DNA of 64,000 bases, from positions 3,423,353-3,487,352 of the forward strand of contig NC_011831.1 in the NCBI RefSeq assembly GCF_000021945.1, written 5' to 3'. This document shows, in pieces, positions 1 through 64,000 of this stretch (position 1 is its first letter; every line of letters begins with the position of its first letter). A model generated the notes under the pieces. It made no database searches, had not been told where the DNA came from, and saw nothing but the letters and a program-made list of their open reading frames with translations. The translations under genes and the position numbers were made by a program. Source of the stretch: Chloroflexus aggregans DSM 9485. GTDB taxonomy: Bacteria > Chloroflexota > Chloroflexia > Chloroflexales > Chloroflexaceae.

Positions 1-503
1 AAGCCCTGGGCAAGATCGATCGTCGTCTCTCGAGTATTGAAGTAAAGTTGATTATACCGCGCATACAACTCGTGGCGCATCTCCCAGAATTTACCGTGAT
101 CGGCGGCGCATTCGCTGGCTTCGGCGAGCAATTGCGAGCGCTCACCCAATTGGAGAAGATGTCGGTAGACGAGACGAGCCTTACCGGTGACGACAAAGGC
201 CTCGATGACCTGCGGCTCAAGATCGAGAGTGTAGATCGCACAGGTAGTACAGAGAAAGTCAGAATAGACCATAATCGTGACCGGTGCGTCAGGGTTTCCG
301 AGATAGTGGTAGCCTTCCGGTGTCCGACCACGCGGGAGGTCGGGGTAATATGCGGTGACGATCGGATCACTCTGTGCGGTCACCGGAGTCGATGTTGGGG
401 CGCCGGGCGGTGGTAAGGTAGGAGTAGCCGGCACAGTAGCCGTTTGCCCAGTACAGGCGGTGAGAATGAGGAGTGAGAGCCATAAGAAACGGTGTATTCC
501 CAT
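1..503 (-). CDS. DsbA-like thioredoxin-fold lipoprotein (C-terminus outside window)
   Basis: Minus-strand reading frame that starts with ATG at 503 and runs off the window edge, so only about 167 N-terminal residues are seen. The N-terminus is a lipoprotein signal: a basic start, a hydrophobic stretch and the lipobox LTAC with Cys17. A Pro/Thr-rich linker follows, then a thioredoxin-like segment with the motif YSDFLCTTCAIY, a CxxC redox pair placed as in the DsbA/Thioredoxin_4 family. Later residues (EASECAADHGKFWEMRHELY) match the conserved helix of that family. Such proteins act as membrane-anchored thiol-disulfide oxidoreductases outside the cytoplasm; substrate unknown. Nothing is seen of the C-terminal half. 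Confidence 0.85.
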   Translation of the reverse strand, partial: MGIHRFLWLSLLILTACTGQTATVPATPTLPPPGAPTSTPVTAQSDPIVTAYYPDLPRGRTPEGYHYLGNPDAPVTIMVYSDFLCTTCAIYTLDLEPQVIEAFVVTGKARLVYRHLLQLGERSQLLAEASECAADHGKFWEMRHELYARYNQLYFNTRETTIDLAQG

Positions 504-601
504 AGTTATATCCAAATCGTTGTGTTTATCGGTAATGGCCGGACCGTATGTATGTCTACTGACGAAGTCAATCTACCACAAGTTACTGCTGACCGGCAAG
601 C

Positions 602-1184
602 AAGTAGGGGCGAGGCAGCGCCTCGCCCCTACCCCCATCACCATCCCCGATCCGTGGCAATCCGTCGCATCCGTGGGCCAGGACGGGCGAGGCAGCGCCT
701 CGCCCCTACCCCCATCGCCGTCCCGATCCGTGGCAATCCGTGGCATCCGTGGGCCAGGACGGGCGAGGCAGCGCCTCGCCCCTACCCCCATCGCCATCCC
801 CGATCCGTGGCATCCGTGGCATCCGTGGGCCAGGACGGGCGAGGCAGCGCCTCGCCCCTACCCCCATCGCCGTCCCGATCCGTGGCAATCCGTCGCATCC
901 GTGGGCCAGGACGGGCGAGGCAGACGGGCGAGGCAGCGCCTCGCCCCTACCCCCATCGCCATCCCCGATCCGTGGCATCCGTGGCATCCGTGGGCCAGGA
1001 CGGGCGAGGCAGCGCCTCGCCCCTACCCCCATCGCCATCCTCGATCCGTGGCATCCGTGGCATCCGTGGGCCAATCCCACCCTCACATCCGTCGCATCCG
1101 TGGGCCAATCCGACCACCGCATCCGTGGGCCGATCCGACCGTCGTATCCGTGGCCGATCCCACCGTCGTATCCGTGGGCCTAAA
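602..1184. repeat. GC-rich tandem repeat array, ~76-bp period
   Basis: This fills most of the gap between the lipoprotein gene and the LysE gene. The core GAGGCAGCGCCTCGCCCC recurs at 612, 689, 765, 841, 930 and 1006, a spacing of 77, 76, 76, 89 and 76 bp. The 89-bp step holds an extra 13-bp partial copy near 917. Each core contains the self-complementary GGGCGAGGC/GCCTCGCCC, so every unit can form a hairpin. Units are joined by short repeats of ATCCGTGGCATCCGTGGGCC, and from about 1050 to 1184 only degenerate ATCCGTGGGCC copies remain. Open frames through the array exist because of its composition and are not genes. No other feature is seen between 504 and 1234. Confidence 0.9.
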
Positions 1185-1234
1185 ATCGGGTATCATATCC
1201 CTCAACCGCTGTTCCTACAGTTTCGGATCAACTT

Positions 1235-1855
1235 ATGCTCACCGAAAACCTCGCCGCCTATACCGTTGCCGTCGCTATTCTCACGCTCATCCCCGGCGCA
1301 GATACGATGCTGGTGCTGCGTAATGCTCTGACCCGCGGTCGCCTGGCCGGCGTTGCAACCGCTTTTGGTATTGGTTGTGGCCTGTTTGTCCAGGCTACCC
1401 TCTCTGGATTGGGGTTGGCTACAATTGTTGTGCGGGCGGCTGAACTGTACCATACCGTGAAATTGGCCGGCGCTCTGTATTTGATTGGGTTAGGTGTATG
1501 GACAATCATGACTACGTGGCGGCAACGTGCTGCGCCTGAGTTCCATCTGCCCACCGGTCAAGAGCGTCATGCGTTTATTGAGGGCGTGTTGAGTAACGTC
1601 CTCAATCCAAAAGTAGCAGTGTTTTATTTGGCGTTTTTACCACAGTTTATCGATCCTCGTGATCCGATCCTCACGACTGCCTTAGCTCTGACGACCATCC
1701 ATTTCGCGTTGAGTGTACTTTGGTTTTCGACCCTCACCGTTGTTGTGGCCGGCGTGAGTGGGTGGTTGCGGCAAGCAGCCGTGCGCCGACGGCTCAATTA
1801 CGCGACCGGTGCAGTGTTGGCGGTGTTGGGGATGCGTATGGCGGTTGAAAGTTAG
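1235..1855 (+). CDS. LysE/RhtB-family amino-acid exporter
   Basis: A 206-residue, very hydrophobic protein with about six membrane segments. The N-terminal motif LIPGADTMLVLRNALTRGR and the later FIEGVLSNVLNPKVAVFYLAF are signatures of the LysE/RhtB translocator family, which exports amino acids and derivatives through the inner membrane. Length is normal for the family (about 205 residues). The substrate (lysine, threonine, homoserine lactone or other) cannot be told from sequence. No clear Shine-Dalgarno sequence precedes the ATG. The stop codon overlaps the stop of the convergent methyltransferase gene by 4 bp. Confidence 0.88.
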   Translation: MLTENLAAYTVAVAILTLIPGADTMLVLRNALTRGRLAGVATAFGIGCGLFVQATLSGLGLATIVVRAAELYHTVKLAGALYLIGLGVWTIMTTWRQRAAPEFHLPTGQERHAFIEGVLSNVLNPKVAVFYLAFLPQFIDPRDPILTTALALTTIHFALSVLWFSTLTVVVAGVSGWLRQAAVRRRLNYATGAVLAVLGMRMAVES

Positions 1856-2637
1856 GTGTCGCGTGTGATTTCGTACATGAGAATACCCGCTGCAACTGCT
1901 AGATTGAGCGAGTCGCTACGCCCACGCATCGGAATGCGTACTACAGTATCGCATGCGGCGAGTTGCTCGTCGCTGAGACCTTGCCGTTCGCTCCCAAGTA
2001 CCAAAATGAGTGGTCGTGGGTAAGTAGCAGTGCGATAGTCGACGGTACCACGGTCTGAGCTGCCAATCACGGGTAGACTGCGTGCTTGCCGCCACGCAAG
2101 CAGTTCATCCCAACCGGCACGGGCGATCTGCTGGCTGAAGAGAGCACCCATACTGGCCCGAACTGCGGCCGGATCAAATGGGTCAACAGTTGATCCGATT
2201 AAAATGACCCCGCTAAACCCTGCACCATCGGCAGTTCGCAAAATGGTGCCCAGATTCCCCGGATCGGCGACGTCAACCAGCGCAACCCAGCCGTTGACTC
2301 CCGCCACCAGATCGGCAAGAGGAGTGTAGCGAGCGCGACCCACACCAATGATTCCTTGGGGATGCTCTTTACTGGCCAGGCTACCGAGTACTTCGGCGCT
2401 GACGGTCAAGACACGACCACCGCCGGCAATGTAGTGCTCGACAAGTTCGTGGGCAAACGAGCTGGTGAGCAAATCGGGAGCGACGATGATCATCTCGAGT
2501 GGCGCGCCGCACTGAATTGCTTCACCGACCAGACGAATACCTTCGATCAAGTAGCGACCTTGCTCATCGCGGGCTTTGCGCTGGCGTAACGCGCGCAACA
2601 TTTTGATAGTTGGGTTGGTAAGACTGGTGATAAGCAT
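1852..2637 (-). CDS. TrmH/SpoU-family RNA 2'-O-methyltransferase
   Basis: 261 residues. The N-terminus (NPTIKMLRALRQRKARDEQGRYLIEG) is the substrate-binding L30e-like segment. The C-terminal SPOUT domain carries the three family motifs: VADPGNLGTILRTADGAGF near residue 120, LVLGSERQGLSDE near 210, and IPMRGRSDSLNLAVAAGI near 235, which form the knotted S-adenosylmethionine site. It probably methylates a ribose in 23S rRNA (RlmB- or TsnR-like); the exact nucleotide cannot be assigned. It starts 17 nt after the FAD oxidase gene and is probably the last gene of that operon. Confidence 0.9.
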   Translation of the reverse strand: MLITSLTNPTIKMLRALRQRKARDEQGRYLIEGIRLVGEAIQCGAPLEMIIVAPDLLTSSFAHELVEHYIAGGGRVLTVSAEVLGSLASKEHPQGIIGVGRARYTPLADLVAGVNGWVALVDVADPGNLGTILRTADGAGFSGVILIGSTVDPFDPAAVRASMGALFSQQIARAGWDELLAWRQARSLPVIGSSDRGTVDYRTATYPRPLILVLGSERQGLSDEQLAACDTVVRIPMRGRSDSLNLAVAAGILMYEITRDT

Positions 2638-2654
2638 GGTAATCGAGACGTGAC

Positions 2655-4931
2655 CTACGGCAAAACCTTACCGGGATTGAGCCGCCCTTCTGGGTCGAAA
2701 TGGGATTTAATCGCGCGCTGGATGGCAATTTGCGTTTCTCCCAACGCTTGTCGCATAAAAGGCCGTTTGAGGGTGCCAATCCCATGCTCACCCGATAGAG
2801 TACCTCCCATCTCCAGGGCTACGGCAAAGATCGCTTCAGCGCACGGCCAGAGCCGGGCCAGCTCGCCGGAGTTGCGTGCGTCAAAGAGGATGTTGGGGTG
2901 TAGGTTGCCATCACCCGCGTGCCCAAAAACAACAATCGGTAGCTCATAAGCGGCACTGACCTGCTTGATCCGGCTAACGCATGCCGCGATTTGCGGTACC
3001 GGAACGCTGATGTCTTCGCCGAGCCGGTTGGGTCGAATGCGTGCCAGCGCCGGCGCGATAACCCGCCGTGCTTGCCAGAGATTTGCCTCGTCACCGGCAG
3101 TGCGGGCGACGATCACCCGCTCGGCGCCACCCGTGCGCGCCAGTTCGGCGAGGGCCGCCGCTTCTTGGTCAACTGCTTCCGGTTCGCCGTCGGCCAACAT
3201 CAGAAGCAACGCACCGGCATCACGTGGCAGGCCGATCTGGAGATACGCCTCCACCGCAGCAATTGTGGTATCGTCCATCAGTTCAAGACTGGCCGGAATA
3301 AGGCCGGAGGCCATAATTCGCTCTACCGTTGCACAGGCCTCGTGGAGGGTACGAAAGATCGCCATCGTTGTTCGCCGAGCGCGCGGTAAGGGGATCAGGC
3401 GGAGGGTCGCTTCAGTAATAACCGCCAACGTTCCCTCCGAACCGACCAACAACTGCGCCAGCCCGTTACTCTCGCCTTGGCCGCTGAACCCGTCACCGTA
3501 ACGCACGATCGTGCCATCGGCCAGGACTGCGGTGACGCCAAGAACATAATCGGCGGTAACGCCGTATTTGAGACAGCGCGGCCCACCGGCGTTGCATGCA
3601 ATATTGCCGCCAATGGTTGAAGCAGTCTGACTGCTCGGATCGGGAGGGTAAAAGAGACCAACCCGCTCGGCAGCACGCTGGAGTTCGGCGGTAATAACCC
3701 CAGCCCCAACGTGGGCTACCTGCTGCTCACGATCGATTGCCAGTTGTTCCATTCGGTTCAACCCGATCACCAGACTACCCGCCGTGGGTACCGACCCACC
3801 GGCTAACCCACTACCGGCACCGCGGGTAACCACCGGTAACCGATGTGCGGCAGCGATCCGCATCAACGCTGCAACCTCATCGGTGGTGGCCGGCAAGGCC
3901 ACGGCTAACGGCAACCCATTCGGTTGCGCAATCGAGGCGTCTTGCCCATATACGGCCAGTTGATCGGGGTGGTGAATGAGGAAGCGTTTCCCGACAACCT
4001 GTTGCATCGCACGCACCGGGTCGGCTTCCGTCACGCCGGTTGCCGGTACCAGAGAGGGGAACGTCGGTTCAGGTGGTGGCCCGAACTCGGTGCAAGGTTG
4101 TCCGCCTAACGCTGCAACGTGGGCTTTAACGGTAGCATAGTGTGTCTGGTCGATCAGCGGCCCGATATGCACACTTCCAACACCGGCATCGCCCCAGATC
4201 ATTATCCCTGTCAGCGCATGACACGCAGCGATCAAATCCGGTAACGCACGTCGCGGGAGCGTAACATCAAGACGCTGGTCGGCAGGAAGCGCAGTGTGTC
4301 GGTGTGCCAATTCTTCCCAATGGTACCAACTATGGAGCGAGTCGGTAACCAAAGTAAGTTGCGCACGTGTCGCTGCACGTGCGACCGCGTCGCTTTGGCG
4401 TTCAACCACGGCCGGTAAGCCGGCTAACTCGATCAACAGCATACCCGCCGCATCGAAGGCCAATGCGCGCACCCCGGCCCCATCCATCACCAGATGCTCG
4501 GCTAGCGCCAGTAAGCGCTCAATCGGCCCGCGCACCAACCGTAACGCCGTTGCTGCCGGAAGCGGACGCAGGTTGAATGTCAGTTCGCGAATCGTTCCCA
4601 ACCGCACACCTTGCCCGGCCAAGGCCCGGTGCAGGTTATAACCGGTTGCCCGCTTAAGCGTTGGCCCGCCGATCGTCAGCAGTTTGCCGTCTCGCTCCAG
4701 CGTCGCTGCTCGCACATAGCGACCGATCGGTCCACTTTGCAATCGGTAGCGTCCGCCACTATTACAAGCCACCAACTCGGCGAGGGTCACCTCGGCGCGT
4801 AACGGTACAATCGGCAGACACAAGCCATACGCCGCAAGCGCCTCGTTGAATGCCGTGGCTGTGGTGCTCGCCGGTGTGCTCGCCAATAACGCTCCGGCGT
4901 GAATGGTAAAGGGTGATGGTGTGGTTGTCAT
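2655..4931 (-). CDS. FAD-linked oxidase (GlcD/D-lactate dehydrogenase type) with degenerate N-terminal second module
   Basis: 758 residues from the ATG at 4931, which lies 1 nt after the MazF-like stop and so looks translationally coupled. The C-terminal ~460 residues form a full GlcD-type enzyme: PVVTRGAGSGLAGG and TIGGNIACNAGG for FAD binding, LVGSEGTLAVITEATLRL, then FGHAGDGNLHPN and GTLSGEHGIGTLKR of the oxidase C-domain. This family oxidises 2-hydroxyacids such as glycolate or D-lactate. The first ~300 residues look like a second, decayed copy of the FAD module: KRATGYNLHRAL followed by GVRLGTIRELTFNLRP mirrors the GlcD/GlcE pattern but lacks a clear FAD-binding glycine loop. A GlcE-GlcD-like fusion is the simplest reading. 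Substrate not assigned. Confidence 0.85.
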   Translation of the reverse strand: MTTTPSPFTIHAGALLASTPASTTATAFNEALAAYGLCLPIVPLRAEVTLAELVACNSGGRYRLQSGPIGRYVRAATLERDGKLLTIGGPTLKRATGYNLHRALAGQGVRLGTIRELTFNLRPLPAATALRLVRGPIERLLALAEHLVMDGAGVRALAFDAAGMLLIELAGLPAVVERQSDAVARAATRAQLTLVTDSLHSWYHWEELAHRHTALPADQRLDVTLPRRALPDLIAACHALTGIMIWGDAGVGSVHIGPLIDQTHYATVKAHVAALGGQPCTEFGPPPEPTFPSLVPATGVTEADPVRAMQQVVGKRFLIHHPDQLAVYGQDASIAQPNGLPLAVALPATTDEVAALMRIAAAHRLPVVTRGAGSGLAGGSVPTAGSLVIGLNRMEQLAIDREQQVAHVGAGVITAELQRAAERVGLFYPPDPSSQTASTIGGNIACNAGGPRCLKYGVTADYVLGVTAVLADGTIVRYGDGFSGQGESNGLAQLLVGSEGTLAVITEATLRLIPLPRARRTTMAIFRTLHEACATVERIMASGLIPASLELMDDTTIAAVEAYLQIGLPRDAGALLLMLADGEPEAVDQEAAALAELARTGGAERVIVARTAGDEANLWQARRVIAPALARIRPNRLGEDISVPVPQIAACVSRIKQVSAAYELPIVVFGHAGDGNLHPNILFDARNSGELARLWPCAEAIFAVALEMGGTLSGEHGIGTLKRPFMRQALGETQIAIQRAIKSHFDPEGRLNPGKVLP

Positions 4932-4932
4932 A

Positions 4933-5289
4933 CTATGGTGTTGTTGACGGATTATAATCCACAATGATCGCCAAAGCGGTCACAATCTCGTCCATTGTCG
5001 TTGCCGATACGCGCCCAATTTTTCGTCGTAGCCGGCTCGTTGCAATACTGCGGAGTAGGAGCAGATCGGCAGCATGTGGTGTGCCGAGTTGCTGTGGCCA
5101 GTCTCCCTTCAGATGGTAGATCCAAATACAGTCGGTGAAGCGCTCGTCCCAAGGTTGTAACGGTACAACCAAACGGATCGGCAGGTTACTCAACGCATCA
5201 GTGCTCAGAATTAAGACCGGCAGCGAGCCATCGGTACCGAGATCGGCCTGCCAAATCTCGCCACGCTGGTACTTACTGGGAATGCTCAC
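4933..5289 (-). CDS. MazF/PemK-like endoribonuclease-fold protein
   Basis: 118 residues with a GTG start at 5289; a GAGG sits about 9 nt upstream. The opening YQRGEIWQADLG is the signature of the MazF/PemK family, followed by PVLILSTDALS and IRLVVPLQPW, which match the usual beta-strand core. Family members cut mRNA and act as type II toxins. The gene overlaps the end of the XRE/ImmA-type gene by 17 bp and is followed 1 nt later by the FAD oxidase, so all are probably read from one mRNA. There is no classic short MazE antitoxin; the large upstream regulator takes that position. Several family residues after the core diverge, so activity is not assured. Confidence 0.75.
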   Translation of the reverse strand: MSIPSKYQRGEIWQADLGTDGSLPVLILSTDALSNLPIRLVVPLQPWDERFTDCIWIYHLKGDWPQQLGTPHAADLLLLRSIATSRLRRKIGRVSATTMDEIVTALAIIVDYNPSTTP

Positions 5290-6454
5290 TTGCTTCGACC
5301 TCGTTGGCTACATTGGGAGAAGTTTGATAGAGATCGACCATTTGCGCCGCTTGGGCAGCGAGAACAGCATGGCGTTCGGCCAGCGGTTGGCGGAGCAAAC
5401 GGTGACACAGGCTGTCCTGCCGGCTCGATTCGGCCAAGAGATCGATCGATTCGCCGAGAAGGGCTTGCGCCTCTGTCGGATCGATCAATTCCTCGGCTAC
5501 TGCTCGCAACACAGTTCGACGCAACCAGAGCGGTTCTTCCATCGGCAAGGGTTCTGGCTCGTTGGTGCGCCAACCCTGCTCACCGATCTTGACCATCCAC
5601 GACCGGTAGAGACGCTGATTGATAATACCCAACGTCTGCATCCGGTAGAGCAATGCCTGGATACTCATACCGAAATGGCGCTTGAGCAACAGGAGTTCAC
5701 CGAGATGAAGGTGATGGCGATGTTCTCCTACATGAGTACGGAGCGTTGTTGCCGGAGCGAGAAATGCTGATGCAAAGCGAAATGCCGCTTTTTCCTCGTC
5801 AAGTTGACTGGTTGGCTGCAAGACTAAGTGACCTAGCTCGTGGGCCAGGTTCATTCGCCAGCGTGCTCCATCGCGGCTGCGCCGACCGATCACCGCAGCC
5901 GCCAGTGGCTCACCGTGTTCATCGCGGGCGATGGCCGCAACGCCGTCGAAGCCGTTGTCCGCATCGAGGGCGATGACATGCAAGCCGTGATCTTCCAGTG
6001 TGTCGGTGAGATTGACCAGTGGCGTTTTGCCCAGATCCCACCGCACCCGTAGATCATCAGCAGCAGCTTCGGCAGCTTCGAGTTGATCGATTGGGTAGCC
6101 ATAGATGGGAACATCTAACCGAATCGGTTCGCCAATGAGGCGCTGGAGCCGCAGTCGTGCGCGCAACTGTTCGGTCGCCAGTGCTGTAATGTGATCGTGA
6201 TATCGTTTGCTCAGTGTGGCCCGTTTGCGGTAGGCAATCAGCTCGATCTGAGTGTTAGTACTATCGAGGAGATCGGTCGGTCGCACACCAAGGGCTTGGG
6301 CGAGCCGTTGTAAGACGATGGGTGATGGTTGCGCCTGACCGTGTTCGTATTTCGAGATGGCTTGCCGAGTGACGATGCGGTTGGTTGCCTGTGCCAGATC
6401 GTCGAGCGTCATTCCACGTGCCAGTCGGAGCTGGCGTAAACGTTGGTTGATCAT
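5273..6454 (-). CDS. XRE-family regulator with ImmA/IrrE metallopeptidase domain
   Basis: 393 residues. The start is the ATG at 6454, because AAAGGAGA lies about 9 nt upstream; a TTG start 27 nt earlier would read through this site. Residues 1-63 form an XRE helix-turn-helix (MTLDDLAQATNRIVTRQAIS, then KYEHGQAQPS). Residues 120-270 carry an ImmA/IrrE (COG2856) domain with the zinc motif HELGH at about 205-209. In this family the peptidase cleaves a repressor, for example ImmA on ImmR or IrrE on DdrO; here both modules are in one chain, as in many HigA-like regulators. The C-terminal ~120 residues are not recognised. It heads the operon with the MazF-like gene and lies just downstream of a palindromic promoter, so autoregulation is likely. 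Confidence 0.85.
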   Translation of the reverse strand: MINQRLRQLRLARGMTLDDLAQATNRIVTRQAISKYEHGQAQPSPIVLQRLAQALGVRPTDLLDSTNTQIELIAYRKRATLSKRYHDHITALATEQLRARLRLQRLIGEPIRLDVPIYGYPIDQLEAAEAAADDLRVRWDLGKTPLVNLTDTLEDHGLHVIALDADNGFDGVAAIARDEHGEPLAAAVIGRRSRDGARWRMNLAHELGHLVLQPTSQLDEEKAAFRFASAFLAPATTLRTHVGEHRHHLHLGELLLLKRHFGMSIQALLYRMQTLGIINQRLYRSWMVKIGEQGWRTNEPEPLPMEEPLWLRRTVLRAVAEELIDPTEAQALLGESIDLLAESSRQDSLCHRLLRQPLAERHAVLAAQAAQMVDLYQTSPNVANEVEASEHSQ

Positions 6455-6472
6455 GGCCAAATGTCTCCTTTC

Positions 6473-6511
6473 GGTTGACAATTATTGTTGATAATAAGCG
6501 ATTTGTCAACC
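6473..6511 (-). promoter_or_regulatory. Promoter within an inverted repeat (probable operator) of the XRE/ImmA operon
   Basis: A perfect 9-bp inverted repeat, GGTTGACAA at 6473-6481 and TTGTCAACC at 6503-6511, surrounds an AT-rich core that itself holds a 5-bp inverted repeat (ATTAT/ATAAT, 6481-6495). On the minus strand the outer arm supplies a perfect -35 TTGACA, followed after 17 nt by AATAAT as -10. The ATG of the XRE gene is about 20 nt downstream of the repeat. Binding of a dimeric XRE regulator here would block its own promoter; that is inference from layout. Confidence 0.7.
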
Positions 6512-6858
6512 GACGACGGACTTGCTTGTGGCTATGCGGCCTTACAGTTCATTCATCCTCATTCGGCCCATCCGCAGTGCGGTCAGTTTCGGCAACGATT
6601 GTGCCGTGATCAGAGGTTGGGCCGTGTCACGACCATCGCCTGAGACGACGAGTTGTTTGAGCGGAGCGTGTGTCGCAGGCTAAGGTAGACTTGTGCGTTC
6701 TGATAGGCTTGAACGGTATGCTCGCCCATACGCTTCGTTTTCCGTCTCCTGCAACAAGCTGCGCAACCCTGCCGATCGTGTTGCTGCAAATAGTGATTGA
6801 GCAGATCGGCTGCCTCATCTAACCACGGTATAACAAGCAATATCGCGCGAATGTTGGT
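6512..6858. other. Intergenic stretch without a supported gene
   Basis: About 350 bp between the XRE promoter and the acyl-CoA ligase stop. A minus-strand frame at 6610-6840 (76 codons, opening with LDEAADLLNHYLQQHDRQG) is open, but it has no convincing ribosome site and its C-terminal half looks random. It may be a remnant of a decayed gene. No hairpin terminator or repeat was seen. Confidence 0.4.
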
Positions 6859-8586
6859 TCAGGTTGGTTTCCTTTCGCACCACCACTCTTTCCGCTCTGC
6901 CCTACTTCTCGCGCTGCACTCTTCCACCAAGCGCCAGCGCAGCAGTTTACCGATGAAACTACGCGGCAGTGCTTCGCGAAACTCGATCTTCTCCGGCATC
7001 ACCGGCAGATTCAGCCGATTGCGCAAGAAGGCAAATACCTCTTCTTCACTCACCTGCTCACCGGGCCGCGTGACGACAAACGCCCGCACCTCCGTCCGGC
7101 CGTCGGGGAGCGGCACACCGACCACCGCTGCGTCAATGACGGTCGGGTGTTCGTACAGGGCCTCTTCGAGATCACGCGGGTAGATGTTGTAGTCGCCGGC
7201 GATAATCATCTCTTTCTTGCGCTCGATGATCTGGAAATAGCCATCAGGCAACATGCGAGCCACATCACCGGTACACAGCCAACCATCGGGTGTGATGGCC
7301 TCGGCAGTTGCCTGTGGGTTACGCCAATATCCGGCCATGAGTTGTGGGCCGCGCACCAGTAGCTCGCCAATGGCACCGGCCGGTACGTCGTCGCCACTGT
7401 GCATATCGACAATGCGGGCTTCGGTGTCGGGGAGCGGCAGCCCGATGCTACCCACCCGCCGCTGCCCACGCAACGGGTTCGCGTGTGTCACCGGTCCGGC
7501 TTCGCTCAAGCCATAGCCCTCGACCAGCCGGCTACGGGTGATGCGCTCGAACCCTTCTTGCACCTCAATGGGCAGTGGGGCGGCACCGCTTAGACAACTT
7601 TTCAGCGACGATAGACCGTATTTGCGCACGTCGCGTACTTCGTTCAACGCCGCGTACATTGGTGGCACACCGGGGAAGAAGGTGGGACGTTCGCGGCGGA
7701 TGGCGTGGAGGACATTATGCGTCTCGAAGGTCGGGAGCAAAATCAGAGTCGCGCCGAGGGCAATACCAACGTTCATACAGGCGGTCATGCCGTAGGCATG
7801 CGAGAAGGGAATTGCGCACAAGACCCGCTCGTTTCCCTCGTCGGCATCGGCGTACCATGCGCGTGTTTGGTAGGTGTTGGCGTAGAGGCTGGCGTGGCGG
7901 TGCAAGACACCTTTGGCCTTGCCGGTGGTGCCGCTGGTGTAGAGAATAACCGCCGGATCATCGGCGCGTAGTGTTGGTAGATCACCGTTGGTGCCGGCAG
8001 CTAACACGTGCTGAAACCAATGGGCGTTCGCTGCTTGCTCGGCGGGTACACGGTGGCCCTCACGCTCTTGCCGGAGTAAGGTGAAAATGATGCGTTGGCT
8101 CGACGGCAGATACTCTTTGAGGTTCGTGTAGATGAGGCGGGGGAAGGGGAGTTCGGCACGGACCTGCTCGACCAGTCGGTAAAACATACTCAACGCGATC
8201 ACGGTCGTTGCTTCGGAGTCGCGCACTTCATGCGCAAATCCTTCGGCGTCGAAGATAGGGTTGGCCAGCACCACAATGCCGCCCGCCAGTAAAACACCAT
8301 AATAGGCAATGACCGCCTGTGGGATGTTCGGTAGCAAGATCACGGCCCGCTCACCGGGTTGGAAGCCGATTGCCAACAGGCCGCGGGCGAAGTGCTGGGC
8401 TTCTTCCCAAAGATGCGCATAACGTAGGTTACGGCCATAAAACGTAATAGCGGTCGTTTCGGCAAACCGTTCGGCGGCGCGTTGCAATAATGCCGGTAGT
8501 GGTTCGGGGGTCAGCTTGAGGGTATGTGGTATACCGGGGTCGTAGTGACGCAACCACGGGCGAGTCGCCAAGAGTTCAAGGGTCAT
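6859..8586 (-). CDS. Long-chain fatty-acid--CoA ligase-like AMP-binding enzyme
   Basis: 575 residues, normal for the acyl-adenylate-forming family. The ATP-binding loop ILYTSGTTGKAKGV lies near residue 215, YGLSEAGPVTHANP near 345, the hinge and adenylate motif WLCTGDVARMLPDGYFQIIERKKEMI near 430-455, and the catalytic-lysine region PRSFIGKLLRWRL at the end. It most resembles FadD-type ligases that activate fatty acids to acyl-CoA for oxidation or lipid synthesis; chain length is not deducible. The two alpha/beta hydrolases downstream on the same strand order (8.7-10.4 kb) could release or use acyl groups, but the link is only positional. Confidence 0.88.
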   Translation of the reverse strand: MTLELLATRPWLRHYDPGIPHTLKLTPEPLPALLQRAAERFAETTAITFYGRNLRYAHLWEEAQHFARGLLAIGFQPGERAVILLPNIPQAVIAYYGVLLAGGIVVLANPIFDAEGFAHEVRDSEATTVIALSMFYRLVEQVRAELPFPRLIYTNLKEYLPSSQRIIFTLLRQEREGHRVPAEQAANAHWFQHVLAAGTNGDLPTLRADDPAVILYTSGTTGKAKGVLHRHASLYANTYQTRAWYADADEGNERVLCAIPFSHAYGMTACMNVGIALGATLILLPTFETHNVLHAIRRERPTFFPGVPPMYAALNEVRDVRKYGLSSLKSCLSGAAPLPIEVQEGFERITRSRLVEGYGLSEAGPVTHANPLRGQRRVGSIGLPLPDTEARIVDMHSGDDVPAGAIGELLVRGPQLMAGYWRNPQATAEAITPDGWLCTGDVARMLPDGYFQIIERKKEMIIAGDYNIYPRDLEEALYEHPTVIDAAVVGVPLPDGRTEVRAFVVTRPGEQVSEEEVFAFLRNRLNLPVMPEKIEFREALPRSFIGKLLRWRLVEECSARSRAERKEWWCERKPT

Positions 8587-8723
8587 GCGATAGTTCCTCT
8601 ACGGTTTCACAACAGTGTGCCGGCTGATGTATTAGATTGTGGAACAGGTTGTGTGTTCTGATTATCAGCCGTATTACCCGTCACGTCAATATGTCGGGAT
8701 ACCATGATCCCCTATCGATGCGG

Positions 8724-9506
8724 TTACTCGCGCCAGACTCGTGGCCCTTCCAGAAACCGGTCGATCAGACGATTAACCGCATCGGGTCGTTCCAGGTGGG
8801 GCAAATGGCGGGTGTAACGCACAATTTCGAGCCGGGCATCAGGCATAAGCTGTTGACTCTCACGGGCCTGTGCCACCGGCGCAATAAAATCCCACTGACC
8901 GGCAATGATCAGGGTTGGGGTTGATACGTGTGGCAATACGGCTCGTCCGTTCCAGCGAAAGAGGGTACCGGCCAGTACTTTCTGAATAACCTTGACCGGC
9001 GCGTAGGTCTTGGGCATCAAGATGGGGCGTAGTCGTTCGAGCATCGCGAGCGAGATCGGCAGCTTCACAATCCGCTCGTGCAAGGGGTGCAAATGCATCT
9101 CCGGCCCGGTGGCAATCAAGATCAGGCGGCTCACCCGCTGTGGTTGACTGGCGGCAAAGGTGAGCGCAATCGGCCCGCCAAACGAATGGGCCATCAAGAT
9201 GAATGGCTCAGCAACCTGCAAGCGGGTCAGTATTTGCGTGAGGTCCCAGAGAAACTCTTCCAGCGAATAGGCCGAATTGACCACCTCAGAGCGACCGTGG
9301 CCGCGCAGGTCAGGAGCGATCATGCGGTAGTGAGGGGCAAAATGTGCGATTTGCGGTGCCCACTGCTCAAGGTTCCCGGCGCAGCCGTGAATACAGACAA
9401 TCGTCCCTTTGCCGGTTCCTTGCAATGGTCCGACATCAACCACGCTGAGCCGAACCGGTGCAGTGCCGGTTAGGTGGATCTCTTTGCGGTACGGTTCGAG
9501 GTTCAT
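8724..9506 (-). CDS. Alpha/beta hydrolase
   Basis: 260 residues from the ATG at 9506; a longer start at 9542 lacks homology-like sequence. The oxyanion region VCIHGCAGN, the RGHGRS strand, the nucleophile elbow LMAHSFGGP (Ser), the acid GQWDFIAP (Asp) and the late RHLPHLERP (His) give a full catalytic triad in the right order. The family includes esterases, lipases and acyl-CoA hydrolases; the substrate cannot be assigned. It lies between the acyl-CoA ligase and another hydrolase of similar size, all on the minus strand, with gaps of 137 and 94 bp. Confidence 0.82.
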   Translation of the reverse strand: MNLEPYRKEIHLTGTAPVRLSVVDVGPLQGTGKGTIVCIHGCAGNLEQWAPQIAHFAPHYRMIAPDLRGHGRSEVVNSAYSLEEFLWDLTQILTRLQVAEPFILMAHSFGGPIALTFAASQPQRVSRLILIATGPEMHLHPLHERIVKLPISLAMLERLRPILMPKTYAPVKVIQKVLAGTLFRWNGRAVLPHVSTPTLIIAGQWDFIAPVAQARESQQLMPDARLEIVRYTRHLPHLERPDAVNRLIDRFLEGPRVWRE

Positions 9507-9600
9507 AACCTTATCTCTGGGGGAGGGCTGCCGGATCGCCACTCCCCACTATACACGCCGGTTGGTACGTAGCGAGACGTTGCAGTGCGACGAATCTGTT

Positions 9601-10446
9601 CTATCCTATAGGAGAGTGATCTAAAAACCGTCGTAACGCGCGGGTAAAGGCGCGCGGACGTTCGTCCATAGGGTTATGCAGACTGGCCGGGATCATCACG
9701 TACTGCGCGCCGGGAATACATGCCGCCAGCCGACGGGCGTGGGTAGGTGGGGCTAGGCTATCGAGCTGGCCGGTCATCACGAGGGTTGGTACCCGAATCT
9801 GTCGTAGCCTATCGTCGGCGCGAGTCGCAAAGAGTGAACGCAAAATGCGGTACAATCCTTCTGGATCGAAGGTGGCGAGGTACGATGCCCGCCGCAGCCA
9901 TGGGCGTATCCAGCCACCACCGTGCTCGTGTGGGATGCGCTGGCCGAGCGGACGAAACGTGCGCCCGATAGTTTGGGTCATGCGGAAGACGGCCCAACCC
10001 ACATTGGGCAAAAGATAGGTGCGGGTATAAACCGGCATGCGGTAAGCATCAACTGCCGCATCGATAAGGGCCAGCCGGGCAACCAATTCGGGATCGCGCA
10101 GGGTTACTTCGACCGCTACGCTTCCGCCCATAGAATGACCGACAAGAATAATCTGGGAGAGACCGTGATCGTGGCAAAACTCGGCGACAAGTTCGGCGAT
10201 AGCTTCAATCCGGTCGGCTCGCCCGATCCGGCTTTCACCGTGACCGGGCATATCAAGGGCAAAACAGCGGTAATCACGGCCAAGATCGCGTAAGGCGCTC
10301 CACCACAATTCTTTGAAGGCACCCCAGCCGTGGAGAAAGACGATGGCTGGCCCCTGCGTTCCCGCTGCGAGAAAACTAATCCCGAGTCGGTCGTGAAAAT
10401 GGCGTTCGATCACGACGTCAGCTTTGAGTGAAGTTGGTTGGCGCAT
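9601..10446 (-). CDS. Alpha/beta hydrolase
   Basis: 281 residues. Motifs in order: FLHGWGAFKELWW (oxyanion loop), DMPGHGES, the nucleophile elbow LVGHSMGGSVA with the catalytic Ser, GQLDSLAP with the acid, and SLHNPMDERP with the His. The arrangement is that of the MhpC/BioH-like branch of the superfamily. It has its own start 49 bp from the divergent mnmA gene. It shares general layout with the hydrolase at 8.7-9.5 kb, but the two are not close copies. Substrate unknown. Confidence 0.82.
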   Translation of the reverse strand: MRQPTSLKADVVIERHFHDRLGISFLAAGTQGPAIVFLHGWGAFKELWWSALRDLGRDYRCFALDMPGHGESRIGRADRIEAIAELVAEFCHDHGLSQIILVGHSMGGSVAVEVTLRDPELVARLALIDAAVDAYRMPVYTRTYLLPNVGWAVFRMTQTIGRTFRPLGQRIPHEHGGGWIRPWLRRASYLATFDPEGLYRILRSLFATRADDRLRQIRVPTLVMTGQLDSLAPPTHARRLAACIPGAQYVMIPASLHNPMDERPRAFTRALRRFLDHSPIG

Positions 10447-10483
10447 ACGTCAAACTTGAACTGAGAAAGAGACCGTTACCGAG

Positions 10484-10496
10484 TATAATACCATTA
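10484..10496 (+). promoter_or_regulatory. -10 element for mnmA giving a leaderless or near-leaderless mRNA
   Basis: A perfect TATAAT at 10484-10489 ends only 6 nt before the mnmA ATG at 10496. A transcript starting the usual 6-8 nt after the -10 box would begin at or next to the start codon. No Shine-Dalgarno sequence is present. The -35 region is poor. Confidence 0.5.
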
Positions 10497-11575
10497 TGGC
10501 AAACGTTCTGGTTGCAATGAGTGGCGGCGTTGATAGCTCACTGGCAGCCGCTTTATTACAGGAAGCCGGTCATCAGGTAACCGGCGTAACCATGCATTTG
10601 TGGGATGATGATGAGCAGGGATTGCGCGAGAGCCTGTGTTGTGCCGCTGAGGCGGCCACGAGCGCGCGACGGGTGTGTGCCCTGCTTGGCATCCCTTTTT
10701 ACGTGTTTAACTATCAGCGCGAGTTTCGCCGTCACGTGATCGAGTATTTTATCCGTGCATATACCCACGGCCTGACGCCCAATCCGTGCGTCGAGTGTAA
10801 CCGTATGATCAAATTCCGTGCCCTGCTCGACCGGGCACGGGCGTTGGGCTTTGATGCAGTGGCTACCGGTCACTATGCGCGCATTGTGCGCGACGATTGT
10901 GGCCGGTATCAGCTTTGGCGGGCAGTCGATACCGAGAAAGATCAGTCGTATATGCTGCACATGCTGGGGCAGGCCGATCTCGCACGTTTGCTCTTCCCTA
11001 TTGGTGAATATACGAAGCAACAAGTGCGGGAAATGGCTGCAGCGCGCTGCTTGCCCAGTGCCAACCGTGAAGAGAGTCAAGACATCTGTTTTGTGCCTGA
11101 TGGCGACTATCGTAACTTGTTGCGGATCGAAGCCCCAGAGAGCTTAATCCCCGGCCCGATCGTCGATCTGGAAGGGCGTGAGATCGGGCGTCATCGTGGT
11201 CTCCCACTCTACACCGTCGGCCAGCGGCGCGGTTTGGGGTTGGGTGGGGGCGAGCCGCGCTACGTGGTCGCAATTGATCCGGCCCGCAACGCGCTGATCG
11301 TCGGGCCGGTCGAGGCCCTCAACCGCGAGCGATTCATCGTGACCGATGCCAGGTGGGTAGATGATGCACCACCGGCAGAGACGTTTCACTGTCAGGTACA
11401 GGTGCGTGCCCATGCCGAACCACTGCCTGCCCGTGTTTCTGCACAGCCGGATGGACGCTGGCTGGTCGAACTCGAACGACCGCAGCGTGCCGTCAGCCCC
11501 GGCCAAGCTGCCGTCTTTTACGACGGGGTGCGGGTGTTGGGTGGTGGTTGGATTGCCCGTCCGGAGGTAGGATGA
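10496..11575 (+). CDS. mnmA: tRNA-specific 2-thiouridylase MnmA
   Basis: 359 residues, the normal length. It opens with the PP-loop MSGGVDSSLAAALL that binds ATP. PNPCVECNRMIKF carries the first catalytic Cys, ATGHYAR the tRNA/ATP contact, and REESQDICFVPDGDY the second catalytic Cys. YTVGQRRGLGLGGG marks the central domain, and a C-terminal beta-barrel closes the chain. The enzyme puts sulfur on U34 of Lys, Glu and Gln tRNAs. The next gene starts inside the stop codon (ATGA), so the two are translationally coupled. Confidence 0.97.
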   Translation: MANVLVAMSGGVDSSLAAALLQEAGHQVTGVTMHLWDDDEQGLRESLCCAAEAATSARRVCALLGIPFYVFNYQREFRRHVIEYFIRAYTHGLTPNPCVECNRMIKFRALLDRARALGFDAVATGHYARIVRDDCGRYQLWRAVDTEKDQSYMLHMLGQADLARLLFPIGEYTKQQVREMAAARCLPSANREESQDICFVPDGDYRNLLRIEAPESLIPGPIVDLEGREIGRHRGLPLYTVGQRRGLGLGGGEPRYVVAIDPARNALIVGPVEALNRERFIVTDARWVDDAPPAETFHCQVQVRAHAEPLPARVSAQPDGRWLVELERPQRAVSPGQAAVFYDGVRVLGGGWIARPEVG

Positions 11576-11829
11576 GCGTACTTTCGCCGGCAGCTCTCCT
11601 CTTGCTGTTATTGACAACGACCCATGCCACGTTGGCCCATGCTCTACTGGGGCGAACGTGGCGGCAATTGCCGATCTTTTGGGTGGCTGCAGCAGCCGGT
11701 TGCCTCATTGCCACTGTCCTCGGTTGGCGGTTTCCATTGAACCTACCGACGCCGGCAGGTGTGCCAATGCTGGAAGCCTCACTGTTGGCGTGGGTAGTAT
11801 TAATAGTTGTTTCACGCTTACGCCTATGA
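11572..11829 (+). CDS. Small hypothetical membrane protein
   Basis: 85 residues. The start ATG overlaps the mnmA stop in ATGA, which selects this start over an in-frame ATG 24 nt upstream. The chain has three hydrophobic helices (around residues 4-24, 30-48 and 60-80) and no charged catalytic motifs. No family is recognised. Position suggests co-expression with mnmA; function unknown. Confidence 0.7.
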   Translation: MSVLSPAALLLLLLTTTHATLAHALLGRTWRQLPIFWVAAAAGCLIATVLGWRFPLNLPTPAGVPMLEASLLAWVVLIVVSRLRL

Positions 11830-11895
11830 TATAATTTGGCGCATTAGAGTGCCCTCTCAGCCGCATCATGTGCGGCCCGGTATGGAGGTAGCCCC

Positions 11896-12348
11896 GTGTT
11901 ACGTTGGATTGGGATCGGTATCGGTCTGCTAACCGCAGTATTATTCGGGTTCATCATTGCTGCCATCTTCCTTGGTGAAGGCTTTCGTGCGGCATGGCGC
12001 GATGTATTCATCGTGATTCTCGCGGCGTTGCAATTGATTAGTGCTGTTTTATCGATTGCGATTCTCATTGCGATCCTGTACGCAGTGGATCAGATCAACC
12101 GGTTAGCGCGCAATAACGTGATTCCCAAGCTTGATGAGGCGCTATCGAAAGCGAATGAAGCTTTAGATACGACGCGCGCGATTGCCAATAATGTACGCGA
12201 ATCGGCGCAAACGGCGACAACGGCAACGACCTACGTCGCCGAACGGGTCGTCTCACCGATTATCCGTATTTCAAGCCTGGTCACCGGTGTACGCGCAGCC
12301 GCAGTGACATTGGCCCGGCGCGGAAAACCCGAAGAACCGGCTTCATAA
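11896..12348 (+). CDS. Hypothetical membrane protein with C-terminal coiled-coil-like tail
   Basis: 150 residues with a GTG start at 11896 preceded by GGAGG 7 nt upstream. Two membrane helices (about 4-28 and 38-62) are followed by a polar, Ala/Thr/Asn-rich helical segment, DEALSKANEALDTTRAIANNVRESAQ, which resembles DUF948-like or apolipoprotein-like amphipathic helices. No enzyme motif. A candidate -10 (TATAAT, about 11829-11834) lies upstream, so it may have its own promoter. Confidence 0.7.
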   Translation: MLRWIGIGIGLLTAVLFGFIIAAIFLGEGFRAAWRDVFIVILAALQLISAVLSIAILIAILYAVDQINRLARNNVIPKLDEALSKANEALDTTRAIANNVRESAQTATTATTYVAERVVSPIIRISSLVTGVRAAAVTLARRGKPEEPAS

Positions 12349-12441
12349 TCCCCCTATTCGATACATTACCGTGCCTACCGGTATGGTAAGATAGAAACTA
12401 GTACGAGCCTGTATATAGCAGGTCGTTCGGCGAATGGTAGA

Positions 12442-13383
12442 ATGAAGATGAGCAAGGCGCAGTATAAATACGGTGGGCAAGCAGTACTCGAAGGGGTGAT
12501 GATGCGCGGTCGTCGGCAGGCAACGGTTGTCGTGCGTCGGCCTGACGGCAGCTTTGCTCGGCTCGATCTGCCAATACCAGAACGTCACGCTCGCTGGCAA
12601 CGGTGGCCATTGTTGCGCGGATTTGCCGCTTTAGCCGAAGCATTGACGATTGGGCGTAAAGCGTTGGATTTCTCGGCTACAGTCGTTGCTGCTGAGGAAG
12701 AAGATCGGTTGTCACCATGGATGCAGACGCTGATCTTTGCCGTGACGATGGTCATTGCAATCGGTGTATTTGTCGTTCTGCCGTCGTTGGTTGCCAACGC
12801 TATCGGCCAACTGGGTGCGCCGGTGTTGCTGCGTGAAGTGATCGAGGCGCTGATCAATCTGGCCCTCGTTGTTGCCTATATCGCTGCGATTGGCCGTATT
12901 CCCGATATTGGCCGGGTGTTCGGTTATCATGGTGCTGAACATAAAGTCATCAATGCGTATGAAGCCGGTTTGCCGCTAACGGTCGAGTCAGTGCGGCAGT
13001 GTAGTCGTATCCACCCGCGCTGTGGAACCAGCTTTTTGCTGGCGGTGGCACTGATCGGGTTTCTTATCTTCTTATCGGTGGCCGTCTTGCCGGTATGGCA
13101 GCGGATTATCGCTCGGATCGTGTTGATCCCATTGGTCGCAGCAGTAGCTTTTGAAGTTCAACAACTCGCCGCAAACTATTATCATTTGCCATGGGTGCGT
13201 TGGTTGTTGGCGCCGACGTTGGCTGCCCAATACCTGACAACTCGTGAGCCAAATGATGATATGATTGAAACAGCCATCGCCGCGTTGGAGCCGGTGCTTG
13301 CCGCCGATCAGGTTGTGAACGCTCAACCGGCGGTCATGGTTGATGTTGTTTCTGGTTTGGCCGATACGCAGCCAACTATGTAA
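12442..13383 (+). CDS. DUF1385 (YqhQ-like) membrane protein
   Basis: 313 residues. The family signature is clear: KYGGQAVLEGVMMRGRRQ at the N-terminus, then FGYHGAEHKVINAYE and IHPRCGTSFLL in the second half, with four or so membrane helices between and after. DUF1385 proteins are widespread in Firmicutes, Chloroflexota and Thermotogae; the role is not established, and the conserved His/Glu/Cys residues hint at metal binding. A second ATG 6 nt downstream is also possible. Length is typical. Confidence 0.9.
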   Translation: MKMSKAQYKYGGQAVLEGVMMRGRRQATVVVRRPDGSFARLDLPIPERHARWQRWPLLRGFAALAEALTIGRKALDFSATVVAAEEEDRLSPWMQTLIFAVTMVIAIGVFVVLPSLVANAIGQLGAPVLLREVIEALINLALVVAYIAAIGRIPDIGRVFGYHGAEHKVINAYEAGLPLTVESVRQCSRIHPRCGTSFLLAVALIGFLIFLSVAVLPVWQRIIARIVLIPLVAAVAFEVQQLAANYYHLPWVRWLLAPTLAAQYLTTREPNDDMIETAIAALEPVLAADQVVNAQPAVMVDVVSGLADTQPTM

Positions 13384-13436
13384 CAATCGTTGTAACAATC
13401 GTCCGTCACACATGACCCGCGATTGCGGAGGAACGT

Positions 13437-14249
13437 ATGGCGCTAGTAGGGAACATCCGCGATTTTAGCTTATCAGATTTTCTTTCACTCGTTGATCGCG
13501 GGTATAAAACGGGCGCCCTGCATCTGTCATACCAGGATCAAACGGCACGCCTCTACTTTGATAAGGGAAAATTGCTACTGGCTGCTCGGCGTCCAGAGGA
13601 CGAGAAACCGGAGTTGTTGGTGCGGTTGGGGGTGCTGAATGCCGATCAGGTGGCACAGGCTTGTCGGGCGTTGGCCGCGCACGGGAATGGTGCCACGCTC
13701 AGCCAGGTTATCATTGAGACTGGGATGACAAGTGCCGAGCGGTTACAACAGGCGCTGATGAACCATACCGAGCAATCGGTCTATGGCTTGTTTGCGTGGC
13801 CAGAAGGGGATTTTCTCTTCGAGCATAATCAGCGTCCGGCACCTGATGCGCCGTTAGTGCCGGTGCCGATCTCGATCGATCATCTCATTATGGAAGGGGT
13901 GCGCCGGATCGATGAATGGGAACGGATCCGTGACCGAATTCCTTCGACCGATCTGGTGCCGCGCTTTTTGGCCCCACCGGGTGAAAAGCTTAAGGGTATG
14001 CGCCTCGCCCCGGATGAGTGGAAGGTGTTTGCCCGCATTAATGGCCGTGATACGTTGGCTGAAATTGCCCAAAAGACCGGGTTGAGTGATTTTGATGTGT
14101 GCCGCGCGGTCTACGGTTTCTTGACCGCCGGTATGCTGGAGTTGGTGAAACGTCAGCGTGTTTTGGCAACCGGTATGCCGCCGGTTGAACAGCCGCGTTT
14201 GAAGAAGAGCCTCGTTAACCGGATCATCAATCGGATCCGCAGCATGTAG
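13437..14249 (+). CDS. DUF4388 domain protein
   Basis: 270 residues, start preceded by GGAGG. The first ~100 residues (LVGNIRDFSLSDFLSLVDRGYKTG, LYFDKGKLLLA) form the DUF4388 fold, common in Chloroflexota, Deinococcota and Myxococcota signalling proteins. Residues ~180-260 (LAPDEWKVFARINGRDTLAEIAQKTGLSD) resemble a winged-helix element found in the same proteins. It is followed 31 bp later by a Ras-like GTPase gene, a pairing known from MglA-type systems, so it is probably a partner or regulator of that GTPase. Confidence 0.87.
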   Translation: MALVGNIRDFSLSDFLSLVDRGYKTGALHLSYQDQTARLYFDKGKLLLAARRPEDEKPELLVRLGVLNADQVAQACRALAAHGNGATLSQVIIETGMTSAERLQQALMNHTEQSVYGLFAWPEGDFLFEHNQRPAPDAPLVPVPISIDHLIMEGVRRIDEWERIRDRIPSTDLVPRFLAPPGEKLKGMRLAPDEWKVFARINGRDTLAEIAQKTGLSDFDVCRAVYGFLTAGMLELVKRQRVLATGMPPVEQPRLKKSLVNRIINRIRSM

Positions 14250-14280
14250 CTGGGGCCGGAGCATCGGAGCGGAGGGCTGT

Positions 14281-14811
14281 GTGCAGACGGTAAAGATGGT
14301 GATCAGCGGTGCCGTGAACGCCGGCAAGACCGAGTTTATCAAGACGATCTCTGAGATCGAGGTCGTCTCGACGGAGCGCCGGGCGACCGACGATACTCGA
14401 CTGATCAAAAAGGAAACAACTGTCGCGATGGATTTCGGGCGCATCGCGATCTCTGATGATCTCGTGCTCCATCTCTTTGGGACGCCGGGACAAAAGCGAT
14501 TCGACTTTATGTGGGAGATCCTTGCTGAAGGTATGCTGGGGCTGGTGATCCTCGTCGATAGCACGCGCCCGGAGACGTTCCGTGAGACGAACCGGATCAT
14601 CGATTTCTTCGTGTCGTATCGCGATACGCCATACGTGATTGCGGCCAATAAGCAGGATCGTCCGAATGCATGGTCGCCGGAAGAGTTGCGGTTGGCTCTG
14701 CGTCAGCCGCCGCATATTAAGGTTTTGCCCTGTACGGCGACCGATCGCGAGAGTGTGAAGAATGTCTTGCTCGAGTTGCTCTATGTGATTCAAGAGCGGA
14801 GCGAAGATTGA
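14281..14811 (+). CDS. Small Ras-like GTPase (MglA/CvnD type)
   Basis: 176 residues, GTG start with GGAGGG upstream. P-loop GAVNAGKT at residues 10-17, switch-II region LHLFGTPGQKRFDFMW near 60-75, and specificity motif NKQD at 123-126 identify a prokaryotic Ras-superfamily GTPase. Relatives include MglA of myxobacteria and CvnD of actinobacterial conservons, which work with roadblock-domain activators. In this window the only roadblock gene is 17 kb away, at 32.4 kb. The GTPase gene pairs with DUF4388 and ends before a strong terminator. Confidence 0.9.
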   Translation: MQTVKMVISGAVNAGKTEFIKTISEIEVVSTERRATDDTRLIKKETTVAMDFGRIAISDDLVLHLFGTPGQKRFDFMWEILAEGMLGLVILVDSTRPETFRETNRIIDFFVSYRDTPYVIAANKQDRPNAWSPEELRLALRQPPHIKVLPCTATDRESVKNVLLELLYVIQERSED

Positions 14812-14922
14812 TGGGCCATGCCTGGGGACCGGTGTTCGCATGGCGCATTGCTCTTTCGATCGTTAGAGGCTAGCTCGTAGCAATGTTTGTATCTCCTGAG
14901 ATGTGGAGTGTATTCCGTCAGA

Positions 14923-14948
14923 GGGCACGGTTGACCGTGCCCCTTTTC
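14923..14948 (+). terminator. Rho-independent terminator after the GTPase gene
   Basis: An 8-bp GC-rich stem, GGGCACGG (14923-14930) and CCGTGCCC (14935-14942), with loop TTGA, is followed by CTTTTC. It ends the DUF4388-GTPase transcript. Confidence 0.85.
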
Positions 14949-15044
14949 GTCTGACGATGTGCCGAGCGGTTGGGGTCGCTCCGGTGGTTTTGTCGCTTGT
15001 TCGTGCGCCGCTGTTCATTGACAGCTTACTCGTCTTGCGTTAAT

Positions 15045-15093
15045 ATGGCTTTGTAATGCGCTCTAAGCAATTATGCGTATTGCAAAGCCATAA
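15045..15093. promoter_or_regulatory. 18-bp imperfect inverted repeat upstream of HU
   Basis: The arms TATGGCTTTGTAATGCGC (15045-15062) and GCGTATTGCAAAGCCATA (15076-15093) match at 16 of 18 positions around a 13-nt AT-rich spacer. The outer 10 bp are perfect. It lies about 120 bp before the HU start, in an otherwise empty 400-bp gap. It may be a protein-binding site or an mRNA hairpin; no T-run follows, so a terminator is less likely. Confidence 0.6.
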
Positions 15094-15214
15094 ACTGTAA
15101 CTGGAAAGTCTAAATGGCCGTTTATCGCATCAGTAACCCATACAGGTCTTGACAGATACGGTATACTGCGTTGTGAAGAGCTACTAAAGGTGTGGAGTAT
15201 AGAGGGAGGAGTTC

Positions 15215-15490
15215 ATGCAGAAGACGGACTTCATCAAGGCTGTGGCCGAACGAGCAAAGGTTTCGCAGAAGGAGACGAAGCAAATCATCGATACTGCGCT
15301 TGAGGTGATCACTGAAGCGTTGGCCCGCGGTGAGAAGGTAACGTTGACCGGCTTTGGGACCTTTGAGGTACGCTCGCGGCAGGCACGTGAGGGTGTGAAC
15401 CCGCAGACCCGCGAGAAGATTCACATCCCCGCTACCAAGACCCCCGGTTTTAGCGCGAGCAGCACGCTCAAAGAGGCGGTGAAGGGTTAG
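15215..15490 (+). CDS. hup: DNA-binding protein HU
   Basis: 91 residues, with GGGAGGAG just upstream of the ATG. It has the full HU pattern: MQKTDFIKAVAERAKVSQKE, the LTGFGTFEVRSRQAREGVNP beta arm, and TLKEAVKG at the end. It is a histone-like dimer that bends and compacts DNA. It is a single gene between its own regulatory gap and a downstream hairpin. Confidence 0.95.
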   Translation: MQKTDFIKAVAERAKVSQKETKQIIDTALEVITEALARGEKVTLTGFGTFEVRSRQAREGVNPQTREKIHIPATKTPGFSASSTLKEAVKG

Positions 15491-15499
15491 TATGGTGGC

Positions 15500-15527
15500 G
15501 TAGGGACACAGGGTATTGTGTCCCTAC
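15500..15527. terminator. Hairpin after HU
   Basis: An 11-bp perfect stem, GTAGGGACACA (15500-15510) and TGTGTCCCTAC (15517-15527), lies 10 bp after the HU stop. No strong T-run follows on either strand, so it could be a terminator shared with the convergent peptidase gene or a copy of a small dispersed repeat. Confidence 0.55.
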
Positions 15528-15579
15528 GATTGTGTCCTCGTCGGTATGTTGTCGCGTTTCCCCCTATTCTGACCCCACC

Positions 15580-17100
15580 TCACGGTATCGTTACCGGCTC
15601 CGCCGTGATGACCCAGTTGTGAAACATTGCATCCAGGGTACAGGCGCAGGCCTCTTCGGCAGCACGGAGGAGATCAGGACCGGCGATTTCGCGATAGCGA
15701 GCAGCCGTAACGTACCCTTGCAAGAAGTCATTGAATGCTGCTTCGCCGATCTGTTGGCGGAGGGCGTGAAAGAAGAGTGCCCCTTTGGCGTAGACAACCG
15801 GCACGTAGCGGCCGTTGCCTAACTCCGATGGCGGTGTCGCTAATGGGGCATCACCGCCACGTTCGCGCAGTCGCCGATAAGCGGCGCGGAAGGCGTCTAG
15901 TTCGGCTTGAGCTTGGGTGAGGTTATCGATCATCTCATAATACAGGATTTGACTGTAACTGGCCAAACCCTCATCGAGCCAGGCTTCACCTTGTGCATCG
16001 TTGCCGACAAGACCATACCACCATTGATGACCGATCTCATGGGCAATAGTCGTTTCGAGCAGATGGTCGTTGCGTTGGTATAGGCGCTGTTCGATCAGCA
16101 CGACACCCGGATATTCCATTCCATAAAATTGGGTCAGCGCCGCTTGGATGATCTCGAACTCGGCATACGGATACGCACCAAATCGTTGGTTGAAGATGCG
16201 CAAAGCTGTGGTCGCGATGGCCAGACTACGGGCACCGGCGTCAGGATCGTTGGCCTGGACGTAACTAATGACCCTTGTGCCGTCAACGTCGGCGCTGGTT
16301 GCTACCAGCCCCTGTAGGGCTGCGAGGTAGAACTCGCGCTGTGGTCCGCTGACAAAACGTACCCGTTGGCGACCGTCGGCGAGTATGTGTTGTTCGAGTT
16401 GGCTGCCGCTCGTCACCAATTGCCAATCTACCGGTGCTTCAACCGTGACATCGTACAGCGCAATCGCACTCACCGTAAAATCACCGCGTGACACAATTGG
16501 ACGGGTGTCCCAACCGATGCCTTCGATGTAGCGGGCCAGCATTGGATAAAACGAAGCGATTGACCATACCCCCGCCTCAAGATTATAGGCGCCGAAACTC
16601 TTCCGGCTGGCGTTACGCGGGGTGCGGGCGGTGAAGGTCATGGTCACGGTAGTACTCTGGCCGGGAGCAATGGGGTGTGGGGTCTGCAACCCGATCAGTG
16701 TGTCGTTATGGAGGGTACGTGAAGAGACGGGAATGTCATCAATCCGAGCCGACGTCACATCGAGCCTGCCGCCAAAATCGGGGTGATTGGGGTAGAGATG
16801 AAACCAGATCGTATCGAAATCGACCGTTGTGCGATTGGTAAGCCGCACGGTTAGATTGCCACTGAGTTGTAATGCCGCCGGATCGAGCTGAATCTGTATC
16901 GTGTAGCGATCCCAGTCTTGATAGGTGAGATCGGTAACATAATCCGGCCGCATAGCAATGGTTTGCGCTGTAATGAATGGATCGACGACCGCGGTAGCAA
17001 TGGCCGGTTCGTCGCGAAAGATGGCCGGTTGTATCCACGAGCCGGAACCGGTCAGGGTGATGACAATAAGCAGTATGAAGCGTATCATACTCTTAATCAT
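15580..17100 (-). CDS. M1-family zinc metallopeptidase, secreted or membrane-anchored
   Basis: 506 residues from the ATG at 17100. The first ~25 residues (MIKSMIRFILLIVITLTGSG) form a signal peptide or anchor. An N-terminal beta domain (residues ~40-280) is followed by the gluzincin domain with HEIGHQWWYG at 354-363 and the third zinc ligand Glu377 in WLDEGLAS, the spacing HExxH-18-E expected for M1 enzymes. FYGMEYPGVVL replaces the usual GAMEN motif, as in the shorter bacterial M1 group. It is shorter than classic aminopeptidase N, lacking the large C-terminal helical domain. It probably trims peptides outside the membrane. The gene is divergent from the operon at 17.2 kb. Confidence 0.88.
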   Translation of the reverse strand: MIKSMIRFILLIVITLTGSGSWIQPAIFRDEPAIATAVVDPFITAQTIAMRPDYVTDLTYQDWDRYTIQIQLDPAALQLSGNLTVRLTNRTTVDFDTIWFHLYPNHPDFGGRLDVTSARIDDIPVSSRTLHNDTLIGLQTPHPIAPGQSTTVTMTFTARTPRNASRKSFGAYNLEAGVWSIASFYPMLARYIEGIGWDTRPIVSRGDFTVSAIALYDVTVEAPVDWQLVTSGSQLEQHILADGRQRVRFVSGPQREFYLAALQGLVATSADVDGTRVISYVQANDPDAGARSLAIATTALRIFNQRFGAYPYAEFEIIQAALTQFYGMEYPGVVLIEQRLYQRNDHLLETTIAHEIGHQWWYGLVGNDAQGEAWLDEGLASYSQILYYEMIDNLTQAQAELDAFRAAYRRLRERGGDAPLATPPSELGNGRYVPVVYAKGALFFHALRQQIGEAAFNDFLQGYVTAARYREIAGPDLLRAAEEACACTLDAMFHNWVITAEPVTIP

Positions 17101-17211
17101 AGCATACCTTGCCCGGCACCGAATATCTGATGGCGCGACACTCCATCTGTGTTCCAACCGGCATCGGTCGTGCTACCATGCAGGACGGCAACGAGCGTAT
17201 GGAGATCACCG

Positions 17212-18168
17212 ATGTTAAACCGTCTTTTTGGTCGCGGTAACCGTCAGCAGACCGATACCCGTCTATCGGTCGTTCGTGGCGATCGTCCCGGTGTACCGAT
17301 ACGGTTGAAGGTAGCGATGATCGTTCACGATCCGCCAATTCCCGAACGGGGTGGGGCAGTGCTGAGTCGGGTGATGGGCTGGTACGAGGCCGATATGTTG
17401 GCCGAGCAGTATATTGCCGATCTCCGTGCGTGTTCGGGGGGGATTGCCGATTATCAGATTGTGATGCGGCGATACTATACCGATTTTCCGGTCAAAATTG
17501 ATGGTTTTCGGTACAACAGCGCGACGTATTTGGCAGCTTGGGAACGGCGTATTCCGTTTCATCAACCCGATGAAGCCGATTATGAGCGATTACTCGACCA
17601 AATCGGGTTGGCTGATGAGATTGCGCGTGGTGAGATTGATGAACTTTGGCTGTTTGGTTTCCCCTACGCCGGCTACTACGAAAGCCGGATGATCGGCGCC
17701 GATGCCTTTTGGTGTAATGCCCCGCCCTTACGTTTACCCAATGTGCAACGCCGCTACATTGTCATGGGGTTTAACGTCGAACGCGATGTAGGATGTATGC
17801 TCGAAAATTTTGGCCATCGCGTCGAGTCGATTATGGCCCACGTCTATCGCCACCATCCCCCAGAGCGTAATCTGTGGGTACGTTTCACCCGACTCGATGA
17901 GTGTGGTAACGTTCATTTTGCCCCCTCAAGTGAGCGTGACTACGATTGGGGTAATCCACGACCGGTGTGGTCACGGGCCGATGCCTGGTATCAGTTTCCC
18001 GACTTGAATGGACCGGCCCGACTAATGCACTGTGCCGAGTGGGGTGGTGGTGATATGCGTCTGCACCATCTCTGGTGGCTCGATCACCTGCCGCGGGTTG
18101 CCGGTGAGACCGATGGCGTGCTCAATAACTGGTGGCAGTATGTATTGCAGCCATGGATAGTGGTATGA
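17212..18168 (+). CDS. Unknown conserved-looking protein upstream of a two-component system
   Basis: 318 residues from the ATG at 17212, chosen for a GGAG about 8 nt upstream; a longer start at 17149 runs into the divergent promoter. No family is recognised. It has no signal peptide or membrane helix. It is rich in aromatic residues, with clusters such as NAPPLRLPNVQRRYIVMGFN, VESIMAHVYRHHPPE and CAEWGGGDMRLHHLWWLDHL, and many conserved-looking His, Asp and Cys, which suggests an enzyme or metal site. The stop overlaps the histidine-kinase start (ATGA), so it is translationally coupled to the signalling genes. Confidence 0.6.
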   Translation: MLNRLFGRGNRQQTDTRLSVVRGDRPGVPIRLKVAMIVHDPPIPERGGAVLSRVMGWYEADMLAEQYIADLRACSGGIADYQIVMRRYYTDFPVKIDGFRYNSATYLAAWERRIPFHQPDEADYERLLDQIGLADEIARGEIDELWLFGFPYAGYYESRMIGADAFWCNAPPLRLPNVQRRYIVMGFNVERDVGCMLENFGHRVESIMAHVYRHHPPERNLWVRFTRLDECGNVHFAPSSERDYDWGNPRPVWSRADAWYQFPDLNGPARLMHCAEWGGGDMRLHHLWWLDHLPRVAGETDGVLNNWWQYVLQPWIVV

Positions 18169-19433
18169 AGCCGGTTGAGCAATTGGTGCAACGCTGGCAG
18201 CAGATGATACACTATTTCGGTAGTGGGCAGCGCACGCTCATGCTGGCCGCGTATGCGATGATCAGTACTGCGCTGGTCGAGTTTATCCTCTTTCATCGCC
18301 AGTTGCCACCAGAGCGATTTTATGTGGTGATCGTGCTGTTGAGTGTCTTGCTCTCCCTCAACGCCGTCTGGGAGCGATTGCAGCAGCGTTGGGGTAACGC
18401 AATTGCCGATAGAGTCTTTTTTAGTACCAGCTCCATCATCTTTCTAGCTGCTAATTATATTGGATTGGACGCCGGTTGGACGTTTTTACCGTTTTTGTTG
18501 TTTGTGATTGCATCGCAGGCGATTGTGGGGCTGGGTGTTTGGCGTGGGTTAGGTGTCAGTCTGCTCTTGTACCTCGGTTGGTGTGGGGTGCTCTGGCTGC
18601 GTGGAGTGCCGCTCATCCAGATTGTTGTCCAGGCCCCGTCGATTGCCTTAGGATTGATCTTTGTCCTGATCTTTTCTATCGTTGCTGCACGGCTCGTTGA
18701 ACAAACAGCGCGTGCTGAGCGGTTGGCGGCTGAATTGCAGTCCGTAAACGTGGCATTGGCAGCAGCACGTGAACGGGAGGTAGAGCTTGCTGCTGCCGAG
18801 GAACGGGTACGGCTGGCGCGCGAGATACACGACGGGTTGGGGCACCATCTTACGGCGCTGAACGTACAATTGCAAGCCGCTGCGCGCTTGCTCAACCGTG
18901 ATCCAGAGCGAGCGGCACAGGCATTGGCGATCTGTCGCGAAGAGGCGCAAGCGGCGTTGAATGAGGTGCGACAAAGCGTGGCAGTGATGCGTAACGCACC
19001 GGTAAACGGGCGTCCGTTGCCGGAGGTCATCGCGAAACTGGTGGCCGATTTTAAGCGTGTTTCGCCGTTGCATGTGCAGTTTGTGGTTGAGGGAGAGATT
19101 GGTGAATTGCCGCTGACTGTTGCTATGGCGCTCTACCGTGCGGTACAAGAGGGCTTGACCAACGCGCAGAAGCACGGCCAGGGTACGACGGTGACGGTAC
19201 GGCTGATCGGTGAAGTTGGGCAGGTGCGCTTGGAGGTGGTGAACGATGGCCCACCGGCCCCGCCGGTGGCTGAAACCGGCTTTGGCCTGGCCGGCTTGCG
19301 CGAACGGGCAGCTCGGTTAGGGGGAACGTTGCACGCTGAACCGCTCCCAGCGGGCGGGTTCCGCTTGGCGATGGTTGTGCCACACGTACAAACAGAGGAG
19401 AAGCCGTATGATCCGCATTCTGTTGGTCGATGA
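18165..19433 (+). CDS. NarL-type sensor histidine kinase
   Basis: 422 residues from the ATG at 18165, overlapping the previous stop (ATGA). Residues ~20-190 hold about six membrane helices without a large external loop, so the signal is probably sensed in the membrane, as in DesK/LiaS-type kinases. A coiled coil follows, then the HisKA_3 motif EERVRLAREIHDGLGHHLTALN with the phospho-His, and the ATPase motifs VQEGLTNAQKHG, VVNDGPPAPP and GFGLAGLRERAARLGG. The regulator gene starts within its 3' end, so the two form a pair. Confidence 0.92.
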   Translation: MKPVEQLVQRWQQMIHYFGSGQRTLMLAAYAMISTALVEFILFHRQLPPERFYVVIVLLSVLLSLNAVWERLQQRWGNAIADRVFFSTSSIIFLAANYIGLDAGWTFLPFLLFVIASQAIVGLGVWRGLGVSLLLYLGWCGVLWLRGVPLIQIVVQAPSIALGLIFVLIFSIVAARLVEQTARAERLAAELQSVNVALAAAREREVELAAAEERVRLAREIHDGLGHHLTALNVQLQAAARLLNRDPERAAQALAICREEAQAALNEVRQSVAVMRNAPVNGRPLPEVIAKLVADFKRVSPLHVQFVVEGEIGELPLTVAMALYRAVQEGLTNAQKHGQGTTVTVRLIGEVGQVRLEVVNDGPPAPPVAETGFGLAGLRERAARLGGTLHAEPLPAGGFRLAMVVPHVQTEEKPYDPHSVGR

Positions 19434-20058
19434 CCAAACGTTGGTGCGGCAGGGCATTCAGACACTGCTCGATCTGGAAGAGGATTTAACGGTTGTAGGG
19501 GCAGCGGCGAATGGTCAACAGGCATTGGAGTTGGCTGAACAGTTGCAGCCCGATGTGGTTTTGATGGATATTCGGATGCCGGTAATGGATGGAGTTGCTG
19601 CCACTCGTGAGATAACGCGGCGTTGGCCTCAGATCGGTGTGATTATTTTGACCACGTTTGACGACGATGAATATGTGATTGAGGGTTTGAAGGCCGGTGC
19701 GCGCGGGTATATGCTTAAAGATGCCGATAGTCATGAGATTGTTGAGGCGGTGCGGATTGTTACCCGCGGTGAAGCATTGATCCAGCCGAGTATCACGCGC
19801 AAGGTGTTGGCCGAGTTTACCCGATTGGCCGGTGGGCATACACCGGTAACGTCGCCGCTGACCGAACCGCTAACCGAACGCGAGATGGATGTTTTGCACG
19901 GTATTGCCGCCGGCAAGTCGAACCGTGAGATCGCCGATCAGCTTTGTATCAGCGAGGGGACGGTCAAAAATCATGTGTCGAGTCTGTTGGCTAAACTCGA
20001 TGTGCGTGATCGAACCCAAGCGATTATCCGCGCCCGTGAATTACGTCTCATCCCCTAA
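19408..20058 (+). CDS. NarL/LuxR-type response regulator
   Basis: 216 residues from the ATG at 19408, preceded by AGAGGAG. The receiver domain starts RILLVDDQTLVRQG with the acidic pair; the phospho-acceptor Asp is in DVVLMDIRMPVMDG, near residue 54, and the conserved Lys in GYMLKDA. The C-terminal LuxR helix-turn-helix is LTEREMDVLHGIAAGKSNRE to EGTVKNHVSSLLAKL. It overlaps the kinase gene by 26 bp. Likely targets are the downstream membrane genes, as in Lia-type systems, which is inference. Confidence 0.94.
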   Translation: MIRILLVDDQTLVRQGIQTLLDLEEDLTVVGAAANGQQALELAEQLQPDVVLMDIRMPVMDGVAATREITRRWPQIGVIILTTFDDDEYVIEGLKAGARGYMLKDADSHEIVEAVRIVTRGEALIQPSITRKVLAEFTRLAGGHTPVTSPLTEPLTEREMDVLHGIAAGKSNREIADQLCISEGTVKNHVSSLLAKLDVRDRTQAIIRARELRLIP

Positions 20059-20205
20059 GACCGTTCCTGTCTGTGTCATACCCCTGCTCTACCGTAAGTC
20101 ATCCTCCGATGTATGACTCCAATCTGCCCTTCGGCACTGGTAGCCGGCGGGGCGTTGCGCTATGCTAAGGGCAGATAACGGTAGTCATAGAAAGTGAGGC
20201 CTGCG

Positions 20206-20715
20206 ATGACAACCGAAACGATGATGCATGAACGGCGCAATCGGGTGACGGTTGGGTTGGCGCTGATCGGGTTGGGGTTGGTGTTCTTGCTGGGCTACGT
20301 GATCAACACCGGTTTGTTGGTCTTGCCGTTAATGGCACTGATCTTTGCGTTAGTCGGGATCCGCACGCACGAAGCAGGCTGGTTCATCCCGGCGGGGATC
20401 CTCGGTGGAGTTGGTTTGGGAGCCATCTTGGTCGACACGCTTCTCCTTCCCGAATCGCTCGAAGGTGGCGTCTTTCTCCTCTCATTTGCCGCCGGCTGGG
20501 TGTCTATTCCGCTGCTGAGTGCGCTCTTCGCCGATGAGCGGGTGTGGTGGCCGTTTATCCCGGCCGGTGTGATGGCAGTGATCGGCTCGCTGATCCTGGT
20601 TGGTGAGGGCGGGATGACGTTACTCGACTTCGTGTTCAACCGGGCCGGTTGGGTGTGGCCGCTGGTGTTGATCACGATTGGTGTGGTCTTGATCTTGCGC
20701 AAACCCCAGGAGTAG
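20206..20715 (+). CDS. Four- to six-helix membrane protein of a Lia-like operon
   Basis: 169 residues from the ATG at 20206. After a short charged N-terminus (ERRNRV) the chain is nearly all hydrophobic, with helices near 14-34, 36-55, 60-80, 88-105, 112-130 and 140-165. The ending WVWPLVLITIGVVLILRK resembles the LiaI/DUF5668-like membrane modules often found beside NarL-type kinases. No catalytic motif. Probably an accessory or output protein of the two-component system 148 bp upstream. Confidence 0.7.
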   Translation: MTTETMMHERRNRVTVGLALIGLGLVFLLGYVINTGLLVLPLMALIFALVGIRTHEAGWFIPAGILGGVGLGAILVDTLLLPESLEGGVFLLSFAAGWVSIPLLSALFADERVWWPFIPAGVMAVIGSLILVGEGGMTLLDFVFNRAGWVWPLVLITIGVVLILRKPQE

Positions 20716-20728
20716 TCTGGTGATGCTT

Positions 20729-20867
20729 GCCGGGCGAGGTAGCGCGTCGTCTGTACCATCCGCGATGCGGGGGTGTGCGGGGGAAGGTAACCCTTTCCCC
20801 GCTAGCCGGGCGGCGCAGCGGGTTGCCCGTACTATCCACGATGCGGGGGCGTGCAGGGGAAGGGAAC
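20729..20867. repeat. Two-copy GC-rich tandem repeat, 76-bp period
   Basis: GCCGGGCG begins copies at 20729 and 20805, exactly 76 bp apart. The inner 38-bp segments at 20754 and 20830 (TAC-ATCC-CGATGCGGGGG pattern) differ at about 5 positions. The period and the block CGGGCG-GG-AGCG resemble the 602-1184 array, so both may belong to one dispersed family. It fills the gap before the N-acyltransferase gene. Confidence 0.7.
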
Positions 20868-20887
20868 GTCACGCGGCGGAGGTTGAC

Positions 20888-22402
20888 ATGGTTCGTGCAT
20901 CTGCAAAGGCAAGTGTGACCGTCGTGACCGGTAATGAACAACACATCGGACGTACCGCTGCGCTCCTACTATCTGTATGTTCCGGTCTGTTGATGGGCGC
21001 TGCCCAGCCGGCACTGCTCGATCAGGGTTGGTTAGCCTGGATCGGGCTTGTTCCGGTACTGATCGCCTTACACCATCAACCACCGGCGAGTCGCTTTATT
21101 GTTGCTTTGCCCTGCGGGATTGGGTGGTCTGTCGGTGCTCATGTGTGGTATCCGGCAATGTTCGGACCGGTTTGGGGCACATTGTTGATCGTAGCGGTTG
21201 GCTGTTTTTACGCCGGTGTCTTGCAATTTGGCACGGTACTGGCCGAACGCTTGCCTACGCCGATCGGAGTGATCGGCCTGCCGCTAGCGTGGTCGGCGGC
21301 CGAGTTTGGCCGAACTATCTTGCCGGTTGCCGGTGACTGGTGGTTTGAGCTACTCGCCAAAACTCAGTAGCGGTTTCCGCCAGCGCTACAGATCGTGTCG
21401 ATCACCGGATTTGCCGGTTTAAGTTTTCTGATTATGGCCTGCAATACTGCATTGACCACAAGCTGGCCGGCGATACTACAACGTCAAATACTGTGGGCGT
21501 CATTATTAACCTTAGGTGGTGTAGCCGTCGTGCTGGGTTGGGGATGGTGGGAGGTACAACAGGTACCGTTGTCGGCCAAACCGGTGCGTGTCGGGAGTAT
21601 TGCCGATCAGGCAAACCAATTCAGCTTATCGGCAGGAAATACAACAGACGTTAGTCTACAGGTTCTACAACGTGATATAACGTTGACCCGTGAACTACGC
21701 GCCTATCAACCGCAACTCATTGTGTGGCCTGAGAACGAGTTAGCCGATGATCCTACGATCACTGCACACATCCAAGCGTTGGCTCGTGAATCAGGCGCGT
21801 TTCTGGTGGTCGATATGGTATGGCCGACGACTGACGGTCTGTACGACGCTGCCGTGCTCTTTGGGCCGGATGGTAGCGAGCGAGGACGACAGGCCAAGAT
21901 CAACGTGACCGATGAAGAACGGCAGGCAGGTTTTATCGCCGGGCCGCGGCGAAGTGTAGTCGTTACCACGCCGTTTGGTATAGTCGGATTAGGCGTATGT
22001 TATGATCGTCACACACCGGAAGTAACGCGCATGCTGGCGAAGGCAGGTTCCCAAATTGTGGCAATGCCGGCTGATGATGATCTCATGGGCGATCCACGGT
22101 TTCCACGCACGCATGCTGCTGATACGGTCTTGCGCGCGGTTGAGAATCGGGTTGCTATAGTTGGAGGGAACACCGTCGGGATGGCGTTGGTCGTTGACCC
22201 GGTTGGTCGTATCGTGTTTGCGAGCGCAATTAACCAGACCGTAGCAAAAGCCGGACAGGTATTCACCGTTGCTGAACGACCCCTTTACACGGCTGTTGGC
22301 GATTGGTTTGGTTGGTTTAGCATCGTTGCCGTTGGTAGTTGGTTACTAATCAGTACCATACGGCAAACGAAGGGGTGCCGCACCGCAGTACCCCGGTCGT
22401 AG
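20888..22402 (+). pseudogene. lnt: Apolipoprotein N-acyltransferase interrupted by an in-frame amber codon
   Basis: One frame of 505 codons from the ATG at 20888 (GCGGAGG upstream) to the stop at 22402, broken only by TAG at 21368-21370 (codon 161). The N-terminal part holds the membrane helices (CSGLLMGAAQPA, LAWIGLVPVLIAL). Beyond the TAG come RFPPALQIVSITGFAGLSFL and the nitrilase domain. The TAG lies where relatives usually have an aromatic residue, between TQ and RFPP. The expected catalytic triad is intact: Glu282 (WPENEL), Lys337 (AKINVTDEE) and Cys371 (GVCYDRH). The enzyme N-acylates lipoproteins in the membrane. A single-base change, sequencing error or readthrough could each explain the stop; without readthrough the enzyme cannot span the membrane normally. 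Confidence 0.85.
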
Positions 22403-22405
22403 GGA

Positions 22406-23824
22406 CTAGAAGATAATCTGGTCGGCATTAACCTGGTCAAGGCTGCTCCATGGCGAGCGCACTTGTTCGGCGCGTAGTTGGCCGCGCCAACTTAAGATCA
22501 ACAGCATTGCGCCGGCCACCGCGATCAGCGTCAGTGCGCTGAGGTAGACGGCGATATAACCATTTGCAACGACCCCGCTCATACGTCCGATCACATCGCG
22601 GGCCAAGCCAGCACTAATCGTGCCTATCCCTTGGGCTAAGGCCTGTGTAATACCCCAGAGCGCGATAAAGAGACCGGCATGAGCGCGGTCGCACAATCCC
22701 ATCACCAGCGAAAGACCACCGACGATTAACATCCCGCGTCCCATGCCGATGAGAGCAATCCCGCCCAGGAACTGACCAACATGATCGGGGGTCGTTGATA
22801 GACTAATCGTCGCGAAACCAAGAATGCCCAACAACGTCGAACTACCGAGTAGGCGCAGTGCCGAATGACCACGCCAGAGCAGCCAACCGGTCAGCACGAT
22901 GGCGGTAAGCATACCGCCGCCCCACACTGCGGTTAAGCGGGTCGTTTCGGCGACGGTCATACCCAATACCTGCCCGCCATACGGTTCGAGCAAGACATCA
23001 TGAACGGCGAAACCGGTTGTAGCGAGGGCCAGCACGATAAACAGATTGCGTAGTGGACGTTGAGCGGCCAGCATCCGCAGCGATTCGCCGAGCGTTTCGC
23101 GTACCCGCACCGGTGTAAAGTCGACCAACTCACCGTTCGGCTTCAGCCGCTCTTGATCGAGCATTGACATAAATGTGAGGAAGACAAAGGCAAGCGCCGA
23201 ACCTTGCATCACCTGTATCAGGCGAGTATGACTATAGTCAAGCAACAGCTCGCCGATCAGCAGCGATCCGACAATCGTGCCCAAGACTAGCGCCACCCAC
23301 AACACACTCAACACCCGCCCACGCTCTTGCGGTGGCGTCACGTCACTGACAATCGCGAGATAGATCGTCTCGGCAATATTGACACCTAACCCGTAAGCAA
23401 AAAAGATTGCAAAACAAACGATGACTGCGAAGGGAAAAGGTAAAAACCCTTCACCACTGAGCAAAATCAGCGAGAAAGGTGCAGTCGCTAATCCGCCGTA
23501 GGTAAGCATTGCACCTAACACAAGATACGGTGTACGCCAACGCCCGGCAGCGCGATGGATGTCAGAGCGATAGCCAAAAATGGCACGGGCTGGCGAAATA
23601 AAATAGTGTAGTGCCAACAAGGAACCAACCAGAAAAGCGGCGATGCCTAACTCATTGATCAGAACGCGGTTGAGTGTACCGGTGAGTGGCGCTAGCGAAA
23701 GCCCCATCCCAAATTGGAACAGACTCAGGCGAAATACACGTAACCACATTCGCACCCGGGGATGTGCTTCCAACCAGTGTTGCACCTGACGCACCGGACG
23801 CAGCAAGGTATCTGCCATCGCCAT
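22406..23824 (-). CDS. PucC/BCD-family (bacteriochlorophyll delivery) MFS transporter
   Basis: 472 residues with about 12 membrane helices. The opening [36 protein letters not shown] and [28 protein letters not shown], and later [20 protein letters not shown], are typical of the BCD branch of the MFS (PucC, LhaA, Bch2-like), found in phototrophs and linked to light-harvesting complex assembly. Start set at 23824 with GAGGAG upstream. It converges with lnt, leaving a 3-bp gap. The substrate is inferred from the family; the protein is the best phototrophy marker in the window. Confidence 0.87.
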
Positions 23825-23996
23825 AGCAAGGCTCCTCGTGCTAAAAGCAAGGTTGTTGTGTCATATTATAGCACGCACGGACATGCAATATAAAATATGG
23901 TATGCATCAATAGCAGCGAAACAGCTCTGCGGGATAGTGCTTCTGTGGTATGATGATAGGCACAACTTGTTTTTCGCTACCACATCATATGATTCT

Positions 23997-24800
23997 ATGA
24001 ATCGCATTACCGAAACCTTTGCCCGCCTACGATCATCTGGGCGAATCGCCCTGATGCCATACCTGACGGTTGGTTTTCCCGAACGGGAAAGCACGCTTGA
24101 GTTGGTGCCGGCGTTGGAAGCGGCGGGAGCCAGTCTGTTTGAACTGGGCATCCCTTTCTCGGATCCATTAGCCGATGGTGCGACCATCCAGCGCGCGACG
24201 CAGCGTGCGCTGGAGAACGGAGTAACGATTGCCGATTGTATTACTACGGTGGCCCAACTACGCGCCCGGAATGTCAAGGCTCCGTTGCTCTTAATGGGCT
24301 ACTACAATCCGTTGTTACGTTATGGCCTCGAACGGGCTTGCGCCGAGTTAGCCGCTGCCGGTGGTGATGGTTGGATCATTCCCGATCTGCCGCTTGAGGA
24401 GGCGGCTGAGTTGCGCCCGATCGCGGCTGCCCACCATCTCGATCTCATTATGTTCATTGCGCCAACCACACCGCCGACCCGGATCACGCAGATTGTGGCT
24501 CACGCGAGTGGCTTTCTCTATATCGTGTCGTTGACCGGTGTTACCGGTGCCCGGCAGACGTTAGCTGCTAACCTTGCCGATCTGATCACCACAGTACGTC
24601 AACAAACCGATCTGCCGCTCGTGGTCGGTTTTGGTATCAGCCAGCCGTCCCATGTCGCGGAGGTGGCTCGGTTGGCCGACGGGGCAATTGTGGGGAGTGC
24701 GTTGATCGACCGGCTTGAACGGTTGGCCCCATCGGAGCGGGTATCCGGTGCTACGGCCTACATCCGTGAATTGGTGAGCGCGACCGAACGTGTACATTAG
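23997..24800 (+). CDS. trpA: Tryptophan synthase alpha subunit
   Basis: 267 residues from the ATG at 23997; upstream in-frame sequence is not conserved-looking. It is a TIM-barrel enzyme that cleaves indole-3-glycerol phosphate to indole. The motif [18 protein letters not shown] carries catalytic Glu49 and Asp60, at the same numbers as the Salmonella enzyme. [20 protein letters not shown] and [11 protein letters not shown] fill the usual positions. No trpB or other trp gene is nearby, so the pathway genes are scattered. There is no clear Shine-Dalgarno sequence. Confidence 0.96.
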
Positions 24801-24868
24801 TACGGCGCGTATGAGGTGGCGTCGAGCTAAAGGCGTGTTCTCAAGCCGTTTGAGGAGAGGAGGAGATC

Positions 24869-25102
24869 ATGGAAGCGCGAGCATACGTGTTGATCGAGGC
24901 CGAGTCCGGAAAGATCGGCGAGGTGCTGACTGCATTGCGCGCGATTGATGGTCTGATCGCGGTTGATGCTGTGACCGGCCCGTATGACATCGTTGCTACC
25001 GTCCAAACCCCTGATCCGCGTCAGATCGGTCGGCTGGTTATGAACGATATTCACGCGATTAGTGGGGTGAAGCGCACCATCACGTGTATGGTTATTGGGT
25101 GA
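24869..25102 (+). CDS. Stand-alone Lrp/AsnC-type ligand-binding (RAM) domain
   Basis: 77 residues, with AGGAGGAG upstream of the ATG. The pattern ARAYVLIEAESGKIGEVLTA, AVTGPYDIVATVQ and a short C-terminal strand (TITCMVIG) is the AsnC transcriptional-regulator effector domain, but no helix-turn-helix is attached. Such single-domain proteins bind amino acids and assemble as rings. It lies between trpA and the amidase gene on the same strand, so an amino-acid-linked role is reasonable but unproved. Confidence 0.85.
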   Translation: MEARAYVLIEAESGKIGEVLTALRAIDGLIAVDAVTGPYDIVATVQTPDPRQIGRLVMNDIHAISGVKRTITCMVIG

Positions 25103-25129
25103 GATCGCCTGTCTGAGAGGAGCTGTGTG

Positions 25130-26071
25130 ATGGCCGAGTATGTGTTGGAGAGGGGCAAGGTTCACCACAAATGGGACAATAGTCTACCACCGGCAATCGA
25201 GATTGAGTCAGGTGACGTTGTCCATTGTGAGACGGCGGAGGTGACAAATAATCAGGTGACACCCGGGTGTGACGCAAGCGTATTGATGAACCTCGATTTT
25301 TCTCAACTTTACCCGTTGGCAGGCCCGATCTTTGTCAAGGATGCGCAGCCCGGTGATATTCTTGCAGTTGAGATTCTCCGTCTCCAACCGCTTGATTGGG
25401 GGTGGACGGGTATTATTCCTGGTTTGGGGTTACTCGCCCAAGATTTTACAGAACCTTATATCCGCCACTTTGATCTCAGTAACGGTCAAACGGCGCCGTT
25501 ACGCGATGATATTCATATTCCACTCCAACCCTTCTGCGGTACGATGGGGGTTGCGCTCGATGAACCCGGTGCATTTGATGTCTTGCCAACCGGAAAAGGT
25601 GGTGGCAATATCGACACGCGCCATCTCAATGTCGGTGCAACATTGTATCTGCCGGTGTTTGTACCCGGAGCACTCTTTTCGGCGGGTGATTGCCACGCAG
25701 CGCAAGGTGATGGCGAAGTGTGTGTAACCGGGATCGAGTGTCCGATGCAATTTTCGCTGCGTTTTCACGTGATCAAGGGACGCTCACTCAAGCCGTGGCG
25801 TTATCATTTTCATACGCCGCCTGGCCCGATTCAACCGGCTTACGATGCTCGTGGCTATTACGTGACGACGGCAATTGGACCTGATTTGATGGAGAATGCC
25901 CGCAATGCGGTGCGTGATATGATCGAGTGGTTGACCGACAATTATCAGCTTAGTCGGGAAGATGCATATGTGTTGTGTAGTTTGGCCGGCGATCTACGGA
26001 TTAGCCAGATCGTTGATGCGCCCAACTGGTGTGTATCATTCTACATGGCACTGAGCGTGTTTCGATCGTAA
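25130..26071 (+). CDS. Acetamidase/formamidase family protein
   Basis: 313 residues from the ATG at 25130 (GAGAGGAG upstream; a GTG one codon earlier is possible). FmdA/AmdA family motifs: LERGKVHHKWDNSLPPAIEI at the start, SGDVVHCETAE, FVKDAQPGDILAVEIL, PLQPFCGTMGVA, GGGNIDTRHLNVGATLYLPV and SAGDCHAAQGDGEVCVTGIE with a Cys/His/Glu cluster. It hydrolyses short amides to ammonia and acid. The gene follows the AsnC-type domain by 27 bp and may be co-transcribed. Confidence 0.92.
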   Translation: MAEYVLERGKVHHKWDNSLPPAIEIESGDVVHCETAEVTNNQVTPGCDASVLMNLDFSQLYPLAGPIFVKDAQPGDILAVEILRLQPLDWGWTGIIPGLGLLAQDFTEPYIRHFDLSNGQTAPLRDDIHIPLQPFCGTMGVALDEPGAFDVLPTGKGGGNIDTRHLNVGATLYLPVFVPGALFSAGDCHAAQGDGEVCVTGIECPMQFSLRFHVIKGRSLKPWRYHFHTPPGPIQPAYDARGYYVTTAIGPDLMENARNAVRDMIEWLTDNYQLSREDAYVLCSLAGDLRISQIVDAPNWCVSFYMALSVFRS

Positions 26072-26182
26072 CATGTCCGGCGGAGCCACTTTATTGGGTT
26101 AAGCTGAGTACTGCGGATGGTATGGTAGCGATACGAACAGGGGTGGGTGTGAGCACTAACCGTCTGGTGTGTTTAGGCTGAG

Positions 26183-26210
26183 TTGACAGTCCACGCTTTC
26201 TCGCTACAAT
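26183..26210 (+). promoter_or_regulatory. Sigma-70-type promoter of the 26.2-kb membrane-protein gene
   Basis: A perfect -35 TTGACA (26183-26188) and TACAAT (26205-26210) are separated by 16 nt. The expected start lies near 26217, 30 nt before the ATG. Confidence 0.65.
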
Positions 26211-26246
26211 ACCGGCGTAGTCTGTATATCTGTGGGTACGGATGTG

Positions 26247-26504
26247 ATGGCACACGATCCTTCACCTGCGCGCCGATTACGATGGGCTGTACGTGGCGCG
26301 TTGATCCTGGCGTTCGTGGCAATGGTGTTGGGTGGGTTGTTTACAGCCGTGATCGGTCTATTCACCGGACAACTCTCCTCGGACGCCGGTTGGGAACAGT
26401 GGCTGTCTGTGCTACTCCCTTCAATTCTGATATGGGGCATTGGCGCACTCCCGTTTGGTGCTGCATTGGGCTTTTTTGCCTCACATATCTGGCGTGAAGT
26501 TTGA
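26247..26504 (+). CDS. Small two-helix hypothetical membrane protein
   Basis: 85 residues from the ATG at 26247; a GTG at 26232 in frame is an alternative. A basic N-terminus (RRLRWAVRG) precedes two hydrophobic helices (about 17-42 and 55-80). No family recognised. The stop codon overlaps the -35 box of the tRNA-Pro promoter. Confidence 0.6.
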   Translation: MAHDPSPARRLRWAVRGALILAFVAMVLGGLFTAVIGLFTGQLSSDAGWEQWLSVLLPSILIWGIGALPFGAALGFFASHIWREV

Positions 26505-26529
26505 CTCTTCGCCTTAACCGGGGTATAAT
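26501..26529 (+). promoter_or_regulatory. Promoter of tRNA-Pro
   Basis: TTGACT (26501-26506) and a perfect TATAAT (26524-26529) with a 17-nt spacer; the mature tRNA begins 12 nt further on. Confidence 0.8.
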
Positions 26530-26540
26530 CAAGGCGCGTT

Positions 26541-26617
26541 CGGGGCGTAGCGCAGACCGGTAGCGCACCTGAATGGGGTTCAGGAGGTCGCTGGTTCAAA
26601 TCCAGTCGCCCCGACCA
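26541..26617 (+). tRNA. tRNA-Pro(GGG)
   Basis: 77 nt that fold into a standard cloverleaf. The acceptor stem CGGGGCG pairs with CGCCCCG, the D-stem GCGC/GCGC encloses loop AGACCGGTA, and the anticodon stem CCTGA/TCAGG encloses ATGGGGT, giving anticodon GGG. The T-arm is GCTGG-TTCAAAT-CCAGT. The discriminator base A and CCA (26615-26617) are encoded. Confidence 0.96.
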
Positions 26618-26624
26618 TACGGTG

Positions 26625-26654
26625 AACGCTGGCGAGGTATTGCTTGCCAGCGTT
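26625..26654 (+). terminator. Hairpin after tRNA-Pro
   Basis: A 9-bp perfect stem, AACGCTGGC (26625-26633) and GCCAGCGTT (26646-26654), begins 8 nt after the tRNA CCA end. The following sequence is only moderately T-rich, so termination strength is uncertain. Confidence 0.6.
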
Positions 26655-26860
26655 TGCGTATTGTTGTGCATTTTCCTCGTTTCGTAAACAGTCTTTTCGC
26701 CGGCGATACCGTAAAATGAGCGATTGTTCTTGACACCTCCCATGATTCAGCGCTATACTGCAAGCATGTGGCGAATACCATTCGCGCTGCTATTGCGTTC
26801 CCTCAACGCATAACTTCTCTTTTTCAGGCGGCGCCAACACATCATGTGGGAGGAACCGGG

Positions 26861-29800
26861 ATGGCGACTATTAGCCTGCAAGATGCCTACACACAAGCCA
26901 GAACATTCCTCGAGGCAAACCAGATTGAGCAGGCGATTGGCCTGACCCAACACATTCTCACCTACCATCCCGATAATTTAGAAGCGCAGCGTATTCTCGG
27001 CGAAGCGTATTTAGCACAACGCGATTTATCGGCCGCAATTGCTACGTTTGAGCAAGTGTTACAGGCCGATCCAGAAAATATCCCGGCCCACGTTGGTCTT
27101 GGCATGGCGTATGAGTGGCAAGGCCGTCTTGATAAGGCAATTGCTGAATTCGAGCAAGCGCTAGAAATTCGGCCTGACATGCCCGAATTACGCGCTCAGT
27201 TGGTGCGCCTCTACACCGAGGCTTGGGGTAGCGAGCACGCCGCGTTGCGCCTCAGCCGCTCTGGTTTGGCACGCCTGTATGCGCGTGGTTATATGCTGCC
27301 ACAGGCGATCAATGAATTCAAGCACTTTATCACTGAACATCCTGAACGCCTTGATGCCTGGGTTGGTTTGATCGAGGCCCTGTGGCGTCATAGTCAACTC
27401 GATGAAGCTGCTGAAACGTGTCGCAAAGCGTTGCAGCTTAGTCCTCATTTGCTGAAAGCTCATCTTGTCCTCGGTACGATCTTGCTTCAGAAGGGCGACC
27501 AGAGTGGGATCGAACATTGGCGAGCTGCGCAACGACTCGATCCCTATCAGACGGTCGCTAGTGTGTTGTTCGAGCAGTTGCCGGTCGGTGTGCCGATTCC
27601 CGATGTGTCACTACCGGCATGGGACGAAGCAGAGTGGCGGGCGAAGCGGGCTGCCGCTGCTGCGCCGGCAGCAACTGCACCGGTTGATGATTTCTTTGCT
27701 GACGAGAGTTGGCTGACACCGGCGGTACAGCCGGCTCCGGTTGCTGCCGGTGTTTCAGATGATGATTTATTGGCGATGCTGCTCTTTTCACCTCCGGCTA
27801 CCCAGGTCGTTGAGTCACGACCGGCGGTTGTGGGGGGAGATGACTTTGATGCTTTCAATTTGTCCGGTGCAAAGGTGACCCCTACCGGCTTGACTCTCGA
27901 TGAGATTGGTGTGAAAGTTCCGGAGCCATCTGCCGAGCCAGAGCTGCAGCCGTTTTCGCTGGAAGATTTGGGGTTGTCGGCGGAGGAGATCGCGCAGCTT
28001 GAGGGGACGGCGGCGCCAAGCGCGTCTGCTGAGCCGGAACTAAAGCCGTTTTCGCTGGAAGATTTGGGGTTGTCGGCGGAGGAGATCGCGCAGCTTGAGG
28101 GGACGGCGGCGCCAAGCACGTCTGCTGAGCCGGAACTAAAGCCGTTTTCGCTGGAAGATTTGGGGTTGTCGGCGGAGGAGATCGCGCAGCTTGAGGGGAC
28201 GGCGGCGCCAAGCACGTCTGCTGAGCCGGAACTAAAGCCGTTTTCGCTGGAAGATTTGGGGTTGTCGGCGGAGGAGATCGCGCAGCTTGAGGGGACGGCG
28301 GCGCCAAGTACAGGTAGTACATCAATTACCGATGAGTTTGGTGATCTGCAACCCTTCTCGTTGGATGATCTAGATTTTGGTGCAGGCTCAATCGGCGAAG
28401 ATTTGCCACCTTCGCTCCAGCCTTTCTCGCTTGACGATTTGTCGCTCGATGAGGCAGCGGCTGATTCACCACCGGCCGAGTCGATTGAACCGGGTATTTA
28501 CAGTTGGCAAGCACCGTCAGCGCGTAGTGGCGGTATCCAATTGCCGAAAGAATCGGAACCGAGTGGACCGTCGATCTTTAGCAAGTTGGTTGAGCGTGCT
28601 GCTTCATTGCCACGCGCAGAAGAGCCTTCACTGAGTTCGGTGGAGTTAACCGAGGCCGATATCAATGCCTATTTCTCGAACGATGATGTGTCGTTGCGGG
28701 AAGATGATGGTTCACCGGAACGGTTGACCGGTACGTTCCGTCTGCCCAAGGTGGGTCTTGATGAGAGTTTGGTGCCATCCGGTGCAGTAAGTGCGCTGAC
28801 CGGTAAGGCTGAAGGGTCGGAGACTGCGGAGAGTGAAGAGTCACTGCCATTCTCGCTGACTGAGCCGGAGCTGCAACCGTTCTCGTTGGAAGAGCTGGGG
28901 TTGTCGCCGGAGGAGATAGCACAGCTTGAGGCGGTGCAGCGCGGGGAGCCGGCAGCCCCGGCAGCCCCGGCCGAGCCGGAGCTGCAACCGTTCTCGCTGG
29001 AAGAGCTGGGGTTGTCGCCGGAGGAGATAGCACAGCTTGAGGCGGTGCAGCGCGGGGAGCCGGCAGCCCCGGCAGCCCCGGCCGAGCCGGAGCTGCAACC
29101 GTTCTCGCTGGAAGAGCTGGGGCTGTCGCCGGAGGAGATAGCACAGCTTGAGGCGGCGCAGCGCGGGGAGCAGGCAGCCCCGGCAGCCCCGGCCGAACCG
29201 GAGCTGCAACCGTTCTCGCTGGAAGAGCTGGGGCTGTCGCCGGAGGAGATAGCACAGCTTGAGGCGGCGCAGCGCGGGGAGCAGGCAGCCCCGGCAGCCC
29301 CGGCCGAACCGGAGCTGCAACCGTTCTCGCTGGAAGAGCTGGGGCTGTCGCCGGAGGAAATAGCACAGCTTGAGGCGGTGCAGCGCGGGGAGCCGGCAGC
29401 CCCGGCAGCCCCGGCCGAGCCGGAGCTGCAACCGTTCTCGCTGGAAGAGCTGGGGCTGTCGCCGGAGGAGATAGCACAGCTTGAGGCGGCGCAGCGCGGG
29501 GAGCAGGCAGCCCCGGCAGCCCCGGCCGAACCGGAGCTGCAACCGTTCTCGCTGGAAGAGCTGGGGCTGTCGCCGGAGGAAATAGCACAGCTTGAGGCGG
29601 CGCAGCGCGGGGAGCCGGCAGCCCCGGCAGCCCCGGCCGAACCGGAGCTGCAACCGTTCTCGCTGGAAGAGCTGGGGCTGTCGCCGGAGGAAATAGCACA
29701 GCTTGAGGCGGCGCAGCGCGGGGAGCCGGCAGCCCCGGCAGCCCCGGCCGAGCCGGAGCTGCAACCGTTCTCGCTGGAAGAGCTGGGGTTGTCGCCGGAG

Positions 29801-32377
29801 GAGATAGCACAGCTTGAGGCGGCGCAGCGCGGGGAGCCGGCAGCCCCGGCAGCCCCTGCGGAACCGGAGCTGCAACCGTTCTCGCTGGAAGAGCTGGGGC
29901 TGTCGCCGGAGGAGATAGCACAGCTTGAGGCGGCGCAGCGCGGGGAGCCGGCAGCCCCGGCAGCCCCTGCGGAGCCGGAGCTGCAACCGTTCTCGCTGGA
30001 AGAGCTGGGGTTGTCGCCGGAGGAGATAGCACAGCTTGAGGCGGCGCAGCGCGGGGAGCCGGCAGCCCCGGCAGCCCCGGCCGAGCCGGAGCTGCAACCG
30101 TTCTCGCTGGAAGAGCTGGGGTTGTCGCCGGAGGAGATAGCACAGCTTGAGGCGGCGCAGCGCGGGGAACAGGCGGCACTGCCATCGGAACGAAAGACAG
30201 TACCGGTCGTCGATGAGCCGATTGAAAGCTTACTAACGCCCGGTGATGCTGGTGATGTCTTTACGCCGACCGGAGCCGATTCATCGATCGGACTTACCGA
30301 TTTAGAGCCTTTCTCGTTTGAAGAATTTGGCGATCTCGAACCTTTCTCGTTTGAGGATTTAGAGGGTGGTACAGTCGAGGGTGGTGAATTAGCTATTTCC
30401 CCTGAAGAGATTGATACTCTGAACATTGGCAACTTCGAGACGGTAGTCTTCTCGGATGATGAAGAGCCGATGATTGATACCGGCGATCCTGTACTTAACC
30501 GTCTGATCCAATTAGGCCATCGCCAAGGCTACGTCGATATTACCGACATCATCGCAGTGGTGCAGGACCCTGAACGAGAGGCTGAGCGGATTGAGCAAAT
30601 TGGCTGGTCACTTCATCGCGCAGGGATTCAGATCCGTGATGGTGACGAGATTATCGATATGGAAGCTGAGCTTGGTGAAGAGGATACATCGGCTATGCCG
30701 ATAGCTGATGCTGATTTGACACCTTTTGCTGAAGAGCTGCCGTCGGCTGTACTAGAAGCTGATCTGACGCCGTTCGCTGAGGAATTACCCTCGACACCGC
30801 CTGCGGAGCCGGAGCTGCAACCGTTCTCGCTGGAAGAGCTGGGGTTGTCGCCGGAGGAGATAGCACAGCTTGAGGCGGTGCAGCGTGGGGAGCCGGCAGC
30901 CCCGGCAGCTCCGGCCGAGCCGGAGCTGCAGCCGTTCTCGCTGGAAGAGCTGGGGTTGTCGCCGGAGGAGATAGCACAGCTTGAGGCGGTGCAGCGTGGG
31001 GAGCCGGCAGCCCCGGCAGCCCCGGCCGAGCCGGAGCTGCAGCCGTTCTCGCTGGAAGAGCTGGGGTTGTCGCCGGAGGAGATAGCACAGCTTGAGGCGG
31101 CGCAACGTGAGGTGCAGGCAGCCCCGGCTGAGCCGGAGCTGCAACCGTTCTCGCTAGAAGAGCTGGGGCTATCGCCGGAGGAGATAGCGCAGCTTGAGGC
31201 GGCGCAGCGCGGGGAGCCGGCAGCCCCGGCAGCCCCGGCCGAGCCGGAGCTGCAACCGTTCTCGCTGGAAGAGCTGGGGTTGTCGCCGGAGGAGATAGCA
31301 CAGCTTGAGGCGGCGCAGCGCGGGGAGCCGGCAGCCCCGGCAGCCCCTGCGGAGCCGGAGCTGCAACCGTTCTCGCTGGAAGAGCTGGGGTTGTCGCCGG
31401 AGGAGATAGCACAGCTTGAGGCGGCGCAGCGCGGGGAGCCGGCAGCCCCTGCGGAGCCGGAGCTGAAGCCGTTCTCGCTGGAAGAGCTGGGGCTGTCGCC
31501 GGAGGAGATTGCGCAGCTTGAGGCGGCGCAGCGCGGGGAGCCGGCAGCCCCGGCAGCCCCGGCCGAGCCGGAGCTGCAACCGTTCTCGCTGGAAGAGCTG
31601 GGGCTGTCGCCGGAGGAGATAGCACAGCTTGAGGCGGCGCAGCGCAGTACACAATCCGAGCAGCCTGCTGAGACTACGGCTGAAGACGACTTGTTCGATT
31701 TCAGTATTGCGGAAACTGTTCCGGTCGCGAAGGCTGTACGTACAGCGCCACGGGTTGAGGAGCCGCAACCGGCACCGAAACCGGAAGATATGGGCTTTGT
31801 CCCTGAGCCACTCGACGCGCTTGACGATATTTGGCAGGCGCCACCTGAACCGAAGACGCCGGAGCCGGCACGAGTAGTGTTGCCGCCCTTAAGTGAACGT
31901 CCCAAGCCACAGCCGGTTGCACGTGCGGTGTCGGCTGAAGAGCGTCGCAGTGTTGCGCCAACCCGTGATGATCTCCGCTTTGCGCGCCGTGAAGCAGCCA
32001 GTAGTGGTCGGGGACGCTCAGCGCGCGCACCACTTCGGCCCCGCGCGCCCGAGGACTTCATCCCAACGGGGAATGCAAAACTCGATGAATATTTACGGCA
32101 GTTAAGTGCGAATCCGACTAATCATACGTTGGCCTTCACAATTGCCCGACTCTGTGCGCAGACCGGGCATGCCGAATTGATGGCAGTAGTCTATCGTCGC
32201 TTGCTCAAGCAGCATACCCTGCTTGAGCGGATGGCCGAGGAGTTGGAGGATCTGATCAACACTGTTGACGATACGACCGTCCTCCGCCACCTACACCGGT
32301 TGCTTGGCGATGTCTACTCGCGGCAAGGTCGGTTGGATGAGGCAATTGCCGCGTACAGTGTAACTTTTGCTGAATAA
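26861..32377 (+). CDS. Giant TPR protein with 24 PFSLEELGL modules and a sigma-1.1-like domain
   Basis: 1,838 residues from the ATG at 26861 (GGGAGGAA upstream); an in-frame start at 26768 has no such site. Residues 1-240 are TPR repeats (LGEAYLAQRDLSAAIATFEQ, LGMAYEWQGRLDKAIAEFEQ). A long acidic, Pro/Ala-rich region then carries three blocks of a module centred on ELQPFSLEELGLSPEEIAQL: 4 copies of 32 residues, 12 of 37 residues and 8 of 34-37 residues, plus degenerate copies (LQPFSLDDL, LTPFAEELPS). Residues ~1207-1266, between blocks two and three, read LNRLIQLGHRQGYVDITDII then SLHRAGIQIRD, resembling sigma-70 region 1.1. The last ~110 residues return to TPR-like helices. There is no membrane segment. 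It is probably a cytoplasmic scaffold with many short binding motifs. The roadblock gene follows 63 bp later. Confidence 0.85.
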   Translation: MATISLQDAYTQARTFLEANQIEQAIGLTQHILTYHPDNLEAQRILGEAYLAQRDLSAAIATFEQVLQADPENIPAHVGLGMAYEWQGRLDKAIAEFEQALEIRPDMPELRAQLVRLYTEAWGSEHAALRLSRSGLARLYARGYMLPQAINEFKHFITEHPERLDAWVGLIEALWRHSQLDEAAETCRKALQLSPHLLKAHLVLGTILLQKGDQSGIEHWRAAQRLDPYQTVASVLFEQLPVGVPIPDVSLPAWDEAEWRAKRAAAAAPAATAPVDDFFADESWLTPAVQPAPVAAGVSDDDLLAMLLFSPPATQVVESRPAVVGGDDFDAFNLSGAKVTPTGLTLDEIGVKVPEPSAEPELQPFSLEDLGLSAEEIAQLEGTAAPSASAEPELKPFSLEDLGLSAEEIAQLEGTAAPSTSAEPELKPFSLEDLGLSAEEIAQLEGTAAPSTSAEPELKPFSLEDLGLSAEEIAQLEGTAAPSTGSTSITDEFGDLQPFSLDDLDFGAGSIGEDLPPSLQPFSLDDLSLDEAAADSPPAESIEPGIYSWQAPSARSGGIQLPKESEPSGPSIFSKLVERAASLPRAEEPSLSSVELTEADINAYFSNDDVSLREDDGSPERLTGTFRLPKVGLDESLVPSGAVSALTGKAEGSETAESEESLPFSLTEPELQPFSLEELGLSPEEIAQLEAVQRGEPAAPAAPAEPELQPFSLEELGLSPEEIAQLEAVQRGEPAAPAAPAEPELQPFSLEELGLSPEEIAQLEAAQRGEQAAPAAPAEPELQPFSLEELGLSPEEIAQLEAAQRGEQAAPAAPAEPELQPFSLEELGLSPEEIAQLEAVQRGEPAAPAAPAEPELQPFSLEELGLSPEEIAQLEAAQRGEQAAPAAPAEPELQPFSLEELGLSPEEIAQLEAAQRGEPAAPAAPAEPELQPFSLEELGLSPEEIAQLEAAQRGEPAAPAAPAEPELQPFSLEELGLSPEEIAQLEAAQRGEPAAPAAPAEPELQPFSLEELGLSPEEIAQLEAAQRGEPAAPAAPAEPELQPFSLEELGLSPEEIAQLEAAQRGEPAAPAAPAEPELQPFSLEELGLSPEEIAQLEAAQRGEQAALPSERKTVPVVDEPIESLLTPGDAGDVFTPTGADSSIGLTDLEPFSFEEFGDLEPFSFEDLEGGTVEGGELAISPEEIDTLNIGNFETVVFSDDEEPMIDTGDPVLNRLIQLGHRQGYVDITDIIAVVQDPEREAERIEQIGWSLHRAGIQIRDGDEIIDMEAELGEEDTSAMPIADADLTPFAEELPSAVLEADLTPFAEELPSTPPAEPELQPFSLEELGLSPEEIAQLEAVQRGEPAAPAAPAEPELQPFSLEELGLSPEEIAQLEAVQRGEPAAPAAPAEPELQPFSLEELGLSPEEIAQLEAAQREVQAAPAEPELQPFSLEELGLSPEEIAQLEAAQRGEPAAPAAPAEPELQPFSLEELGLSPEEIAQLEAAQRGEPAAPAAPAEPELQPFSLEELGLSPEEIAQLEAAQRGEPAAPAEPELKPFSLEELGLSPEEIAQLEAAQRGEPAAPAAPAEPELQPFSLEELGLSPEEIAQLEAAQRSTQSEQPAETTAEDDLFDFSIAETVPVAKAVRTAPRVEEPQPAPKPEDMGFVPEPLDALDDIWQAPPEPKTPEPARVVLPPLSERPKPQPVARAVSAEERRSVAPTRDDLRFARREAASSGRGRSARAPLRPRAPEDFIPTGNAKLDEYLRQLSANPTNHTLAFTIARLCAQTGHAELMAVVYRRLLKQHTLLERMAEELEDLINTVDDTTVLRHLHRLLGDVYSRQGRLDEAIAAYSVTFAE
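27929..28312 (+). repeat. Coding tandem repeat block 1 (4 x 96 bp)
   Basis: Four 96-bp units within the TPR protein gene; the later unit starts, marked by TCTGCTGAGCCGGAAC, fall at 28025, 28121 and 28217. Each encodes 32 residues around LKPFSLEDLGLSAEEIAQLE. Copies two to four are nearly identical in DNA. Confidence 0.95.
28862..30175 (+). repeat. Coding tandem repeat block 2 (12 x 111 bp)
   Basis: Twelve units of 111 bp, starting with GAGCCGGAGCTGCAACCG at 28862 and every 111 bp to 30083. Each encodes 37 residues: the PFSLEELGLSPEEIAQLEA core and a RGEPAAPAAPA linker. Variation between copies is limited to a few sites (V/A after LEA, P/Q after RGE, synonymous changes), so the copies are recent or homogenised. 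Confidence 0.97.
30806..31646 (+). repeat. Coding tandem repeat block 3 (8 units of ~102-111 bp)
   Basis: Eight further copies of the block-2 module after the sigma-1.1-like domain. Copy three has a changed, shortened linker (REVQAAPA) and copy six a shortened one (RGEPAAPA); copy seven has LKPFS in place of LQPFS. The linker is where length changes occur, while the core stays fixed. Confidence 0.95.
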
Positions 32378-32440
32378 CAGGGATCCGTCTCTTTCTAGAC
32401 GAAAGTAGTCTCTAAGATGGCACCACAAGAAAGGTTTAGC

Positions 32441-32788
32441 ATGCGCCGTATCGTAGAAGATCTCATTCGGGTCGATGGGGTCATCGGTAGCCTATTGGTT
32501 GGCAAAGATGGTCTGGTTGTCGCCAGTACGCTGCTCGATGAAGAAGATGCTGAGATACTAGGCGCAATGTCGGCGGCTGTCTTCGGCGAAATCGACAAAG
32601 CGACCCGGCGGCTTGGTGTCGGTAATCTCGTCGACTCGATTATCGATGCGAAAGATGGTTCAATCTTACTGCTTGAGGCAAAAGATTTGATCCTTGTCGT
32701 GATCACGCAGCGTACCGTCAATCTCGGGTTGGTGAAGATGGAGATGCGTCGTGCAGCAAAGCGAATTAGTGAAGCGGTGCCGATCTAA
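32441..32788 (+). CDS. Roadblock/LC7 domain protein
   Basis: 115 residues from the ATG at 32441, chosen because AAAGG lies 6 nt upstream; an in-frame ATG at 32417 would add MAPQERFS. The chain is one roadblock/LC7 domain: RIVEDLIRVDGVIGSLLVGKDGLVVAST, then ILLLEAKDLILVVIT and a C-terminal helix. MglB-like roadblock proteins are activators or partners of Ras-like GTPases such as the one at 14.3 kb. Here it follows the giant TPR protein and ends before a strong terminator, so the two may form a complex with the GTPase; that is inference. Confidence 0.9.
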   Translation: MRRIVEDLIRVDGVIGSLLVGKDGLVVASTLLDEEDAEILGAMSAAVFGEIDKATRRLGVGNLVDSIIDAKDGSILLLEAKDLILVVITQRTVNLGLVKMEMRRAAKRISEAVPI

Positions 32789-32819
32789 ATAAGTGTGAAG
32801 GCTGGATGATTTGGGGCGA

Positions 32820-32850
32820 AGGCAACGCACAGCGTTGCCTTTATATTTTG
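32820..32850 (+). terminator. Strong Rho-independent terminator
   Basis: A 9-bp stem, AGGCAACGC (32820-32828) and GCGTTGCCT (32832-32840), with loop ACA, is followed by TTATATTTTG. It ends the TPR-roadblock transcript. Confidence 0.9.
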
Positions 32851-32955
32851 CGTCTCAGGCGGCTTACGTAGTAGCGGCAATTGTTGGGAAATATCCGGCA
32901 TATGGTATACTGACCAACGGAAACGGAATTCATTGTTTGATGCCATGAGGTATGC

Positions 32956-33411
32956 ATGGAACGCGCATTACTGATTTTAAAACCTGATGCTGTCCAGCGA
33001 GGGCTGATCGGAGCGATCATCAGCCGATTTGAACAGCGTGGGTTGAAGTTTCAAGGTCTCAAGCTGATGCAAGTTGATGAAGCGCTCGCCCGCCGTCACT
33101 ATGCCGAGCACGAGGGCAAGAGCTTCTTTGAAGGTTTGGTGAAATACATCACGTCGGCGCCGGTGGTGGTAGCTGTTGTAGCCGGGAAGCCGGGCACGGT
33201 CGAATTGGTGCGAACAATGGTTGGCGCAACCAATCCGGCGAAGGCAGCACCGGGTACGATCCGTGGCGATTTTGGTGTGGATATTGGTCGAAATCTGATC
33301 CATGCCTCTGATTCACCGGAGAGTGGAGAACGAGAAACGGCCATTTTCTTTCAACCCCACGAACTCATCGGTGATTGGAACCGTACCCTTGATGGTTGGA
33401 TCTACGAGTAG
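32956..33411 (+). CDS. ndk: Nucleoside diphosphate kinase
   Basis: 151 residues, GAGG upstream. It opens ERALLILKPDAVQRGLIG and has the active-site motif NLIHASDS with phospho-His116. It moves the gamma phosphate between nucleoside triphosphates and diphosphates. A -10-like TATACT lies at 32906-32911. Length is normal for bacterial Ndk (140-152). Confidence 0.97.
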   Translation: MERALLILKPDAVQRGLIGAIISRFEQRGLKFQGLKLMQVDEALARRHYAEHEGKSFFEGLVKYITSAPVVVAVVAGKPGTVELVRTMVGATNPAKAAPGTIRGDFGVDIGRNLIHASDSPESGERETAIFFQPHELIGDWNRTLDGWIYE

Positions 33412-33494
33412 TCGTTGTATACGGTGAACGGACCTTTGGGTCCGGCAATGCGGTTGGCACGGTCACGTGATTGCTGCCAACCGCCATCTTGTCT

Positions 33495-34553
33495 ATGCTT
33501 GTCGTAATGGAAGCACACGCGACGGTGGAGCAGATCGAAGCTGTTTGCGCCGAGATTCGGGCGATGGGGTTTACGCCACACCCAATGCCCGGCCCGACCC
33601 GAACTGCCATCGGGATTACCGGTAACCAAGGCCCAATCGAGCAGGCCGGGCGGTTGCAGCGGTTGCCCGGTGTGAGTCAGTTGATACGGGTAACCGCACC
33701 CTACAAGCGCGTCAGTCGTGAGTTTAAAGAACTCGATACGGTGGTGGAGGTCGGTGGTGTACCGATCGGTGGGGCCGGTATTGCGATAATTGCCGGTCCA
33801 TGTACGGTAGAAAGTCGAGAACAGACTCTCAACGTTGCACGGGCAGTACGTGCGGCCGGTGCGGTCATGCTACGCGGTGGAGCGTACAAGCCGCGTACCT
33901 CACCGTATTCTTTTCAGGGCTTAGGCGAAGCCGGCTTACGCATATTAGCCGAAGCGCGTGAACTGACCGGTCTGCCGGTGGTGACCGAGGTCATGGATAC
34001 CGAGACGTTGCCGTTGGTGGTTGAATATGCCGACATGTTGCAGATCGGTGCGCGCAATATGCAAAATTATTCGCTGTTGCGGGCAGTTGGACGCACTCAG
34101 CGACCTGTCTTGCTGAAACGTGGATTTGCCGCCACGGTGAAAGATTTGCTCTTGGCGGCAGAATACATTTTGGCCGAGGGGAATCCAAACGTCGTACTGT
34201 GTGAGCGAGGTATTCGTACCTTCGACGATAGTTTGCGCTTTACCCTTGATCTGGGGGCCGTACCGTTGATCAAACAGCTCTCGCATCTACCGGTGATCGT
34301 CGATCCATCGCACGCGAGTGGGCGGGCCGATCTTGTCATTCCCATGGCGCGTGCCGCGTTAGCAGCCGGCGCCGATGGTTTGATCGTTGAAGTACACGAT
34401 AATCCGGCCTACGCAGTTTGTGATGGGACGCAGGCGCTTGTACCGGACAGCTTTGCTGCGATGATGCATCAGCTTGCACGCATAGCGGCAGCAGTGGAAC
34501 GTCCGTTGCTGAGTCGGGTTGAGGTGAACGGTGGACACACGACGTTGGCGTGA
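33495..34553 (+). CDS. aroF: 3-deoxy-7-phosphoheptulonate synthase (AroG/AroF beta type)
   Basis: 352 residues from the ATG at 33495. Residues 1-75 form a ferredoxin-like regulatory domain (MLVVMEAHATVEQIEAVCAE), as in the Thermotoga-type DAHP synthases. The catalytic barrel shows IIAGPCTVES, MLRGGAYKPRTSPYSFQG, LQIGARNMQNYSLL, VLLKRGFAAT, VDPSHASG and VEVHDNP with the metal ligands. It makes the first shikimate intermediate from phosphoenolpyruvate and erythrose 4-phosphate. The rodA gene starts within its last 23 bp. Confidence 0.96.
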   Translation: MLVVMEAHATVEQIEAVCAEIRAMGFTPHPMPGPTRTAIGITGNQGPIEQAGRLQRLPGVSQLIRVTAPYKRVSREFKELDTVVEVGGVPIGGAGIAIIAGPCTVESREQTLNVARAVRAAGAVMLRGGAYKPRTSPYSFQGLGEAGLRILAEARELTGLPVVTEVMDTETLPLVVEYADMLQIGARNMQNYSLLRAVGRTQRPVLLKRGFAATVKDLLLAAEYILAEGNPNVVLCERGIRTFDDSLRFTLDLGAVPLIKQLSHLPVIVDPSHASGRADLVIPMARAALAAGADGLIVEVHDNPAYAVCDGTQALVPDSFAAMMHQLARIAAAVERPLLSRVEVNGGHTTLA

Positions 34554-35655
34554 TGTTGATTGGGCAATTATCGGGAGTGTCGTCGTCTTGCTGGTGTTCG
34601 GCGGTTTGGCTCTGCACAGCGCCACCTTGAATGCCGTCGCCGGTAATGGCTTACCGTTGCGCCCTATCTTTGAACGTCAGCTCATTTACATCGTCGTCGG
34701 GTTAATCGCGATGGTCGCAATGATGGTATTCGACTATCGCCTGCTGTCGAGCTTTGCCCGTCCGCTATACATCGGCATCGTGTGCTTGCTGGCAGCAGTA
34801 TTGGTCATCGGTCGGGTAAGTGAAGGTGCGCGAAGTTGGATCGCGATAGGCGAACGAACGTTTCAACCGGCAGAGCTAAGCAAATTGGTGTTGATCCTCG
34901 CGTTGGCTACCTACTGGCAACGCTACGCCGACCGCGGTGGTAGTTGGTCGGTGCAAGCCGGTGGGTTGGTGATAGCCGCTGTACCTATGGTACTGGTGTT
35001 TGTACAGCCCGACTTGGGAACTGCCCTCGTGATGGCGAGTATTTGGTTGGCCATCGCGTGGGGTGGTGGGATGCATCTGAGCCAACTGGGATTGTTGTTT
35101 GCAGCGTTTATTCCGTTCGCATGGGTGGCTTGGCACTACGTTCTCGATGACTATCAGCAGGTCCGGCTTAGCACCTTCTACTATCTGCTGACCAATCCGG
35201 CGGCGGTTGATTTTAATGCTGCCTACAACGTCATTCAAGCGCTCAATGCGATCAGCGCCGGGGGGCTAACCGGAGCCGGTCTGACACGTGGCCTCTTTAG
35301 TCAAGGTAACTATGTACCGGTACAGCATACCGACTTCATTTTTGCCGTCGTCGGGGAAGAACTAGGCTTTATCGGTGGAATTGTCTTGATCGTCTTTTTA
35401 GCCATCTTGCTTTGGCAGACGATAACAGTCGCTGCAAAGGCACGTGATCAGTTTGGGCGTTTGATCGCCTTGGGCGTTTTTGGCATGCTCTTCAGTCATA
35501 CGTTGATCAACCTCGGCATGAATATGAGTCTGCTACCGGTGACCGGTCTGCCGTTGCCGTTTGTTTCGGCAGGTGGTAGTTTTATGGTCACGACACTTGC
35601 TGCCGTCGGTTTGGTGCAAAGTATTCATATGCGTCACCGGCAAATAGCATTCTAA
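34531..35655 (+). CDS. rodA: RodA/FtsW-family peptidoglycan polymerase
   Basis: 374 residues, GTG start at 34531 inside the DAHP synthase gene, with GAGG 7 nt upstream. It is a SEDS-family protein with ten or so membrane helices: the motifs GARSWIAIGERTFQPAELSKL, PDLGTALVMA, QGNYVPVQHTDFIFAVVGEELGF and GLPLPFVSAGGS are diagnostic. RodA polymerises lipid II for side-wall growth, in keeping with a filamentous cell. The penicillin-binding partner is not in the window. It converges with a sugar-kinase gene, overlapping by 4 bp. Confidence 0.93.
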   Translation: MDTRRWRDVDWAIIGSVVVLLVFGGLALHSATLNAVAGNGLPLRPIFERQLIYIVVGLIAMVAMMVFDYRLLSSFARPLYIGIVCLLAAVLVIGRVSEGARSWIAIGERTFQPAELSKLVLILALATYWQRYADRGGSWSVQAGGLVIAAVPMVLVFVQPDLGTALVMASIWLAIAWGGGMHLSQLGLLFAAFIPFAWVAWHYVLDDYQQVRLSTFYYLLTNPAAVDFNAAYNVIQALNAISAGGLTGAGLTRGLFSQGNYVPVQHTDFIFAVVGEELGFIGGIVLIVFLAILLWQTITVAAKARDQFGRLIALGVFGMLFSHTLINLGMNMSLLPVTGLPLPFVSAGGSFMVTTLAAVGLVQSIHMRHRQIAF

Positions 35656-36539
35656 CCTCGCACCAATGCCTCAACTTCAGACAGGGTTGGCAAAGCGCTG
35701 CGACCACCAAGACCGCGCGTCTTGAGGGCCGCAGCCGCACTGGCAAATCGCAATGCTATTGGTAATGGATCACCGCGGAGCAGTGCAAATAGCAATGCAC
35801 CGTGAAATACGTCGCCACAGCCGGTCGTATCGACCGGTTGAGTTGGAAATGCCGGCGTGTATATCACTTCACCACCGTTACACGCCCAACTGCCCGCTTC
35901 ACCGGCAGTGACGACAACGAGCCGTGCGTACCGTTCGACCAACGCGCGAGTCGCCATCTCCAAATCGGACAAACCGGTCAACGTGCGCGCAAAATTGGCC
36001 GAGACGACAATATCATCGCACAGAGGTAGGAGTTCGATAACGGTAGGATTAACCCGTTCGGCGTCGATCATAATGTGCCCACCGGCGGCACGCACGTGTT
36101 GGGCTGCGGTCAGGGCTGCCGGCAGATGGCTATCGACCAGTAAGGCACGGGTTTGGGTAGCAAGTTCGATAGGAAATTCAAGATTGGCGAGGACTGTCGA
36201 TTCGTTGTACCACCAGACCGTGCGGCGGTCGCTACCCGGTTCGGCCAGCACAATGGCCACGTGTGATGAGCCGGGCCGGGTCGCCATCAGTGACGTATCA
36301 ACCCCGAAGCGGTGAAGTTCGGCGCGAATGGCGGTGCCATAACGATCATCACCGACCGCGCTGAACAATGCTACCTTTAACCCCAGGCGGGCAAGGGTGA
36401 CTAGTGCTGTAGCGACCGGACCACCGCCCATCTCGGCCCATCCGGCTAACGGTTGCTTCTGCCCGATCACCGGTGGGGTAGCCGTAACCCCGATAATATC
36501 CCAACTTGCGACACCTACCCCTATCACATCAAACTGCAT
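35652..36539 (-). CDS. PfkB-family sugar kinase
   Basis: 295 residues from the ATG at 36539 (GGAG upstream). PfkB hallmarks: FDVIGVGVASWDI at the start, GGGPVATALVTLARLG, and the C-terminal signature PVDTTGCGDVFHGALLFALL with the catalytic Asp. VGDDRYG and an alanine-rich tail are also typical. The substrate may be ribose, fructose, adenosine or another sugar. It is divergent from deoC (122 bp between starts), which makes a role in ribose or deoxyribose use worth considering. Confidence 0.88.
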   Translation of the reverse strand: MQFDVIGVGVASWDIIGVTATPPVIGQKQPLAGWAEMGGGPVATALVTLARLGLKVALFSAVGDDRYGTAIRAELHRFGVDTSLMATRPGSSHVAIVLAEPGSDRRTVWWYNESTVLANLEFPIELATQTRALLVDSHLPAALTAAQHVRAAGGHIMIDAERVNPTVIELLPLCDDIVVSANFARTLTGLSDLEMATRALVERYARLVVVTAGEAGSWACNGGEVIYTPAFPTQPVDTTGCGDVFHGALLFALLRGDPLPIALRFASAAAALKTRGLGGRSALPTLSEVEALVRG

Positions 36540-36660
36540 ATTGCCCGCTCCATGGTATATGCCTATCATCGCGATTCAGCGAATAACTTGACCGGCTGTG
36601 CTACAATAGCAACGTGAATAATGCCGGATCAATGAGTTATCCGTCAAGAGGAGCCTTGTC

Positions 36661-37449
36661 GTGGAAGACCTGATCGCGCAGGTGCGTGCCCAAGTCGATG
36701 CACTCGTCGGCTTACCAACCGGTACGCCGTTGCCGTACCAGCCACCACCTGCTTCAGATATACCTATTGCCAGCTTCATCGATCACACACTCTTAAAGCC
36801 TGAAGCAACGGTCGAGCAGATTGATCGCCTCTGTAATGAAGCCGAACGGTATCGTTTTGCCAGTGTCTGCGTTAATCCACGTTACGTCGAACGTTGTGCG
36901 CGCACGTTGGCAGGGTCGCCGGTGCGGGTATGTACCGTCATCGGCTTTCCGTTGGGCGCTACCACCACGAAGGTGAAAGTGTTTGAGACGGTGCAAGCGA
37001 TTGGGCATGGTGCGCGCGAAGTCGATATGGTGATGGCAATCGGTGCCTTACGTGGGCGGGAATATCATGCCGTAGCTGACGATATTCGGGCGGTCACCGA
37101 TGCAGCTCACGCGAGTGGTGTCCTGGTTAAGGTGATCATCGAAACCGGCCTCCTTACCGATCGCGAAAAAGTGATGGCTTGTCTGTTGGCAGTACGGGCC
37201 GGTGCCGATTTTGTCAAGACCAGTACCGGCTTTGGAGCAGGTGGAGCAACCGTGGCTGATATTGCGCTAATGCGGGCGACGGTAGGGCCGATGATTGGCG
37301 TCAAGGCGTCGGGAGGAGTGCGTTCGCTAGCCGCAGCAAAGGCACTGATTGCTGCCGGGGCAAACCGAATCGGGACCTCAGCAGGAGTGACAATTGTCCA
37401 AGAAGCGGAAGGGATGTCCCCAGACCGGTCAGCGCAAGATGCGTACTGA
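36661..37449 (+). CDS. deoC: Deoxyribose-phosphate aldolase
   Basis: 262 residues, GTG start with GAGGAG upstream. Family motifs: [38 protein letters not shown] (Asp122), FVKTSTGFG with the Schiff-base Lys186, and [10 protein letters not shown] with Lys215. It splits 2-deoxyribose 5-phosphate to glyceraldehyde 3-phosphate and acetaldehyde. The N-terminus is extended by about 35 residues relative to compact homologues. Confidence 0.95.
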
Positions 37450-37593
37450 AGGTTAGCGACATGGTACAATGCGCGCCATAGTGAGACAACGTCTTCTGCG
37501 ACGGTAGCGATTGTTTGCATAATGGTGATGATATAGTAGCATAGTGACGTACATGTGACATAGCTCGTGTTCAGCTTTACCAAGGAGGCGTGC

Positions 37594-38484
37594 GTGAGCA
37601 TCTTGATCGATGCCAACACCCGGTTGTTGGTACAAGGCATTACCGGCAAAGAGGGCGAGTTTCACACCCGTCAAATGCTTGACTACGGCACGAAAGTAGT
37701 AGCCGGAGTAGTACCGGGGCGAGGCGGCCAGATGGCGATTGATGGGCGAGTGCCGGTGTTTAATACGGTGTCGGAAGCCGTTGCGGCGACCGGAGCCAAC
37801 ACAGCGGTGATTTACGTTCCGGCCCCGTTTGCCCCTGATGCAATTCGGGAATCGGCGGCAGCGCGGATTCCTCTCATTGTCTGCATTACCGAAGGAATTC
37901 CGGCGCTTGATATGGTCAGCACCTATGCGTTTGTCCAAGAGTGTGGTGTGCGGCTCATCGGGCCGAATTGTCCTGGGCTACTCACGCCGGGCGCAGCCAA
38001 AGTTGGGATCATTCCGGGGAACATCGCGATGCCGGGGCCGGTGGGTATTGTCAGCAAATCGGGCACCTTGACATACGAGGCCGTTGATGCACTTACCCGG
38101 ATTGGAATCGGTCAGAGTACTATCGTCGGTATTGGGGGTGATCCGATTATCGGGACCAACTTTATCGATGTACTGGCAATGTTTGAAGCCGATCCGCAGA
38201 CCGAGGCGATTGTGCTGATCGGTGAGATTGGTGGGACGGCCGAGCAAGAGGCTGCCGCGTATATCAAAGCACACGTAACCAAGCCGGTCGTTGGCTTCAT
38301 TGCCGGGCAGACGGCCCCGCCCGGAAAGCGGATGGGCCATGCCGGCGCGATTATCAGCGGTGGCGAAGGCACTGCACAAGAGAAGATCGCAGCGCTGGAA
38401 AGCGTTGGGGTACGGGTTGCCCGCATGCCCACCGACATTGCCGGTCTGGTGAAAGAGGCATTAGCTACCCGCGCCGTCCAATAA
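37594..38484 (+). CDS. sucD: Succinyl-CoA synthetase alpha subunit
   Basis: 296 residues from GTG at 37594, because AAGGAGG lies 5 nt upstream; an in-frame ATG at 37567 would read through that site. Motifs: [56 protein letters not shown] and [10 protein letters not shown] with phospho-His249. It makes or uses succinyl-CoA with ATP or GTP. The beta subunit gene is not adjacent, which is unusual, as sucCD often form one operon. A terminator follows. Confidence 0.96.
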
Positions 38485-38507
38485 CGTGGGAAGACAGGTT
38501 GACAACG

Positions 38508-38543
38508 CGGGGCAGGTATCAAACCTGCTCCGTTATCGTTTTT
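38508..38543 (+). terminator. Rho-independent terminator after sucD
   Basis: A 10-bp stem, CGGGGCAGGT (38508-38517) and ACCTGCTCCG (38523-38532), with one G-T pair and loop ATCAA, is followed by TTATCGTTTTT. It separates sucD from the convergent kinase gene. Confidence 0.88.
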
Positions 38544-40179
38544 ACTGAGTATGATTGAGCGGGATCCGCAGCTCTACCGTCGTTCCTTGCCCAATCTCGC
38601 TCCGAATGCGGAGATCGGCGCCGATGAGGCGGGCACGCTCTTTCATGTTGAGCAGACCGAGGCTACCACGGTTGGTATAGCCACTCTCCACTGCAGCGAC
38701 GTTAAATCCGCAACCACGGTCACGCACACTCGCCACAAGATGGTCCTCTTCGACATACAAATAAATCGTGATCGAATCGCTGCGCGCGTGCTTGCGGGCG
38801 TTATTAATAGCTTCCTGCAAAATGATAAAGATGGCGCCTTCAATTTCGGGAGGTAGCCGTGGCACGTGGGCCGGTGCCTCGAGCCGCAGTTTCGTATCGT
38901 GACCCGAGGGATCACGCCAACGTTCAACGTACTGTTGGAGGGTTACTAACAAACCTTGTGTTTCGAGGCCAAGCGGTCGCAACTCAAAGAGCAAGTTACG
39001 AATATCGTGGGTTGTCTTTTGAACTAACTCGGCGAGCGTATCGAGTTCGGCGGGGACACGTTCCGGCATTGCCTTAAACAGACGCTTAATAAACTCGATA
39101 TTCATCGCAATTGCGGCAATGCTCTGAGTCGGGCCATCGTGGAGATCGCGAGCGATTGCGTGCCGTACCTCGGCTTCTTTTTGCAGTAACCGGTCACGTT
39201 CTTCCTTTAACCGTTGGTACAGGCGTGCATTTTCGATGGCAATAGCCGCTTGGGCAGCAAGTGTAGTGAGCAGTTGTAAATCCTGCTCGTTAAACGGCTG
39301 ACCATCGATTTTGTTGAGCAACTGCATTGCGCCGATGATCCGATCTTTCACCCGCATCGGCACACACACGATGGAACGGGTCACAAAGTCGGCTTCGCGG
39401 CTGATCGCATCATACCAGCGCGGATCGTGCTCGACATCGTTGACAATCTGCCCAACCCCATGAGTCACGACCCAGCCGGCGATCCCGCGATCGGCCGGCA
39501 TGCGATACCGGCGCTGCTCACCGGGTATTTCTAGCACCAGCTCGTTGGTCTCTTCATCGAGAATAAAGATCGAGCATCGTTCGGCACCGACCACTTTCGG
39601 CGCCCGCAGTTTAATATCGTTGAGCAGGCTGGTCAGATCGAGGTTCACGGCAAGCAACTGACCGATTTCGTAGAGTAAATGCAGTTCCCGCAGATCGCGC
39701 TCGGCACGCCGCAACATCGCAATCTTATCGGCTTCGCCACCGATGGCGCGCACCAGCAGCACGAGGAGTTCTTCGTCGAGTGGCTGTTGGTTGCCGGATT
39801 GTTGATCGGTGCGACTCACCACCAGATGGAGCAGCCCAACCCCCTGACCACCGCTTTGCAATGGCAACTCGATCAGATCGCGACTATCGTCAATCGAGTA
39901 GGAACCAACAATGGGTTCACCGTTATCATCACGCCGGGCAAACCCTTCACGTGCCTGTTCGATCAGCGAATTCGTTTCGGCGTCGAGCTGACCACGTGTG
40001 ACCTTAATCGTCTCACCGTAGGGAGAGATATAAAGCAAGGCACCGGCTTGGGCCGGCCAGAATGCAATCAAGCGGTCGAGCGACGCCTGGAGCAGATCGG
40101 GCACTTCGTGGTGTCCGCCGGCAATCAGGAGCTGACTCAGCGTTTCCAGTTGGCGTTGGTTAATTGCAAGCGGCGGCAT
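38542..40179 (-). CDS. GAF-domain sensor histidine kinase (HisKA_3), orphan
   Basis: 545 residues from the ATG at 40179, chosen for GAGGTGAT just upstream; the open frame extends 47 codons further without support. A first, GAF-like region (residues ~20-150) is followed by a clear GAF domain (~190-340: APKVVGAERCSIFILDEETN, GIAGWVVTHG, FNEQDLQLLTTLAAQAAIAI), then HisKA_3 with ARDLHDGPTQSIAAIAMN and the phospho-His, and the ATPase end SLGLLNMKERARLIGADLRI. No membrane segment, so it senses a cytoplasmic signal. No response regulator is adjacent. Confidence 0.92.
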   Translation of the reverse strand: MPPLAINQRQLETLSQLLIAGGHHEVPDLLQASLDRLIAFWPAQAGALLYISPYGETIKVTRGQLDAETNSLIEQAREGFARRDDNGEPIVGSYSIDDSRDLIELPLQSGGQGVGLLHLVVSRTDQQSGNQQPLDEELLVLLVRAIGGEADKIAMLRRAERDLRELHLLYEIGQLLAVNLDLTSLLNDIKLRAPKVVGAERCSIFILDEETNELVLEIPGEQRRYRMPADRGIAGWVVTHGVGQIVNDVEHDPRWYDAISREADFVTRSIVCVPMRVKDRIIGAMQLLNKIDGQPFNEQDLQLLTTLAAQAAIAIENARLYQRLKEERDRLLQKEAEVRHAIARDLHDGPTQSIAAIAMNIEFIKRLFKAMPERVPAELDTLAELVQKTTHDIRNLLFELRPLGLETQGLLVTLQQYVERWRDPSGHDTKLRLEAPAHVPRLPPEIEGAIFIILQEAINNARKHARSDSITIYLYVEEDHLVASVRDRGCGFNVAAVESGYTNRGSLGLLNMKERARLIGADLRIRSEIGQGTTVELRIPLNHTQ

Positions 40180-40296
40180 AGGATCACCTCGAACTGTGGC
40201 AACAGGCGAAAAGCCAAACGTGTTAATAAGGGTTATTATAGCGTGTTGTTTGTACTGTACCGGATAGAGAAGATGACTGTCAATGGAAGAATGGTT

Positions 40297-40617
40297 ATGG
40301 AACGGTTCAAAGTTTGTCATCGCAGTGAGATCCTCCCCGGTCAGATGCGTTACGTTGAGATCGATGGCTTGCCGATTGGATTAGCGAATGTCGCCGGGAC
40401 GATTTACGCTTTTAGCGACAGTTGCCGGCACGAGGGAGGGCCACTGTCGGCGGGTGTGTTGATCGGTCATACAGTGACGTGTCCATGGCACGGTTGGACA
40501 TACGACGTGCGTACCGGTAAGAGTCTTGTGCCGCCGGTTGGATTGCGGATCGCTACCTACCCGGTTGAAGTGATCGATGACGATGTATTTGTCCTGATCG
40601 ATTGGTCGCCAACCTAA
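40297..40617 (+). CDS. Rieske-type [2Fe-2S] ferredoxin
   Basis: 106 residues from the ATG at 40297 (GGAAGA 7 nt upstream; ATGs at 40273 and 40291 are in frame). The cluster ligands are plain: SCRHEGGPLSAG (C-x-H) and VTCPWHGWTYDVRTG (C-x2-H). The chain has no signal peptide, membrane anchor or catalytic domain, so it is a soluble electron carrier of the NirD/BphA3 type. The partner is unknown; no dioxygenase or nitrite reductase gene is near. Confidence 0.93.
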   Translation: MERFKVCHRSEILPGQMRYVEIDGLPIGLANVAGTIYAFSDSCRHEGGPLSAGVLIGHTVTCPWHGWTYDVRTGKSLVPPVGLRIATYPVEVIDDDVFVLIDWSPT

Positions 40618-40664
40618 ATGCAGATATGCATACTGATATTGTAATCGATTTGTAATAATGATCA

Positions 40665-40685
40665 AATACTATAATTTATAGTATT
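40665..40685. repeat. AT-rich palindrome in an AT-rich gap
   Basis: A perfect inverted repeat, AATACTATAA and TTATAGTATT, surrounds a single T. It sits about 50 bp after the Rieske stop in the most AT-rich stretch of the window (40620-40735), with a run of seven T about 12 bp downstream. It may be a weak terminator or a protein-binding site. The rest of the 240-bp gap holds only the PspC-gene ribosome site. Confidence 0.55.
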
Positions 40686-40857
40686 ACTATTGGTAATTTT
40701 TTTCTAAAAACATAGTACTAACAAGATAAGTTTGTACTTTCCGAACGCCGCCCCGACGTGTTGCCGTACAACACACGAGAACATTGCAGCCGCAACCGGC
40801 GCTGCGCCGCTATCGTCATATACCCAGGTCATAGTTGATGGAATGTGAGGAGGTACT

Positions 40858-41151
40858 ATGAACACGCAAACGCAACGGCTCCTACGTGTGCGGACCGAGC
40901 GCATGCTGGCCGGGGTGGCCGGTGGGTTAGCGCGTTATTTTGGGATTGATCCGATTATCGTGCGGTTGATCTTTGTCGGGTTGGGGTTGGTGAACGGAAT
41001 TGGCGTGATCATCTACCTGGTGTTGTGGTTACTGATGCCGAACGAAGATGCGGCCCCAACCGACAACAATCTCAACGTAGCCATTGGTGAGATGCAGGAC
41101 GTTATCGAGCGGTTGTTCGCTGAAATCCGTGACGTGTTGCGCCGCCTATAA
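40858..41151 (+). CDS. PspC-domain protein
   Basis: 97 residues, GTGAGGAGG upstream. Residues ~8-65 form a PspC domain (LLRVRTERMLAGVAGGLARY, FGIDPIIVRLIFVGLGLVNG, VIIYLVLWLLMPNE) with a hydrophobic helix. The C-terminal part is an amphipathic helix (MQDVIERLFAEIRDVLRRL). PspC proteins take part in the envelope stress response at the inner membrane. Confidence 0.93.
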   Translation: MNTQTQRLLRVRTERMLAGVAGGLARYFGIDPIIVRLIFVGLGLVNGIGVIIYLVLWLLMPNEDAAPTDNNLNVAIGEMQDVIERLFAEIRDVLRRL

Positions 41152-41159
41152 ACTGCATC

Positions 41160-41186
41160 GTAACGCCGCCCAATCGGCGGCGTTAC
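41160..41186. terminator. Perfect 11-bp hairpin between convergent genes
   Basis: GTAACGCCGCC (41160-41170) and GGCGGCGTTAC (41176-41186) form a strong stem with loop CAATC, placed just after the PspC gene and overlapping the stop of the phosphoesterase gene. No T-run on either strand; it may act as a shared, weak or attenuating stop. Confidence 0.6.
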
Positions 41187-41887
41187 GAATCAAGACCTCG
41201 AACGGCCACCGGTCCAAACCCCAGATAATCACACGCCGTCAATTGATAGTACACCCCATCGACTCGGCCTTGCACCGCGTTATCCCAATCGTACCGCCGG
41301 TGCAAATGACCGTAAATGCATGTCGTCGCATCGCTGGCAGCGATCATACGGGCGAACTCGGTCGGCTGGCGATTCACAAACGGCGGGAAGTGGATCATCA
41401 CGATCAGCGGCTTGCCGATGGCAAGATGGCGTCCGGCGGTAAGGGCGCGAGCTAATAGCCCCAGTTCACGCTGGTAGATCGGTTGATCCTTCTCACTAAA
41501 GCCGGGAGTTTCGGGAGTGATCCAACCGCGCGTACCACAGACCACGGCCTCGCCGATATCGAGAGCATCGGCGCCGATCAGGCGCAGGCTCGGCGGTAGA
41601 TGGCGGCGGATCGAGTTGACACTGCGTGGGCACCAGTAGTCGTGATTCCCGCGGATCAATACCTTCGTGCCGGGCAAGGCGTCGATCCACTGTAAATCGA
41701 TCAGTGCATCCGGTAATTTCATTGCCCACGAGATGTCACCGGCAATCAGAACCCAGTCGTCGGCGGCGACCCGATTGCGCCACGCTTGGGCGATCCGTTC
41801 GGGATGATCTTTCCAGCCGGGACCGAAAATGTCCATCGGCTTAGGACGGGCAAACGAAAGATGGAGGTCAGAGATTGTCCAGATCAT
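41183..41887 (-). CDS. Calcineurin-like metallophosphoesterase
   Basis: 234 residues. All metal-binding motifs are present in order: TISDLHLSF (D-x-H), LIAGDISWAM (GD), LIRGNHDYW (GNHD), MIHFPPFV and CIYGHLHRR (GHxH). The two metal ions hydrolyse phosphoesters; the substrate (nucleotide, phosphoprotein or nucleic acid) is not clear. Start codon ATG at 41887, without a strong ribosome site. Confidence 0.9.
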   Translation of the reverse strand: MIWTISDLHLSFARPKPMDIFGPGWKDHPERIAQAWRNRVAADDWVLIAGDISWAMKLPDALIDLQWIDALPGTKVLIRGNHDYWCPRSVNSIRRHLPPSLRLIGADALDIGEAVVCGTRGWITPETPGFSEKDQPIYQRELGLLARALTAGRHLAIGKPLIVMIHFPPFVNRQPTEFARMIAASDATTCIYGHLHRRYDWDNAVQGRVDGVYYQLTACDYLGFGPVAVRGLDS

Positions 41888-41949
41888 AGCGCCTGATGAT
41901 AACAGGCTTGGCGGTGCAATGCAACTGGCGATATGCTGAACGGTTCACT

Positions 41950-42978
41950 TCAACCCGACGGAGGAGTGAGCGGGCGATAGGTCAGTTTGCCAGAACCGAG
42001 ATTAAACGTGACTTGCTCAGAACTTTGAACAACATTTGCCGCAATAACGTTGCCGTTTGGCGTGGCCAGCGTATATTCGACCGTACAGCCACCGACAAAG
42101 ATCAGGAAGCCCGAATTGAAAAAGTTCTTCTTCGCGATCAGATCACAACCCGATTGTGTCACTCGTGCGGCAAGTTGGTGAAAGCGTGGCTGACCATTTT
42201 GGGTACTGTTCAAGAGGCGTTCGGCAAGGAGAACGCGGAAGAGAAGTGATTCGGTTGAGGTGTCTGCCGGTGGTGTAGTGACCGATTGCGGAGTGATCAG
42301 GAGATTGAAGAGCTGCTTCAGGGTATGAGCATCGTTCTCTTTAGAATCATCGAGTGTTGATTTGTTTAGTAGTTCTAACAAAATTTCGCGCAGTGTACGC
42401 TCAATAGGAAACTGCTGGGTATTTGACTCAAGCGGTGGAAAGGTATAGACACGCTGCTGCTGAGCGAGGAGGGTGTGGGCGAGAGTGGCATAGAGGGTCG
42501 CTTGGTCGATGGTAGTGTTGGTCGGGTAGAGTGTGTAATCGCTGCGAAAAAGGGCGACAAGTTTGGCCGTGTTCTCGGCAACGGCAGCGAGCGCCTGAAT
42601 ACTACTGCTAATACTGTCAAGCATCGCTGGAACCGGACTCATCAGCGCTGTGAGCGGATTAGTCCCTAAAACCAGCGCGTCTGGTTGGCGGGTATCTGAT
42701 GCTACCGGCTCTCGCGATCCGGCTTGTCGCGCAATGAGTTGTTGCACCGCTTCGATCAACAATCGGTCACGGTCATCGATAAGGTGATGAACCAAGACAA
42801 TTTCAAGACTTTTCTGACCGATACACGTGGCAATGTCGGAGGCTACCGTTTGCGCACAGCGTTGTAAAGCTCGTAACACGGCAAGCTGGGCAATATGACT
42901 CAGATGGCTTTTTTGGTCTTCCGCTAAGTTGATCGTCCCAGCAGTGGGTTTTGAATCAGATGCATTCTGATCGCTCAT
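41950..42978 (-). CDS. Unknown protein with a C-terminal beta-rich segment
   Basis: 342 residues from the ATG at 42978 (GGAGATA upstream). No family recognised. The first half is predicted largely helical (LSHIAQLAVLRALQRCAQTV, LIDDRDRLLIEAVQQLIARQ), without a signal peptide. The last ~60 residues look like a beta hairpin module (SGFLIFVGGCTVEYTLATPN, EQVTFNLGSGKLTYRPL). The central part is Ser/Thr-rich. Its gene has no operon partner: the phosphoesterase gene ends about 60 bp away and the glycosyltransferase cluster is divergent. Confidence 0.6.
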   Translation of the reverse strand: MSDQNASDSKPTAGTINLAEDQKSHLSHIAQLAVLRALQRCAQTVASDIATCIGQKSLEIVLVHHLIDDRDRLLIEAVQQLIARQAGSREPVASDTRQPDALVLGTNPLTALMSPVPAMLDSISSSIQALAAVAENTAKLVALFRSDYTLYPTNTTIDQATLYATLAHTLLAQQQRVYTFPPLESNTQQFPIERTLREILLELLNKSTLDDSKENDAHTLKQLFNLLITPQSVTTPPADTSTESLLFRVLLAERLLNSTQNGQPRFHQLAARVTQSGCDLIAKKNFFNSGFLIFVGGCTVEYTLATPNGNVIAANVVQSSEQVTFNLGSGKLTYRPLTPPSG

Positions 42979-43073
42979 ACCTATCTCCTGTAACAATGCG
43001 TATATTGTAGCACGGACAAGCTGTACTCTACATTCGTGTAATCGGTGAATCCCATCGGTTCATCATTTTGCTG

Positions 43074-43106
43074 TGAGCTATAGCTCAGCATAATTGGCGG
43101 TATAAT
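43074..43106 (+). promoter_or_regulatory. Promoter with 14-bp palindrome for the glycosyltransferase cluster
   Basis: A perfect 14-bp palindrome, TGAGCTATAGCTCA (43074-43087), lies immediately upstream of a perfect -10 TATAAT (43101-43106). A 17-nt spacer would place the -35 at 43078-43083, inside the palindrome, so a bound regulator could block or replace -35 recognition. The first gene starts at 43143, with AAGGAG upstream. Confidence 0.6.
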
Positions 43107-43142
43107 AGCCGTCGGCATTGGGCCAACCGGGTAAGGAGTGTT

Positions 43143-45971
43143 ATGGCCGTTAGCGATCGTTCAGTCATCGAGAAGCTGCACGTAACCGGAGACCGATATG
43201 CAGTCTGGGCGACGGTGCGTGCGCTGGTATTGATTCTGACGCTCGCCCTGTTGGCCGGGGCGATGGCCTATCAAGCGCCACCACAAGGCCGCGTCGCGAT
43301 CGGTTGGCTCGGTGATCGGCTCTTTTTCGGGGTGAGTCCGGGGCTGGGTGCTGCTCCGGTGCAGCGCGGTGAGTTGTTCGCCGATGAGCTGACTCCCGAT
43401 TCGCCAACCGGACGGTCACGATGGACACGCGAACGAGCAGTATTGGTGTTGCCGAATGTCGGCGCCGGTTCACCGTTGCAGGTCACGCTAACCGCCCAAG
43501 GTTGGCCGGCGGAGATCGGTTGGCAACCGACGGTGACGGTCTGGATCGATGAGACGCCGGTCGGTGAGTTTACGCCGTCGGTACGTTGGGAGACGTACAC
43601 GTTCACCGTGCCGGGCATTGCGCACCGCGCCGGTGATCTGACGATTACATTGCAAACCTCGGCGACGTTGGCCGATAGTCGTGATCCGCGTCAGAAGGGG
43701 GTACGGCTGGCCGAGGTGCGGATTGAGTCGGCGGGCGAGCCGGCGCTATTCTTGCCGCCTGCATGGCCGGCAGTCGCCTTGCTCGGTTGGAATGCTGTGC
43801 TGCTCTACATCCTGTTAGCGCGGTTGCGGCTGAGTCCGCCGCTAGTCTATGGCGGTGCCGCGCTGGGTATCGGTGCGGCAGCAATTGGTTTGGCGTTGGC
43901 GCGCATCTGGATGGCAGCGATCTTGCAGGTGGCGATGACCGGTTTGTTCGTATTGCTGGTGATTGCCTATCGCCAACCGTTAGTGTTCTTAATCCAGATG
44001 TTGGTACGGCGCTATAACCAGGGCCGGGCGCTTGGGTATGGGCTGGTCGGCGTTGCCTTGCTCTGTTTTGGCTATGTGCTCCTGCATGCTATCAATTGGT
44101 CGGCAGTGACCGGTGTGCGGTTGTTCTGGCAGACCTTTCCCGATTCGCTTCTACTGGCGCTCTTGGGGACGGCATTGGCTGCGTTAGGGTTAACCTATGG
44201 CCGGGCCGGGTTGCCGCGCCTCAGCGATGCAATCGTCGATTGGTTTGCGGCCCGACGTGGTGCGTGGGTGGTGTTGGTAGGCTTTACCCTGCTCTGGTTG
44301 GGTTTTGAGGCGGTGGTCGCCGCTACGTTGCCCTACGTCGGACACGCCGATTACAGCGATAATGCCATCGTGGCCCGTAATTTAGTGCGTGGGCGGGGAT
44401 GGGTGGTCGATTACGTTAGCCAATTCTACACCGTGTACGAACGTTTGACGCGCCCTCAAGAGACGTGGCCGTTGTTGCAGCCGGTCTGGATTGCGCCCTT
44501 CTTTGCCCTATTCGGTCCAACGGCATGGGCGGCGAAGATTCCCAATTTTATCTTCGATCTCATCCTGGTGGGGCTGATGTACGCGGTCGGGAGCTGGCTC
44601 TGGGATCGGCGGGTCGGGGTAACGGCGGTCATCCTTGTGCTGACCAACTATCTCTTTTTTCGCCTGTCGATCTACGTGACCAACGATTTAGGCTTTGTCG
44701 TATTCAATATGGCAGCGCTGGCCGCTCTGTTGCGCAGCCATACCGATCAGGCGCGCCGGTGGCGTTGGTTGCTCATTTCAGCCGTCTGCACCGGGCTAAT
44801 GATGTTGCAAAAACCGAGTGGTGCCATGTTCGCGCTGGGTATGGGTCTGTGGCAACTATCGTTGCTCGCCCACGAGCTACGAACTCTCCCGACGAGGCCG
44901 CAACGCTGGCAACGGCTTCGCACACGGTTGGCGCCGGTGGTGGTCTGGTCGGCGCTGGCACTCCTCGTCCTCTCGCCCTATTTGGTGCGGAACATGCTCT
45001 TGTTCGGCAAGCCGGTCTATAGCACCGAAAGCCACGATGCGTGGGTGCTTGATTACCGTGGTGTAAGCGGTGATGCGTGGTCGGAAATTTACCGCGTCTT
45101 TGCCCCGGAGTGGGGAGGGCCGGGAGTGCCTGACCGTAGTTGGATCTTGCGCTGGGGGTTCGATGCCACTCTGACCAAGTTTACGACGCAGGTGCGCGAG
45201 TTGCGTGCGTATCTGATGCCGGCGTGGCCGGGGTTGCCGGAACCGTTGGTAGCGCTGTTTAGCCATGACGCGCGCAAAAACATTCTCACCCCGCTGGGTG
45301 CGTGGTTGGCGCTGGCCGGTGTGTTCGCTGCGGTGGTCTTCCGACGGCAATGGTTGAGCCTCATGCTCTTTGCCTACACACCGTACATTGTCTTTATGCT
45401 CACTTACTGGCGCACCAACGAGGAACGGTACTGGGTGATGATCGTTCCGTGGCTGGCCCTTTTGGCGGCGTGGATGATCTGGGCCGGCTACGACCGGTTG
45501 GCGGCAATCGGCGATCGGCGTTGGGCGCCGCTGGGGCTGGTGTTGGCGTTGGTAGCGATTGGAACCATTGTGGCCGGATCACAGGCCGATATTGAGGACA
45601 AAGTACGGAACGAACCGCGCATTTGGCAGCAAGACCTCGCCGCCTACGAGTGGGTGCAGGCTAATACGCCACCTGATGCGGTGATCATGACCCGCTTACC
45701 GTGGCAGGTGAATTGGCATACTGAGCGACCGGCAGTCATGATTCCGAACACCGATGATCGGGCGTTGTTGCTCCAGATTGCCCGTCATTACGGTGCGCGC
45801 TATTTGGTACTCGAAAATCAGATGCGGGTAAAAGGTGATGCCGGACGTTTGCTGGCGCCGTTGATGGATCATAGCAACCAGCCCGGTATGGTGATTGATG
45901 GGTTTGAATTGCTCTATGCCAGCCCGACGCCCGATTTTCGCGCCTTTATCTATCGCATTCCCGATTCATAA
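43143..45971 (+). CDS. GT39/PMT-like membrane glycosyltransferase with N-terminal beta domain
   Basis: 942 residues. After one membrane helix (about 22-42), residues ~50-190 form an extracytoplasmic beta-rich domain (VTVWIDETPVGEFTPSVRWE, DPRQKGVRLAEVRIES). About a dozen membrane helices follow. The GT-C-type acidic loop is GHADYSDNAIVARNLVRGRG near residue 398-415, and the last ~130 residues are soluble. Such enzymes take sugar from a polyprenyl-phosphate donor and add it to a protein, lipid or polymer outside the membrane. The donor and acceptor are unknown. It heads the cluster; the GT4 gene starts 16 bp after it. Confidence 0.82.
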   Translation: MAVSDRSVIEKLHVTGDRYAVWATVRALVLILTLALLAGAMAYQAPPQGRVAIGWLGDRLFFGVSPGLGAAPVQRGELFADELTPDSPTGRSRWTRERAVLVLPNVGAGSPLQVTLTAQGWPAEIGWQPTVTVWIDETPVGEFTPSVRWETYTFTVPGIAHRAGDLTITLQTSATLADSRDPRQKGVRLAEVRIESAGEPALFLPPAWPAVALLGWNAVLLYILLARLRLSPPLVYGGAALGIGAAAIGLALARIWMAAILQVAMTGLFVLLVIAYRQPLVFLIQMLVRRYNQGRALGYGLVGVALLCFGYVLLHAINWSAVTGVRLFWQTFPDSLLLALLGTALAALGLTYGRAGLPRLSDAIVDWFAARRGAWVVLVGFTLLWLGFEAVVAATLPYVGHADYSDNAIVARNLVRGRGWVVDYVSQFYTVYERLTRPQETWPLLQPVWIAPFFALFGPTAWAAKIPNFIFDLILVGLMYAVGSWLWDRRVGVTAVILVLTNYLFFRLSIYVTNDLGFVVFNMAALAALLRSHTDQARRWRWLLISAVCTGLMMLQKPSGAMFALGMGLWQLSLLAHELRTLPTRPQRWQRLRTRLAPVVVWSALALLVLSPYLVRNMLLFGKPVYSTESHDAWVLDYRGVSGDAWSEIYRVFAPEWGGPGVPDRSWILRWGFDATLTKFTTQVRELRAYLMPAWPGLPEPLVALFSHDARKNILTPLGAWLALAGVFAAVVFRRQWLSLMLFAYTPYIVFMLTYWRTNEERYWVMIVPWLALLAAWMIWAGYDRLAAIGDRRWAPLGLVLALVAIGTIVAGSQADIEDKVRNEPRIWQQDLAAYEWVQANTPPDAVIMTRLPWQVNWHTERPAVMIPNTDDRALLLQIARHYGARYLVLENQMRVKGDAGRLLAPLMDHSNQPGMVIDGFELLYASPTPDFRAFIYRIPDS

Positions 45972-45987
45972 TTACACAGATTGTCGT

Positions 45988-47232
45988 ATGCGTATCCTCA
46001 TGTTGGCTTCTTCATTACCAAAATACCCGCGCGAGACCACCGCCCCGTTTATCGAAGAGATTGCAGCCGGGATCGTGGCCCGTGGTCATCAGGTGACGCT
46101 GGTAGCGCCGTGGCACCCCGATCTGCGGCGTCAGGCGCGTGAGCGGGGGATCGAGCTACGCTTTTTTCGTTATGCCCCGCATCCGGCATTGAACATCTGG
46201 GGGTATGCGCAATCGTTGCAGAGCGATACGCAGGTGCGTGAACGGGCATGGTTGGCCGCACCCTTTGCCTTGACCGCGTCGTGGTGGGCGTTGCGACGGG
46301 AACTGCGGCGAGCACAGGCTGTTGGTCAGCCGTTTGATCTGGTACAAGCGCATTGGGTGTTGCCCAACGGTCCTCCGGCCGCATTGGCAGCGCTGGCCGC
46401 CCAATTACCGCTAGTGGTGAGCTTACACGGCAGTGACATCTATCTGGCCGAGACACAGCCGGTGATGGGGAAGTTTGCCGGTTTGGTGTTCCGAAAGGCG
46501 GCAGCGGTAACGGCGTGTAGCGCCGATTTGAGTATGCGCGGGGTACGTTTGGGGGCCAATCCCGCGCGCACATTCGTCATTCCGTATGGTGTTGACCCTA
46601 TGCAGTTTCGGCCCGATCCAGCGGCAGCCCAGCGTTTTCGGGATGCGTGGCATATTCCTGCCGATGCGCCGCTCGTATTGGGTTTAGGCCGGTTGGTGGC
46701 GAAAAAGGGGTTTAGCGTTCTGCTCGATGCGTGGCCGGCAGTGTTACGTATGCATCCAACGGCGCGGTTAGTGATTGCCGGTTACGGCGATCTGCGTCCG
46801 GCGCTCGAAGCACAAGCTGCTCGCCTGGGTATTGCGCCGATGGTTATCTTTACCGGCCAGCTCGATCGGGCATGGGCGGTGATGGCGATGGCAGCAGCCG
46901 ATGTGTTTGCGCTCCCGATTGTCCGTGATGGGGTGGATGGGTTGCCCAACGTCTTGCTGGAAGCGATGGGGGCAGCGCGACCGATTGTGGCTGCACGGGT
47001 GGCCGGTGTGCCTGATGTGATTAGCGACGGGGTACACGGCTTGATCGTTCCTGAACGTGATCCGGCAGCACTCGCCGCTGCGATTGGCCGATTGATCGCC
47101 GATCGGGCGCTGGCCGAACGGTTAGGCGCCGCAGCACGCCGGCGGATTATCGAAGAATTGACGTGGGCGAATACCGCGGCTCGCTACGAAGCAGCCTTTG
47201 TGGCGGCAGTACGCGGTAGGAGTTGGGCATGA
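45988..47232 (+). CDS. Glycosyltransferase family 4 (GT-B fold)
   Basis: 414 residues from the ATG at 45988, the start with the canonical MRILMLASSLPKYPRETTAPF opening. GT4 features: VVSLHGSDIYLAE in the N-domain, LGLGRLVAKKGFSVLLDAWP for donor binding, and the E-x7-E region LPNVLLEAMGAARPIVAARV then GLIVPERDPAALA. It is a cytoplasmic, nucleotide-sugar-dependent enzyme, in contrast to the membrane GT39 proteins around it; it may build the lipid-linked sugar they use. A tiny frame overlaps its stop (ATGA). Confidence 0.9.
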   Translation: MRILMLASSLPKYPRETTAPFIEEIAAGIVARGHQVTLVAPWHPDLRRQARERGIELRFFRYAPHPALNIWGYAQSLQSDTQVRERAWLAAPFALTASWWALRRELRRAQAVGQPFDLVQAHWVLPNGPPAALAALAAQLPLVVSLHGSDIYLAETQPVMGKFAGLVFRKAAAVTACSADLSMRGVRLGANPARTFVIPYGVDPMQFRPDPAAAQRFRDAWHIPADAPLVLGLGRLVAKKGFSVLLDAWPAVLRMHPTARLVIAGYGDLRPALEAQAARLGIAPMVIFTGQLDRAWAVMAMAAADVFALPIVRDGVDGLPNVLLEAMGAARPIVAARVAGVPDVISDGVHGLIVPERDPAALAAAIGRLIADRALAERLGAAARRRIIEELTWANTAARYEAAFVAAVRGRSWA

Positions 47233-47321
47233 CGATAGTACAGTTGGTGATCGGTTGTCGCGCCTATCAATGGACACACGCCGACTATGTGTTGCTCCAC
47301 CATCGGCAGGAGGTTAGGTGA
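47229..47321 (+). CDS. 30-residue coupling ORF between two glycosyltransferase genes
   Basis: An ATG at 47229 overlaps the GT4 stop (ATGA), and its TGA at 47319-47321 overlaps the next gene's ATG (TGATG). The 30-codon frame opens with MTIVQLVIGCRAYQWTHA and contains the AGGAGG of the downstream gene. The exact coupling on both sides suggests a ribosome hand-over device or a small protein. No homology is recognised and codon support is minimal, so chance is possible. Confidence 0.35.
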   Translation: MTIVQLVIGCRAYQWTHADYVLLHHRQEVR

Positions 47322-49435
47322 TGCGATGGAGCTGGTCGGTGTTCTTTATCCTCAGCGGTTTGGCTGCGCTCGTTCTCCGTCTCTACCGGCTCGATGCCCA
47401 GAGCCTCTGGCTTGATGAAGGCAATAGTTGGGCCATGGCGATGCAGCCGTGGTCGGTACTGGTGCTTGATCTGGTGCAACCGAATGCGGCCTATCCACTC
47501 TACCACCTCTTACTCAAGGCGTGGATGGCTGTAGCCGGGACAAGCGAATGGGCATTACGGCTGCCCTCGGCGCTGGCCGGTGCGCTTAGTGTGCCGCTGC
47601 TGGCGTTGGCTGCACGGGCAGCGGCGCCCACCGACCGGCGGCGCGCTATCGTCACCGTGGCGGCAACGCTGATCGGTATGTGGTCGCCTTTTGCCCTATG
47701 GTACGCGCAAGAGGCAAAGGTCTATGCGCTCGTTTTGTTGGTAAGCGCGGCAATGCTCTGGTTGACATTGCGTGCGGTGCAGCACGATCGGACGGCAGAT
47801 TGGGGATGGCTGTTCGGGTTGGCGATTGTTGCCTTCTTCATCCACCGGTTAACGGCACTACTGACCTTAAGTGCGGCACTGATATGGCTGTTCAGTCGGC
47901 CGCGCCGTTACGCATGGCTCATCGCGGCCGGTCTACTGCTCATTGGGGTGGGGATGATTGCGGCAATGGCAGCCGGGATCGGTAGTGACCGTGCCGCCAG
48001 CGGTGCGTCAATTGCGGCCGATCCGCTACGGGCGTTGTGGCTGACCTTTACCCGCTTTAGCCTCGACCGTTGGCCGGGCGACGTGCCGTGGGTGTGGTGC
48101 GTTCCGTGGCTGGTGCTGATGGTCTTGGGCTTGATCGTGGTACGTACTGTCTCGCAGCGGACGGCACCGGTCTTGGGGATAATGGGCGGGGTACCGTTGT
48201 TGCTCTTCTCACTTCAGTTGGTATTCACCCGTCTCTACGAAGCGCGCTACCTGATGATCATCTTTCCGGTGTGGGTGGTGGTGTTGGCGTTAGGGTTGGC
48301 TCCACAGCGTGGTGGTTCGGGTTGGCGGTCAGCGACGGTAATCGGGTCATTGGCTCTCAGTGGGGTGCTGATCACCGGTGGCTTGTCACTCTTTCAGCCG
48401 CGGTTCGGTCTCTTCTCAGGCGACCCGGTCAAAGAACAGTACCGTGAAGCCATCACCGAATTGGCCCGTCGGCTCCATCCCGACGATGCAGTCGTCGTCC
48501 ATCCCGGCTATCTACGACCGTTGTACGACTACTACATGGCGCGCTTGAGTGCCGATCCTGCCCCGTCACCCCTGACATTCGCCAATTTCTGGATGGGCGA
48601 GACCGGCTATAGTCAGCGTGACTGGGATGCCGAGCGGCGGGTGGCGTTAGCCGGCTATACACGCAGCTTTTTGGTGATTGCGCCGAACCATGCTCGCACT
48701 GTTGATCCGCCGTTGCCCGGCGATGAGTACGGACTCGTCGGCAATTTCTGGGCTTTTAGCCGTGAACAGCGGACATGGCCGTGTGGGATTTGGCGTTTTC
48801 AAGGTGTACACCTCTTCTGTCAGGAAGCGCCGGAAGCCTACATCACCGGTGCGATAATTGAGCCGGTCACGCCCGTGACGGCGACATTTGGCGATGATCT
48901 TATGTTGTTGGGGTATACGCTGAAGGCGACCACACCGGCCGGGCCGGGGGTATACCGCGCTGGCGGCAACATCCCGTTGAGTCTGTTTTGGGATGTTCGC
49001 CGTCCGTTGGCGGAAGACTACAGTCTGTTTATTCACCTCTGCCGTGATTGCGAACAGCCGCCGGTAGCGGGTGATGATGGGCAACCATTGGCCGGCTACC
49101 TACCGACGAGCACATGGTTGCCGGGCAAGCCGGCTCGTGACGACCGCGCCATTCATATACCGCACGATCTGCCGCCGGGTGAGTATCAGCTTCTGATCGG
49201 CTGGTACCGACCAACCGATCCATCACCGGAAGGACGTTTGCCGGTACGCGGTGAGGGTGCGCTGGGGGCGGGTCGTCTTTGGTTGGCAACCATTGAGATT
49301 ATCGGCGATGATGAGGGGCGGCGGGGTGATACCGACGCGCTTGCCCGGACTTCCCTATCGCAGCTCGGATCTCCATCTCGGTACAAGATAGTTGTAGACG
49401 TGTGGCATCATCAACGTGCGTATCTTTCACGATAA
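47321..49435 (+). CDS. GT39/PMT-like membrane glycosyltransferase with C-terminal beta domain
   Basis: 704 residues from the ATG at 47321 (AGGAGG upstream). The N-terminal GT-C motif is LDAQSLWLDEGNSWAMAMQP, with the catalytic DE pair in the first external loop. Ten or more membrane helices follow to about residue 370. Residues ~380-480 are soluble. From ~525 a beta domain (FGDDLMLLGYTLKATTPAGP, LFIHLCRDCEQ, LPPGEYQLLIGWYRP) is the module often attached to Chloroflexota GT39 proteins, and it differs from the module in the next three enzymes. The next gene starts 20 bp before this one ends. Confidence 0.85.
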   Translation: MRWSWSVFFILSGLAALVLRLYRLDAQSLWLDEGNSWAMAMQPWSVLVLDLVQPNAAYPLYHLLLKAWMAVAGTSEWALRLPSALAGALSVPLLALAARAAAPTDRRRAIVTVAATLIGMWSPFALWYAQEAKVYALVLLVSAAMLWLTLRAVQHDRTADWGWLFGLAIVAFFIHRLTALLTLSAALIWLFSRPRRYAWLIAAGLLLIGVGMIAAMAAGIGSDRAASGASIAADPLRALWLTFTRFSLDRWPGDVPWVWCVPWLVLMVLGLIVVRTVSQRTAPVLGIMGGVPLLLFSLQLVFTRLYEARYLMIIFPVWVVVLALGLAPQRGGSGWRSATVIGSLALSGVLITGGLSLFQPRFGLFSGDPVKEQYREAITELARRLHPDDAVVVHPGYLRPLYDYYMARLSADPAPSPLTFANFWMGETGYSQRDWDAERRVALAGYTRSFLVIAPNHARTVDPPLPGDEYGLVGNFWAFSREQRTWPCGIWRFQGVHLFCQEAPEAYITGAIIEPVTPVTATFGDDLMLLGYTLKATTPAGPGVYRAGGNIPLSLFWDVRRPLAEDYSLFIHLCRDCEQPPVAGDDGQPLAGYLPTSTWLPGKPARDDRAIHIPHDLPPGEYQLLIGWYRPTDPSPEGRLPVRGEGALGAGRLWLATIEIIGDDEGRRGDTDALARTSLSQLGSPSRYKIVVDVWHHQRAYLSR

Positions 49436-51710
49436 TCGCTATACCCAACACTGGCCGTTGCTGGTAGCCATACTCATCGGCGTCATCCTTCGGGTAGCGC
49501 TGTGGGGTAATCTGCCGCGGCTCGGTTTGATCTCCGACGAAGCTGAGTATCTGGCCGCTGCCGATTGGCTGGCCCACGGACGTGGTTTTGCGTGGCATAC
49601 CGGCTATCTCTGGACGCGGGCGCCTCTCTATCCACTCTTTTTAGCAGCCCATATCGCACTGTTTGGACGTGACCTTGCGGTGATCTTCGTCAGCCAAACC
49701 GTGCTAAGCCTCCTGAACGTGGGGTTGGTCTATGCCCTCGCCCGGCGGCTCGGCGCTACACCGCTCGTGGCCGGTGGCGCCGCATTCCTCAGCGCGATCG
49801 CGTTACCGTTGGCGATGTACCCGCAGTTTTTGTTAAGTGAGACGCTGTTTATCAGTTTGTTGCTGATAGCGTTCTCCTTCTTAGCCGATCCACAGCGTCG
49901 GCAGCATGTGTTCATTGGTGGACTGTTTCTAGGCTTGGCGACCCTAACGCGCGGCCTCCTACTCGGCTTTTTGCCACTGGCTGCGCTCTGGATCGGTTGG
50001 CGTGCCGGCGGCAACCGGCGTGAACGATTCATAGTAGCACTATTGCCGTTGCTGGCAGCAGGTATCCTTATCGGGCCGTGGGCACTCTACGCCTCGCGCA
50101 CGTATGGCGGCTTGATCGTGATCGATACTACCGGTGCGTACAATCTGGCACTGGGTGGACGTACCGCTTACGACGGAGGTCGGAGCGATGCGCCCACGCG
50201 CAACTTTACCTTGGCCCTGCTCGATCCGTCACTCGATGACGCAACGCGCGCCACACTGATCGCCGGTTCGTGCCTCGCCCAAACCGGCGATCCACGTCTC
50301 AGCACCGCATTGGCGAAACCGATCACTGCGATCACGCAAGCCGAACGGCAACAACTTCTCAGTGCCGAAGGGTGGTGTCTGATCCGGGCAAAGCCGGCAG
50401 CATTCGTTGTAAAGACGCTGATCGAATTGGTTGATCTGTTTCAAATCAACTTTAGTGGCGATGAGCGCCTGGCCGAAGGCTTTGCGTTAGGGCGGTTGCC
50501 ACGCTGGTATACGCTAGCGATGCTGTTGCTCGATGACACGCTCTACATCATCACCCTGCCGCTAGCGGTGTTGGGATGGGCGGTGGTACGGCGGACCAAT
50601 ACCGGCGGGCAATTACTGGACTTAATCGGACTGTGGCTACTCTATAATCTGGCTGCTGCCCCGCTGTTATTTGCGATCAACCGCTTTCGCACCCCCTTGC
50701 TCCCATTCCTCTGTATCTTGGCCGCATTCGCGTGGGCAGCGCTACCACAGTGGCGACAATGGTTCATCAGCCGACACGCGCAACTGTACGCAGTGTTGGC
50801 CATTGTCTTGTGGTTGGTCGCCGCTACGCCGTATGCCTACCTTGAACCTCGGTTACCGGACGCCCCCTCACGCTGGGCGTCGTATTTTGGCCCGTACCCA
50901 TCGGCGATAGTAGCGGCGCAGATCGCGTGGCAACGCCGTCCACAGTATGAAGCAGTAACCCGCTTGGAGGCAGCGGTTGCTCACGATGACCTGGCGGCGT
51001 GGACGCAAGCGCTGACCGATCCGATGGTGCCGACATATGCACGGGCCGTAGCCGAGCCGTTGTTGGCGGCTCGCCTTGGGCAGCCTGAGCGGGGATTGGA
51101 ACTCTTAGATCGGCGTCAGCCACTCTATCCATGGCAAGCTGCGGTTATCCGCGGCGAGTTATTGCGCCAGATGGGTGACTTGGCCGGCGCACGGCAGTGG
51201 CTCGGCCTGACTTTGGTCGATGACTGGAACCCGACGGGGTGGGCGTGGCGCTGGTTGCATCCACCCCGCTTGCCCGGCGACCGGATCGATCTGGCCGATG
51301 ATAACGATCTGGGCTATATCGATGGTTTCTATCTTGGTGAATACGACCCGGTGCTCGGTGCGACGGTGCGGTGGGCGAGCGAGACGAGCCGATTACGCTT
51401 TCCGGCAGCGGCTACCGGTCAGTCACGCCAACTTTGCTTACGCGCAGCGGCGAACTGGCCACTCGATCTGCCGTTACCAACTGTGCAGGTGATGATGGGT
51501 GAGACGCAGGTGGGTGTGTTCACCCCCGACCGTTCATTACAAGAGTATTGTCTGCCGCTACCGGCATTGCCGCCCGGTGACGAGTACGTGATCACGCTGC
51601 TCAGCCCCGGCTTTGTGCCCGATGCGCTCGATCTGGTGCGTCGGCAAGGGCCGCAAGTGGGGCAGGTGCGGATTCTAGCTTTTCAGCTTGATTGGGCCGA
51701 GGTGCGGTGA
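49416..51710 (+). CDS. GT39/PMT-like membrane glycosyltransferase with TPR-like and beta C-terminal modules
   Basis: 764 residues, GTG start within the previous gene. The GT-C motif is LISDEAEYLAAADWLAHGRG with TRAPLYPLFLAA just after, followed by about 11 membrane helices to residue ~470. Then comes a helical TPR-like segment (LLAARLGQPERGLELLDRRQ, LRQMGDLAGARQWLGLTLVD). The chain ends in a beta module beginning DLGYIDGFYLGEYDPVLGAT. It is related in layout to the enzymes at 51.8 and 54.6 kb. Confidence 0.85.
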   Translation: MRIFHDNRYTQHWPLLVAILIGVILRVALWGNLPRLGLISDEAEYLAAADWLAHGRGFAWHTGYLWTRAPLYPLFLAAHIALFGRDLAVIFVSQTVLSLLNVGLVYALARRLGATPLVAGGAAFLSAIALPLAMYPQFLLSETLFISLLLIAFSFLADPQRRQHVFIGGLFLGLATLTRGLLLGFLPLAALWIGWRAGGNRRERFIVALLPLLAAGILIGPWALYASRTYGGLIVIDTTGAYNLALGGRTAYDGGRSDAPTRNFTLALLDPSLDDATRATLIAGSCLAQTGDPRLSTALAKPITAITQAERQQLLSAEGWCLIRAKPAAFVVKTLIELVDLFQINFSGDERLAEGFALGRLPRWYTLAMLLLDDTLYIITLPLAVLGWAVVRRTNTGGQLLDLIGLWLLYNLAAAPLLFAINRFRTPLLPFLCILAAFAWAALPQWRQWFISRHAQLYAVLAIVLWLVAATPYAYLEPRLPDAPSRWASYFGPYPSAIVAAQIAWQRRPQYEAVTRLEAAVAHDDLAAWTQALTDPMVPTYARAVAEPLLAARLGQPERGLELLDRRQPLYPWQAAVIRGELLRQMGDLAGARQWLGLTLVDDWNPTGWAWRWLHPPRLPGDRIDLADDNDLGYIDGFYLGEYDPVLGATVRWASETSRLRFPAAATGQSRQLCLRAAANWPLDLPLPTVQVMMGETQVGVFTPDRSLQEYCLPLPALPPGDEYVITLLSPGFVPDALDLVRRQGPQVGQVRILAFQLDWAEVR

Positions 51711-51845
51711 GGATACGTTTGCCGACCGATAGATTGCTCTTGGCTGTGGACGAGCAGCTAGATTGCCCGTCATCATTGCCGGCGACTATAGGCAACGTCT
51801 TCGGATGAGTCACAGCCGGTTATCGAGAGAAACGGTAATCATTGC

Positions 51846-53978
51846 ATGGACATCGACCGACAACTTGATCGTCGCTGGTGGGTAGCAGTCGTCTCACTCA
51901 CCGCGCTGGCGCTGGTGATGCGATTGTTAGTTTGGCGCTGGCGCGAACTCTACCCATTGGGCGGCGATGAAGCTGAATATTTGGCGCAGGCCATCACCTT
52001 GTTACAAGAACGGCGCTACGTCGAGTTACGTCTGATGCGGCCACCACTCTACCCGCTCTTCCTCGCCGCAACGATTGTGGTCGTCGACTCGTTGGTGCAA
52101 AACTTGCGGTTAGTACAGGCGCTGATCAGTACATTGACCGTACCCCTGATCGCGCTGCTAGCGCGGACGCTCGCTCAGCGCAGTGCGCCGCAGATGCCAA
52201 CCTCGTTTGCCCGCCGGGCCGGGTTACTGGCCGGGTTGCTGACCGCATTCAACTATACCCTGGCGGCCAACGCCACCGAATTATTGACCGAGACCCTCTT
52301 TTTGGCCGGCTTGAGTCTCCTGTTCTGGTTGGTGATCCGGCCAGCGCTGTCTTACCGATTGGCGCTCATCGCCGGTCTGATACTCGGTGCGCTCTGCCTG
52401 ATTCGCTCGGTAGCATTACCGCTGTTGCCACTGACAATGGGCTGGTGGTTGGTCAACGCCATACGTGCCGAGCACGTGCGCCGTGGGCTTGGTCACGCCG
52501 CAATGATCTTGCTCGGATGTGCGCTGGTGATCGGGCCTTGGACGGTACGCAACATGCTGACGTATGGCGGCGTGATCCTCATCGACACCACCGGGGCAGA
52601 AAATCTGTGGCTCGATAACGACCCTGCCGGGCGTGAAGCGGTAAAAGCACAGCTCTACGCACTCGGCGAAGACCGACTACTGCGGCAGCGTCTTGCCACC
52701 GAGCGCGGGATCGCGGTCATTACCGCCGATCCAAGCCGGTTCATCGCCAAAATGAGCCGCGAGCTGCGCCTCTTCTTTGCACTCGAACAGGTTGACGACA
52801 TGCGGGCGCGTCCGGCAATTTGGGTATCGCCGGGAGAGCTGGTGGCGCGGTTGGTGGTGGGGGATGGGGTATGGTTGCTCATCCTCCTGACCGGCGGCTA
52901 CGGTCTGGTGCGCCGCTGGCAACCTGCTTCGGCAACCGCAGAGGGTTTCTGGCGCTCACGGTGGTGCATCTTCGCCGACCCGCGTTGGCTGCTGGGCGCG
53001 TGGGCAGCGTATGTCTTGCTCACCACCTTAATCTTTCATGTCGAATTACGCTATCGCATACCGCTCTATCCGGTATTGCTGGCCTACAGCGGGATGGTCG
53101 GGGCGGCGCAATGGCCGATACCGTCGCGCACGTTGCCGCGGTCTCAGCCGGTAGCCTTGCTGGTGCCCACGCTGGCGCTGGCAATCACCCTCTGGCATGC
53201 ACCCTACCCCTGGCTCGGATGGCAGTTAGTCGGCAAGCATTGGCTGCTCCGGCAGGCGGAACAAGCATTAGAACGGGGTGACTCGCGGACTGCTGCTGCT
53301 GCTGCGCAACAGGCACTCCATCGCGATCAGCAGTCGGTTTTGGCGAGAGTAGCCCTCGTGCGGGCCGCTCTGCTTGACGGCGACCAACCAACCGCTTTAC
53401 GCTGGCTCGATGAAGCGATCGCGGTGTTGCCGGCTCATCCCTATCCGCACCTGCTCCGCGGCGATCTCTTGCGGCAACAGGGTGATCTGGCAGCGGCTCG
53501 TGCTGAGTTAACCACCTTTGCTACCGCTTCACGCGAGGATCTGGCGACATGGCTCTGGGAACGGAGCATTACACCACCGCCGACCGTCTTGAATCTTGGT
53601 GACGGGCTTGATCTCGGATTCATCCGCGGTATGCATCATCCCGCTGCCAATGAACAAGGTTGGCGCTGGACAACCGGGTGGGCACAGGTACGGTTGACAG
53701 TACCGACCGGCGCGGAGAGTATCGCCCTCACGATGCGCAGTGGCCGACCTGACGGCACGCCGGTGCGGGTGTGGATCACCGTCGCCAACGGCGCGCAATA
53801 TTCGTTTGTGGTAGGAGCAGATTGGCAGACGTTTACCGTACCGTTCGTTTCACGCGATCAACCTCGCACGGTCGTGGTATCGATCACATCACCAACCTTC
53901 TGGCCGCGCACCTACGATCCGGCAAGTCCTGATGGTCGTCGGCTAGGCGTGCAAGTGCGGCAGGTTGCAGTCCGTTAG
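51846..53978 (+). CDS. GT39/PMT-like membrane glycosyltransferase with TPR-like and beta C-terminal modules
   Basis: 710 residues. The GT-C motif is LGGDEAEYLAQAITLLQERR with RPPLYPLFLAAT downstream, followed by about ten membrane helices to ~440. A TPR-like helical region (LERGDSRTAAAAAQQALHRD, GDQPTALRWLDEAIAVLPAH, LRQQGDLAAARAELTTFA) precedes a beta module opening DGLDLGFIRGMHHPAANEQG and ending RRLGVQVRQVAVR. A 135-bp gap upstream has no strong promoter. The mobile-element remnant starts about 20 bp after its stop. Confidence 0.85.
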   Translation: MDIDRQLDRRWWVAVVSLTALALVMRLLVWRWRELYPLGGDEAEYLAQAITLLQERRYVELRLMRPPLYPLFLAATIVVVDSLVQNLRLVQALISTLTVPLIALLARTLAQRSAPQMPTSFARRAGLLAGLLTAFNYTLAANATELLTETLFLAGLSLLFWLVIRPALSYRLALIAGLILGALCLIRSVALPLLPLTMGWWLVNAIRAEHVRRGLGHAAMILLGCALVIGPWTVRNMLTYGGVILIDTTGAENLWLDNDPAGREAVKAQLYALGEDRLLRQRLATERGIAVITADPSRFIAKMSRELRLFFALEQVDDMRARPAIWVSPGELVARLVVGDGVWLLILLTGGYGLVRRWQPASATAEGFWRSRWCIFADPRWLLGAWAAYVLLTTLIFHVELRYRIPLYPVLLAYSGMVGAAQWPIPSRTLPRSQPVALLVPTLALAITLWHAPYPWLGWQLVGKHWLLRQAEQALERGDSRTAAAAAQQALHRDQQSVLARVALVRAALLDGDQPTALRWLDEAIAVLPAHPYPHLLRGDLLRQQGDLAAARAELTTFATASREDLATWLWERSITPPPTVLNLGDGLDLGFIRGMHHPAANEQGWRWTTGWAQVRLTVPTGAESIALTMRSGRPDGTPVRVWITVANGAQYSFVVGADWQTFTVPFVSRDQPRTVVVSITSPTFWPRTYDPASPDGRRLGVQVRQVAVR

Positions 53979-53999
53979 GCCGCGATAAGGGACGAACGA

Positions 54000-54503
54000 T
54001 TATACGAACTTCTCCGTTACACTGTCAACGACCAGCCGCTTTAGCGGCTGGCTTATCCCTGGCGCTGCACCCGTCGCTTCGGTGACAGCAACGTTGGTGG
54101 TGGGTGCATCCGAGACAATAGCAGCATTGACATCGGCGAGAGCCGTGTGTCCGCAAGCAGCACAAAGGAACACGGATTGAGAACGGCGATTTTCCTTAGC
54201 GATATGTCCACAGGCAACGCACCGCTGCGACGTGGAGCGCGAGTCAACGTACTCAACCTTCTGAGCGAGCGCATAGGTAGGCGGCGCAGAGACAAACAGG
54301 TGGTCGTGATCGGGCTGCACTTCCAGCGCCAGCACTTCAAACTCGGGCTGGTCAGCTATGGTATACAAAAGCTGGTTGAGGCGTTCGGCAATCTGCCCTG
54401 GCAGAACGATTTTTCGGTAACGCGGTATCCAAACGAAGTGGTAGGTAATCTGGTAGACCGCGTGTGGCGTTCTCCGTATTCGACATTCTTCCATCGTTGG
54501 CAT
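54000..54503 (-). pseudogene. In-frame fusion of truncated TnpA and TnpB zinc finger
   Basis: 167 codons from the ATG at 54503 (a longer start at 54563 reads through the hairpin). The first ~80 residues match the start of IS200-type TnpA: RRTPHAVYQITYHFVWIPRY, RLNQLLYTIA and PDHDHLFVSAPP. From about residue 84 the chain becomes the C-terminal part of TnpB: VEYVDSRSTSQRCVACGH, KENRRSQSVFLCAACGH and ALADVNAA, a Cys4 zinc finger with the last catalytic Asp region. The TnpA part lacks the helix with the catalytic Tyr, and the usual H-hydrophobic-H motif reads HDH. An internal deletion that kept frame is the simplest origin. It probably has no transposase activity. Confidence 0.85.
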
Positions 54504-54550
54504 TGGAGCCTGAAAGAAAGGCGCATTCATCCACCTGCTAAAGCAGGTGG
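54000..54550 (-). mobile_element. Miniature IS200/IS605-type element (PATE-like)
   Basis: The element carries one open frame joining tnpA and tnpB ends and is bounded by two hairpins. One is CCAGCCGC/GCGGCTGG with loop TTTA (54032-54051). The other is CCACCTGC/GCAGGTGG with loop TAAA (54531-54550). Both stems are 8 bp with 4-nt loops, like the subterminal structures recognised by HUH transposases. The true tips are probably a few bases outside, between 53979 and 54568. Autonomous transposition is not expected; a full element elsewhere would be needed. Confidence 0.8.
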
Positions 54551-54568
54551 TTTCCTGCACCAAATCGT

Positions 54569-56611
54569 ATGAAACGTGACACTTGGTGGATTATCGGGAT
54601 TCTAGTACTGGCGGCGCTGATTCGTATCGCGCTTTGGTTGCAGCCACTTCACTTACCGGCTAACGATGAGGTCGAGTATCTCACCGTGGCCCGCGATCTG
54701 TTAAGCGGGAAGGGATGGAGTTTCTACGAACGTTACCACTGGTTACGGGCACCGCTCTACCCGCTCTGGCTAGCCGGATCGCTCTGGCTGGCCGGTGGTA
54801 ACGTGTGGTTAGCCGCACTTCCCAACATTGCGCTGAGTGTGCTCAACGTCTACCTCGCCTACCGTCTCTCCCAGGCAATTGGTGATACCCTCAACCCAGT
54901 CGTTCATCGCCTGACCGCTTTCATCACCGCGATCCTGCTCACGAATACCACCTTCGCCGCGCTATACATGAGCGAAACCCTCTTCACCACTCTCTTCAGC
55001 GCAGCGCTGTGGCTCCTCTTAGCGTGGCGACAGCGCGGTGCGCGCTGGCCCGACCGGCGCATCTTCGTCGCCGGTGGGTTGTGGGGTCTCGCCCTCCTGA
55101 CCCGCTCAATGCCACTCTACTTCACACTCGTCGTCGTCGGATGGATTGGGGTGGTCGCTGCCGGGCATTGGCGTACTCTGCTGCGTCGCCCGGCCACCAT
55201 CCTGATCGGGGTTGTCTTTGCCATCACCGCCCTTGCCGTAGTCGCGCCGTGGACAATTCGCAACTGCCTCAGTTACCGTAGTTGCATTCTGATCGAGACC
55301 GGTCTCTCGTACAACCTGTGGGCATTCAACGAGCCACGCGAGGATATGGCAACTATCTTTCGGGTCCTCGAAAATATTCCCGACCCTGCGGAACGGGCAG
55401 CCTATGCTACGGCCCGCGGTCTCGAGCGTTTACGCGAAGACCCGGCAATTATGGTTCGCAAATTGTGGCCGAATTGGCTGGCGATTTGGCGTGTCAAAGC
55501 TATTCAAGACCGCTTTTTGCTTACAGACTACCGCGCCGATCCACCACCGTTGCTCTTCCTCGCCGCCCTGATGTTCGATGATCTGCTCTACGGATGTATC
55601 GCGGTGGGGGGAGTTGCGGCGATGGTCTATGCGGCAACCCGTAAACGAGCACCGGCCATCTTGTTCGTGCTTTGGCTTAGCTATTTCATTGCGGTATCGT
55701 TGGTCACCCACGGTGAAGGAAGGTACCGCCACTTCATCTTTTGCGCGCTCATTCCCTACGCGGCGCGGGCGTGGCTGGAACTGCCCAACCTGCGCCGCTT
55801 GTCCCGGCCTGCATTGACTGGAGGCATGGTTGCTGCCGCAATCGTCGGTCTATCGGCCCTCATCGCCTATCATTGGGAATACGCCTGGTACGGTGGCGGG
55901 CGTAGCGTATGGCGTCTCCAAGGCGATCTCGCTCGCGCCACCGGTGACCTATCACGGGCGATAGCGGCGTATCGGCAAGCATTAGCAGTGCAACCAACTC
56001 CCGACGGCTATCTGGTCCTTGGGCATGCCTTACGCGCGCAGGGTGACAGTGACGGCGCCGTCGCTGCCTATCGCGCCGCCGTGCGCAGCAACATCCTCTA
56101 TCCGTTGCCCTACGTCTATCTCGGCGACATCTTGCGTGAACAGGGTGATGAGAGCGCAGCGCGGCAAAACTACCGTCCGCAATACGTCAGCGAACAGACC
56201 TTACTCGATCTCGCATGGCGCGAGACCAGCCCGGTGGCGCAACCGGTGATTGATGTCGGCGGCGGGCTGGATTTCGGCTACCTGCATGGCTTCTATCCAG
56301 CCGAAGCGTTAGCCGGTTCATCAGCACGCTGGACGGGAGCGGTCGCGCGCATCCGGCTCCCGGCGACTGCGCGGATGGTGCGGCTACGGGTAGCGGCCCT
56401 ACGGCCCGATGCGCCGGTGGAGGGTTACGTCTGTGTCGAAGGCGACTGTCAGGCGTTTCGGCTCGGTATTGCATGGCGCTGGCTGATCGTTCCCTTGCCG
56501 CCGGTGACAATGGGCGAAGGGTTGCGCGAAATTGAGCTACGAGTAGTGCCGTGGGCTGCTCCTGACGGGCGTGCGGTGGGAATGGTGGTAGATGTGGTGG
56601 AGACACGGTAA
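54569..56611 (+). CDS. GT39/PMT-like membrane glycosyltransferase with TPR-like and beta C-terminal modules
   Basis: 680 residues. The GT-C motif is LPANDEVEYLTVARDLLSGK with LRAPLYPLWLAGS after it, then about ten membrane helices to ~430. TPR-like repeats (LARATGDLSRAIAAYRQALA, LGHALRAQGDSDGAVAAYRA) precede the beta module, which opens GGGLDFGYLHGFYPAEALAG. The ATG is 19 bp beyond the element's outer hairpin, so the insertion has probably replaced the original upstream region. The stop TAA lies inside a dispersed repeat (GGTAACGCAAAGACGC). Confidence 0.85.
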   Translation: MKRDTWWIIGILVLAALIRIALWLQPLHLPANDEVEYLTVARDLLSGKGWSFYERYHWLRAPLYPLWLAGSLWLAGGNVWLAALPNIALSVLNVYLAYRLSQAIGDTLNPVVHRLTAFITAILLTNTTFAALYMSETLFTTLFSAALWLLLAWRQRGARWPDRRIFVAGGLWGLALLTRSMPLYFTLVVVGWIGVVAAGHWRTLLRRPATILIGVVFAITALAVVAPWTIRNCLSYRSCILIETGLSYNLWAFNEPREDMATIFRVLENIPDPAERAAYATARGLERLREDPAIMVRKLWPNWLAIWRVKAIQDRFLLTDYRADPPPLLFLAALMFDDLLYGCIAVGGVAAMVYAATRKRAPAILFVLWLSYFIAVSLVTHGEGRYRHFIFCALIPYAARAWLELPNLRRLSRPALTGGMVAAAIVGLSALIAYHWEYAWYGGGRSVWRLQGDLARATGDLSRAIAAYRQALAVQPTPDGYLVLGHALRAQGDSDGAVAAYRAAVRSNILYPLPYVYLGDILREQGDESAARQNYRPQYVSEQTLLDLAWRETSPVAQPVIDVGGGLDFGYLHGFYPAEALAGSSARWTGAVARIRLPATARMVRLRVAALRPDAPVEGYVCVEGDCQAFRLGIAWRWLIVPLPPVTMGEGLREIELRVVPWAAPDGRAVGMVVDVVETR

Positions 56612-56790
56612 CGCAAAGACGCAGAGGGCGCGCAGATGCAGAGGGCGCGCAGATGCAGAGGGCACGAAGACGCAATTGCACGGCGGTGCGACCCCGCAAA
56701 GACGCAAAAGGTGCGACGGTGCAATGTCGGGGTACACGACGGTGCGTCCTCCAACGCACGGTGGTGCGACCCCCAATGCATATTCCTTGA
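56607..56790. repeat. Dispersed GCAAAGACGC-type repeat cluster
   Basis: The cluster starts with GGTAACGCAAAGACGCAGAG (56607-56626), then a 17-bp unit AGAGGGCGCGCAGATGC in tandem and a degenerate third copy. Further on come GGTGCGACC and CGCAAAGACGC segments up to about 56790. The first element recurs inverted at 60406-60431. No gene is supported in the 246-bp gap. Confidence 0.8.
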
Positions 56791-56857
56791 TCGGTCAAGC
56801 CGGCTCATACCGATGAGCCACAAACGAGCTAGATGTCAAGGCGGTGATAGGTTCTGA

Positions 56858-59800
56858 TCAGGCTGCCGACGGATGATATACAGCCTCTGGTTTGCCGGCA
56901 GTCATAATTCGACGGTTGAACTCAGCGTTCAAAAAGATTGTACGGTTGGTCTGATCGCTTAACCGGTTGGCCCGTTCACGCACCACGTTGCGCGCCAGCT
57001 CGAGAACAGCCTCGGACCGTGGGTCCTGATTGGCTGCCAACACCTGATACGCTGTCCAATAGATCCGCAGCGTCTCTTCGGTACCGTAGAGATGGCCGCC
57101 GGCCAGCAGGTGTTCGACAATCGGGGTAGCGCGACGTAATGCCTCTGCGGCATCGTTGCGGGTTAGCGCGACACGGGTCAGACCTGCCTGCGATTCGAGC
57201 ACGAGTACAGGGTAGTTGATCTGTTGGCGAATCGTTTTGGCTTGATGGTAGGCCTGCTCAGCCTCATCGAGACGGCCCAGCGCAAGTAAGGCATGTCCTT
57301 GAAAATCGTACCCGTAAGCTTGCAGATCGGGAAGATTTGCGGCTTGTTCGGTGGCGCTGCGAGCGTAGGCAAGAGCTAGCTCGTGGCGATGGTTGTGGTG
57401 CGCGTGCAAGCTTAAATTGGCCAGTATCACCGTGTGATGTTTGGTATTACCCACTTTGTCGCAAAGCGCCATTGCAATCTGCGTGTGGGAGAGTGCTTGT
57501 TCGTAGTGCCCCATCTGGTCGTAAGAAATACCGAGATTGATGTGCGCTACTAATTCAGCATCAAGATTACCGCATTCACGTGCCAGCACCAATTCTTGCC
57601 AATAGTAACGTTGAGCTTGTTCGTAATCGCCACGTGCATCAGCGTTTTGCGCCAGTAAATCAAGCACATTGGTTTGATGATACGTCAAACGAAGCTGCTG
57701 ATAGATGGTCAGTGCCTGTTGCAGATAGTGCTCGGAGTCGGCAAAATTGCCTATCGTACTGAAGACCGCGCTGAGGGACTCGTAGCAATGAGCGATCATG
57801 ACGTACTGATGAGCTTGTTCGGCCAGTTCCCGCGCCTGCTGGGCATACGCGATGGCCATCTCGTTCCGGCCAGCGTGAAGTTCAAGCCAACTCATCAGCC
57901 GCCAGTATGCGCTTTCCATCACGTACAGTTCGTTCAGCGGCATGGTAATCTGCTGATCGAGCACTTCACGGAGGCGGTCGAGTGTGGCACGACCGCTGGC
58001 GTTATATCTTCCGGTGTTCTGGAGCGTACCAAGCCGTAAGAGTGCGTTCGCCAGGAGTTGTTGGTCGGCCAATTGCTCGGCCAGGGTAACTGCTTCCTGA
58101 ATCATCGCCTCACTAGCCGGTCCACTGCTGCGTAAGCGTTGCAAAGTCGCTTGACCGATCAGCAATCTCGCTCGTAGCCGCTTGGTTTCCGGTTGGTCAG
58201 GCTGACTGACATAAGCCAGACTCTGCTGAAATCGCTCAAGACCATCAAAGAACCGTCCACTGAGGTAAAACAGAACTTCGTAGGCGGGTACGGCAGCGCT
58301 GACTCGATCCCACGCCCCATGGATTAACGCCCAGTACCATGCGGCTTCAATGTCCTTCGAACTGGCGAGGAGTCGCTCACGGATAACAAAGCTATCGGTG
58401 CCTTGCATAGCGTGATATGCGCCGGCCAGCCAATCCAGAAACCATTCGGCGTGGCGACGATGGGCTGTATCGGCAATGGTGGGATCAAAATTGCTCAGCA
58501 GCCGTTCGCCGGCCCATTGGCGCACGTGCTCGTGGAGCCACACCGTTCCATCATCGAGCCGACGGGCCAAGGCGAGATCGAATAGTTCGGCTAATGCCTC
58601 CTCGCTACCGATAATCGCTTGTGCTGCTGCCAGCGGGCATGGCGCATGCACTACACTCAACATCGCCAGTGCCTGCCGACTGGTTGCCGTCAAGGTTTGC
58701 CATGTCGAAGCCAGGATGGCAGAGAGGCTGCGGTGACGCGCCGGTGCATCGGTGAGAGGGTTGTGCAACGTCTGGATGCGCTGCTGCATTGTGTGCCGCA
58801 ATTCGGGCAAATTCATGGTGTGCAGCGCAGCCGCGGCCAGCTCAATTCCCAACGGCATCCCATCGAGATCGGCGCAGATATGTTCAATATCGGCTAGCGC
58901 CAACTGACCTTCGCCGGTGACGCCGCTGCGTTTGGCTAATGCGATAAACATCTGCGCACTCGGACTCGGTTCTGCCGTAGTAGTTTTGGTAGAGAGTGGC
59001 CCAAGCTTAAGTATCTGCTCGCGGCGTAGGTGCAGTGGCTGGCGGGATGTCACCAACACGACGCAGTCGGGTGCGGCAGTGAGCAGTTCGTTGACAAATA
59101 AATTGGCAGCGGCGACGTGCTCAAAACTGTCGCAGACCAGCAGATAGGCGCGTGATTGTAATGCAGCAATGATCTGCGCCGGCAGCGGATACTGGTCATT
59201 GACTTCGATATGACAGGCAATGGCGATAGCGCGGGCCAATGACGCGGTTGCATCGTCATTGGTCATCGCCGCACCATCCTCTGGATGCAAAAAGATATAT
59301 CGTGCGCCATCGCGAAATGCATACTGCATCAGATGAGCGGCCCGCAGCGCCAGTCGGGTTTTGCCGATCCCACCGGCCCCAGTGATGGTAATCAGTTGGA
59401 GACCGGCTTGATTCAGCCAGTCGATCAGGGTGGCGACCTCCCGTTCTCGTCCGATGAGTGGCAATCGATTGATAGCATCGGCCTGGTGTTGTGACGGTAG
59501 AATCGGCTCAATAAAATGAGCGATTTGGCCGGTACGAATGGATTCCGCGAGCTGTTTGGTCTCGTCCTCTGGTTCGATGCCGAATTCGTGCTGCAAAAGA
59601 TCGTAGCAGTTCTGATACTGTGCTAGCGCCGCCGTGCGCTGCCCTTGCCGGGCGAGGGCAACCATCAGTTGACGATGTGCCGCTTCATACCATGGTTCAA
59701 GCTGTAATTGCCGGCCAGCGTAGTCCTGCGCAGCTCTCCAATCACCTACACGCAGGGCATATTCGGCCAGATGTCCATCCACCTCGATGGCGGCCCGATG

Positions 59801-60295
59801 CATCGTTTCACTTTGATGGGTTATCCATGCGAGCAATGGTTCACTTTCAGGGGTCATTCCGGCCAGTAATGCGCCTCGGTAGAGCATAGCAGCTCGGTGC
59901 AGATGCGCTTGACAGATTGGGCAGCCGGCGACAGAGCGGTGAGGATGGTTGCGAACCGTTGTGACGGCCCGGAGAAACTCCAGTGCATCAATGTGCCAGT
60001 CGCTGGAGAGGTTGAGAGTGACGGTAGTAGGATCGGTAAGCAGCGTGTTTAGGGTTGAACCTATGGCCTGCCGGATACGGCTGAGCGTAACACGCAACGC
60101 ATTTTGTGCAGCGCTCTGCGGCTTATCTGACCAGAGCAACGTAGCGAGGGTTTCACGGCGAACGGCTTGCTTTTGGTGAAAACACAGCCATGCAAAGAGG
60201 ATTCGTGCGCTGTCGGTTTGGAATGCCCTATTGAGCGAGACACCATTGCGTCGAATGTCGAAACCGCCAAGAAGTTGAACGTGCCATGTTGTCAT
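56858..60295 (-). CDS. SARP/AfsR-like transcriptional activator with NB-ARC ATPase and TPR domains
   Basis: 1,145 residues. Residues 1-95 form an OmpR-type winged helix (VQLLGGFDIRRNGVSL, LATLLWSDKP, ALRVTLSRIRQAIG), and ~100-250 the bacterial activator domain (BTAD; AHRQLMVALARQGQRTAALA, QYQNCYDLLQHEFGIEPE). An NB-ARC-type ATPase follows, with Walker A GAGGIGKT near 305, Walker B YLLVCDSFEHV and LVTSRQPLHL. The second half is a long TPR array (NLGISYDQMGHYEQALSHTQ, LALGRLDEAEQAYHQAKTIR). Such STAND regulators switch on when a ligand or partner is bound. The target is not evident. The gene is isolated and flanked by an inverted repeat pair. Confidence 0.93.
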   Translation of the reverse strand: MTTWHVQLLGGFDIRRNGVSLNRAFQTDSARILFAWLCFHQKQAVRRETLATLLWSDKPQSAAQNALRVTLSRIRQAIGSTLNTLLTDPTTVTLNLSSDWHIDALEFLRAVTTVRNHPHRSVAGCPICQAHLHRAAMLYRGALLAGMTPESEPLLAWITHQSETMHRAAIEVDGHLAEYALRVGDWRAAQDYAGRQLQLEPWYEAAHRQLMVALARQGQRTAALAQYQNCYDLLQHEFGIEPEDETKQLAESIRTGQIAHFIEPILPSQHQADAINRLPLIGREREVATLIDWLNQAGLQLITITGAGGIGKTRLALRAAHLMQYAFRDGARYIFLHPEDGAAMTNDDATASLARAIAIACHIEVNDQYPLPAQIIAALQSRAYLLVCDSFEHVAAANLFVNELLTAAPDCVVLVTSRQPLHLRREQILKLGPLSTKTTTAEPSPSAQMFIALAKRSGVTGEGQLALADIEHICADLDGMPLGIELAAAALHTMNLPELRHTMQQRIQTLHNPLTDAPARHRSLSAILASTWQTLTATSRQALAMLSVVHAPCPLAAAQAIIGSEEALAELFDLALARRLDDGTVWLHEHVRQWAGERLLSNFDPTIADTAHRRHAEWFLDWLAGAYHAMQGTDSFVIRERLLASSKDIEAAWYWALIHGAWDRVSAAVPAYEVLFYLSGRFFDGLERFQQSLAYVSQPDQPETKRLRARLLIGQATLQRLRSSGPASEAMIQEAVTLAEQLADQQLLANALLRLGTLQNTGRYNASGRATLDRLREVLDQQITMPLNELYVMESAYWRLMSWLELHAGRNEMAIAYAQQARELAEQAHQYVMIAHCYESLSAVFSTIGNFADSEHYLQQALTIYQQLRLTYHQTNVLDLLAQNADARGDYEQAQRYYWQELVLARECGNLDAELVAHINLGISYDQMGHYEQALSHTQIAMALCDKVGNTKHHTVILANLSLHAHHNHRHELALAYARSATEQAANLPDLQAYGYDFQGHALLALGRLDEAEQAYHQAKTIRQQINYPVLVLESQAGLTRVALTRNDAAEALRRATPIVEHLLAGGHLYGTEETLRIYWTAYQVLAANQDPRSEAVLELARNVVRERANRLSDQTNRTIFLNAEFNRRIMTAGKPEAVYHPSAA

Positions 60296-60330
60296 AACGG
60301 TAACGGGGTACGGCTTATCAACATAGCTTG

Positions 60331-60356
60331 ATTATACAATCTATCGATACGTATCG
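60331..60356 (-). promoter_or_regulatory. Candidate promoter and palindrome of the SARP gene
   Basis: On the minus strand, TATAAT (60331-60336) is a perfect -10. A perfect 12-bp palindrome, CGATACGTATCG (60345-60356), overlaps the expected -35, which is weak (TGGCGA). A palindrome in this place fits an operator or activator site. The -10 box is about 35 bp upstream of the start codon. Confidence 0.5.
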
Positions 60357-60405
60357 CCAATAGTTCCGCCTATGTGGATAGGTCACCGCCCGCCGGCCCC
60401 ACCTT

Positions 60406-60431
60406 GGCGCTCTTTGCGTCTTTGCGTTACC
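60406..60431. repeat. Inverted copy of the GCAAAGACGC repeat
   Basis: The reverse complement of this site begins GGTAACGCAAAGACGCAA and matches the repeat start at 56607-56631 at 23 of 25 positions. The two copies face each other across the SARP gene. It lies about 50 bp upstream of the VWA gene. Confidence 0.75.
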
Positions 60432-60483
60432 TTCCTGTGCTACAATACTCACGCAGACTATCGGCTAATCAAGAACAACGGCT

Positions 60484-61701
60484 ATGATCCAAACGTCCTC
60501 TACCTCCGGCGGTAACTTACTCGGCCATATTGTCAGCTTTGGCTATCTGCTGCGTGAAATGGGCATCCCGGTCAGCCCCGGCCAGATCGTCGAGCTGATC
60601 GAAGCTATCGAGCACGTCGGTTTGCTCCATCGCGAAGATTTGCGGGCCACAATGCGCTGCATGCTGGTGCTGCGCCGCGAAGATTTGCTGCTGTTCGACG
60701 CAGCCTTCGAGTTTTTTTGGAAAAAAGCGCTCGGCATCGATCTCGAACGTGAGATGATGCAGATGCTGCTCCCGCAGGTTAAGATTCCGCGCCGTCAGCT
60801 TCGTTTACCACGCCGCCAACCCGTCGCCGATGATGCCGATGCAACGGAGGGTCAAGAACGGGAAGAGATCGAGATCCAACTTACCTTTAGTCGTGATGAG
60901 GCGTTGCGTACCAAAGACTTTGCGCAATGTACGTGGGAAGAGGTACAAGCCTGCAAAGAGCTGATCCGGCGAATGGAATGGCGGATTCAACCCCACCGTA
61001 CCCGGCGTCGTCGCCCGGCCCGCGCCGGTCGCTTGCTTGACATGCGCCGTACCCTGCGCCAGAGCTGGCGCTTTGGCGGCGAGCCGTTGACGTTATCGTG
61101 GCGTGATATTCGTACCGAGCCGCGTCCGCTGGTGCTCATCTGCGACATCTCCGGCAGTATGGAACGCTACTCGCGGATTCTGCTCCAATTTGCGCATGCC
61201 ATCTCGGCCGGTTTAGGCGATGTTGAAACGTTCGTGTTCGGGACACGGCTGACTCGCATTACTCGTCAGTTGCGCCACAAGGATATTGATGATGCGATCG
61301 ATGCGGTGAGCAAGCACGTGGTCGATTGGAGCGGTGGGACACGCATTGGCGAAGCCATTAAGGAGTTCAATTTTCGCTGGGGTCGGCGCGTGCTTGGGCG
61401 TAGCCCGGTGGTGTTGTTGATTAGCGATGGCTGGGATCGTGGCGATCCTGAGCTGCTGGCACGGGAGATGGATCGGTTACAACGCTCGTGCCATCGGTTG
61501 ATCTGGCTGAATCCACTTCTCGGTGCGCCCGGCTACGAACCGTTGACGGTGGGGATGCAGGCTGCCCTCCCGTTTGTTGATGACTTTCTGCCGGTGCATA
61601 ATTTGGTCAGCTTAGAGCAGCTCGGTGCGAAACTGGCGACGCTGGGTACGCAGCGTCCACCGCGCCGACAGCGCATAACTACGACGCGAGGAGTGCAATG
61701 A
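60484..61701 (+). CDS. CoxE-like VWA-domain protein
   Basis: 405 residues. The N-terminal helical half (GYLLREMGIPVSPGQIVELI, RCMLVLRREDLLLFDAAFEF) is typical of the CoxE family. The VWA domain begins with the MIDAS motif LICDISGSMERYSR, Asp221-x-Ser-x-Ser, and continues VVLLISDGWDRGD. CoxE-type proteins usually act with MoxR AAA ATPases in enzyme maturation, for example of CO dehydrogenase; no MoxR gene is in view. A -10-like TACAAT lies at 60441-60446. The next gene overlaps its stop (ATGA). Confidence 0.88.
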   Translation: MIQTSSTSGGNLLGHIVSFGYLLREMGIPVSPGQIVELIEAIEHVGLLHREDLRATMRCMLVLRREDLLLFDAAFEFFWKKALGIDLEREMMQMLLPQVKIPRRQLRLPRRQPVADDADATEGQEREEIEIQLTFSRDEALRTKDFAQCTWEEVQACKELIRRMEWRIQPHRTRRRRPARAGRLLDMRRTLRQSWRFGGEPLTLSWRDIRTEPRPLVLICDISGSMERYSRILLQFAHAISAGLGDVETFVFGTRLTRITRQLRHKDIDDAIDAVSKHVVDWSGGTRIGEAIKEFNFRWGRRVLGRSPVVLLISDGWDRGDPELLAREMDRLQRSCHRLIWLNPLLGAPGYEPLTVGMQAALPFVDDFLPVHNLVSLEQLGAKLATLGTQRPPRRQRITTTRGVQ

Positions 61702-62426
61702 GTAATCCTGCTCAATTGAAGGCTGAAGCCGATGCCTTGATTGCCCGTGGCAAGGCTCTCATCGCCACCGACTTGCCACAAGCAACCGATTTGCTGAATC
61801 GGGCGGTCAGGCTCTATTGGGCGGCGGGTGAATACTATAGCGCGGCGGCCCAGACCGGCAACTACGGTTGGGCCTTGCGGCGCATGGGTCGTCCCGATCT
61901 GGCTCGCCCCTACCTTGCGCGCGCCGCCGAGATCTTTGCCGATTTGGGATTGGCCGATTTTGCCGAGCGTCATCGTGCTGCGGCCGAAGATATTGCTGCC
62001 GATCTGACACCGGAGTTTCTCGCCAGTCTGCCACCGGCAGTGCGCCAAGCACTCGAGCAAGGAGATGGCGCACTGTTGCAATTTGCAATTAATACGCTGC
62101 CGACCGATCAGCAACAAATGGTCATCGACCGTTTATCTGCCATTGGCCTGATCAGCCTCGCCGAGAGCGCAGGAGATGCCAACCACGCTGTGCAACAGTT
62201 TGAACCATTGTTACAAGCAATTGTGGCGGTGGCACGCGGTGATGAGAGCGAGCGGCCTGATGTCGAGCGCGCGTTGGATGATCTTGAACGCAAGGGTTGG
62301 CGGATTCGCAAAGCCGTGCGTCAGATCTGGCAGGGTGAACGTCGCCGGCAGCGCCTGACCTACGGTCTCGATGAGGTTGATACGGCGATTGTGCATCGAA
62401 TACTGGACTTACTGAATGCGCCGTAA
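61698..62426 (+). CDS. Hypothetical TPR-like helical protein coupled to the VWA gene
   Basis: 242 residues starting in the ATGA overlap with the VWA gene. The first ~100 residues are TPR-like (LIATDLPQATDLLNRAVRLY, YSAAAQTGNYGWALRRMGRP). The rest is helical, with a charged C-terminus (RPDVERALDDLERKGWRIRK). No enzyme motif or membrane segment. It is probably a partner of the CoxE-like protein; the specific role is not recognised. Confidence 0.7.
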   Translation: MSNPAQLKAEADALIARGKALIATDLPQATDLLNRAVRLYWAAGEYYSAAAQTGNYGWALRRMGRPDLARPYLARAAEIFADLGLADFAERHRAAAEDIAADLTPEFLASLPPAVRQALEQGDGALLQFAINTLPTDQQQMVIDRLSAIGLISLAESAGDANHAVQQFEPLLQAIVAVARGDESERPDVERALDDLERKGWRIRKAVRQIWQGERRRQRLTYGLDEVDTAIVHRILDLLNAP

Positions 62427-62446
62427 TCGTGCGCTGCTGCCGGCCG

Positions 62447-63331
62447 CTATCCGGCCAAAAATGACCGGAGCGCGGCAAGGGTCTCCGTCGGTGCCTCTTC
62501 AGGCAGAAAATGCCCACCGGGGACACTGTGACCCTGCACATCGACGGCATAGTGGCGCCATACCTCAAGTACATTGTATTTCCGACCGACAAAGCCATCG
62601 GCTCCCCAGAGCACCAACAACGGACACTTCACCTTGCGTCCGGCACGGACATCTTCATCATCGTGTGTGAGATCGATGCTGGCTGCTGCCCGGTAATCGG
62701 CACAACTGGCAGCAATAGTGGCCGGATCACGAAAACAGCGCAGGTATTCAGCGACAGCATCAGTGGTGAAGGCGGTGGGTGTACGACCCCAGTGTGCCAG
62801 CTTGCTCCGCAACCAGAACTCCGGATCGGCGCCGATCAGCCGTTCAGGGAGTGGTGCAGGTTGGATGAGAAAGAACCAATGGTAGTAGGCAGTGGCAAAT
62901 TCGCGGTCGGCAGTAAGGTACATATGATGCGTCGGTACAATATCGAGCACGGCAGCGCGCATAATCCGATCGGAATGATCGAGACACATCCGATGCGTTA
63001 CCCGTGCCCCGCGATCGTGCCCAATGACGGCAAAGTGGGGAAAACCCAACTGTTCCATCAACCCCACCATATCGGCAGCCATCGCTCGCTTGCTGTAGGT
63101 GAGATGTGCGGAGTCATCGACCGGCTTGTCGCTATCGCCGTAGCCGCGTAGATCGGCAGCCACGATGGTAAACGACGCCGCCAATACCGGTGCAATCGCA
63201 TGCCACATCGCATGAGTTTGCGGATAACCGTGCAGTAACAACAACGGTGGCCCGCTTCCAGCGATGGCGCCGGCAATCGTTACTCCGGCAATTGTCTCTC
63301 GGAAGGACTGAAAACCGTTAAGGATCGTCAT
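62447..63331 (-). CDS. Haloacetate (fluoroacetate) dehalogenase-like alpha/beta hydrolase
   Basis: 294 residues. Motifs and residues match fluoroacetate dehalogenase FAcD of Rhodopseudomonas palustris with a shift of 4 to 6: nucleophile Asp106 with Arg107 and Arg110 (VIGHDRGARV, carboxylate binding), Asp130 (LDIVP), and the halide pocket His151, Trp152 (YYHWFFLIQPAPLPE), Trp181 and Tyr213. The catalytic base is His274 in PGGHFLPEE. HGYPQT and DLRGYGDS are the oxyanion and strand motifs. The enzyme would replace the halogen of haloacetate by hydroxyl. The family also holds epoxide hydrolases, but these pocket residues favour dehalogenase. No halide-related genes are near. Confidence 0.85.
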   Translation of the reverse strand: MTILNGFQSFRETIAGVTIAGAIAGSGPPLLLLHGYPQTHAMWHAIAPVLAASFTIVAADLRGYGDSDKPVDDSAHLTYSKRAMAADMVGLMEQLGFPHFAVIGHDRGARVTHRMCLDHSDRIMRAAVLDIVPTHHMYLTADREFATAYYHWFFLIQPAPLPERLIGADPEFWLRSKLAHWGRTPTAFTTDAVAEYLRCFRDPATIAASCADYRAAASIDLTHDDEDVRAGRKVKCPLLVLWGADGFVGRKYNVLEVWRHYAVDVQGHSVPGGHFLPEEAPTETLAALRSFLAG

Positions 63332-63447
63332 TACACCGCCCTCAAATTCGTTGCGAAACTCTTTCCCACAATGTATTACAATCGAGTATAATCCATTTTA
63401 TCCAGCATCAGCGCAATCGTTGACTAACAACGAAAGGAGGAAACGAC

Positions 63448-64000
63448 GTGGTTTCACGCATGCGTGTGCTAGGCCTCTTACTGGTGGTGGCGTTAGTGAG
63501 TGCTTGTGGCGCTTCGCCCACCACCACTGCGCCTACGGCTGCTCCTGCCGGAGAAGCGCAACAACCTGCTCCTGCTCCTGCACAGACTCTTCGCTATGCT
63601 TTCGGTGGCGGTCCGGTGGGTGGCGTCTTTCAAGTGTATGCCGATGTACTCTCGCTGATTATTAAAGAGAAGGTGCCCGGTGTTGACATTACGGCAGAAG
63701 GCACCGGCGGCTCAGCCGAGAACTTACGCTCGGTTAATGCCGGTGATCGCCAGTTTGGGATTGTCTATTCGGGTGATGTGGCTCTCGGCGCACTTGGTCA
63801 ACTGCCCGACGATCCCACCGTCTACGATAAGGTGATGCCGGTAGCACCGCTGTACGGCGGTGTAGCCCACCTGGTAGTGTCGGAAGCCAGTGGCATTAAC
63901 TCGGTGAACGATCTCGTTGGCAAGCGGATTGCGCTTGGCAATGCCGGTTCGGGGGCTGCCTTGAGTGCTGAACGCTATTTCAAGGCGCTTGGTTTATTCG
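63448..64000 (+). CDS. TAXI-type TRAP transporter solute-binding lipoprotein (C-terminus outside window)
   Basis: GTG start at 63448 with AAAGGAGG 7 nt upstream. A lipoprotein signal (MRVLGLLLVVALVSAC) with lipobox Cys is followed by an Ala/Pro/Thr linker. The receptor domain then begins LRYAFGGGPVGGVFQVYADV and continues AEGTGGSAENLRSVNAGDRQ, VAPLYGGVAHLVVSEAS and LVGKRIALGNAGSGAAL, matching the TAXI family. These proteins bind acidic or amino-acid ligands for a fused DctQM permease, which would lie beyond the window. 184 residues are visible. Confidence 0.9.
   Translation, partial: MVSRMRVLGLLLVVALVSACGASPTTTAPTAAPAGEAQQPAPAPAQTLRYAFGGGPVGGVFQVYADVLSLIIKEKVPGVDITAEGTGGSAENLRSVNAGDRQFGIVYSGDVALGALGQLPDDPTVYDKVMPVAPLYGGVAHLVVSEASGINSVNDLVGKRIALGNAGSGAALSAERYFKALGLF

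What the first reader, a model, noticed from the sequence alone, without database searches (positions are those of the whole stretch)
26861..32788. Giant TPR-PFSLEELGL repeat protein with roadblock partner: candidate undescribed scaffold system
Seen: one 1,838-residue frame with TPR ends and 24 near-identical modules around PFSLEELGLSPEEIAQL, followed 63 bp later by a roadblock/LC7 gene and a terminator. Known: roadblock proteins partner Ras-like GTPases (MglB-MglA, CvnB-CvnD); a GTPase with a DUF4388 partner lies 12 kb upstream. Inference: the modules are repeated docking motifs, so copy number could set how many partners the scaffold gathers. I know of no described system of this layout.
Basis: partly seen in the sequence, partly recalled or inferred. 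Interest (0 to 1): 0.75.

Follow-up and report, generated by a model that had tools for sequence, protein, structure and literature searches.

The report
Repeat scaffold linked to roadblock and NDK
A giant bacterial protein that displays two dozen copies of one short docking-like motif belongs to a family spread across the Chloroflexota, encoded beside a switch-regulator gene and a GTP-making enzyme gene, and it seems to be an undescribed scaffold whose job is still unknown.

Summary
In detail: one 1,838-aa frame (26861-32377) with TPR ends and 24 PFSLEELGLS modules, all copies found in the genome, then a roadblock gene. Modules are under purifying selection: pN/pS 0.09-0.16 in codons the search did not fix, against 0.29-0.57 in flanks, among Chloroflexus genomes.

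(2) Its most constant neighbour is nucleoside diphosphate kinase: giant-(roadblock)-NDK in 63 of 73 one-per-genome loci; where roadblock is missing, NDK follows the giant directly in 11 of 19. (3) Module type differs by clade (PFSL or PDWL), and roadblock and modules are separable, which weakens 'modules dock the roadblock'. (4) In Chloroflexales all 14 genomes without roadblock also lack the MglA-like GTPase (about two loss events), but outside the order the two co-occur in 1 of 104 giant-bearing genomes. (5) The giant holds a sigma-70 region 1.1 domain.

Best reading: a multivalent scaffold that brings a roadblock regulator and a GTP-regenerating kinase together. The linkage is shown; the mechanism is inferred. 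The paper searches made found no description.

The parts
26861..32377 (+). Giant TPR-disordered-TPR scaffold, 1,838 aa
   Evidence: matches in 79 of 82 Chloroflexales genomes
26861..27661 (+). N-terminal TPR domain (aa 1-about 240) with a conserved peptide and helix to aa 267
   Evidence: AlphaFold2 block pLDDT 88-99
27929..28308 (+). Module block 1: 4 copies of a 96-nt unit (PFSLEDLGLSAEEIAQL)
28862..30168 (+). Module block 2: 12 copies of a 111-nt unit (PFSLEELGLSPEEIAQL)
30479..30682 (+). Sigma-70 region 1.1 domain between module blocks
   Evidence: Pfam Sigma70_r1_1 24.4 bits, cut-off 22.5; PDB 2k6x E 1.5e-4; own RpoD 33% identity
30806..31645 (+). Module block 3: 8 copies (units of 102 or 111 nt)
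32057..32374 (+). C-terminal TPR-like domain
   Evidence: modelled helices, pLDDT about 88-92
32417..32788 (+). Roadblock/LC7 protein; second possible start at 32441
   Evidence: Robl_LC7 E 1.6e-17; bacterial roadblock structures, best E 8.4e-14
32818..32842 (+). Terminator-like hairpin after the roadblock gene
   Evidence: not above shuffles
32956..33411 (+). Nucleoside diphosphate kinase, the most constant neighbour of the giant
   Evidence: NDK E 7.8e-53; next gene in 63 of 73 loci
13437..14249 (+). DUF4388 protein paired with the GTPase; link to the scaffold unproven
14281..14811 (+). MglA-like small GTPase; candidate client, not physically linked in most of the order

Best explanation
The gene is the Chloroflexus member of an undescribed, phylum-wide family of TPR-disordered-TPR scaffolds encoded in the order giant, roadblock, NDK. 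Shown by computation: the gene order, the orthology, the constraint on modules, the two-helix shape of the modules in a model, and the sigma-70 region 1.1 domain. Inferred: the TPR ends hold constant partners (the roadblock protein, the kinase, or both), while the disordered middle presents many copies of a short helical docking motif that recruits a client that differs by clade (PFSL type or PDWL type). The result would be a multivalent assembly in which a GTPase regulator and an enzyme that regenerates GTP sit together, giving local control of GTP-dependent switching; in Chloroflexales the MglA-like GTPase is the likeliest switch. Copy number would set valency.
For: NDK is next to the giant or pair in 63 of 73 one-per-genome loci. 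In a plain search of the fetched stretches NDK is found in 59 of 69 non-Chloroflexus loci, against 0-13 of 69 for eight other neighbours of the window's gene. Of 19 loci without a roadblock, 11 have NDK 24-167 nt behind the giant. Roadblock adjacent in 53 of 73. 78 of the 81 roadblock-bearing genomes among 400 also have the N-TPR. N-TPR and roadblock distances correlate: r 0.86 over 52 loci; within Chloroflexales 0.61 with G028 and 0.79 without it; no control protein was compared and shared ancestry is not removed. In G028 N-TPR and roadblock both diverge (roadblock 50% identical) while its GTPase stays 92% identical. Module codons not fixed by the search: pN/pS 0.09-0.16 against 0.29-0.57 in flanks, over the four pairs of Chloroflexus genomes computed. 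Modules modelled as two short helices. All 14 genomes of the order without roadblock also lack the GTPase.
Against: No physical interaction was shown. Gene neighbourhood may reflect co-regulation only; in the window a terminator-like hairpin lies between roadblock and NDK. NDK is not next to the giant in 10 of 73 loci, 7 of them in giant-only families. No GTPase match at E 1e-30 in any family-f24 (Ktedonobacteraceae) genome of the draw, so it cannot be the universal client. The tethered fold of C end plus roadblock gave low confidence for roadblock (block means 30-59) and says nothing on docking.
Confidence: 0.4

Rival explanations
1. One reading: each module is a docking site for the roadblock protein or its GTPase, so module number counts roadblock or GTPase copies.
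For: Modules and roadblock are lost together in the g27+g34 clade (0 of 13 genomes with a roadblock match; 0 strict modules in the 5 giants scanned; one weak profile hit in L069). Most PFSL-bearing genomes of the order have roadblock and GTPase.
Against: Giants with modules but no roadblock beside them (L099 PFSL; L222, L223, L226, L227, L228, L238, L239 PDWL) and roadblock-bearing giants with 0-1 modules of either type (L125, L135, L224, L232). g27 and g34 form one clade, so that co-loss is probably one event.
Confidence: 0.2
2. The modules bind the scaffold's own TPR ends, so the protein self-assembles into a network or condensate to which roadblock and NDK attach.
For: TPR grooves commonly bind short peptides (general knowledge). 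Modules are spaced by low-confidence, probably disordered linkers.
Against: The TPR ends persist in g34 and g27 giants that have no modules, so the ends have another use. The model of TPR plus four modules returns no contact data.
Confidence: 0.2
3. A transcription-linked scaffold: the sigma-70 region 1.1 domain tethers it to RNA polymerase or competes with the housekeeping sigma factor.
For: Region 1.1 above the Pfam cut-off in 4 of 5 Chloroflexales giants scanned (window; L052, L064, L100; not L067); in 36 loci by sequence; PDB 2k6x; own RpoD.
Against: Not found in family f3 (5 loci), in g34, or in the 18 giants outside the order that were searched, so it is an add-on. No other sigma region was found.
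Confidence: 0.1
4. The repeats are an inert low-complexity expansion made by slippage, without a binding role.
For: Near-identical tandem copies (90-97% matches) and variable copy number. With a loose 'PF' anchor that also takes in 4-7 non-module PF sites per gene, the contrast shrinks: 0.28-0.42 after PF against 0.42-0.67 in flanks.
Against: With the first nine residues used to find modules, the second half, left free, has pS 0.51-0.78 and pN 0.07-0.12 among Chloroflexus genomes, flanks pN 0.21-0.34. The core is kept across families while spacers differ.
Confidence: 0.05

Closest known systems
MglA-MglB (Ras-like GTPase and roadblock GAP) of Myxococcus and Thermus
   Same: Roadblock/LC7 protein with sequence matches to MglB structures (6h5b E 5.5e-5); an MglA-like GTPase elsewhere in the genome (3t12 E 3.7e-7).
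   Different: Roadblock sits with a TPR giant and NDK, not with the GTPase; the best PDB matches by sequence are other roadblock proteins (7f8m, 7yh1, 9jue), not MglB.
Actinobacterial conservons (CvnA-D)
   Same: Roadblock similar to CvnB (3leq cvnB5 E 1.7e-9).
   Different: No histidine kinase or GTPase gene next to the roadblock gene; a histidine kinase lies at 18132-19433, 13 kb upstream of it.
SgmX, the TPR protein that works with MglA in Myxococcus (titles only; details recalled)
   Same: TPR protein connected to a GTPase/roadblock pathway.
   Different: PFSL modules, a region 1.1 domain and NDK linkage are not known to me for SgmX (recalled); no sequence comparison was made.
Sigma-70 primary sigma factor region 1.1
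   Same: 60 columns align to the organism's own RpoD region 1.1, 33% identity.
   Different: No sigma region 1.2, 2, 3 or 4 was reported for the giant; one search lists its best 25 of 30 families.

Membership tests
MglA-MglB two-component polarity switch | Roadblock/LC7 domain | tested here: met
   PF03259 E 1.6e-17
MglA-MglB two-component polarity switch | Roadblock gene coupled to the GTPase gene | tested here: not met
   GTPase 17.6 kb away in the window; on other contigs or at least 0.39 Mb away in the non-Chloroflexus genomes of the order that I compared
MglA-MglB two-component polarity switch | MglA-type GTPase in the genome | tested here: met
   64 of 82 order genomes at E 1e-15; PDB matches include MglA but the best are Arf GTPases; its G3 stretch reads FGTPGQ, without the aspartate that PMC4316618 says all but MglA keep (passage; sequence)
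MglA-MglB two-component polarity switch | GAP activity of roadblock on the GTPase | not testable with these tools
   needs a biochemical assay
Conservon | Contiguous histidine kinase, roadblock, CvnC-type protein and GTPase (composition from the abstract start of PMC13343842) | tested here: not met
   the neighbours are the TPR giant and NDK
TPR proteins | Tandem TPR helices | tested here: met
   Pfam; model matches a consensus TPR superhelix, 8chy, Foldseek E 1.4e-10. NCBIfam TPR models match only below their cut-offs
Sigma-70 family | Regions 2 and 4 for promoter recognition | tested here: not met
   only region 1.1 among the 25 best families listed of 30
Known anti-phage defence systems | Match to a PADLOC model | tested here: not met
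   only a 33-residue match of the repeat region to DpdF, E 2.2e-6, no stretch passing on its own

The most novel reading that the evidence does not exclude
A new kind of bacterial signalling hub: a phylum-wide multivalent scaffold that concentrates a roadblock regulator together with NDK, so that GTP is regenerated where a Ras-like switch is used, with exchangeable clade-specific docking alphabets (PFSL, PDWL) in the disordered part and, in Chloroflexales, a sigma-70 region 1.1 domain that couples the hub to transcription.
Probability: 0.2. Interest if true: 0.88.

Novelty: new variant of a known kind. Interest (0 to 1): 0.66.

Why it matters
A gene order kept from Chloroflexales to Ktedonobacteraceae and several unnamed families of the phylum, while other neighbours are lost, points to a basic function for which the searches made found no description. 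It offers natural experiments: lineages that lost roadblock, modules or both, and two motif alphabets on the same scaffold. It would test whether bacteria couple small-GTPase control to local GTP regeneration, and whether motif copy number tunes a bacterial scaffold.

Tried and rejected
Rejected: repeats as mere neutral slippage (one search shows the contrast shrinks with a loose anchor). My first figure, core pN/pS 0.018-0.06 between the window and the other Chloroflexus genomes, is too low, because the search pattern itself fixes most core residues; the free-codon figures replace it, and I raised the odds of the inert reading from 0.04 to 0.05 for that. In one search the two free codons of the first half give mixed ratios (0.08-0.12 in three Chloroflexus pairs, 0.88 in window against L041, where pS is only 0.075). 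Against more distant genomes the second half gives 0.35-0.47 and flanks 0.57-0.97. Rejected: the module as a genome-wide motif, because all 24 hits lie in this gene. Rejected: GTPase proximity as evidence of partnership. In family f71 the two are about 8 kb apart (G270, G330); not followed. Weak Pfam hits of the repeat region (Terminase_6, FGAR-AT_linker, Ketoacyl-synt_C, KRAB; DUF1127 in L052) have no stretch passing on its own and are taken as composition artefacts. In one search coronavirus spike coiled segments also appear (best E 6.4e-4, second in the list); I take these as coil similarity.

Led nowhere: folding C end plus roadblock in one through-read chain: low roadblock confidence from an alignment of 11 similar rows, and the tool returns no contacts. 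The Foldseek search only says 'TPR superhelix'. NCBIfam has no match for the roadblock protein. The region 1.1 search was contaminated by module sequence; its list is discarded and one search replaces it. Both fold jobs, the genome-contig scan and 9 of 12 genome searches (1,848 of 2,000 genomes) are used. Viral contigs, metagenome, plasmid, phage and E. coli collections were not searched. Adjacency counts (139 of 155) include the same genome twice in places; I use (73 loci, one per genome). Those 73 were fetched because they carry the giant or the roadblock; they are a part of all such genomes, and most loci cut inside the giant were left out. In one search L110, whose giant frame is broken, was counted as adjacent by a hand-set exception (one search shows roadblock after its C end), and L138, whose roadblock lies beyond the 700-nt limit, was counted as not adjacent.
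Full report
WHAT IS THERE. Family handles (f1, f13 ...) are those of the tool. Frame 26861-32377 codes for 1,838 residues. Order: TPR domain (aa 1-about 240), linker, 4 modules, linker, 12 modules, a sigma-70 region 1.1 domain (aa 1207-1274), 8 modules, linker, C-terminal TPR-like domain. The pattern for the module core hits the whole genome 24 times, all in this gene. A terminator-like hairpin (32818-32842) and then NDK (32956-33411) follow.

THE MODULES ARE UNDER SELECTION. When modules are found by their first nine residues only, the second half (8 codons that the search leaves free) shows pN/pS 0.085-0.16 between Chloroflexus genomes (four pairs computed), against 0.29-0.57 in the twelve flanking codons. 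With the full pattern the core figure is 0.018-0.06, but that pattern fixes most residues. With a loose PF anchor, which takes in 4-7 non-module PF sites per gene, it is 0.28-0.42 against 0.42-0.67. Against L042, L052 and L064 the second half gives 0.35-0.47 and flanks 0.57-0.97. Over 260 different cores from 39 fetched giants plus the window, positions that the seed left free are also conserved (A 87%, L 87%, E 70% three residues before the leading L or M). Strict copy number runs from 0 to 24, several giants being cut by contig ends. AlphaFold2 models each of the first four modules as two short helices; ten-residue blocks over modules have mean pLDDT 71-84 and blocks between them 49-65, against 88-99 for the N-TPR. 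The model gives no contact data, so docking was not tested.

ORTHOLOGUES. In the own genome there is one strong locus; the other 8 matches are at E 2.4e-8 or weaker. In the order, 79 of 82 genomes match the giant at E 1e-8. The roadblock orthologue (79% identity or more) is in 62 of 82; 68 of 82 have any match at E 1e-4, of which G028 has 50% identity and five (G002, G004, G023, G061, G062) only paralogue-level hits; 14 have none. In 400 genomes drawn from the phylum the N-TPR profile is found in 144 (E 1e-40), the roadblock profile in 81 (E 1e-18) and the GTPase in 75 (E 1e-30). 78 of the 81 roadblock genomes have the giant, and 73 of the 75 GTPase genomes. These genomes are related, so no P value is claimed. 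Named loci include Herpetosiphon aurantiacus, Ktedonobacter racemifer, Thermogemmatispora and Dictyobacter. Of those 80 loci (of 85 relatives found), 50 carry the N-TPR giant next to roadblock and 29 more carry its C-terminal domain; in L195 that is 3.9 kb away; L172 has no room at the contig end. That scan used peptide patterns, so more distant relatives, also in other phyla, could be missed.

THE MOST CONSTANT NEIGHBOUR IS NDK. In 73 loci, one per genome, NDK is the next gene on the same strand within 1.5 kb in 63, and roadblock is adjacent in 53. By group: Chloroflexus 4 of 4, other f1 13 of 13, f2 5 of 5, f3 5 of 5, f4 6 of 6, g27+g34 4 of 5, G335 1 of 1, f24 13 of 14, f40 1 of 1, f43 1 of 2, f17 1 of 1, f5 3 of 3, f13 3 of 3, ten further giant-only families 3 of 10. 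The ten misses are L067, L128, L232 and seven of those giant-only loci. Other genes near the window's giant do not persist: over 69 non-Chloroflexus loci, CN-hydrolase 0, TrpA 4, FmdA 0, DAHP synthase 3, FtsW 13 and three further genes 0-5, against NDK 59; outside Chloroflexales NDK 26 of 35 against 0-1 of 35 for these eight. Of 19 loci without a roadblock, 11 have NDK directly after the giant, at 24-167 nt. The giant is present in all loci by the way they were collected.

ROADBLOCK, GTPASE AND MODULES COME APART. In the order, all 14 genomes without any roadblock match also lack the GTPase at E 1e-15; 4 more lack the GTPase only (G029, G041, G052, G053). Several of the 14 are incomplete drafts (60-99% complete). 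On an N-TPR tree g27 and g34 form one clade (support 92/89, below the tool's star level) that lost roadblock, GTPase and modules; G050 lost roadblock and GTPase separately but keeps 3 strict modules. So there are about two co-losses, not fourteen. In G028 the roadblock is 50% identical and detached from the giant, the N-TPR branch is long, and the GTPase is still 92% identical, which ties the rate of the TPR domain to the roadblock rather than to the GTPase; G028 is a large draft with 6% contamination. Outside the order, of 104 giant-bearing genomes 41 have roadblock, 35 the GTPase, 1 both (G335) and 29 neither; the roadblock cut-off misses the f5 genes that a local profile search found, so 41 is a lower bound. 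Linkers differ by clade: PFSL-type in Chloroflexales and, by a looser pattern, G335 (7) and f5 (1-5); P-x-W-L-type in f13, f74, f83, f45, f68, f71, f19 (5-23 against 0.1-1.0 in shuffles) and in 4 of 8 Ktedonobacteraceae scanned (5-15); 0-1 of either in f40, f43 and f17. Eight giants with modules have no roadblock beside them (L099 and seven of the PDWL type). This is the main evidence against modules as roadblock docks.

SIGMA-70 REGION 1.1. Pfam reports it above its cut-off in the window, Herpetosiphon (L052), L064 and g27 (L100) giants, not in the g34 giant L067. The profile finds T. maritima-type RpoD region 1.1 (2k6x, E 1.5e-4; organism recalled) and other sigma factors, mixed with unrelated coils, and aligns with the organism's own RpoD at 33% identity. 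By sequence it is in 36 loci and not found in f3, g34 or the 18 giants outside the order that were searched (L124-L141); some of the other loci without it are cut short.

HOW IT MOST LIKELY WORKS. Shown: gene order, orthology, selection, fold class. Inferred: TPR ends hold constant partners, the disordered middle recruits a client in many copies, and roadblock with NDK form a place where GTP-dependent switching is regulated and supplied. I put this at 0.4.

LITERATURE. Searches for Chloroflexus/roadblock/tetratricopeptide, MglB/roadblock/TPR/GTPase/bacteria, roadblock/Chloroflexi/GTPase, DUF4388, sigma region 1.1/TPR/Chloroflexus, two of roadblock/TPR/Ktedonobacter (10 of 76 listed), Chloroflexus/gliding/MglA, MglA/Chloroflexi/TPR and NDK/roadblock/small GTPase gave no paper whose title or abstract start describes such a system. 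I read passages of PMC9481161 and PMC4316618; the rest I saw as listings. The library holds only openly licensed papers, so this is weak evidence of absence.

Noticed in passing
window 26541-26614: A tRNA gene (Rfam score 62.8) lies just upstream of the giant, overlapped by a reverse-strand ORF 26204-26743 that has no Pfam match.
   Followed up: no
L222, L223, L227, L228, L239 linkers: Giants of families f13, f74 and f83 carry 10-23 copies of a P-x-W-L motif in the disordered part, a second docking-like alphabet.
   Followed up: partly
L134 5135-8896 (Ktedonosporobacter rubrisoli by matching contig length): 11 EEPDW[MIV]KQ repeats in the giant; an M16 peptidase gene precedes it, and similar proteins precede the giants of L125 and L130 by eye.
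   Followed up: partly
L230 linker (family f5): Repeats around GYTxxLDSLDAxGMEPFDP, a possible third motif type.
   Followed up: no
L179: A contig filed as Candidatus Gracilibacteria carries a roadblock gene 89% identical to the query after a giant C end; probably a binning error.
   Followed up: no
L195 / L102 (same contig, G028): Roadblock only 50% identical and about 3.9 kb away from the giant's C end, while the GTPase of this genome is 92% identical.
   Followed up: partly
window 12442-13383: DUF1385 protein upstream of the DUF4388-GTPase pair.
   Followed up: no
G270 and G330 (family f71; L226 is from G270): The GTPase lies about 8 kb from the giant although no roadblock was found beside it in L226.
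   Followed up: no
G019, G049 and G372 roadblock matches: One in-frame stop counted inside the match; perhaps upstream of the real start, not checked.
   Followed up: no
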